This document shows, in pieces, positions 1 to 26,012 of a DNA stretch of 26,012 nucleotides. The stretch is taken from positions 1 to 26,012 of IMG/VR virus record IMGVR_UViG_3300042465_004219. One strand, given 5' to 3'. Numbering within the stretch: position 1 is the stretch's first letter; each line of letters begins with the position of its first letter. The stretch is from a virus. The position numbers and the translations under genes were made by a program. The notes under the pieces are model-generated. The model ran no database searches. It worked only from the letters and a program-made list of their open reading frames with translations, and had not been told where the DNA came from.

Positions 1-872
1 TGCTTGACTTATCACGTGCTTGGAGTGGGGTGCTTACCAAAGCAACTCCGCTTCCTGACGTGTGGCAGGGGCTAGCACTCAAGCAGATTAAGTTCCGGCG
101 AGGACAAGTCTGTATGGTAGCTGCTGCACCTAACGCTGGTAAGTCTATGTTTGCACTCATCTATGCGATGAAGGCAGATGTACCAACGCTTTTCTTTTCA
201 GCAGATACTGATACTACAACTGTGATGATGAGAGCAGCATCTGCTGCATCTGGTCACTCGCAGGTATCGGTAGAGTCGAACTTATCTAACAATAAGAACT
301 ACTACGATAAGCACTTCGATAAGTTAGAACATATCAAGTGGGTCTTTGATTCGTCCCCTTCACTAGATGATATTGAGTTAGAGATCAGGGCATATGTTGA
401 ACTCTATGGTCACGCTCCAGAGCTGATCGTCATAGATAACTTAATGAATGTGGCAGCAGAGACAGACAATGAGTGGGCTGGCTTACGTGCGATTATGATG
501 GAGTTGCACGATATGGCACGTAAGACTGAAGCCTGCGTACTGGTACTGCACCACGTATCTGAGCAGAGTGAGTACGGATCACCATCTAAACCACCTGCTA
601 GACGTGCTATTCACGGCAAGGTAAGTCAGTTACCGGCGTTGATCTTAACGCTAGGTTACGACCCAAGCAATGGTGAACTCAAGGTAGCTGCAGTAAAGAA
701 CCGATTTGGGCCACACACTGCCGATGGCAATGACTATGTGACTCTCTTTGTAAACTATGCTGCCTGCCAAATATCAGATAAAAACGCCTGGGGTGTTATG
801 CTTAGAAATGATGTAGTCAATGGCTATCAAGGCAACTATATCGTCCAAGAAGATAGGGAATTAAATGGCTGA
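1..872 (+). CDS. RecA/DnaB-like P-loop ATPase (5' end outside window)
   Basis: Likely a replicative-helicase or recombinase-type ATPase acting on phage DNA. The frame is open to the left edge, and the residues before the GTG at 30 (LDLSRAWSG) read as normal protein, so I treat the gene as truncated rather than starting at 30. Counting from that GTG, a Walker A motif APNAGKS lies near residues 33-39 and a Walker B LIVIDN near 132-137, followed by a VLVLHH strand, as in the RecA-fold core of DnaB and RepA-type helicases. No separate DNA-binding domain is visible in the part present. It overlaps the next gene by 8 bp and lies upstream of primase genes, which supports a replication role. Helicase and recombinase cannot be separated from sequence alone. 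Confidence 0.85.
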   Translation, partial: LDLSRAWSGVLTKATPLPDVWQGLALKQIKFRRGQVCMVAAAPNAGKSMFALIYAMKADVPTLFFSADTDTTTVMMRAASAASGHSQVSVESNLSNNKNYYDKHFDKLEHIKWVFDSSPSLDDIELEIRAYVELYGHAPELIVIDNLMNVAAETDNEWAGLRAIMMELHDMARKTEACVLVLHHVSEQSEYGSPSKPPARRAIHGKVSQLPALILTLGYDPSNGELKVAAVKNRFGPHTADGNDYVTLFVNYAACQISDKNAWGVMLRNDVVNGYQGNYIVQEDRELNG

Positions 873-1077
873 AGAAAGTTTATCAAGTAGATACAAAGAT
901 AAGATTAATATTGAGACACTGCGTACAGATCTTGATGCAATCAAGGTAGATCTAACTCACTTTGCTGGTGCTCTGCTCCAATCAGGGATCATTGAGTTAG
1001 TTAAGGATGAAGAAGGTAACGTGGTCTACAAGATCAACAAGGTTGTACTGGTAGATGAGCAACCCGAAGTACAATAA
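865..1077 (+). CDS. Small hypothetical protein, 70 aa
   Basis: Function not recognised. The ATG at 865 overlaps the stop of the upstream ATPase gene, and the 3' end overlaps the next gene by 23 bp, so it sits inside a translationally coupled replication operon. The protein is charged (many D, E, K). It has a predicted helical first half around residues 15-43 and a short beta-like end with a DEEGNVVYKI turn. There are no cysteines, membrane segments or known motifs. Position suggests a helicase or nuclease accessory factor, but that is inference only. Confidence 0.75.
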   Translation: MAEESLSSRYKDKINIETLRTDLDAIKVDLTHFAGALLQSGIIELVKDEEGNVVYKINKVVLVDEQPEVQ

Positions 1078-1411
1078 GGCTAAGGGTGCTGCCTTCGAAA
1101 TAGATGTTATGAAATGGCTACGCAAGATGGGTCAAGTAGCTGACCGCTTACGTCTAGCGGGTAAAGATGACGAAGGAGATTTAGTATGTGTTGTCGCGGG
1201 ACAGACCTACATACTAGAACTCAAGAACACGGCGAGACTAGACTTGCCGGAGTTCTGGAGGCAAGCAGAAGTTGAGGCGCTTAACTACGCTAAGGCTCGT
1301 GGTATCGGGGAAGTGCCACTGCATTATGTTGTAGTTAAGCGTCGCAACGCTGGCATAAGTCAAGCCTGGGTCGTTCAGGACCTAGCACAATGGTTAAAGG
1401 AGAAAAAATAA
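1055..1411 (+). CDS. PD-(D/E)XK nuclease, Holliday-junction-resolvase-like
   Basis: Probable small endonuclease of the restriction-endonuclease fold, 118 aa, the size of archaeal Hjc-like or phage resolvases. Visible motif residues are the early glutamate in KGAAFE (E15), the aspartate in GDLV (D42), and the E-x-K of ILELKN (E55, K57), in the order and spacing expected of the fold. A basic patch (RLRLAGK) precedes the catalytic aspartate. It would cut branched DNA during phage replication or packaging, in keeping with ATPase and primase neighbours. It starts 23 bp inside the previous gene, and its TAA overlaps the next ATG (TAATG). Family assignment is by motif only; a VRR-NUC-type nuclease is an alternative. 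Confidence 0.75.
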   Translation: MSNPKYNKAKGAAFEIDVMKWLRKMGQVADRLRLAGKDDEGDLVCVVAGQTYILELKNTARLDLPEFWRQAEVEALNYAKARGIGEVPLHYVVVKRRNAGISQAWVVQDLAQWLKEKK

Positions 1412-1530
1412 TGGCAGTACCAAATGGAGCAATCACAACATCAGAGATACTCGTACCAGAAGTTGTACCAGTAGTCGAAGAAGTAGCTGAAGAAGTAGAA
1501 GAAGAATTGGAGATTGAAGATGACAAGTAA
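1411..1530 (+). CDS. Tiny acidic protein, 39 aa
   Basis: Not recognised. The ATG at 1411 overlaps the preceding stop (TAATG) and has a strong AAAGGAG ribosome site about 8 bases upstream, so I consider it translated despite its size. The protein begins MAVPNGAITTSE and continues into a Val/Pro/Glu-rich and then almost purely acidic tail (EEVAEEVEEELEIEDDK). Such strong negative charge is a feature of DNA mimics and of disordered linker peptides, but nothing here distinguishes these. It overlaps the next gene by 11 bp in another frame. Confidence 0.6.
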   Translation: MAVPNGAITTSEILVPEVVPVVEEVAEEVEEELEIEDDK

Positions 1531-1714
1531 AGCAATAACTCGTAATGAGTTTGCTAGAAAAATTGCAGACGTTATGATTGAATCACCTGATTCAGAGAAT
1601 CCTGACCCACAAGATAACGCTTACAACTGGGGCTTAGCACACGCTGAATTGCTATTTTCTGGAGTTGAAGTAGATACTATAAAGGAAATGCAGAGCAGAA
1701 TGAGGACCAGATGA
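1520..1714 (+). CDS. Small hypothetical protein, 64 aa
   Basis: Not recognised. A TTG at 1514 is in frame, but I choose ATG 1520 because GGAG at 1509-1512 is then 7 bases upstream. It contains an N-terminal helix (ITRNEFARKIADVMI), a DSENPDPQDN loop and a helical end (AYNWGLAHAELLFSGV). The pattern is compact and soluble with no cysteines. The stop overlaps the ATG of the next gene (ATGA), continuing the coupled operon. Confidence 0.65.
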   Translation: MTSKAITRNEFARKIADVMIESPDSENPDPQDNAYNWGLAHAELLFSGVEVDTIKEMQSRMRTR

Positions 1715-1884
1715 TCTGCGATTACTGCCTGAAAGCAGGTGAGGAGAACTCACTGAACCACATCAAGAACGCCACTAAATTGCACAAGAAGTGCGGAGGA
1801 TGCGTATGCCAGCACAAGACTGGTCAAGGTTGGGTAAAGGTCGCGGGAGTTCCGGTTCCACTGATGCGAACTCAATCCCCATAG
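1711..1884 (+). CDS. Cys-rich small protein (zinc-binding), 57 aa
   Basis: A small probable zinc-binding protein. It begins MICDYC (a CxxC knuckle) and has a second cluster CGGCVCQHKTG near residues 28-38, with conserved-looking histidines at 17, 25 and 35. The C-x-C-Q-H-K-T-G signature recalls small hypothetical proteins in actinobacterial phages that precede primases. The ATG overlaps the previous TGA (ATGA). Its last 79 bp overlap the primase zinc-finger gene in another frame, an unusually deep overlap. Function is unknown. Confidence 0.65.
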   Translation: MICDYCLKAGEENSLNHIKNATKLHKKCGGCVCQHKTGQGWVKVAGVPVPLMRTQSP

Positions 1885-2183
1885 GTCCTATCGTTACCTA
1901 CTTCGGTGGGGAAGTACGAGAAGGACAAGATGTATCGGTCAAGTGTTGCTTACATAGTGATACTCGCAGGTCTGCTGTAATCAATACCTATAACAATTTA
2001 TATTTCTGCCACACCTGCGGTAAGGGTGGCAACGCAGTCAACATTGTCTGCATCATAGAGAACTTGGAGTTTAGAGATGGCCTCAAACGCGCAGTCGAAA
2101 TTGCTACTGGAAGCGGCGCGGAGATACGCTCAAGAGGTAAGTCCAGAAACTCTAGTCGCTCTAAACGAACGTGGGATATCTGA
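1806..2183 (+). CDS. Primase zinc-binding subunit (CHC2-type)
   Basis: N-terminal half of a DnaG-type primase encoded as its own gene. I choose ATG 1806 because GGAGG at 1795-1799 lies 6 bases upstream; the in-frame GTG 1791 and ATG 1800 fit worse. The zinc ribbon is clear: CCLH around residues 47-50 and FCHTCGKGGNA around 67-75, followed by the helix typical of CHC2 domains (FRDGLKRAVEIATG). The final 20 or so residues are Arg/Ser-rich and lie where the frame overlaps the TOPRIM gene, so they may be non-functional. This domain recognises template DNA in primer synthesis, and must act in trans with the next gene. Confidence 0.85.
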   Translation: MPAQDWSRLGKGRGSSGSTDANSIPIGPIVTYFGGEVREGQDVSVKCCLHSDTRRSAVINTYNNLYFCHTCGKGGNAVNIVCIIENLEFRDGLKRAVEIATGSGAEIRSRGKSRNSSRSKRTWDI

Positions 2184-2727
2184 GACAGTAGCTGCTCGCT
2201 TTGAGTTAGGCACAGTCACTGATCCGATCAACGGTCACGAGATGTATGAAGGATGGATCTCTATCCCTTACATCACCGCCGGTGGCAGTTGTGTAGGCTT
2301 TAAGTTCAGGCGTGTAGATGATGGTAAGCCTAAGTATGGATCTCCTACTGGGCAGAAGGCACACCTTTACAATGTCTCAGATGTAATACCGATGTCGCCT
2401 TACATAGTTATCTGTGAAGGTGAGTTAGATACTGTTATCACTAGCGGGATGCTAGGTATACCAGCAGTAGGGGTTCCTGGCGTACAGTCTTGGAAGCCAC
2501 ACTTTCCTAAACTATTTACTGGCTATGAAACAGTCTTTGTTGTAGGCGATAATGATATTAAAGAAGATGGATCTAACCCTGGGGCAGACTTTGCTAAACG
2601 TGTCGCCAATGAGATATTAAACTCAACTATTGTTACACTACCACCAGGTATGGATATCAACGATCACTACTTAGCATATGGGGCAGATGCCACCAGAACC
2701 CTGCTAGTGGGCGAACCGAAAGGATGA
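2077..2727 (+). CDS. Primase catalytic subunit (TOPRIM)
   Basis: Catalytic half of a DnaG-type primase, 216 aa. The linker motif LNERGISETVAARFELG (about residues 29-45) matches the YLxxRGxSxExxxxFxLG region of DnaG and gp4-type primases. The TOPRIM core shows EGELD (residues 114-118) and GDND (157-160), the metal-binding acidic residues. GMDINDHYLAYG near 191-203 matches the usual KDxND motif. No helicase domain is fused; the RecA-like ATPase upstream may partner. ATG 2077 has GGAG 7 bases upstream. The first 107 bp overlap the zinc-finger gene in the +1 frame, giving two polypeptides rather than one. Confidence 0.88.
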   Translation: MASNAQSKLLLEAARRYAQEVSPETLVALNERGISETVAARFELGTVTDPINGHEMYEGWISIPYITAGGSCVGFKFRRVDDGKPKYGSPTGQKAHLYNVSDVIPMSPYIVICEGELDTVITSGMLGIPAVGVPGVQSWKPHFPKLFTGYETVFVVGDNDIKEDGSNPGADFAKRVANEILNSTIVTLPPGMDINDHYLAYGADATRTLLVGEPKG

Positions 2728-2840
2728 GTAAGGACGAATGGCAACAGATGATACAGACTTTGCAGCATATGGGCTTCCAGATCCTAGAGATCAATATGGA
2801 AACCGAGACAGTTCTACTGCGCCCTACACCGACAAGGTAA
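2724..2840 (+). CDS. Possible 38-aa protein overlapping DUF1599 gene
   Basis: Low-confidence tiny gene. The ATG at 2724 overlaps the TOPRIM stop (ATGA) like other junctions here. The peptide (MSKDEWQQMIQTLQHMGFQI, then an ILEINMETETVLLRP strand pair) looks more protein-like than a random frame. Against it, AAAGGA abuts the start codon with no spacing, and nearly all of it overlaps the 2738-3139 gene. One of the two overlapping N-termini is probably wrong. Confidence 0.3.
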   Translation: MSKDEWQQMIQTLQHMGFQILEINMETETVLLRPTPTR

Positions 2841-3139
2841 ACCCTGAGTTTGCTACAGATGTCTGGCGTATTATGGATGCAGCAGGTAACTTACTTATCC
2901 GTAAGCATCACGACTACGGCCCAAAGAATATTGCTCACTCACCAGGTGGACCACTTAATGGTCTGCGTGTACGTATGTGGGATAAGATAGCTCGCATCAA
3001 CAACTTGGTTGATTCAGATGTGCAGCCTAGCAACGAGTCCTTGCGTGATTCATTCCTCGATCTATTGAACTACTCTGCTATTGCAATGATGGTCTTAGAT
3101 GGCGTATGGCCAGAGGTTGAAGTTACTGATTGTGACTGA
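2738..3139 (+). CDS. DUF1599 / Nmad1-like protein
   Basis: 133-aa protein whose core (about residues 55-123) reads LIRKHHDYGPKNIA, LNGLRVRMWDKIARINNLV, then SLRDSFLDLLNYSAIAMMVL. That KHxDYGxxN / GLxxRxxDKxxR / DxxxDxxNY order is the signature I know from DUF1599, also called nucleotide modification associated domain 1. The family is predicted, not shown, to act with modified nucleotides. The start at 2738 follows AAGGA by 3 bases; an in-frame ATG at 2873 would still retain the core. It sits in the replication operon and overlaps the sigma-like gene by 8 bp. A phage-wide link with the cytosine methyltransferase is possible but unproven. Confidence 0.75.
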   Translation: MATDDTDFAAYGLPDPRDQYGNRDSSTAPYTDKVNPEFATDVWRIMDAAGNLLIRKHHDYGPKNIAHSPGGPLNGLRVRMWDKIARINNLVDSDVQPSNESLRDSFLDLLNYSAIAMMVLDGVWPEVEVTDCD

Positions 3140-3764
3140 GCTGCATCCGATTGCCTATGAGTTAGCCTCTTCTGTTGCTTATGCAGTCCACCGGCGCTAC
3201 AAGCATTGGGTAGAGCGAGAAGATATTACTCAGGAGTGTATTGCTTGGGCCGTTACGCGTAATGCCTACATCACTGAGCAGATGAGCGTTGAAGATCCTA
3301 AGCAATTAGAACATAACCAAAGCCGTATCGCTTGGCAGATGAAGCGTGCAGTCGAACGCTATGCACGCAAGGAGAAGGCTAACAAGTCTGGCTATCAGAC
3401 CAACGATGAAGTTTATTACCAGACCTTTACCCTCGGTCAGCTACTACCCTTTGTTATCTCATCCATCATAGATGGCACAGTATTAGAGCAGATGCAGGAG
3501 ATGATTAACGATGGTCAACCACGCGGATCATCTAGCCCAGCAGAAGGTGGCAACCTGCTTGCTAGCCTGATAGATATTAAGAAGTGTTTTCTTAAACTAG
3601 ACCAGAAGGATCAGGCTGTATTGCGTATGCGTCACTACGATAACGCTACCTTGCAGCAGATAGCACAGTACCTAGAGTGTGCAGTATCTACTGCTGATCG
3701 TAGATGCACCAACTCCCTGCGTAGATTACAGGATGAGTTAGGTGGGGAGACACCGTTTCGATGA
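3132..3764 (+). CDS. Sigma-70-like / ECF-type regulator
   Basis: Probable phage sigma-like factor of 210 aa. Near the N-terminus WVEREDITQECIAWAV resembles region 2 of sigma-70 proteins (the DLxQE motif). Near the C-terminus LKLDQKDQAVLRMRHYDNAT then LQQIAQYLECAVSTADRRCT resembles the region 4 helix-turn-helix. The middle (about residues 65-145) is not recognisable. I prefer GTG 3132, giving an 8-bp overlap with the stop of the previous gene, over ATG 3099, which overlaps more deeply; neither has a convincing ribosome site. It may direct host RNA polymerase to phage late promoters, but region 2 is weak, so a simple HTH regulator is possible. Confidence 0.65.
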   Translation: MTELHPIAYELASSVAYAVHRRYKHWVEREDITQECIAWAVTRNAYITEQMSVEDPKQLEHNQSRIAWQMKRAVERYARKEKANKSGYQTNDEVYYQTFTLGQLLPFVISSIIDGTVLEQMQEMINDGQPRGSSSPAEGGNLLASLIDIKKCFLKLDQKDQAVLRMRHYDNATLQQIAQYLECAVSTADRRCTNSLRRLQDELGGETPFR

Positions 3765-4144
3765 ACGAAGCTATACTCTTTGACTTTCTCAAGATGAATC
3801 TTTACCCAGATCTTGAACGGGCGCCAGGAATATACGATGCCTTTGACTGCATCAGTCCGAAGGCTGCTCACTTCATAGAGTTAAAGTGTCGTCAAGCCCA
3901 TTATCCTACGCTACTTATAGAGCAAGCAAAGTATGAGAAGTTAATTACTCAGGCATATCACCGAGATCTCTTGCCCTATTATATTAACTCGACTCCACTT
4001 GGTATCTATTCATTTGATTTAACTGATATGCCAGAGCCAGAGTGGGGTGTATATCCAATGCCAGCTACATCAGAGTTTGCTAACAGGGCTACAGTTGATA
4101 AGACAGTAGGGTTCTTAGATATAAATGAGGCGGTTAAGTTATGA
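3761..4144 (+). CDS. Possible PD-(D/E)XK nuclease-like protein, 127 aa
   Basis: ATG overlaps the previous stop (ATGA). The stretch YDAFDCISPKAAHFIELKCR (about residues 25-44) followed by YPTLLIEQAKYEKLI has the D...(E)xK spacing and the downstream helix of PD-(D/E)XK enzymes, so a restriction-fold nuclease or nuclease relative is my best reading. The remaining C-terminal half (IYSFDLTDMPEPEWGVYPMP) looks like beta strands and is not known to me. Its position after primase and sigma-like genes suits DNA processing. Confidence in the gene is high and in the function modest. Confidence 0.7.
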   Translation: MNEAILFDFLKMNLYPDLERAPGIYDAFDCISPKAAHFIELKCRQAHYPTLLIEQAKYEKLITQAYHRDLLPYYINSTPLGIYSFDLTDMPEPEWGVYPMPATSEFANRATVDKTVGFLDINEAVKL

Positions 4145-4311
4145 TCTATGCTTTCAAGTGTGACTGCGGTAGCACCAGAGAGATCGAGCAGTCTATCCAC
4201 GTGGAGATAGTTGAGCCTATGTGTACCGATTGCCACAATTCTATGTATCGCATCTGGTCCTCTCCCGCTATCACCTTCAAGGGTCCAGGGTTCTACAGTA
4301 ACGGTGGCTAG
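4141..4311 (+). CDS. FmdB-like zinc-ribbon protein, 56 aa
   Basis: Begins MIYAFKCDCGSTREIEQSI, with a second knuckle PMCTDC at residues 26-31 and the ending ITFKGPGFYSNGG. The order C-x-C ... C-x-x-C ... F-K-G-x-G-F-Y is that of the FmdB/CxxC-CxxC regulatory zinc ribbons frequent in phages and bacteria; the biochemical role is unsettled. The ATG overlaps the previous stop (ATGA), and it is the last gene of the rightward left-hand operon, ending just before a hairpin at 4318. Confidence 0.75.
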   Translation: MIYAFKCDCGSTREIEQSIHVEIVEPMCTDCHNSMYRIWSSPAITFKGPGFYSNGG

Positions 4312-4317
4312 AAAGCA

Positions 4318-4355
4318 CTAACCCCCACCGGAAAGAGGTTAACGGTGAGGGCTAG
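4318..4355. terminator. Hairpin between converging operons
   Basis: Stem 4318-4330 pairs with 4343-4355 (11 of 13 base pairs, GC-rich) around a 12-nt loop. It lies between the last rightward gene (stop 4311) and the end of the leftward methyltransferase (4376), the expected place for a bidirectional terminator. There is no clear T-run on either side, so it may block transcripts or stabilise 3' ends rather than act as a classic intrinsic terminator. Confidence 0.55.
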
Positions 4356-4375
4356 TCCTTCGAAAGGAGGGCAGT

Positions 4376-4777
4376 TCAGAGTGTATCAGATATACCCTGA
4401 ATGATCCACTCTACTACTGGTACTGCTACCGCGTTTCCTATCTGGCGGTAACGAGCCGAATCAGAACATCCTTCAGTCCAATCATCAGGAAATCCCTGCA
4501 ATCTTTCACACTCGATAGGTGTGAGCCTACGAACCGGCACCTCTTGATGGATCACGTAAGGCACTCGCGCCCCACCTGTTCCCCAGTATGTGGCTACAGT
4601 CGGAGAGTAGCCATCATAGATACGAGTATCGTCTACTCGTGTAGCTTCAAAGATTAGAACCGTTGCTCTTACTTCAGCGTTATTATCAAATGCGTTCAAC
4701 GTAGGACACACTCCGCCTTCGATCCAGGTTTCGTGATCTTCATTGTGTTGCGCTCTCCTGCTCTTTACGTACCACAT
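4376..4777 (-). CDS. C5-cytosine DNA methyltransferase, C-terminal part
   Basis: Target-recognition and C-terminal half of a Dcm-type enzyme, about 133 aa from ATG 4777 (TTG 4783 is an alternative). VRRLTPIECERLQGFPDDW at about residues 82-100 is motif IX, and RQIGNAVAVPVVEW at about 111-124 is motif X, which completes the SAM site. The N-terminal part (KSRRAQHNEDHETWIEGG) belongs to the variable or target-recognition stretch seen in phage enzymes. The catalytic half is the separate upstream gene, whose TGA ends 2 bases before this ATG, in another frame. The ribosome site is weak, so expression probably relies on re-initiation. Alone it cannot be active. Confidence 0.85.
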   Translation of the reverse strand: MWYVKSRRAQHNEDHETWIEGGVCPTLNAFDNNAEVRATVLIFEATRVDDTRIYDGYSPTVATYWGTGGARVPYVIHQEVPVRRLTPIECERLQGFPDDWTEGCSDSARYRQIGNAVAVPVVEWIIQGISDTL

Positions 4778-4779
4778 CT

Positions 4780-5406
4780 TCAAATGCTCTCTGTAACTGA
4801 TCCGGTAGCAACTTCCCGTTCCTGTTGCTTCTGCGAAGCACTCCTTCTGCTGCCTTGACTGTTAAATAATATTTCTGCTGGACTGGTTGAGTCTGAACCA
4901 CGTCTGCCAACGATGAAGACACGCTTCCGGCGCTGGGGTACTCCGAAGTGTTGAGCATCAAGCACACGCCATCCGATAGAATACCCGATGTCGGCCATCG
5001 TCCCGATGACGACTCCAAAATCTGCTCCGTTGTTACTGGATAGCAGACCAGGGACGTTTTCGATGACGAAGTATTCTGTCTGCGTTTCATCCACAATTCT
5101 TGCAATCTCCCAGAATAACCCGCTTCTTGCGCCAGCAAGACCAGCCCTTTTGCCAGCAACGCTGAGGTCTTGGCAGGGAAATCCTCCTGTAATAATTCCT
5201 GTGCTTGGTGTAAATCCTGCATTTATTAGATCCTCTCCCTTAACTGTAGTTACATCATCAAATATCTTGCTCTCTGGAAAGCGGTGTGCCAATACCTCTT
5301 GGCACTTCTTATCTATCTCTACCGAGGCAACGACCTTTACTCCTTGTCGCTGCATAGCTAAGTCAAACCCACCTATTCCGGCGAATAGGCTAACTCCGGT
5401 CAGCAT
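4780..5406 (-). CDS. C5-cytosine DNA methyltransferase, catalytic part
   Basis: 208-aa catalytic half of a Dcm-type enzyme that adds a methyl group to C5 of cytosine. Motif I FAGIGGFD (residues 8-15), motif IV GGFPCQDLS with the catalytic Cys near 78, motif VI ENVPG (116-120) and motif VIII QRRKRVFIVG (158-167) are all intact. The frame ends shortly after an ILFNSQGSRRS stretch typical of these enzymes, just where the target-recognition domain should start; that part is in the next gene. ATG 5406 overlaps the transglycosylase stop (TGATG), which I prefer to GTG 5415. It could protect phage DNA from host restriction. Confidence 0.88.
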   Translation of the reverse strand: MLTGVSLFAGIGGFDLAMQRQGVKVVASVEIDKKCQEVLAHRFPESKIFDDVTTVKGEDLINAGFTPSTGIITGGFPCQDLSVAGKRAGLAGARSGLFWEIARIVDETQTEYFVIENVPGLLSSNNGADFGVVIGTMADIGYSIGWRVLDAQHFGVPQRRKRVFIVGRRGSDSTSPAEILFNSQGSRRSASQKQQEREVATGSVTESI

Positions 5407-5680
5407 CAGTACCACCCTCTTCTGTCTGAGTGTCGGAGAGCGCTACACGCATCGCCTCTATAGCGATGACCAATGTATCGTATACCGTGAAGGATTTGTA
5501 GTTCAGGTTCTCGACTTCTCTCTCTAAGGAGTTGAGCAATTCCGTAAGCTGATGATCTTGGGTTATCTGCGAGGTGGTCAAACCTGCTCTCACGGGTCCA
5601 TAAGGTGATGAGGCACGATGTCTGCTTCTGCGTATATCCGAGAGCGCGACTATATTGCTTTGTGATTCGCTTGTTCTCAC
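5390..5680 (-). CDS. Candidate overlapping gene inside the transglycosylase, 96 aa
   Basis: A second frame over almost the whole transglycosylase domain. Its GTG at 5680 overlaps the stop of the 5677-5976 gene (GTGA), with GGAGG 6 bases upstream, which is the start arrangement of real genes in this operon. The C-terminal half (LTELLNSLEREVENLNYKS, FTVYDTLVIAIEAMRVALS) reads as a plausible coiled or helical protein. Against it, the transglycosylase frame is unquestionable, long overlaps are rare, and GGAGG also encodes residues of that frame. Could be a genuine nested gene or chance. Confidence 0.35.
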   Translation of the reverse strand: MRTSESQSNIVALSDIRRSRHRASSPYGPVRAGLTTSQITQDHQLTELLNSLEREVENLNYKSFTVYDTLVIAIEAMRVALSDTQTEEGGTDADRS

Positions 5681-5825
5681 GCTTTTCCTCCATTGTTGCC
5701 TTCGTCTGTACTGGAGCTGGCTTGGTCGCCTTCTCCTCCACCCGTAGGTGGTGTACTGGAGTCAAGATCCATAGACTGACCAGTGCTGCCGTCAATATCA
5801 AGCCACTTCTTACCCATCTGTTCAT
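5406..5825 (-). CDS. Membrane-anchored lytic transglycosylase-like protein
   Basis: Probable peptidoglycan-cleaving enzyme. The N-terminus has a single membrane helix (SGLILTAALVSLWIL, residues 7-21) that could export or anchor it. The C-terminal domain has CLITLWTRESRFDHLADNPR (71-90) with the likely catalytic Glu at 79, SSAYGIAQLL (91-100), the QILHGIRYIGHRY helix (110-122) and the terminal RRGWY. This matches small SLT-like domains of actinobacterial phages, about 139 aa. The first 149 bp overlap the upstream gene. An internal ATG (residue 45), preceded by GAAGG, could yield a cytoplasmic short form. It serves in lysis or DNA entry. It carries a long overlapping frame, described separately. 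Confidence 0.85.
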   Translation of the reverse strand: MNRWVRSGLILTAALVSLWILTPVHHLRVEEKATKPAPVQTKATMEEKRENKRITKQYSRALGYTQKQTSCLITLWTRESRFDHLADNPRSSAYGIAQLLRERSREPELQILHGIRYIGHRYRGDACSALRHSDRRGWY

Positions 5826-5976
5826 CTACAATTTTCTCCTGTTCGAGCAGTTCTTTGTATGTCTCAGGGTAAGTATTGGATAGGCGTGCTAGCGCCCTAT
5901 CTCTCGCCCTCCGGTAATTGCGATAACCCACCGCGCCACGCTTGGCCGTCTCTATCCTTCTAGCGATCTCCGTCAT
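5677..5976 (-). CDS. Hypothetical basic-helical protein with disordered tail, 99 aa
   Basis: Not recognised by name. The first 55 residues are rich in Arg and Lys with a helical pattern (MTEIARRIETAKRGAVGYRN, YRRARDRALARL), followed by TYPETYKELLEQEK and then a Gly/Ser/Asp-rich tail from about residue 62. The N-terminus could bind nucleic acid; the tail looks disordered and lies where the frame overlaps the transglycosylase start. GGAGGAGAAGG precedes ATG 5976. Upstream it overlaps a 29-aa membrane peptide gene by 17 bp. Confidence 0.7.
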   Translation of the reverse strand: MTEIARRIETAKRGAVGYRNYRRARDRALARLSNTYPETYKELLEQEKIVDEQMGKKWLDIDGSTGQSMDLDSSTPPTGGGEGDQASSSTDEGNNGGKA

Positions 5977-6049
5977 TGACCTTCTCCTCCATAACTATAA
6001 GTGCATAGGTTATCAGTAATACTATGATAATCCCGATAGTAAAGCTCAC
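5960..6049 (-). CDS. 29-aa single-pass membrane peptide
   Basis: Starts at GTG 6049, overlapping the TGA of the upstream gene (AAGTGA), with a G-rich ribosome site (AAGGTGGGTGAG) just upstream. Nearly all of it is one hydrophobic helix (SFTIGIIIVLLITYALIV) ending in a short charged tail (MEEKVNDGDR), so N-in or N-out topology is open. It lies in the same operon as a membrane-anchored transglycosylase; a holin-like or lysis-regulating role is possible but is only inference from context. Far below usual ORF length cut-offs. Confidence 0.55.
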   Translation of the reverse strand: MSFTIGIIIVLLITYALIVMEEKVNDGDR

Positions 6050-6288
6050 TTGCTCTCACCCACCTTAGATCCCACAATAGAGGTGATCTCGATAGGTCTG
6101 CCCACTAGCTGAGCGTCCTCCTCATCACTCTCCCAAGTGGAGATGAATACCCTCGCCCCCTGTGACCGGCCATACCAGTCGAACATATCCTCAATCCTCT
6201 CCCCTCCCCATAGGGCTACGCCCTGCGGATCGGTGACTTCATAGAGATAGATCAGATCAGGGTTGGTTGAATAGAAGTTACTCATCAT
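6046..6288 (-). CDS. Small hypothetical protein, 80 aa
   Basis: Not recognised. It has AAAGGAGG upstream with two consecutive ATG codons (6288 and 6285); the second has the better 6-base spacing. It overlaps the end of the 72-aa gene upstream by 11 bp. The middle contains LIYLYEVTDPQGVALWGGER, followed by IEDMFDWYGRSQGARVFIST, an acidic loop and a beta-like IEITSIVG end, suggesting a small mixed alpha/beta fold. No metal-binding or membrane motif is seen. Confidence 0.7.
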   Translation of the reverse strand: MMSNFYSTNPDLIYLYEVTDPQGVALWGGERIEDMFDWYGRSQGARVFISTWESDEEDAQLVGRPIEITSIVGSKVGESK

Positions 6289-6496
6289 CGTCCTCCTTTG
6301 GAAATAGGGTATCCCAACAGGCAGGGTGAGTGCCAGAGATCAGCACCTCTCTCTCCCCCGCGCTCATATCGGGAAACACCCGTTGGATATTCTCCCCTCC
6401 CCGCCATCTATCAACTAGCTCTTGATCCAGACTCCAGATCTCATACTCGTTACATACGCAGCAAGGCTTGGTCTTTACCACTATTAAATTACTCAT
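6278..6496 (-). CDS. Conserved small Cys-containing phage protein, 72 aa
   Basis: N-terminus MSNLIVVKTKPCCVCNEYEI has a CCxC knuckle, and the C-terminus ISGTHPACWDTLF supplies a further Cys and His. Between them lies LVDRWRGGENIQRVFPDMSA then a GEREVL turn. I recognise this W-x-G-G-x-x-I-Q-x-V-F-P-x-M-S pattern from small uncharacterised proteins in many actinobacterial phages; function is unknown. A zinc site is likely. The ATG lies inside the end of the upstream 35-aa gene (8-bp overlap). Confidence 0.8.
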   Translation of the reverse strand: MSNLIVVKTKPCCVCNEYEIWSLDQELVDRWRGGENIQRVFPDMSAGEREVLISGTHPACWDTLFPKEDDDE

Positions 6497-6596
6497 TGTT
6501 CTGCTCCTCGTGGCAATCGTGAGATTTTACTTCACTCTCTCCTAATTGTGCGTCACAATCTAAACAATAAGCTACATAAACAATACTGCTCATCAT
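6489..6596 (-). CDS. Tiny CxxC peptide, 35 aa
   Basis: Begins MMSSIVYVAYCLDCDAQLGE and ends with SHDCHEEQNNE. The CLDC pair plus C and two H residues near the end are enough for a zinc site. Two tandem ATGs (6596, 6593) follow an AGAGG ribosome site; the first overlaps the upstream stop. The 3' end overlaps the start of the 72-aa gene. I consider it real because it preserves the operon's overlap pattern at both ends. Function unknown. Confidence 0.6.
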   Translation of the reverse strand: MMSSIVYVAYCLDCDAQLGESEVKSHDCHEEQNNE

Positions 6597-6760
6597 AGCC
6601 CTCTCCTCTCCTCTAGGTAGTTGATGAAGTTGATCTCCTCTAGCGCCTTAATCATACGCTTGAGGTTCTCAACCCCTGCCTCACTATCTCCATTACTTAT
6701 TTGCTCGATGGCTAGATCCTTGCATAGATCTGCCTTAGCTATTAGATATTCCTTATTCAT
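6593..6760 (-). CDS. Small helical protein, 55 aa
   Basis: Not recognised. Mostly helical (MNKEYLIAKADLCKDLAIEQ; then LKRMIKALEEINFINYLEER), acidic and basic residues alternating as in a helical hairpin. ATG 6760 overlaps the upstream stop (TAATG), GAGAGGG lies about 6 bases upstream, and the stop overlaps the next ATG. Coupling on both sides supports translation. A regulatory or host-interaction peptide would fit the context, without evidence. Confidence 0.65.
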   Translation of the reverse strand: MNKEYLIAKADLCKDLAIEQISNGDSEAGVENLKRMIKALEEINFINYLEERRGL

Positions 6761-6903
6761 TACTTACCCTCTCCCTCTACTGGACAATCATCAGATAGAT
6801 GACCTTGACCGTCGGTACCCTCGCATATGCACCAACCGAATTGCTCTACTTGTGCAGCGTGAGTCAATTCTACCCGCTCACTCCACTCCATTACATCATT
6901 CAC
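6760..6903 (-). CDS. Small Cys-containing protein, 47 aa
   Basis: I choose GTG 6903, which overlaps the upstream TGA in the AAGTGA arrangement used throughout this operon; ATG 6891 is in frame but lacks a ribosome site. The protein ends with FGWCICEGTDGQGHLSDDCP, where CxC, H and C could bind zinc, and an EGEGK tail. Not recognised. Both ends overlap neighbouring genes, so it is translated in a coupled chain. Confidence 0.6.
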   Translation of the reverse strand: MNDVMEWSERVELTHAAQVEQFGWCICEGTDGQGHLSDDCPVEGEGK

Positions 6904-7070
6904 TTACTTGCCCTCTCTCTCATTTGTTTATTAGTTAGATCATTCTCACACTCTATGCAAGCGTCAGAATTATATTCCCTGCGGTCATACTCTCTCTCGC
7001 ACGTATTACACTTGATCCACTCGGAGTTATCATCGAACGCCGGATCAACCGCGTACCGGTAATCACTCAT
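6900..7070 (-). CDS. Zinc-ribbon protein, 56 aa
   Basis: Start at ATG 7070, 6 bases after AGAAGGAGG; an upstream in-frame ATG (7088) itself contains that ribosome site and is rejected. Two CxxC knuckles are clear: CNTC and CIEC, separated by EREYDRREYNSDA, a classic mini zinc ribbon, then a charged C-terminal helix (TNKQMRERASK). Such proteins bind nucleic acid or protein partners; the target is unknown. It overlaps upstream and downstream genes. Confidence 0.7.
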   Translation of the reverse strand: MSDYRYAVDPAFDDNSEWIKCNTCEREYDRREYNSDACIECENDLTNKQMRERASK

Positions 7071-7230
7071 CCTCGCCCTCCTTCTCATATAGGTATCCTC
7101 CCATAGCTGCGCCTAGCCCAGTGTGGATCACAATATCGCCGGCGCTATCTTCAGTCAGTCTAGCTCCTGGCATATTCTCGCTCACCCACTCCTTCAAGTC
7201 TTGGATAGTATCTACTTCACTTAGGTTCAC
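7063..7230 (-). CDS. Small hypothetical protein, 55 aa
   Basis: GTG 7230 overlaps the upstream TGA (AAGTGA). The protein reads MNLSEVDTIQDLKEWVSENM (helix), then an ARLTEDSAGDIVIHTGLGAA beta hairpin and a GGYLYEKEGEDE end, a compact alpha-beta layout. It is not a named family to me. No cysteines. It was below the usual length cut-off but is framed by coupled neighbours on both sides, and the sequence is of good protein quality. Confidence 0.65.
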   Translation of the reverse strand: MNLSEVDTIQDLKEWVSENMPGARLTEDSAGDIVIHTGLGAAMGGYLYEKEGEDE

Positions 7231-7421
7231 TTTCTCTCTCCTTCACTGTTGAAGCGATATAGCTCGCCTGGGCCTTCTAGTTGATTAATAATATGCCTCC
7301 CCTGGGCAATAGTTGGATAGACTAGGTACTCACTATCGCCATTACTGAATCGCTCGTAGGTATAATCTAGTTCACTTGCCCTATTGCTAAGGATAGTCTG
7401 CAATTCTTTCTTACTTAACAC
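7227..7421 (-). CDS. Small hypothetical protein, 64 aa
   Basis: GTG 7421, overlapping the end of the upstream 49-aa gene. An N-terminal helix (MLSKKELQTILSNRASELD) is followed by YTYERFSNGDSEYLVYPTIA, which resembles a beta hairpin, then a helix (QGRHIINQLEGPGELYRF). Not recognised; the Y-x-Y-E-R-F-S-x-G pattern looks conserved in style. Stop overlaps the next GTG in the AAGTGA arrangement. Confidence 0.65.
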   Translation of the reverse strand: MLSKKELQTILSNRASELDYTYERFSNGDSEYLVYPTIAQGRHIINQLEGPGELYRFNSEGERK

Positions 7422-7564
7422 GCTATCGCCTCCACTTCTAGGCCGGCCAGTGCGTAGGCCTTAACTATTGCCCTGGCCCTGGCCTCCGTAAGATCACACT
7501 CGCCTAACACTTCTCCGCTATCTACTAGGCGGAGGATAGTACGGGCCTTGATCCTGGCGCTCAC
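7415..7564 (-). CDS. Small helical protein, 49 aa
   Basis: Starts at GTG 7564, overlapping the upstream TGA (GTGA), with GAGAAGG about 8 bases before it. The peptide is Ala/Arg/Leu-rich (MSARIKARTILRLVDSGEVL, then EARARAIVKAYALAGLEVEA) and probably two helices; it is noticeably more GC-rich than its neighbours. Not recognised. Ends overlapping the next gene's GTG by 7 bp. Confidence 0.6.
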   Translation of the reverse strand: MSARIKARTILRLVDSGEVLGECDLTEARARAIVKAYALAGLEVEAIAC

Positions 7565-7911
7565 GCGCTCACCTTCTCTCGTGTCTGGCCGGCTTCTAGT
7601 AATTGATCCACTAGCTCGCGCACACTGTATAGCGCCGACTCGTGCGCCTTCTTCATATTCTCCGGATTATATCGGAGCGCTTCAACCTTCCCAGCTAGGC
7701 GATTAAGATCAGTGTGCATACTATGCTTCTCGAAGTAGAAGCCGGCAGTGCCGCTCGCTTCCACTGTACACTCGCTAATTACACTCCAGTACACTTTCTT
7801 TACCTTATCGTGATAGGTATACACCTTCACGCGATAGTTATTCTCCAGCGTGTAAGTATCTACACACTTTCTCGTGATCTCATTGACGAACTTCTCGTGT
7901 TTGGCGTTCAT
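7561..7911 (-). CDS. Hypothetical protein, 116 aa
   Basis: I start at ATG 7911 because AAGGAGG lies 8 bases upstream; longer in-frame starts would run through a hairpin-rich leader. Sequence: helix (NAKHEKFVNEITRKCVDTYT), beta-rich middle (YRVKVYTYHDKVKKVYWSVI, ECTVEASGTAGFYFEKH), helical end (KKAHESALYSVRELVDQLLE). Not recognised. It is the first gene after a 114-bp non-coding gap with two inverted repeats, so it may have its own control point. Confidence 0.7.
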   Translation of the reverse strand: MNAKHEKFVNEITRKCVDTYTLENNYRVKVYTYHDKVKKVYWSVISECTVEASGTAGFYFEKHSMHTDLNRLAGKVEALRYNPENMKKAHESALYSVRELVDQLLEAGQTREKVSA

Positions 7912-7933
7912 ATTCTTATCCTCCTTCATAAGT

Positions 7934-7952
7934 GAAGTAGAAGCCCTACTTC
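7934..7952 (-). repeat. Perfect hairpin in 5' leader
   Basis: GAAGTAG at 7934-7940 and CTACTTC at 7946-7952 form a 7-bp perfect inverted repeat with a 5-nt loop. It ends 23 bp before the ATG of the 116-aa gene and immediately upstream of its ribosome site, so in the leftward mRNA it could protect the leader or affect initiation. Confidence 0.6.
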
Positions 7953-7953
7953 C

Positions 7954-7990
7954 CACTCTCCTCCTCCTCCGGTACCGGAGAAGGAGAGTG
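7954..7990 (-). repeat. Long inverted repeat centred on GGTACC
   Basis: Arms 7954-7973 and 7974-7990 form an almost complete palindrome (CACTCTCCT... / ...AGGAGAGTG) with a small internal bulge around CCTCCGGTACCGGAG. In the leftward transcript one arm is GGAGG-rich, resembling repeated ribosome sites held in a stem. It lies in the only sizeable gap (7912-8025) within the operon. It could be an intercistronic terminator or attenuator, an RNA processing site or a protein operator; the sequence does not decide. Confidence 0.6.
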
Positions 7991-8025
7991 AGCTGCGTAC
8001 TTCTATGCCTTACTATACCCCATAA

Positions 8026-8160
8026 CTAGGGTAATTGCTTCAATATCCAGGCAAGTGTATCTATTCTCCCCTGATAATAGGAGTAAGTCTCCTTCTCCCC
8101 TACACTCTCGCGCAGGCGCTCGAAGATATACTCCGCTTCTTTCTCGATGATCTCTCTCAC
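8026..8160 (-). CDS. Small helical protein, 44 aa
   Basis: GTG 8160 overlaps the upstream stop (AAGTGA), with GGAGGAGG 7 bases upstream. The peptide (MREIIEKEAEYIFERLRESV, then YSYYQGRIDTLAWILKQLP) is a convincing pair of amphipathic helices of the kind frequent in small phage proteins. An 84-aa frame spanning 8003-8257 covers the same DNA but is a shadow of this gene and the next one upstream. Function unknown. Confidence 0.7.
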   Translation of the reverse strand: MREIIEKEAEYIFERLRESVGEKETYSYYQGRIDTLAWILKQLP

Positions 8161-8312
8161 TTGCTAGCCTCCTCCTTCCTTCTATTAATTCTAGGGCCGC
8201 GCAGTACTCTCTCTCCTTCACTATTGAAACACTGCCTAGTGGCGCAGTAATCTCCATAGAAGCTAAGGCCCGGCCTCATTACTTCTCCGCAATAGGTACA
8301 CTTCTCCTTCAC
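8157..8312 (-). CDS. Zinc-ribbon protein, 51 aa
   Basis: GTG 8312 overlaps the upstream TGA (AAGTGA). Sequence begins MKEKCTYCGEVMRPGLSFYG, then DYCATRQCFN, giving a CxxC pair and a second C-x4-C pair about 14 residues later: a probable zinc site as in small HNH-like or ribbon proteins. The C-terminus is basic (RVLRGPRINRRKEEASK), suited to binding nucleic acid. No conventional ORF call covers it. Function unknown. Confidence 0.7.
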   Translation of the reverse strand: MKEKCTYCGEVMRPGLSFYGDYCATRQCFNSEGERVLRGPRINRRKEEASK

Positions 8313-8551
8313 TTCTTCACCTTCTCTCTCGCATACTCGTAGGCCTTCTCCGCTCGATCTAAGAAGTATTCCGCGCTAGTACTATCTTTCTTATTAACCA
8401 TTAACATATACTTCCCCAAATTCTCGGCCACTGCCCTATTATAGGCCGGCCCGTATCGCGTAACACTAGCCAGCGCCAGTATCCTAGCCTCGTCACCTTC
8501 TCTAGTAGGCAGTGTGCAGCTATCAAGGTGCATAAGTGGAATAGTTATCAC
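8309..8551 (-). CDS. Hypothetical protein, 80 aa
   Basis: Real start is GTG 8551 in the AAGTGA junction, with GGAGGAGG 4 bases upstream; the longer frame to 8647 overlaps a membrane-protein gene and is rejected. Begins MITIPLMHLDSCTLPTREGD, then a helix (EARILALASVTRYGPAYNRA) and a charged helical end (AEYFLDRAEKAYEYAREKVK). Not recognised; looks like a small all-helical soluble protein. Confidence 0.65.
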   Translation of the reverse strand: MITIPLMHLDSCTLPTREGDEARILALASVTRYGPAYNRAVAENLGKYMLMVNKKDSTSAEYFLDRAEKAYEYAREKVKK

Positions 8552-8706
8552 TTGGCCTCCTCCCCATAACACTGGGCCATACTGCCCCAGCAGTAGCCTT
8601 CTCCCGGTACATACCAAATATGGCCCAGGAGATACCAAGCTCCCCACAATAGAAGCGCTCCCAGGAGCGCCATTACTGCCCAGCCCCTAGGCGTTAATCT
8701 CCTCAC
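8548..8706 (-). CDS. Single-pass membrane protein, 52 aa
   Basis: GTG 8706 overlaps the upstream stop (AAGTGA), with GGAGG 7 bases before it. A short positive N-terminus (MRRLTPRG) precedes a strong membrane helix (WAVMALLGALLLWGAWYLLG, about residues 9-28), then a Cys-containing tail (YCWGSMAQCYGEEAK). The positive-inside rule suggests N-in, C-out. It may be a holin-like or envelope-targeted peptide; with no family match this is only a suggestion. Two cysteines in the outer tail could form a disulfide. Confidence 0.65.
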   Translation of the reverse strand: MRRLTPRGWAVMALLGALLLWGAWYLLGHIWYVPGEGYCWGSMAQCYGEEAK

Positions 8707-9059
8707 TTGCCGGCCTCCTTCAGTGCGTAGGCTTCGCGCTGGGCCTTCCAAGATATAGCGGAGAAAGTGGTATATATGCCAGTCAATGTCTGCCAGGCTT
8801 CGCTTCTCGTACTTCCAAGATAGCCAAGTGTTAAGTGTAGGGGATCACTGTGGCCGGAGCGATATACACTGCCTCCGGTGGCGAAGATACGCCAGGCGTT
8901 ACCATATGTCGGAGATCCATACTGCAAAATTAAGTGAGGAGTACGCATAGACTCGTAGACTTCTTCACCTAATACTTCTCCTTCTAATAGGCCTGCTTCT
9001 CTCATATATTCTTCTATGGCCTTTACTCGTGTTTCAAATTGTGCATTGGTTATCTTCAC
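8703..9059 (-). CDS. Hypothetical protein, 118 aa
   Basis: GTG 9059 overlaps the upstream TGA (AAGTGA), with AAGGAG 7 bases before it; the in-frame extension to 9104 is rejected. Helical N-terminus (NAQFETRVKAIEEYMREAGL), central beta-like region (HLILQYGSPTYGNAWRIFAT, GGSVYRSGH) and helical C-terminus (AISWKAQREAYALKEAGK). Not recognised. Second gene of the leftward operon as I read it, so likely expressed early. Confidence 0.65.
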   Translation of the reverse strand: MKITNAQFETRVKAIEEYMREAGLLEGEVLGEEVYESMRTPHLILQYGSPTYGNAWRIFATGGSVYRSGHSDPLHLTLGYLGSTRSEAWQTLTGIYTTFSAISWKAQREAYALKEAGK

Positions 9060-9391
9060 TTTACTTCTCCTTCTTTCTTCAATAGTGGAGCAACTTGCTC
9101 CCATAACTTGCTAACTATCTTCTTAATATCTTTCAAGTCTTCGAAGGAGTCGCAGTAATCGCTAGTTCCTTCCAAGTCATAACTATTCCAAGAATATCCG
9201 GAGTCTTTCTCCAAGGATTCTCCGAAGGCTATTTCAGTGCCACTTTCTAACACGATAGATACATACCCAGGATAGGTCCAGCGTACTTCACTGCCCACTG
9301 GAGAAGTAAGTGTTATCTCGTGCTGCACTAGGTGAATTGGATATTTATTCCCACTTACCAAGTCATCGAAGTCTTGCAGTCTAATTGCCAT
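9056..9391 (-). CDS. Hypothetical protein, first gene of leftward operon, 111 aa
   Basis: ATG 9391 is chosen over TTG 9424; neither has a strong ribosome site, which may mean a leaderless or weakly initiated mRNA. The protein starts MAIRLQDFDDLVSGNKYPIH, has beta-rich segments (HEITLTSPVGSEVRWTYPGY, VSIVLESGTEIAFG) and an acidic helical tail (SFEDLKDIKKIVSKLWEQVA). Not recognised. It lies next to the control region and directly behind the putative leftward promoter, so it is presumably the first product of this unit. Confidence 0.65.
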   Translation of the reverse strand: MAIRLQDFDDLVSGNKYPIHLVQHEITLTSPVGSEVRWTYPGYVSIVLESGTEIAFGESLEKDSGYSWNSYDLEGTSDYCDSFEDLKDIKKIVSKLWEQVAPLLKKEGEVK

Positions 9392-9431
9392 AATAGTTCC
9401 AATCGCTAGAAGTTTATCTTGCAAGAGTAAT

Positions 9432-9459
9432 CGTATACCTACCTATACCCTATATGCAA
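9432..9459 (-). promoter_or_regulatory. Possible leftward promoter
   Basis: On the minus strand TTGCAT (9459-9454) and TATACG (9437-9432) are 16 bases apart, upstream of the first leftward gene. The -35 match is poor, and a TATACC direct repeat (plus strand 9434-9450) surrounds it, so other -10 registers are possible. The only support beyond sequence is its position. Confidence 0.3.
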
Positions 9460-9480
9460 GACTTATCCGGAGTTTATTTG

Positions 9481-9513
9481 GTAACGTGTCGCAGCTTGTT
9501 ACTTCCCAGTAAC
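9481..9513. repeat. Three alternating GTAAC/GTTAC half-sites
   Basis: GTAAC at 9481-9485, GTTAC at 9498-9502 and GTAAC at 9509-9513. The middle copy can form a dyad with either flank (12-bp and 6-bp spacers). Just upstream of the leftward promoter candidate, so a regulator operator is possible. Five-base units are short, hence low confidence. Confidence 0.35.
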
Positions 9514-9515
9514 TT

Positions 9516-9528
9516 AGGAGGTGATCCA
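9516..9528 (+). promoter_or_regulatory. Orphan extended Shine-Dalgarno, complement of 16S 3' end
   Basis: AGGAGGTGATCCA is a perfect 13-base complement of the near-universal 16S rRNA 3' tail (UGGAUCACCUCCU). No gene starts downstream: the only nearby start, GTG 9521, lies within the match and stops after 11 codons. So it is not an ordinary ribosome site. Read on the minus strand it is a copy of the 16S tail itself. Confidence 0.6.
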
Positions 9529-9716
9529 AGTCCGGGCCAGTACTTGGCCTTCTTAGATACTGCCACTCCTTCAGATTAGGGCCGGCATTACTGGCCCAGG
9601 CCCAGGCTATCGGGCCGGCGAAGTGTTAGGCATTGAAGGAGTATTACTTAATTAAGGATAGAAGAAGGAAGGCTCCGGGACCGCCAGGGGTATAGTCAGC
9701 CCCCAAAGAATTACTA

Positions 9717-9768
9717 TAGACCCACAGCCTAGACCGTCAGACTAGACCGCTGGCCTAGACCGTCAGCC
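9717..9768 (+). repeat. Four tandem 13-bp repeats
   Basis: Consecutive units TAGACCCACAGCC, TAGACCGTCAGAC, TAGACCGCTGGCC and TAGACCGTCAGCC start at 9717, 9730, 9743 and 9756, exactly 13 bp apart. TAGACC is invariant. The array ends 23 bp before the -35 box of the rightward promoter. It may bind a transcription regulator, a replication initiator (iterons) or the packaging enzyme. Confidence 0.8.
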
Positions 9769-9791
9769 CAGAAAAAACCGACCCCCCCTTG

Positions 9792-9820
9792 TTGAATCTG
9801 ACCGCGTCCGTTACTATACT
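9792..9820 (+). promoter_or_regulatory. Rightward sigma-70-type promoter
   Basis: TTGAAT at 9792-9797 and TATACT at 9815-9820 are separated by exactly 17 bases: 4 of 6 and 5 of 6 matches to the vegetative consensus. It faces the terminase and would give a leader of roughly 350 bases. The 13-bp repeats lie just upstream, where an activator or repressor would act. Confidence 0.65.
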
Positions 9821-9883
9821 CCCCAACAAAAAATATTTGCTAAAGTGAAGCTGAAGTAGGCTCTGAACAGCACTTTTACCGTG

Positions 9884-9899
9884 TGTGATTAACATCACA
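9884..9899. promoter_or_regulatory. CRP/GlxR-type palindrome
   Basis: TGTGATTAACATCACA matches the TGTGA-N6-TCACA consensus of CRP-family regulators (GlxR in actinobacteria) with both arms perfect. It lies about 60 bases downstream of the predicted transcription start, so a bound protein would more likely block than activate, unless another promoter follows. A phage-encoded regulator is also possible. Confidence 0.5.
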
Positions 9900-9950
9900 G
9901 AAATAAAACGGGAAATACAGTAAATTTCCTGCCTTATATACAGTAGGGGA

Positions 9951-10019
9951 GCAAAGCGGGGAGTACTTTGCGACCCGTTCGGTTGGCCTCTTGCGAGGCC
10001 CCTAGGCCGAGTACCGACC
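9951..10019 (+). other. Hairpin cluster in the late leader
   Basis: Hairpin GCAAAG (9951-9956) with CTTTGC (9966-9971), loop 9 nt. Hairpin GGCCTC (9985-9990) with GAGGCC (9995-10000), loop TTGC. A longer pairing of GGTTGG (9981-9986) with CCGACC (10014-10019), one G-U pair, can close around the second hairpin, costing its first two pairs. The whole would be a GC-rich structured element in the late mRNA leader, or a terminase recognition site in DNA. No known RNA family is recognised. Confidence 0.5.
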
Positions 10020-10044
10020 TACCCCTCAGTTCGCTGTGGCTCCT

Positions 10045-10157
10045 TCGGGCGCTAAGCCCGACCAGTGCAGGCTAGCGGCGCTATTTAGTCGGGTGAGTTC
10101 TATCTAAATATTAGATCCGATAAATTCCTCAGCCCGATAATAAAATCACTTTCGGGC
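10045..10157 (+). promoter_or_regulatory. Competing stem-loops before terminase gene
   Basis: The complementary hexamers TCGGGC and GCCCGA recur. 10045-10050 pairs with 10056-10061 (5-nt loop); 10057-10062 can instead pair with GTCGGG at 10088-10093; 10132-10137 pairs with 10152-10157 just before the terminase ribosome site; ATCTAA/TTAGAT (10102-10107, 10111-10116) forms another stem. The first two pairings exclude each other, as in attenuators or riboregulators. Confidence 0.5.
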
Positions 10158-10180
10158 GATTTAATCTGTAGGAGGAATAC

Positions 10181-12043
10181 GTGGCTGATAACTCAGCAGA
10201 TATTGCCAAGAGAATTATCCTCGGCGCTGTCGCAGAAGGTATGACCGTTGAGGCAGCTACTGCCTCTGCTGGCAAGTCCATTAAGACTTATGAGTATTAC
10301 CGTCGCACAGATAAGATCTTTGCAGATAAGGTAGATCGAACCCGCCTAGGTCTTAAGGATAAGCAGTTCGCATCCGGTGACGTACACGACCTGACCTTTG
10401 CAGAGTTCCGCGAAAAGTTCCTCCATAGTCGCACCTTTGCTCATCAGCAGAATATCGTAGATGTCATCGAAGGCCGTGAGCCTGGGTGGCTACACCCCAG
10501 TATGAAATTTGAGCCAGGACTTGCGGCCAACCGCGTCCTGATAAATATCCCGCCCAACCACGCCAAGTCTATTACGATCACCGTAGACTATGTGACGTGG
10601 CAGGTCTGTAGGAATCCTAACTTTCGAGTACTGATAGTCTCACAAACGCAGCAGTTAGCTGCCGACTTTCTCTACGCCATCAAGCAACGTCTGACGCATC
10701 CAATGTATCAAGATCTACAGACTGCGTATGCTGCTGGCGTAGGGTTTAACTCTAAGTCTGCCTCGTGGCAGGCAACCCGTGTCACCTTCGGTGATGAACT
10801 CCGTGAGTCATCTGAAAAGGACCCGAACATCGAAGCCGTTGGTATCGGCGGTCAGATCTACGGTAAGCGTGCCGATATGATTATTGTAGACGACGCGGTG
10901 ACTCTAAAGAACGCCAATGAGTTTGAGAAGCAGATCCGCTGGTTGACCCAGGATGTGCGCTCCCGTCTTAACCCTACGGGTAAACTGATTATTATCGGAA
11001 CTCGTGTGGCTTCCGTTGATCTATACCGCGAGCTACGCTCAGAGGACCGCTACCCTGGTGGTCAAGTTCCTTGGAAGTATCTAGCGATGCCGGCCCTGCT
11101 TGAAGCAGATGAGAACCCCGACAAGTGGGTTACCTTATGGCCCGCATCTGATGCTCCATTTGATGGACAATTAGAATCTGATAAGAACGAGGACGGCCTA
11201 TACCCACGTTGGTCTGGACGTAACCTTTACAACGAACGCCAAGCAATGGATGCAAGTACCTGGGCTTTGGTATATCAACAGCAGGACGTTTCTGAAAACG
11301 CTGCCTTTGATCCTGTATGTGTTAAAGGATCTATTGATGGTATGCGTAAGGCAGGCAACCTAGTTGCAGGTCATCCAGGCCATCCTAGAGACTTAAACGG
11401 CTTTACCTATATCTGTGGACTAGACCCTGCAATGATCGGTGATACTGCAGCTATCTGCTACGCCATTGACCGATCAACGAGCAAGAGGTACATAGTAGAT
11501 GCTATCAAGATTAGCCGTCCGTCTCCAGCCGATATCCGTAATCTTATTTTTGATTGGACATCCCTCTACGCCCCCTCAGAGTGGATCGTCGAAAAAAACG
11601 CCTTCCAATCCTTCCTAACGCAAGACGAAGGTATCCGTATGCACTTGGCTTCTCGCGGAGTCCAGTTCAAGGAACACCACACTGGTTCTAATAAGTGGGA
11701 TGCCGGCTTCGGTGTGGCCTCTATGTCTACCCTCTTTGGTACTAAGCAGTTTGATGGTAAGCACCATCGAGATAACTTAATACATCTACCAAGCGATCAG
11801 ACCGAGAACATCAAGGCTCTGATAGAGCAGTTAATTACCTGGACTCCAACGACTAAGGGTAAGACCGATATGGTGATGGCCTTGTGGTTCTGTGAGATCC
11901 GCGCACGTGAGATGCTCAACTATGGCAAGTATGCCACCCACCATATGAAAAACCCATTCCTATCTCGCCAAGAGATGGGCAAGCGAACAGTGATTAACTT
12001 AGAAGAAGCCTTCGCTGAACAAAATAAAATGAGAATAATCTAG
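10181..12043 (+). CDS. Terminase large subunit with N-terminal extension
   Basis: DNA-packaging motor, 620 aa. The ATPase domain has a Walker A-like PPNHAKS (residues 124-130), Walker B MIIVDD (233-238) and coupling motif IIGTR (271-275). The RNase H-like nuclease has GLDPA with Asp 415, VEKNAFQ with Glu 471, and a late Asp in KTDMVMALW. GTG 10181 follows AGGAGGA. The first 60 or so residues (IAKRIILGAVAEGMTVEAAT, then SIKTYEYYRRTDKIFADKV) resemble the HTH of small terminase subunits, and no separate small terminase is seen in the window. It is the first gene of the virion operon, next to a possible packaging site. Confidence 0.93.
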   Translation: MADNSADIAKRIILGAVAEGMTVEAATASAGKSIKTYEYYRRTDKIFADKVDRTRLGLKDKQFASGDVHDLTFAEFREKFLHSRTFAHQQNIVDVIEGREPGWLHPSMKFEPGLAANRVLINIPPNHAKSITITVDYVTWQVCRNPNFRVLIVSQTQQLAADFLYAIKQRLTHPMYQDLQTAYAAGVGFNSKSASWQATRVTFGDELRESSEKDPNIEAVGIGGQIYGKRADMIIVDDAVTLKNANEFEKQIRWLTQDVRSRLNPTGKLIIIGTRVASVDLYRELRSEDRYPGGQVPWKYLAMPALLEADENPDKWVTLWPASDAPFDGQLESDKNEDGLYPRWSGRNLYNERQAMDASTWALVYQQQDVSENAAFDPVCVKGSIDGMRKAGNLVAGHPGHPRDLNGFTYICGLDPAMIGDTAAICYAIDRSTSKRYIVDAIKISRPSPADIRNLIFDWTSLYAPSEWIVEKNAFQSFLTQDEGIRMHLASRGVQFKEHHTGSNKWDAGFGVASMSTLFGTKQFDGKHHRDNLIHLPSDQTENIKALIEQLITWTPTTKGKTDMVMALWFCEIRAREMLNYGKYATHHMKNPFLSRQEMGKRTVINLEEAFAEQNKMRII

Positions 12044-12053
12044 GGAGATAGTT

Positions 12054-12305
12054 ATGGGAATGAAACCTAAAAAAGATACTTACACTACAACTACATCAGG
12101 TAATAAAACTACTAAAACTTGGGAATACAATGATGGTAGCGGTTCTTCTGTAACCCAAACAAACCCTAGTAAAAAATTAGATTCAAAGTATGGCATAAAG
12201 CCACCAGTCAAGAAGAAGGCTACACCTTCACCTAAACCTAAGACAACTGCTAAGGCTACTCCTAAAGCAACTGTCAAGCCAACCGCAACGCCAAAAAAGA
12301 AATAA
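12054..12305 (+). CDS. Small basic Lys/Pro/Thr-rich protein, 83 aa
   Basis: ATG 12054 lies 7 bases after GGGAG. The N-terminal part is Thr/Ser/Gly-rich (YTTTTSGNKTTKTWEYNDGS); from about residue 50 it is a repetitive disordered tail of Lys, Pro, Thr and Ala (KKKATPSPKPKTTAKATPKA). Such tails bind DNA non-specifically, so packaging or DNA condensation is possible. The gene falls between terminase and portal. The long antisense frame over it is a by-product of the composition. Confidence 0.75.
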   Translation: MGMKPKKDTYTTTTSGNKTTKTWEYNDGSGSSVTQTNPSKKLDSKYGIKPPVKKKATPSPKPKTTAKATPKATVKPTATPKKK

Positions 12306-12336
12306 TTAGTTTTAACCCCCGTTATTAGGAGTTTCA

Positions 12337-14094
12337 TTGTTATCAGTCAAAGAAGTTGACGCGAAAGTAGCGCGACTACGCTCACGGTCAGCAGCACGCG
12401 ACCAGCGTATGCGCGATGTGCTTTCGGTACGTCAGGGAGATATCTCCAAGGTATACCCTGCTATGTTTTCAGAGGACTACCCAAAGCCTCTCGTTGCCAA
12501 CTTCATTGACGTAGCAGCACGTGACCTAGCAGAAGCTATGGCTCCACTGCCATCCTTTAACTGTTCAGCAACCAATATGGTCTCCGATACTGCACGTAAG
12601 GCTGCAGATACTCGTACCCGTATCGCTAACTTTTACGTCACAAACTCTGATCTTCAACTCCAGATGTACACCGCAGCCGATTGGTATAACACCTACGGCC
12701 TAGGTATCGGTATGGTTGAGATGGATTATGACGATAACAATCCTCGTGTCCGTATGCTTAACCCATTTGGTACCTACCCAGAGCTAGATCGTTATGGTCG
12801 AGTCTTATCAGTTACCCAAGTTATTGTTACAGATGCAGAGACATTGGCTGCACAGTACCCAGAGTTCTACGATCAGATCCTAGGTCGCAATCAGTACCAG
12901 TTGTCTTCGCCTTATATCTCAATGGTTAAGTACCACGATAAAGATCAAGACCTGCTATATCTGCCAGAGCGTAAAAACCTAGTTCTATCTAGCACGCCTA
13001 ATATACTAGGCAAGCCAATGGCATCTGTCATTATGCGTTCCTCCCTTGATGGAGAAGCACGCGGTCAGTTTGATGATGTACTCTCAGTCCAACTCGCTCG
13101 TGCTCGCTTTGCAGTATTGCAGATCCAAGCCGCTGAGAAGTCTATCCAAGCACCTATTGCTATCCCACAGGATGTGCAAGAGTTGGCACTTGGACCAGAT
13201 GCGATTATGCGTTCTGCTAATCCGCAAGGCATCCGTCGTGTACCACTAGAACTACCACCTGGAGTCTTTACTGAGTCCGGTGTATTAGAGCGTGAACTAC
13301 GCCTTGGTGCTCGTTACCCAGAGTCTCGTTCAGGAAACATTGACGCATCTGTTGTTACAGGTCGCGGAGTGCAAGCTCTACAGGCAGGCTTTGATACACA
13401 GATCAAGGCAGCACAAGCACAGTTTGCTCGTATGTTCCAAGAACTTATCTCTGTCTGCTTTGAAGTAGACGAGAAAGTATTTGGCGGAATCCCTAAGACA
13501 ATCAAGGGAACCGACGATGGAACACCTTATGTACTCAAGTACATCCCATCACGTGATATCAAGGGTGAGTATGGCGTAGATGTCCGTTACGGCATTATGT
13601 CTGGTATGGATCCTAACCGTGCCATTATCGCTTTGCTACAAATGCGTTCAGACAAACTCGTCTCACGCGACTATGTACGTCGTGAGATCCCTATGGATCT
13701 TAACGTTACACAGGAGGAACAACGTGTTGATATTGAAGAAATGCGCGATTCTCTGCGCGTTGCTGTTGCTCAGTATGCTCAGGCGATACCAGCACTCGCG
13801 GCGCAAGGCCAAGACCCTTCACAGATTATCAACCGTATCGCTGCTGTTATCCAAGGTCGCCAAAAGGGACAGGCCCTAGAGAACATTATTGAAAAAGCAT
13901 TTGCACCAGAACCAGCTCCAACCCCAGAGATGCCACCTATGGCACCAGGTATGGAGCAACAGATTCCAGCAGCAGGTGCGGCCCCCGCTACTGCCTCGCA
14001 GCAACCTCCACAAGAACAAGCTGGTTCGGCCCCTGCTGCTGGTCAACGTCCAGATATCGCACAACTACTCGCTGGTATCACCGGCGCAGCATAA
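12337..14094 (+). CDS. Portal protein
   Basis: 585-aa protein directly after the terminase, the usual portal position and size. Features seen: N-terminal region with FSEDYPKPLVANFIDVAARD, a helical wing region, the loop VRMLNPFGTYPELDRYGRV (about residues 138-156) typical of portal families, and a long helical stem region ending around residue 520. The final 60 residues are Pro/Gln/Ala-rich and probably disordered. The start is TTG 12337 with AGGAG 5 bases upstream; no in-frame ATG nearby fits better. It would form the dodecameric ring through which DNA enters and leaves. Assigned by context and general pattern rather than by a single diagnostic motif. Confidence 0.8.
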   Translation: MLSVKEVDAKVARLRSRSAARDQRMRDVLSVRQGDISKVYPAMFSEDYPKPLVANFIDVAARDLAEAMAPLPSFNCSATNMVSDTARKAADTRTRIANFYVTNSDLQLQMYTAADWYNTYGLGIGMVEMDYDDNNPRVRMLNPFGTYPELDRYGRVLSVTQVIVTDAETLAAQYPEFYDQILGRNQYQLSSPYISMVKYHDKDQDLLYLPERKNLVLSSTPNILGKPMASVIMRSSLDGEARGQFDDVLSVQLARARFAVLQIQAAEKSIQAPIAIPQDVQELALGPDAIMRSANPQGIRRVPLELPPGVFTESGVLERELRLGARYPESRSGNIDASVVTGRGVQALQAGFDTQIKAAQAQFARMFQELISVCFEVDEKVFGGIPKTIKGTDDGTPYVLKYIPSRDIKGEYGVDVRYGIMSGMDPNRAIIALLQMRSDKLVSRDYVRREIPMDLNVTQEEQRVDIEEMRDSLRVAVAQYAQAIPALAAQGQDPSQIINRIAAVIQGRQKGQALENIIEKAFAPEPAPTPEMPPMAPGMEQQIPAAGAAPATASQQPPQEQAGSAPAAGQRPDIAQLLAGITGAA

Positions 14095-14111
14095 GTGAGG
14101 GAGGTGTAAAT

Positions 14112-14252
14112 ATGAATAAAGGATCACGCGCAGCAGCGCCAATGTCAAAGCCTGTTGAAGGCAAGAAGGATACCTCTAAGCCAAAAGGCGGCAAGGTAGT
14201 TCCATCAATGATGCCAGCAGGCCGCAAAGGAACATCAGTAAAAAAGGGTTAA
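14112..14252 (+). CDS. Small basic protein, 46 aa
   Basis: ATG 14112 with a strong GGGAGGTG five bases upstream. Composition is Lys/Gly/Pro/Ser-rich (MNKGSRAAAPMSKPVEGKKD through RKGTSVKKG), no hydrophobic core, so probably disordered and nucleic-acid binding. It is one of several such short basic genes in the virion operon. Not recognised. Confidence 0.65.
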   Translation: MNKGSRAAAPMSKPVEGKKDTSKPKGGKVVPSMMPAGRKGTSVKKG

Positions 14253-14279
14253 TTATTTTAATGGAAGGTGTATAGGGTG

Positions 14280-14489
14280 ATGGATCATAATAAAATACGT
14301 CGCCCTATACGCCCTTCTGATTTCTTAGTAATACTTACAGAAACTGTGTACAACTTATCGCAGGTTGCAACAGGATTCTTTGAATCATTATACGAATTAA
14401 GCATTTACCATTCTAACCAAAAGACTGAAACCAATCAGGCTTGGGAACAGATGGCGCAAGACCTAGAGACTTTAGAGGAGGACCGATGA
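14280..14489 (+). CDS. Small hypothetical protein, 69 aa
   Basis: Start is uncertain: ATG 14280, GTG 14277 and GTG 14268 are all in frame; GGAAGG at 14262-14267 would suit the GTG 14277 or ATG 14280. The protein is mainly helical (SDFLVILTETVYNLSQVATG, FFESLYELSIYHSNQK) with an acidic end. Not recognised. Its stop overlaps the next ATG, and it lies between portal and giant virion protein, so a head-assembly or structural accessory role is likely. Confidence 0.65.
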   Translation: MDHNKIRRPIRPSDFLVILTETVYNLSQVATGFFESLYELSIYHSNQKTETNQAWEQMAQDLETLEEDR

Positions 14490-14896
14490 CAACAGCACCA
14501 ATGAATCCATTGGCTGGCCCAGCAGGTCCTGGCAAATATGCCACGCGTACCGATAACTTACAGATGGGTTCTACCGCATACGGTGAAGGTGTAGAGACAG
14601 CCGCTATTAAGTCCGGCGCTCCACTTGCAAAGACTGCCGATGCAGTCTCAGAGCCAACAGGAAGATTACGTCAAGCAGAAGTACCAGTAACAGGATTATA
14701 TGCTCCAACACAGCGTCCAGATGAACCAATCACAGCAGGTATTGATATGGGTGATGGTCCTGGATCTGAAGCGCTTCTTATGCAATCAAAGTTTGCTGAT
14801 CGTAAAATGTCTGATATCTTGGCTGAGATGATCCCATACGATACTACTGGAGAGATAGTTATCCTCTATCAGAACGCTCTAGCGCGAGGTAACTAA
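14486..14896 (+). CDS. Hypothetical virion-operon protein, 136 aa
   Basis: ATG 14486 overlaps the previous stop (ATGA), with AGGAGG 4 bases upstream; the longer frame from 14441 is rejected. The first 95 residues are low in predicted structure and rich in Gly, Pro, Ala and Thr (PMNPLAGPAGPGKYATRTDN). The C-terminal 40 (ALLMQSKFADRKMSDILAEM then IPYDTTGEIVILYQNALARG) look like helices. Not recognised. Its stop overlaps the start of the giant gene (TAATG), so the two are co-translated. Confidence 0.7.
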   Translation: MTTAPMNPLAGPAGPGKYATRTDNLQMGSTAYGEGVETAAIKSGAPLAKTADAVSEPTGRLRQAEVPVTGLYAPTQRPDEPITAGIDMGDGPGSEALLMQSKFADRKMSDILAEMIPYDTTGEIVILYQNALARGN

Positions 14897-17800
14897 TGTC
14901 TGATAATATTTCATCAGCAGCTTACGCAGCTAAATTAGCAGCAGAAGATATGAAAAGAGTACAGGCTTACAATAAGTCTTTTAAGGCTCATAAAGAACTA
15001 ACTTCTCTTCCATCTGATTTAGCAAAACAACAATATAGTAAATATACCCCTGCACAACAGGCTTCTCTTAAACAGCAATATGGCAATGAAGATCCTGTTG
15101 AAAGGCCAGATAAAGGTTTTTTCTCAACCGCTTGGAACTATACAGGCGGTGCTGTAGTTGATCTGCTAGGTAAGGGTCTTGCAGGACTTCAAAACGTATC
15201 AGATTTTAGCACTCGTGTTGCACGTACTGCATTAATCGCAGGAGATCAAAAGGTAAATCTTAATGAGGCTTGGGATATAGCAAACGATAAAGGCGACAAG
15301 GTATTTAGTCCAGGTCGTATTGAACGCGCTAGAGAACTTTTTAGCCCTACCGCTGTTACTGTTGCTATGCGTATTGCATCAGGTGAGGACCAAGGCAAGA
15401 TTCTTGCTGAGGCAACTCCTGAGCAAATTAAATATCTTAAACTTCACGATAGAACACAGGGTACTAAAGAAGAGCAGGATCTCTTTCAAGATACAATGGA
15501 TGCAGTTAATGCCGCCAAGTATTCACCTGGTCGTTTTGTAGCAAACTTATTTATTCCTGAGAAGTACGAAGGATCTGGATTCTTCTACAAAGCAGTATCA
15601 GGAGCAGTAGATGCTGCATATCGAGTATTTGCTGATCCACTTATTATTGGTAGTAAAGTAAAGAAATTGTATGACATTTCTAAATATTCTGTAGAAGTTA
15701 TTGCCGGTAGCGCCGCCCGTGATGGCGTTGCATTTGCAAAGTACTTTGACCAGCCTAAGACTGCTGCTTTCTGGAACGATTATGGCGCTAAACTTAAAGC
15801 CTATCGCAAAGCAGATGAAGCAGGAGAGACTGAAGTTAAGGCTCAACTTATTGAAGAAATGAAAATTCTTGCTCCAGAATTTGGCACAGCAGTTATCAAA
15901 ACATTTAATAAAGCAGACGAACCTATTGAGGATGTTCTTACAGCCAAAGCATTTTTTAACAATGCAAAGCAACTTGATGAAATGATTAAGGGTGCTGGCG
16001 GTCGTCGTCGTATTATTGCCCCACGTATGACAGAGGCTCGTAAACTTAGAGTTGCTACTTTAACTACTGCCAACAAAGTTTTTAACATTGACAAAGTAGG
16101 ACCTATGCTTACTAGCGCATCATTTTTTGGTGAAGATGCGACAGATGCTGGTATCTATAAAGCCATTACAGAAGGCCGTGAACAGATCCTAGAGAGTGTA
16201 AATGCTCTTAATAAAACTAAGAAAATTGGCGTAGCTCGTTTTTCTATAGCAGATATCAACGTTCGCATTGATCGCTTTAAGCAGCGCTTTGCTATTGCAC
16301 CTATGTTTAGAGATAATGAATTTGATCTTCTTGATCCGAAGGCTCCAGATTATATCTATCGTCTAGCACGTCTAGTATTTCCACAACGCGAAGCCAAACT
16401 CGCAGCAGAAACATTTCGTGGCATCGAAGATGTAGGCCAGCGTAAAGAATTTTTTAATGGCATTATGGATAATATCTCTGATATTCGTGGAATTAACACA
16501 ACTGAACCTACTCAAAACGTAGCACGAGTTATGGCAGGCAAAGGAAAAACTAAGTTTGACAATACCGGAGATGAACTAGATCAAGTTGGTGCATTTGCCA
16601 CAGACTTTAATACAAAAGTTACAGTACCAAGTTTGGTTGACATTGATCGCCTGACTTCTCGCAGCACACTAGGTCAGAAAATAATTGGTCCTATTGCAAA
16701 CAGTGAGTTTCTTGAAAAGACAGTAGGGTATTGGTCATTCTTAACACTTGCTGGTCCACGTTATGCTGTTCGTAATTCTATTGAAGACTTGATGATAAGC
16801 CTTGCTATTGGTCAGAGTCCTTGGGGAATTGCAAGTAGTCGTCGTCTCACAACACGAGTCTTAACTGCCATTGGAGAGGCGCGTGCTACTGGTCGTATTG
16901 ATGCTTTGGCAAACAGTCCACTAGGTTTTGTTATGCGTATCATCAATAAAGAAGAAGCAGCAAAATACGCTGATGAAATTAAAGCATTAGATGAAAAACT
17001 TCTTGCCAATAAAAAAGAAATTAAAGATCTTTACAGAGTTGTAAATGAATCAACAGATGAGGCTGCAATTAAAGCTGCACGTGATCGCATTTCCCTTCTT
17101 CGTCAAGAATCAGATGTTGATATAGTACGCAAGACTCGTGAAATTATGGCAGGTGCTCTTACTAAAGGACGCATTAATAACTTCCTAAAGTCTCAAGGAA
17201 AGAAGCCCCTGAATGAAGAGGCTGTAGAATTTCTTACAGAGCAAATTGTCTATGGCGATATAGAAAACCTTTTATCTGTTATTTCAGAAGGTGGATTTAA
17301 CTTTGCAACTGGAGGAGATTTCCTTACCAGCGCAGTAGGATTTACTAAATTACACAAAGTGCGTTCTGCAGAACTTCGTATTGAATCGCCTAAGCAGAGA
17401 TATACTAGAGCGCAAGGTTCGATAGGTTTTAAGAGCAGAGCTGTATCAAACCAAGATCCTGCATCGCTTGTATCCTGGCTGCTGCGTATCTCATACGTAT
17501 CAAATGATGAGTTAGGCGCTTTGGCTGTTGCCAACCTTGACAGACCAGATGTTGCTATCGCAGCAATCCGTAAGTATCTTGCCGATAACCCAGACATTGT
17601 AAACCAATCACTTCTCAAGGCTAAGAATATTAGTATTGATGAGCACGCTCGTCTAGTATTTGAACGCACACGTAAGGTATTTGAAACACGTAGATCAGAT
17701 GCTAAAGGCGTAAAAATACTTAACGAGGATCTTCTTAACAAAGTACGTACTTTAAATGAAAACGGCGAGTATGTAGTATCCGGTAAAATATCATTAGATG

Positions 17801-19734
17801 ATTTGTATACTAAATCCGATATGGATATACCTGAATCTGTTATTGGACCAGAACTTGTACCAGTATCCAATAGTGGCAATATGACTGCTTCTTTAATGGA
17901 AAATGGATGGCGCTGGCTAGGTATGGCTAACGCTCGTATGTCACGTCAGCCTATTGTGGTATCTGAAATGCTCAACATACGTAGATCAATGCGTAAGTCA
18001 GGTTTTGAAGATGCTTGGATTGCTTCCTATACCAAGGGTATTAACCCAGCCGAGAAAGAACTTATTTTCCAAGCCACTGAAAAGGCTAAGCGTGACCTAG
18101 CAACTGTAGTCGAAGAACGTGCCATTGGTCAGACTCTTGCTTACATTGATAATCCTATGGTTCGTTCGCAGATGTCTTTCTCAATTCGTAACTTCGCACG
18201 TTTCTATCGTGCTACTGAAGACTTCTATCGTCGTATTGGTCGTGCTGTTAAGTACAACCCAGAGTCAATAGCTATAGCAGCTTTAACATATGAAGGAATC
18301 AGTCATTCTGGGTTCGTTCAAGAGGACGATCAAGGCGAGAAATACTTTGTCTATCCTGGAATTGCACCTGTTTACAACGCATATCAAAAGATGCTTGATG
18401 CTTTGGGTATCGGGTCGCAATTTAAGGCACCACTGCCTATCCAATTTGGCGCTCAAGTTAAGATGTTGACACCATCTTTGAACCCCGACTCCCTTGTTCC
18501 TACCTTTGCTGGACCGGTTGCTGGTATATCCCTCAAGGCTCTTGAAAATATTGTTAATATTTGGAGTCCAGGAGCTGCTGATACCATCACACGGTACACA
18601 TTAGGTAAGTATGCAGTAGATCAACCTATGGTTTCTTCATTCTTACCAGCGCACGTGAACCGTTTAATTGGTGCTTTGGATAAAGATGAGCGTGATTCGC
18701 AGTACGCATCAGCGCACCGCAAGGCAGTTACCTACCTTGAGGCAGCAGGTTACGGTATTCCTAAGAATTATGATGAAGAAGGAAATCTTATTCCACCATC
18801 TGCTCAAGAACTTGAAGAGTATCGTTTAATGGTTAAGAATACTACTCAAAATATTTTAGGTATGCGTTTTGTATTTGGATTCTTTGCACCAGCATCACCA
18901 CAAGTCCAACTTAAATCAGATATGAATGAGTGGGTTCGTGACAATGGACGTGCCAACTTTAAGCAATTGTGGAACGATCTTAAGGATGAGTTTGGTGGAG
19001 ACTACGATGCAGCAATGAAACGCTGGGTAGAACTATATCCTAACCAAATTGCTTTTACTGTTCCAGAATCTGAAAGATCTACGGTTGCCTCATTTAGTTA
19101 TGCTGAAGAAGCAGGTATCTTTGTAGATAAGAACGAACAGATATTCAAGCAGTATCCAGAAGCAGCAGTTTTCCTTATTCCTAATAGAGGCGGTTTCTCT
19201 TGGGATGCCTATAAGACTATGACTGATATGGGTCTACGTAAGAATCAACGGGTAGAAGATCACCTCCGTACCATTCAAACAGCGGCAGATCTACAGTCTT
19301 ACTATGACCGCAAAGATGAGTATGAGATGAGTTTAGAGAGAGCTGCAACTGACTACACTCGTAGCAAGTTACGCAAAGAGTTCAGCGATTGGAAGGAACT
19401 ATTCTTTGCTGGACGGCCGTTGGTATCAGAAGAACTCAATGCTGGTGGACAAAAAGAAATTGAAAGATTTAATGCTCTCAATGACCTTGAGTTAATGCTT
19501 GCAGATAATAACATTCGTCAAACAAGTCCTAAAACGTTTGACGCTCTCAAGGCAATGCTTGATACTTATCTTGAATATAAGAAAGATAAAGAAAATCTTG
19601 AACGATTTGGGAGATCTGACTTGCTTGCTAGATCTAAGAAAGATCAGACCATAGTTAAACTAAAAGAACTATCACAGTTCAATGAAAACACACTAGCAGC
19701 ATATGACTCTTTATTCGGAAGGTTGTTGGACTAA
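14896..19734 (+). CDS. Giant virion protein, 1612 aa (probable internal/ejection protein)
   Basis: Largest gene of the window, about a fifth of it. Mostly predicted soluble helical segments, no signal peptide, no recognised catalytic motif. Around residue 610, VGYWSFLTLAGPRYAVRNSI then EDLMISLAIGQSPWGI is hydrophobic. Around 1090, MVRSQMSFSIRNFARFYRAT and EDFYRRIGRAVKYNPESIAI resembles the stretch I associate with large polyvalent or internal virion proteins that are injected with DNA. Around 1150-1210 there is FVYPGIAPVYNAYQKMLDAL and GAQVKMLTPSLNPD. Together with the two genes after it, its place between portal and scaffold suggests an internal core or ejected protein; a tail role is possible. 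Function not proven. Confidence 0.75.
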   Translation: MSDNISSAAYAAKLAAEDMKRVQAYNKSFKAHKELTSLPSDLAKQQYSKYTPAQQASLKQQYGNEDPVERPDKGFFSTAWNYTGGAVVDLLGKGLAGLQNVSDFSTRVARTALIAGDQKVNLNEAWDIANDKGDKVFSPGRIERARELFSPTAVTVAMRIASGEDQGKILAEATPEQIKYLKLHDRTQGTKEEQDLFQDTMDAVNAAKYSPGRFVANLFIPEKYEGSGFFYKAVSGAVDAAYRVFADPLIIGSKVKKLYDISKYSVEVIAGSAARDGVAFAKYFDQPKTAAFWNDYGAKLKAYRKADEAGETEVKAQLIEEMKILAPEFGTAVIKTFNKADEPIEDVLTAKAFFNNAKQLDEMIKGAGGRRRIIAPRMTEARKLRVATLTTANKVFNIDKVGPMLTSASFFGEDATDAGIYKAITEGREQILESVNALNKTKKIGVARFSIADINVRIDRFKQRFAIAPMFRDNEFDLLDPKAPDYIYRLARLVFPQREAKLAAETFRGIEDVGQRKEFFNGIMDNISDIRGINTTEPTQNVARVMAGKGKTKFDNTGDELDQVGAFATDFNTKVTVPSLVDIDRLTSRSTLGQKIIGPIANSEFLEKTVGYWSFLTLAGPRYAVRNSIEDLMISLAIGQSPWGIASSRRLTTRVLTAIGEARATGRIDALANSPLGFVMRIINKEEAAKYADEIKALDEKLLANKKEIKDLYRVVNESTDEAAIKAARDRISLLRQESDVDIVRKTREIMAGALTKGRINNFLKSQGKKPLNEEAVEFLTEQIVYGDIENLLSVISEGGFNFATGGDFLTSAVGFTKLHKVRSAELRIESPKQRYTRAQGSIGFKSRAVSNQDPASLVSWLLRISYVSNDELGALAVANLDRPDVAIAAIRKYLADNPDIVNQSLLKAKNISIDEHARLVFERTRKVFETRRSDAKGVKILNEDLLNKVRTLNENGEYVVSGKISLDDLYTKSDMDIPESVIGPELVPVSNSGNMTASLMENGWRWLGMANARMSRQPIVVSEMLNIRRSMRKSGFEDAWIASYTKGINPAEKELIFQATEKAKRDLATVVEERAIGQTLAYIDNPMVRSQMSFSIRNFARFYRATEDFYRRIGRAVKYNPESIAIAALTYEGISHSGFVQEDDQGEKYFVYPGIAPVYNAYQKMLDALGIGSQFKAPLPIQFGAQVKMLTPSLNPDSLVPTFAGPVAGISLKALENIVNIWSPGAADTITRYTLGKYAVDQPMVSSFLPAHVNRLIGALDKDERDSQYASAHRKAVTYLEAAGYGIPKNYDEEGNLIPPSAQELEEYRLMVKNTTQNILGMRFVFGFFAPASPQVQLKSDMNEWVRDNGRANFKQLWNDLKDEFGGDYDAAMKRWVELYPNQIAFTVPESERSTVASFSYAEEAGIFVDKNEQIFKQYPEAAVFLIPNRGGFSWDAYKTMTDMGLRKNQRVEDHLRTIQTAADLQSYYDRKDEYEMSLERAATDYTRSKLRKEFSDWKELFFAGRPLVSEELNAGGQKEIERFNALNDLELMLADNNIRQTSPKTFDALKAMLDTYLEYKKDKENLERFGRSDLLARSKKDQTIVKLKELSQFNENTLAAYDSLFGRLLD

Positions 19735-21258
19735 ATGGCAGATGACGTAATTGATATAAAGCAAGACATTGATAAAATTGAGTCATCTCTTGCAAACTTA
19801 AACGATCGTTTTTATGGTCGTGGTGGTGCTGGAGGAAATTTAAAAAGATACAAAGTAGGATCTTCTCAATATAAAGCAGCAAAAAAACAATTTGACAAGA
19901 TTTTTCCTGAGTATCAGAAAAAGAAGTCAGAATTAGACAAACAATTATCTTCTCTCAAGACTAAGTTGGCTGAAGCCGAAAGACAAGAAGCGGCCGTTAA
20001 AAAAGAAGAAGAAAATAAGAAGAGGCTAGAAGAAGAAAAGAAAAAAGTAGATCAAGCCAAAGAAGAAGTTCAGCGAGCAAAAGATCTTCGAGACAAGGCT
20101 GCCCAAGAAGCGGCTGAAAAGAAATTAGAAGAAGCTCGAATCAAAAGAAATCAATCAGAAAAAAGAGTTACAGAAGATGGAAAACCTCCTGTAATAACAA
20201 GTCAACCATCCGGTTATCTTAACCCTGGACAGTCACCTGCCCAGTCAATGACGATTGATGATTTTCTAAAGAGTGCAATCGGCAACGTTGAAAAAACCAA
20301 GAAGTTGCAGCAAGCACTTAAAGATGCTGGAACATACAAAGGTCCAGTAAACGGTATCTTTAATGCTGAGGCTCTACTTCCAGCCGCTATCGCAGCAGAA
20401 GAAGATCTTGATAAATACGCAAGTCTTGGTTTAGTTTATACAGATCGTTTTGAGTTTTACAAAATTTTGGCAAACAACAGACAAGCAGCAGGTGCGGGAG
20501 ATCTTGGATCGGGTGGTTCAAGTACCACTCAATATCCTAGCATTTCTAGCCCAACAGAAGCTGTTGCCAAAATCAATCAAATTTTTAATGCTGAATTAGG
20601 CAGAGACGCAACTCCTAGCGAAATCAATATCTTTAGACCTAAGTTAATAGAGGCACAACGCAAGCAACCTTCTACTCAAACAATTAAAGTAGTTAATGGT
20701 AAGAAGATTGTTGAAACCCTTACGGGTCTTGACTCAGATCAGTTTCTTACAGATGAGATCAAGAAGGATGTTAATCTCAAGAAAGAAATTAACCAGCGTT
20801 TAGAAGGTGCTAAGTCTCTTACACGTCAGGACCTAGAAAAAACAGCAAGAGCAAATGGACTTGATCTTAATTCTAATTTTGGTTCTGTAGTTGATACTTG
20901 GATCAAGCGTGTTGACAATGGAGAAGATATAGATATCTTCAAGAACCTTATTCGTGGTACAGCAAAGATTGGTTTGCCGGACAGAGTTGCTAAATTGGTA
21001 GATAGTGGACTCGACCTTGATACTATTTATTCTCCTTACAAACGTGCAATGGCATCAAGCCTAGATTTGAGTCCAGAATCAATTTCATTAGATGATCCAA
21101 CTCTTCGTATGGCTATTGGTCCTGATAAAGAAATGTCTTTGTATGAATATAAGAAAGCTATACGTCAAGACAACCGTTGGAAATTCTCACAAGAAGCCAA
21201 CGATGAAGTTACAAATATGGTTAATCAAGTTAAACGCGACTTTGGATTTATGGGGTAA
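19735..21258 (+). CDS. Coiled-coil virion protein with PG-binding-like segment, 507 aa
   Basis: Start ATG 19735 immediately follows the giant gene. Residues about 8-145 are a long Lys/Glu-rich coiled coil (AERQEAAVKKEEENKKRLEE and similar). Residues about 186-215, including LQQALKDAGTYKGPVNGIFN, resemble one repeat of a peptidoglycan-binding domain (LQxxLxxAGxYxGPVxGxFG). Residues about 285-315 (FNAELGRDATPSEINIFRPK) recall the ELGRDAT segments of other phage internal or tail proteins. The rest is helical. It probably acts in the virion with the neighbouring giant protein, perhaps contacting the cell wall on infection. Assigned by context and weak motifs. Confidence 0.7.
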   Translation: MADDVIDIKQDIDKIESSLANLNDRFYGRGGAGGNLKRYKVGSSQYKAAKKQFDKIFPEYQKKKSELDKQLSSLKTKLAEAERQEAAVKKEEENKKRLEEEKKKVDQAKEEVQRAKDLRDKAAQEAAEKKLEEARIKRNQSEKRVTEDGKPPVITSQPSGYLNPGQSPAQSMTIDDFLKSAIGNVEKTKKLQQALKDAGTYKGPVNGIFNAEALLPAAIAAEEDLDKYASLGLVYTDRFEFYKILANNRQAAGAGDLGSGGSSTTQYPSISSPTEAVAKINQIFNAELGRDATPSEINIFRPKLIEAQRKQPSTQTIKVVNGKKIVETLTGLDSDQFLTDEIKKDVNLKKEINQRLEGAKSLTRQDLEKTARANGLDLNSNFGSVVDTWIKRVDNGEDIDIFKNLIRGTAKIGLPDRVAKLVDSGLDLDTIYSPYKRAMASSLDLSPESISLDDPTLRMAIGPDKEMSLYEYKKAIRQDNRWKFSQEANDEVTNMVNQVKRDFGFMG

Positions 21259-22487
21259 TGATGGCAAAAAAACCTTTTGTAGGCTACTTGGGATCTGAGC
21301 CAATAGGTATCTATAATGCTCCTACACCTAAACCTAAACCCAAACCAAAGCCAAAGCCAAAGCCAAAGCCAACTCCTAAGCCAGTTATGCCTAAGCCAGT
21401 TGTACCCAAGGTATCGGATTCTGTTGCAGAGGTTGGACCACTTGGTGGCCTAGAAGAAGGCGTGGTTGCTGGTGTTAATTTTGAAACTGAGTCGGCATTA
21501 CCTGAATATAATAAACCAATATGGACTTACAATAGAACAATTCAAACTGCAAATGGTCCAGTAGATGTTGACTTTTTTGGTATTGCAAAAGATGGCTCTA
21601 CTCCGATTGCTATCAATGAAGGCGGTAGCGTCGTAAAAGAAGGAATGGAAGATGCTTATCAACGTCTTTTTGATGAGTTTAATCTTCTTGGATTAGGTTC
21701 TTTGGTAGAAGACTCTAAAGATCTTCTAATGAAGGCTACATCTATTGCAGCAATTCCAGAGGCTTTGCGTAACACAGGCGCATACAAGACACGTTTTTCT
21801 GCCAATGACGCTCGCATTAAAGCTGGATATAAGGCTCTTAGCCCTGCAGCTTATCTAGCATTAGAAGATCAATACCAAGAGGTAATGCGTCAATATGGTT
21901 TACCTAAAAGTTATTATACTCCTGGACTCTATGGTAAACAAGAAGGTTTTGAAAAGTTAATAGCTAATGATATAAGTAACATAGAATTAGGTGATCGTCT
22001 ATTAGAAGCACAAGATCGAGTACTCAAGGCTAATCCAGAAGTTCTCGATGCTCTTAAAAATTTCTACCCAGATATTAAAAATGGAGATATCTTGGCATAT
22101 ACACTTGATCCCGAAAACGCAATCAAGGAAATCCAGCGTAAGGTAAGAGTAGCCGAAATCGGTGGAGCAGCACTTCAACAAACTGGACTTACAGCTAGTC
22201 TTTCAAGAGCAGAAGAGTTGCAGAGATATGGCGTAGATAAAGCAGCAGCTACCGAGGGTTATTCTATAATCGGTGGTGGATTGCAACGTGGTTCAGAGTT
22301 GGCATCAATATACCAACAAGATCCGTATACACAGGCAACAGCAGAATCAGACATATTTAATGTCCCTGGCGCAGCAGAAGCACGCAAGCAGCGCAAGAAG
22401 ATCACTGGACTTGAGAAGGCTACCTTTGGTGGTCAATCTGGAATGACCGGTGGAGCCTTAGCACGAGACCGCGCAGGCGGAATATAA
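21258..22487 (+). CDS. Virion protein with Lys-Pro repeat, 409 aa
   Basis: Tandem ATGs at 21258 and 21261; the first overlaps the preceding TAA. Residues 22-51 are an extended Pro-Lys repeat encoded by CCAAAG-like hexamers, a rigid spacer as in TonB-type proteins. After it, IWTYNRTIQTANGPVDVDFF is beta-like, and the remainder is helical with YKTRFSANDARIKAGYKALS and AAYLALEDQYQEVMRQYGLP, a pattern I associate with actinobacterial phage minor structural proteins. C-terminus Gly/Ala-rich (GGALARDRAGGI). Third of three large proteins between portal and scaffold; likely part of the same internal or connector complex. Confidence 0.7.
   Translation: MMAKKPFVGYLGSEPIGIYNAPTPKPKPKPKPKPKPKPTPKPVMPKPVVPKVSDSVAEVGPLGGLEEGVVAGVNFETESALPEYNKPIWTYNRTIQTANGPVDVDFFGIAKDGSTPIAINEGGSVVKEGMEDAYQRLFDEFNLLGLGSLVEDSKDLLMKATSIAAIPEALRNTGAYKTRFSANDARIKAGYKALSPAAYLALEDQYQEVMRQYGLPKSYYTPGLYGKQEGFEKLIANDISNIELGDRLLEAQDRVLKANPEVLDALKNFYPDIKNGDILAYTLDPENAIKEIQRKVRVAEIGGAALQQTGLTASLSRAEELQRYGVDKAAATEGYSIIGGGLQRGSELASIYQQDPYTQATAESDIFNVPGAAEARKQRKKITGLEKATFGGQSGMTGGALARDRAGGI
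21321..21410 (+). repeat. Hexanucleotide (Pro-Lys) repeat
   Basis: Runs of CCTAAA, CCCAAA and CCAAAG units encode an uninterrupted Pro-Lys series, then a looser TPKPVMPKPVVPK tail. Tandem hexamers can change number by slippage without shifting frame, so spacer length may vary between relatives. Confidence 0.7.
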
Positions 22488-22495
22488 CAGACCTG

Positions 22496-22571
22496 CCACT
22501 AGAACGACTGGCCTAGTGGAGCGATAACAACACCAGGAGTCAGAGCCATACCCAATCCCCATTGGAGTATG
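22496..22571 (+). promoter_or_regulatory. Two hairpins before the scaffold gene
   Basis: CCACTAG (22496-22502) pairs with CTAGTGG (22513-22519), loop 10 nt. CATAC plus CCAAT (22547-22556) pairs with ATTGG plus GTATG (22561-22571), with one bulged A and a CCCC loop. They fill the 123-bp gap before the scaffold and capsid genes. No T-run follows, so I read them as RNA-stability or processing elements rather than terminators. Confidence 0.55.
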
Positions 22572-22610
22572 AGGCTGGCGAAATCAACTAACTGATAGGG
22601 AGAAGGACAT

Positions 22611-23081
22611 ATGTCCAATTACGAGTACGAGGATGAAGACGACGATTTCACAAATGATTCGTCGAATGACCTTGTAAAGCAACTACGCAAGGCATCAAAG
22701 CAAAAGGATAAAGAACTACAAGAGCTTCGTGCTCAGTTCGATAACCTAAGCAAGGGCCAGCGCGAACGAGCAATTAAGGATGTCCTCGCATCTCGCGGGG
22801 TGAATGGCAAAATTGCTTCATTTATTCCGCAGGACATTGACCCAACTGAAGAGTCACTGTCTAAATGGCTAGATGATTATGCCGATGTATTCGGCTTTGA
22901 ATCCAGCCAAACCCAGGCAACACCTAATGTAGATCCAGCTCAGGCTGCAGCATATAAGCGTATGACTAACTCCGCAGACTCCGGCGCTTCGCCAGAACAC
23001 AACGGAGATATTATGCAAAAACTTATGAACGCTAACAGCAAAGAAGAGTTAGATGAAGTCATTAGATTGTCTGGACTCTAA
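22611..23081 (+). CDS. Capsid scaffolding protein
   Basis: 156-aa acidic, helical protein immediately before the major capsid gene, the usual scaffold position and size. N-terminus is very acidic (MSNYEYEDEDDDFTNDSSND), then a coiled-coil region (KQLRKASKQKDKELQELRAQ) and FIPQDIDPTEESLSKWLDDY ADVFG, followed by a disordered stretch and a C-terminal helix (KEELDEVIRLSGL) that would bind capsid subunits. The pattern with ERxxxDxLxxRGVxxKIAxFIP is that of scaffolds in actinobacterial phages. GGGAGAAGG precedes the ATG. It should leave or be degraded as DNA enters the head. Confidence 0.85.
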   Translation: MSNYEYEDEDDDFTNDSSNDLVKQLRKASKQKDKELQELRAQFDNLSKGQRERAIKDVLASRGVNGKIASFIPQDIDPTEESLSKWLDDYADVFGFESSQTQATPNVDPAQAAAYKRMTNSADSGASPEHNGDIMQKLMNANSKEELDEVIRLSGL

Positions 23082-23112
23082 CATCCGATCCTAAACGAAA
23101 GGCTAGACCCAA

Positions 23113-24306
23113 ATGGCTATCCCAACAGGTACCCCTACCTCTAGCTCGACGATCAGCGCACTTGTAACTGCAGCATACGATCAGTATGTAAGAATGGCGC
23201 TTCGCTCCATTCCAGTTATGCGTTCACTCGCTGACGTCAAGCCAGTGCAACAGGCAATGCCAGGATCATCAGTTGTATTCTCAATCTATTCAGACTTAGC
23301 GCAAGCTACTTCTACATTGACAGAAACATCAGATGTATCTTCCATTGCTCTCGGTAACCCTTCACAGGTTACAGTAACTCTGAACGAATACGGTTCAGCA
23401 GTAACAACCACAAAGAAGTTAAACCTAACTTCATTCAACGACGTTGATTCAGCTCTTGCTGACATCATCGCGTACAACGCAGCAGATTCGATTGACAACG
23501 TAGTAGGACAGGTTCTATCTAACGGAACCAACGTTATCTACTCAAACGGTCCATCAGGAACTGCTCCAACTTCATCTGACACAGTTCTCCCAGTAGACAC
23601 AATGTCAGTTGCAGATATCCGCAACGCTGTTGTTTCACTACGCACAAACAAGGCATTGCCTCGTATGGGTGAACTCTACGCAGCATACCTCCACCCACGT
23701 CAGTCAGCCGATCTTCGCGCTGAGACTGGTACAGGCGGATTCCAGGAACTAACAAAGTACGTAGAGCGTACACCGTTCGTTGCTGGTGCAGTAGGAGTTA
23801 TCGAAGGCGCTTTCATCGTTGAGACACCACGTGTCCTTAACGGTCTAAAGCTCGGAACAGGCGCTTCACAGCAGATCACACCTACAGTTGCAATCTCAAA
23901 CGTCGCTTTGACATCAAACGTTGCAACAATTACAACAGCAGTTGCTCACGGTCTTGGCGTAGGCCAGGTCGTAACAGTTGCTGCTGTAACTGCAACAACT
24001 GTTAACGGTACATTTACAATCGCATCTGTACCATCAACAACAACATTTACCTACACAAAGACAGCAAGCAACGTTACATCTGCTGCTGACACAGGTACTG
24101 TTACATTCACCAACAACTACCGCGCAATCGTCGCAGGTCGTGAAGCATTGGCTGAAGCACAGGCTGCAGATATCTCAACCGTTATCGGTCCAGAGATTGA
24201 TGCACTCCGTCGTTTCCGCACAATCGGTTGGTACTACTTCGGAGGCTTTGCACGCCTTCGTGAAGCAGCACTCTATCGCATTGAGTCTGCAGCAACAAAC
24301 GGATAA
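23113..24306 (+). CDS. Major capsid protein with inserted beta-rich domain
   Basis: 397-aa capsid protein, HK97 type by size, position and pattern: N-arm (ISALVTAAYDQYVRMALRSI), E-loop region rich in Val/Thr (residues 75-105), spine helix (DVDSALADIIAYNAADSIDN), and the C-terminal strand/helix block NYRAIVAGREALAEAQAADI through IGWYYFGGFARLREAALYRI. Residues about 255-333 are a Thr/Val-rich beta domain (VALTSNVATITTAVAHGLGV, VNGTFTIASVPSTTTFTYT) of the Ig-like or adhesive type usually found on tail or decoration proteins. It interrupts the normal fold, so it probably projects from the head surface. GAAAGG lies upstream. Expected to be the most abundant virion protein. Confidence 0.9.
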   Translation: MAIPTGTPTSSSTISALVTAAYDQYVRMALRSIPVMRSLADVKPVQQAMPGSSVVFSIYSDLAQATSTLTETSDVSSIALGNPSQVTVTLNEYGSAVTTTKKLNLTSFNDVDSALADIIAYNAADSIDNVVGQVLSNGTNVIYSNGPSGTAPTSSDTVLPVDTMSVADIRNAVVSLRTNKALPRMGELYAAYLHPRQSADLRAETGTGGFQELTKYVERTPFVAGAVGVIEGAFIVETPRVLNGLKLGTGASQQITPTVAISNVALTSNVATITTAVAHGLGVGQVVTVAAVTATTVNGTFTIASVPSTTTFTYTKTASNVTSAADTGTVTFTNNYRAIVAGREALAEAQAADISTVIGPEIDALRRFRTIGWYYFGGFARLREAALYRIESAATNG

Positions 24307-24323
24307 TTCCGCTAGTGCAACGG

Positions 24324-24349
24324 CAGGGGTGGGGTCAAACCCACCTCTG
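24324..24349 (+). terminator. Strong hairpin after the capsid gene
   Basis: CAGGGGTGGG (24324-24333) pairs with CCCACCTCTG (24340-24349): ten pairs, one of them G-U, with a GTCAAA loop; flanking CTAGTG and CACTTAG can extend it. No T-run follows and a ribosome site begins 7 bases later, so partial termination or 3'-end protection of capsid mRNA is more likely than a full stop. Confidence 0.6.
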
Positions 24350-24369
24350 TCACTTAGGAAAGGTTAGAT

Positions 24370-24693
24370 ATGACATATACGTTGACAACACCCTACCAAT
24401 GGCAAACCTGGGGCGCAGGCTACTCTGAGTTTACTCCGTACTCACGCCTTGCTGGTCGCCGTCTAAATGGTGGAACCATTGATGGCGCTATCGCTCCTAG
24501 CCTTACAGATGTTCCTCGTGGTCAGACTCTGATTGTTAACGGAACTACTGTTACAGCAACCTTGACTCCTAGCCAAGATGATCTAGCAGCAGCTAGTTAT
24601 TACTTCCTTGGTGGTCACGAATATACAATTAGTGATTACCAAGCACAGGTTCTTACTGATGCTGGATATGGAAGTTGGTTAACGCAGGTATGA
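24370..24693 (+). CDS. Hypothetical structural protein, 107 aa
   Basis: ATG 24370 with GGAAAGG 6 bases upstream. Beta-rich and aromatic (TPYQWQTWGAGYSEFTPYSR), then GQTLIVNGTTVTATLTPSQD and HEYTISDYQAQVLTDAGYG. The last part resembles the short segment found in small head or connector-associated proteins; I do not recognise a family. Being directly behind the capsid gene it may be a decoration or head-completion protein. Stop overlaps the next ATG. Confidence 0.7.
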   Translation: MTYTLTTPYQWQTWGAGYSEFTPYSRLAGRRLNGGTIDGAIAPSLTDVPRGQTLIVNGTTVTATLTPSQDDLAAASYYFLGGHEYTISDYQAQVLTDAGYGSWLTQV

Positions 24694-24956
24694 AACATTG
24701 GGAACATCATCCTGAACCAATACCTACCTGCTTTGGATGCAAGGCACTAGGACTACAAGTTAATGAAGTCTCTTTACGGGGTAATGGTATTCCTACTGCT
24801 AAGCAACACGATAGGGAGTTACAGTCCTATTACGATGCAACACGTCAGGGAATAGAACCACGTTCTACAAAATCTAAAGATATAGATGCAGCAGTTAAAC
24901 TTTCCAACGAGGCTGGTAAGGCTTTCGATGGGATCGCAATGACCTTCAAAGACTAG
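24690..24956 (+). CDS. Conserved small phage protein with CFGC motif, 88 aa
   Basis: ATG 24690 overlaps the previous stop (ATGA); the in-frame ATG 24675 is rejected. Begins MKHWEHHPEPIPTCFGCKAL, continues with DRELQSYYDATRQGIEPRST and DAAVKLSNEAGKAFDG. The PTCFGCKxLGL... LxxYxxARRQGIxP... AxxxSxxxGxAYD order is familiar from small uncharacterised proteins behind capsid genes of actinobacterial phages. CxxC plus His residues could bind zinc. Function unknown. Confidence 0.75.
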   Translation: MKHWEHHPEPIPTCFGCKALGLQVNEVSLRGNGIPTAKQHDRELQSYYDATRQGIEPRSTKSKDIDAAVKLSNEAGKAFDGIAMTFKD

Positions 24957-24966
24957 GGAGAAAATA

Positions 24967-25098
24967 ATGCCAAATGTAAACGGAAAAGAATTTCCATACA
25001 CACCAAAAGGTATGGCAATGGCTAAGATGGCAGCCAAGAAGACTGGCAAGAAGATGGTAGCTAAGAAAGTTATGAAGAAGATGGGGAAGAAGAAGTAA
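24967..25098 (+). CDS. Lys-rich small protein, 43 aa
   Basis: ATG 24967 with GGGAG 6 bases upstream. Sequence begins MPNVNGKEFPYTPKGMAMAK and ends as almost pure Lys/Met/Ala/Val (KKMVAKKVMKKMGKKK). The FPYTPKGMAxAK opening is common in small phage proteins of this region. Highly basic, likely to bind nucleic acid or negatively charged surfaces. TAA overlaps the next ATG. The gene falls below normal length cut-offs. Confidence 0.65.
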   Translation: MPNVNGKEFPYTPKGMAMAKMAAKKTGKKMVAKKVMKKMGKKK

Positions 25099-25220
25099 TG
25101 GAAAACTACGAAGAAGATATTACAAAGTACCCAACACCTGATAAGCAGTACGAAGGTGCCAAGAAGTATGAGACCTATGAGTCACTACAGACTGGTGCAA
25201 TGGGAAAGTCTGCTAAGTAA
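25098..25220 (+). CDS. Small hypothetical protein, 40 aa
   Basis: ATG 25098 overlaps the previous TAA (TAATG), and its own TAA overlaps the next ATG. Sequence MENYEEDITKYPTPDKQYEG then AKKYETYESLQTGAMGKSAK; Tyr-rich, mixed charge, probably unstructured. Not recognised, but coupling on both sides supports expression. Confidence 0.6.
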   Translation: MENYEEDITKYPTPDKQYEGAKKYETYESLQTGAMGKSAK

Positions 25221-25498
25221 TGGCTAAGTCTCCAGCGTGGCAAAGAGCAGAAGGCAAGAACCCAAAGGGTGGCCTTAACGCCAAGGGTCGTGCCTCTGCT
25301 AAAGCGCAGGGGATGAACCTCAAGCCTCCGGTCAAGAAGGCTGAGGCTGCTAAATCTCCTAAGTCTGCAGGACGGCGCAAGTCTTTCTGTGGTCGTATGT
25401 GTGGGATGAAGTCTAAATTGACTTCTGCTAAGACTGCTAAAGATCCGAACTCAAGAATAAACAAGTCACTTCGTGCTTGGGATTGTAGATGCAAATGA
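25220..25498 (+). CDS. Conserved basic phage protein, 92 aa
   Basis: Opens MAKSPAWQRAEGKNPKGGLN AKGR, continues with NLKPPVKKAEAAKSPKSAGR RKSFCGRMCGMK, and ends SRINKSLRAWDCRCK. The SPAWxRxxGKNPxGGLNxKGR and SxCxRMxGMK pieces are well known in small uncharacterised phage proteins of marine and freshwater origin. Four cysteines (CGRMC and CRC) may bind metal. Strongly basic. Overlaps both neighbours. The antisense frame over it is a shadow. Confidence 0.75.
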   Translation: MAKSPAWQRAEGKNPKGGLNAKGRASAKAQGMNLKPPVKKAEAAKSPKSAGRRKSFCGRMCGMKSKLTSAKTAKDPNSRINKSLRAWDCRCK

Positions 25499-25656
25499 AA
25501 AAGAAAGTAGCATTTTGGGATAAGAAGAATCCTAAAGCAAAGTCAAAAACCTTGACGCCTGCACAGAAGGCATCAGCAAAGGCAAAGGCTAAGGCAGCAG
25601 GACGACCTTATCCAAATTTAATTGATAACGCGGCAGCAGCTCGCAAAAAGAAGTAA
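25495..25656 (+). CDS. Basic Ala/Lys-rich small protein, 53 aa
   Basis: ATG 25495 overlaps the previous stop (ATGA); an in-frame ATG at 25489 is also possible. Sequence MKKKVAFWDKKNPKAKSKTL then TPAQKASAKAKAKAAGRPYP NLIDN and a KKK end. The LTPxQKAxAKAKAKAAGRPYPNLxDN pattern is a familiar small phage protein of unknown role. Basic and probably helical; a head-associated DNA-binding or assembly factor is conceivable. Confidence 0.7.
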   Translation: MKKKVAFWDKKNPKAKSKTLTPAQKASAKAKAKAAGRPYPNLIDNAAAARKKK

Positions 25657-25666
25657 GGAGATATAG

Positions 25667-25951
25667 GTGGCACTAGGAGAATACGGCACAACACTATTGG
25701 ATGAACTCAATCGTCTAGCCAATGGTGGCACCTATCGAGCACCAAGTGAGATGGTAGGTGAGGCACTTGCTGCCCGTCAATGGGCAGTTCAGCGTTCAGT
25801 AACAACAAACTTAACAGATACAGTAGGAGTATTAAATGCGATTGCAGGTACGACTGATAGTAATCGCCTTGATTACAGCGGTGTATGTAACCTTATCGCT
25901 GGTACTTTTCAACTACCTGCAGCGCAAGCTCTCAGAGGAGTCTCATCGTGA
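25667..25951 (+). CDS. Hypothetical protein, 94 aa
   Basis: GTG 25667 with AAGGAG about 7 bases upstream. Helical start (LGEYGTTLLDELNRLANGGT), then MVGEALAARQWAVQRSVTTN and LDYSGVCNLIAGTFQLPAAQ ALRG. The mix of helices without hydrophobic membrane segments suggests a small soluble structural or head-tail connector accessory protein. Not recognised. Its stop overlaps the next GTG (GTGA). Confidence 0.7.
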   Translation: MALGEYGTTLLDELNRLANGGTYRAPSEMVGEALAARQWAVQRSVTTNLTDTVGVLNAIAGTTDSNRLDYSGVCNLIAGTFQLPAAQALRGVSS

Positions 25952-26012
25952 GTGCTAAATATAATATCGTTTGCGATCAAGCGACTACCTTTGAACTTGA
26001 CTTCACCATCCA
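25948..26012 (+). CDS. Start of a structural protein (cut by window end)
   Basis: GTG 25948 overlaps the previous TGA (GTGA). Only 21 residues are visible: MSAKYNIVCDQATTFELDFTI. The YNIVCDQGATFxxxFTW-like opening is common in small phage proteins encoded among head-tail connector genes. Function cannot be assigned from this fragment. Confidence 0.6.
   Translation, partial: MSAKYNIVCDQATTFELDFTI

Follow-up and report, generated by a model that had tools for sequence, protein, structure and literature searches.

A 13-bp repeat array in an exchangeable slot upstream of a freshwater actinophage virion promoter is a probable late-operon operator

Introduction

Why would a phage carry four copies of one hexamer, at one exact period, just upstream of the promoter that faces its virion genes? 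The question arises from a virus record of 26,012 bases, analysed here in full and hereafter called the window. Helicase, primase and sigma-like genes run rightward in it, and a set of small genes runs leftward from 9424 down to 4376. The virion operon, with portal and major head protein, also runs rightward and starts with the terminase gene at 10181. A gap of 756 bp separates the divergent operons and holds both the array and the promoter. A first-pass annotation, made from the sequence alone, had offered three readings of the array: a switch for the late operon, a replication origin or a site for the packaging enzyme. Our analysis favours the first, and it suggests that the context of the array is more interesting than the array itself.

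Results

The phage group and its hosts

The window is a member of a large freshwater phage group. A terminase search returned 80 loci at 86–99% identity, and a scan showed that the conserved 18-mer AATATTTGCTAAAGTGAA occurs in no fewer than 119 viral stretches; depending on the filter, the relatives yielded as many as about 150 distinct upstream regions. Alignments of these relatives show conservation from about 9776 to 10110, but not in the DNA just upstream. Named phages have no DNA similarity to the window, and the terminase large subunit (TerL) reaches only 42–47% against the best named-phage records. WhiB, which is restricted to Actinobacteria and their phages and has been used as such a marker (PMC6802176), is encoded in all 15 long records, including all 12 from the window's group; among 14 control genomes it was found in Corynebacterium only. 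The hosts are therefore Actinobacteria.

Features of the divergent gap and of the genes discussed in the text
Feature	Position	Strand	Basis
Phage sigma-like protein	3132..3764	+	Pfam sigma-70 region 4; best Foldseek hits all sigma factors
Left conserved element, GCC[G/A]-N6-TAGTCAGCCC type, about 20 bp	9683..9703	.	matched in 81/137 unique relatives
13-bp direct-repeat array, four TAGACC-N7 units	9717..9768	+	sequence reading, Tandem Repeats Finder, shuffles, TAGAC ladder in 134 relatives
Promoter P1: C-run and -35-like block 9780–9797 (TTGAAT 9792–9797), 17-bp spacer, TATACT 9815–9820 + CCCC	9780..9824	+	conserved blocks, weight matrix
AT-rich block AACAAAAAATATTTGCTAAAGTGAA, positional landmark for P1	9825..9849	+	just downstream of P1; 18-mer matched exactly in no fewer than 119 viral stretches, alignments
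CRP-like palindrome TGTGA-TTAACA-TCACA (TGTGATTAACATCACA)	9884..9899	.	conserved in relatives, fixed spacing to -10
-10 of candidate second promoter P3 (TACAGT in the window; mostly TATAGT among relatives)	9939..9944	+	fixed spacing to CRP-like site
Conserved leader RNA of the virion operon	9941..10110	+	alignments, covariation
Terminase large subunit, first gene of the virion operon	10181..12043	+	phrog_38, E 1.5e-63

An array under selection

The four TAGACC words start at 9717, 9730, 9743 and 9756 on the plus strand, and the fourth 13-bp unit ends at 9768. The spacing is thus 13/13/13 without error, as first annotated, giving the direct repeats at constant spacing that mark iteron arrays. 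Tandem Repeats Finder reports a period of 13 with 4.3 copies over 9717–9772. No second case of four identical hexamers at one period (8–30 bp) exists in the window, and in 30 dinucleotide shuffles the longest run of identical hexamers was three in 2 shuffles and two in the other 28. The array is not a chance arrangement. It is the arrangement that is special, not the word, because TAGACC occurs 11 times in the window against 12 expected.

The relatives point to what is being preserved. Among 43 distinct units from 19 relatives, positions 1–6 are 91–100% conserved; the positions that follow are weakly kept, except for G at position 11 (72%) and C at position 13 (79%). Exact unit spacings are 13 in 34 of 43 instances. 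Selection thus acts on the word, since TAGACC is kept while N7 diverges. Perfect CTAGACC minisatellites do exist in unrelated bacteria, so that a recent tandem duplication without function might be imagined here; yet the N7 stretches differ between units around an unchanged TAGACC, and the array keeps one position throughout, both in 19 diverged relatives and in a phage group unrelated to them. We consider chance or a neutral minisatellite scarcely credible as an explanation.

A conserved promoter facing the virion genes

Between the end of the array and TTGAAT-N17-TATACT lie 23 bp, in agreement with the earlier reading. The P1 consensus is a C-run plus GTTGYTNAAT block, a variable 17-bp spacer and TATACTCCCC. 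Of the 72 sequences scored, 48 have a spacer of 17 bp (a further 76 did not match the pattern used and received no score); the spacer is poorly conserved between conserved flanking blocks. This is the layout expected of a promoter: conserved blocks on either side of a spacer that varies in sequence but hardly in length. Moreover, the weight matrix scores P1 at 50.6, compared with at most 14 in shuffles. Of eight records scanned with it, seven have a single convincing copy each; the eighth (G004), with a P1 that does not fit the matrix, has none. The claim that the array is set against a real promoter for virion genes is borne out by these conserved blocks, by the single copy and by the terminase, portal and major head protein genes downstream.

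The promoter stays while its upstream slot is exchanged

The promoter block is kept in more than 100 relatives, and the slot adjacent to it upstream is variable. It can contain TAGACC arrays, TAGACA-N13-TGTCTA inverted repeats (spacer 13 in 40 of 45), tandem DnaA boxes (TTATCCACA/TTGTCCACA, spaced 12, 13 or 20 bp) or sequence that we could not classify. Boxes near the 9-bp DnaA type TTATCCACA are absent from the window's own slot. The three recognised types share one register, mostly 111–123 bp upstream of the P1 landmark: the first of four TAGACC units lies at 116 bp (77 + 3 × 13), the first DnaA box has its mode at 118 bp and the inverted repeat lies mostly at 111–119 bp. DnaA boxes occupy this register in 36 of 119 relatives, about a third of the classified cases, under class limits that we set ourselves (for example, at most one mismatch per DnaA box and two in the inverted repeat).

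Both motifs are strongly over-represented. Across the slots of 134 non-redundant sequences, TAGAC occurs 97 times against 7.5 expected from shuffled slots, and TCCACA, from the DnaA boxes, occurs 87 times against 2.6. Counted back from the landmark, TAGAC peaks at 116/117, 103, 90 and 77 bp, a ladder with rungs 13 bp apart. Of 19 arrays, nine have their last exact TAGACC at 77 bp, one at 78 bp and two at 90–91 bp, one unit further out than 77; in the remaining seven it lies elsewhere, which counts against a fixed distance.

Slot content varies even where TerL is 94–99% identical. On the TerL tree (119 rows), slot type changes about 37 times, compared with a mean of 63 after shuffling, and the starred branches alone force at least 2 changes for TAGACC, 9 for DnaA boxes and 14 for the inverted repeat. 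These changes may reflect point evolution or recombination. Counting against the slot model, 31 of the 119 rows have a slot of none of the three types. The first-pass annotation had named absence of the array from relatives with the same gene order as a refutation of its reading. The array is indeed absent from most of them, and other site types stand at the common register instead. Judged from these alignments, the slot is most likely a plug-in point for different regulators that has been swapped in the course of evolution.

Origin, leftward operator or packaging site?

Tandem DnaA boxes also bring a replication origin to mind. The array, or the DnaA boxes of the relatives, would load an initiator, and a filament would grow toward the AT-rich block, which would melt. 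The boxes do point mostly in one direction toward this conserved block, and the cumulative GC skew has its minimum at the array region. However, the minimum coincides with the divergence of transcription and the maximum with the point of convergence, about 6–7 kb upstream of TerL, and seven long records show no switch of skew at the antipode. The AT-rich block, moreover, belongs to a promoter with two -35/-10-like blocks; the helicase and primase genes lie about 7–10 kb from the array; and no DnaA C-terminal domain was found in 15 long records. A Pfam search of ten window ORFs recognised no replication initiator, although a novel one would escape it. With gene orientation accounting for the skew minimum, no antipodal switch and no phage DnaA, we regard an origin as unlikely.

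The slot could instead belong to the operon on its other side, so that a regulator on the array would set the expression of the leftward small genes, early genes rather than virion genes. That operon does begin there, which counts against P1 as the sole possible target; the region is divergent, an element is conserved on the left of the slot (its length is 20 in 80 of 81 matched relatives) and a weak promoter-like match on the minus strand overlaps the array. This match, CTGACG-N16-TATAGT, scores only 9/12 and is not a convincing promoter; its -10 lies partly inside the first repeat, a unit that is missing from many relatives. Furthermore, the distance from TAGACC-type sites to the left element is more varied than that to P1. 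An operator for the leftward operon is improbable on this evidence.

The third reading, a cos or pac site or a terminase-binding site, draws on the terminase gene next door. The closest named phages have terminase as their first gene, some 750 bp from a genome end, and many contigs of our collection end in the array region. These ends, however, are scattered over 18 offsets in 27 loci, and records with terminal repeats of 87 and 127 bp run straight through the region. The exchange of slot content between phages with nearly identical TerL also argues against a packaging site, and we find this reading very improbable.

A candidate second promoter and a structured leader

P1 is not the only conserved element ahead of the terminase gene. 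Further downstream is a palindrome, TGTGA-N6-TCACA, that is perfect in 84 of 140 unique relatives and has at most one mismatch in 132 of 140 (94%). For 110 of 125 sequences (88% of scored pairs) the distance from its centre to the next -10 is 47–48 bp; the distance to P1 varies from 47 to 76. Class I CRP promoters have their site near -60. The fixed spacing to the -10 places the palindrome near -60 of the inferred start, as in such promoters, and P3 resembles them also in having no conserved -35. P3 is therefore a candidate class I CRP-dependent promoter. No CRP-type helix-turn-helix protein was found in the phages, and a host regulator of the CRP family may act on the virion operon.

The conserved DNA beyond P3 appears to encode a structured leader RNA. 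Positions 9951–9956 pair with 9966–9971 in a hairpin that bears the compensatory base changes expected of structured leaders: all six pairs are paired in 100% of cases, three of them carry double changes in 21 cells, and 0 of 500 shuffles equal either this count or the covariation score. Exchanges of C-G with U-A and of G-C with A-U each occur in 10 of 31 sequences. The evidence for structure is covariation, not energy, as single-sequence folding is no better than for shuffles (z -0.36). A hypothetical 3-bp pseudoknot, tried together with the hairpin, has no compensatory change. Rfam returned nothing at gathering scores for the leader, only a chance VrrA match (E 4.5). We regard the leader as a candidate new RNA family, with a possible role in antitermination or another late-operon process. 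A covarying hairpin directly downstream supports transcription of the region. Other apparent helices are also visible in the leader. In one relative (L004), an inverted copy of the leader occupies positions 1–187 at the contig start, probably an assembly chimera or end artefact.

Which protein reads the array?

The sigma-like protein had been suggested as a phage partner of the array. The protein probably does belong to the sigma factors. Profile searching against solved structures returned SigF and FliA, and with the AlphaFold model (pLDDT 79, pTM 0.53) Foldseek retrieved sigma factors, the best at E 2.5e-3. The TM-scores are low, which fits a protein whose two domains are arranged differently. 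As a determinant of slot type the gene fails: it co-occurs with every type, and one relative (L173) combines a 98% identical copy with a slot that has no TAGACC array. Because it accompanies all slot types it cannot be the specific partner of the array. The protein could plausibly read the non-standard P1 itself.

The first-pass annotation had proposed looking for such arrays in related phages; they are present in 19 diverged relatives and, beyond these, in an unrelated group of actinophages. When three TAGACC units were required, 33 viral stretches matched; nine of these come from actinophages with an unrelated terminase of 523 aa. Their arrays comprise 3–8 TAGAC(C) units at 13 bp, with TAGAC invariant, and sit in a divergent gap upstream of their own terminase operon, followed by a long conserved leader. 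Some close relatives of this second group are without the array. Common to the two groups are a DNA methyltransferase and a few small proteins, and we found no DNA-binding protein that both share. Two unrelated groups with one 13-bp array and no shared DNA-binding gene favour a host-encoded binder; non-homologous phage binders in the two groups may be the alternative. In G009 (L252) of the second group, a very long conserved untranslated region with several hairpins runs from the array to the first gene (11470–12070), possibly another structured leader.

A 62-aa protein with paired CxxC motifs (6900–7088, minus strand) is the only gene product associated with TAGACC slots (raw p 3e-5), but the association comprises just two phylogenetically independent pairs and fails phylogenetic control. 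An all-species genome scan for three CTAGACC units gave 23 scattered, mostly minisatellite-like matches with no common host clade; the look-alikes in bacterial chromosomes are mostly near-perfect minisatellites.

Discussion

We propose that the TAGACC repeats are probably a binding-site array, an operator of probably activating effect, controlling the rightward virion (late) operon. This is the best of the three earlier readings: the promoter faces the virion operon, and neither origin nor packaging found support. A sequence-specific protein would bind TAGAC(C) once per 13 bp. The site nearest the promoter would lie a constant 36 bp upstream of the P1 -35, and the protein bound to the array could act on P1 from there. 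P1, and P3 linked to the CRP-like site, would then transcribe the structured leader and the genes from terminase to head. The slot has been exchanged in the course of evolution, with inverted repeats or DnaA boxes taking the equivalent place in relatives.

Host proteins would be the readers of the DnaA boxes and the CRP-like sites, as neither DnaA nor a CRP-type protein was found in the phages. We tentatively extend this to a wider possibility, that freshwater actinophages wire their virion promoters to host regulators through an exchangeable slot, with DnaA or a host TAGAC-binder as one input and a near-universal CRP-type site as another. If so, late expression would follow the replication and the carbon state of the host, and a phage would change its input by exchanging some 60 bp. 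Uncultured freshwater Actinobacteria are very abundant, as are their phages. An interchangeable slot beside a CRP-type site found in 94% of relatives makes it a testable hypothesis that these phages read the replication and metabolic state of the host. The slot is also a natural experiment in which one promoter has been paired many times with different upstream regulators.

How does this arrangement compare with known systems? No account of TAGACC arrays or of DnaA boxes at phage late promoters turned up in our literature search. Mycobacteriophage L5 has stoperators, 13-bp asymmetric sites dispersed through its genome. The TAGACC units are likewise 13-bp asymmetric sites in a phage of Actinobacteria, but they are not dispersed, TAGACC being no more frequent outside the array than expected. 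The dre site of DasR, TGGTCTAGACCA, is a palindrome that contains TAGACC, whereas the units here have no palindromic symmetry around CTAG and form direct repeats at 13 bp. The array shares with the iterons of plasmid and phage origins its short direct repeats, their constant spacing and the position beside an AT-rich stretch; it differs in its 13-bp units with a 6-bp conserved core, in the lack of a recognised initiator gene and in the promoter on the AT-rich side. DnaA boxes can also serve as transcription-factor sites, and DnaA stimulates the lambda pR/ori-lambda region (PMC8203912); the relatives are alike in having tandem TTATCCACA/TTGTCCACA boxes in the slot ahead of a phage promoter. As no phage DnaA gene was found, host DnaA would be their reader. 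Here, however, the window array is TAGACC and not a DnaA box, and the promoter faces virion rather than replication genes.

Two further features of the leftward side of the window are recorded here. The sequence AGGAGGTGATCC at 9516–9530 resembles the complement of the 16S rRNA 3' end; it was found in no relative, and the match is probably chance. The DNA cytosine methyltransferase (4376–5415, minus strand) appears as two ORFs that overlap by 4 bases, and a further overlapping ORF lies at 4740–5222 in another frame. The enzyme is in separate parts in the relatives too, and forms one ORF of 476–547 aa in the second phage group.
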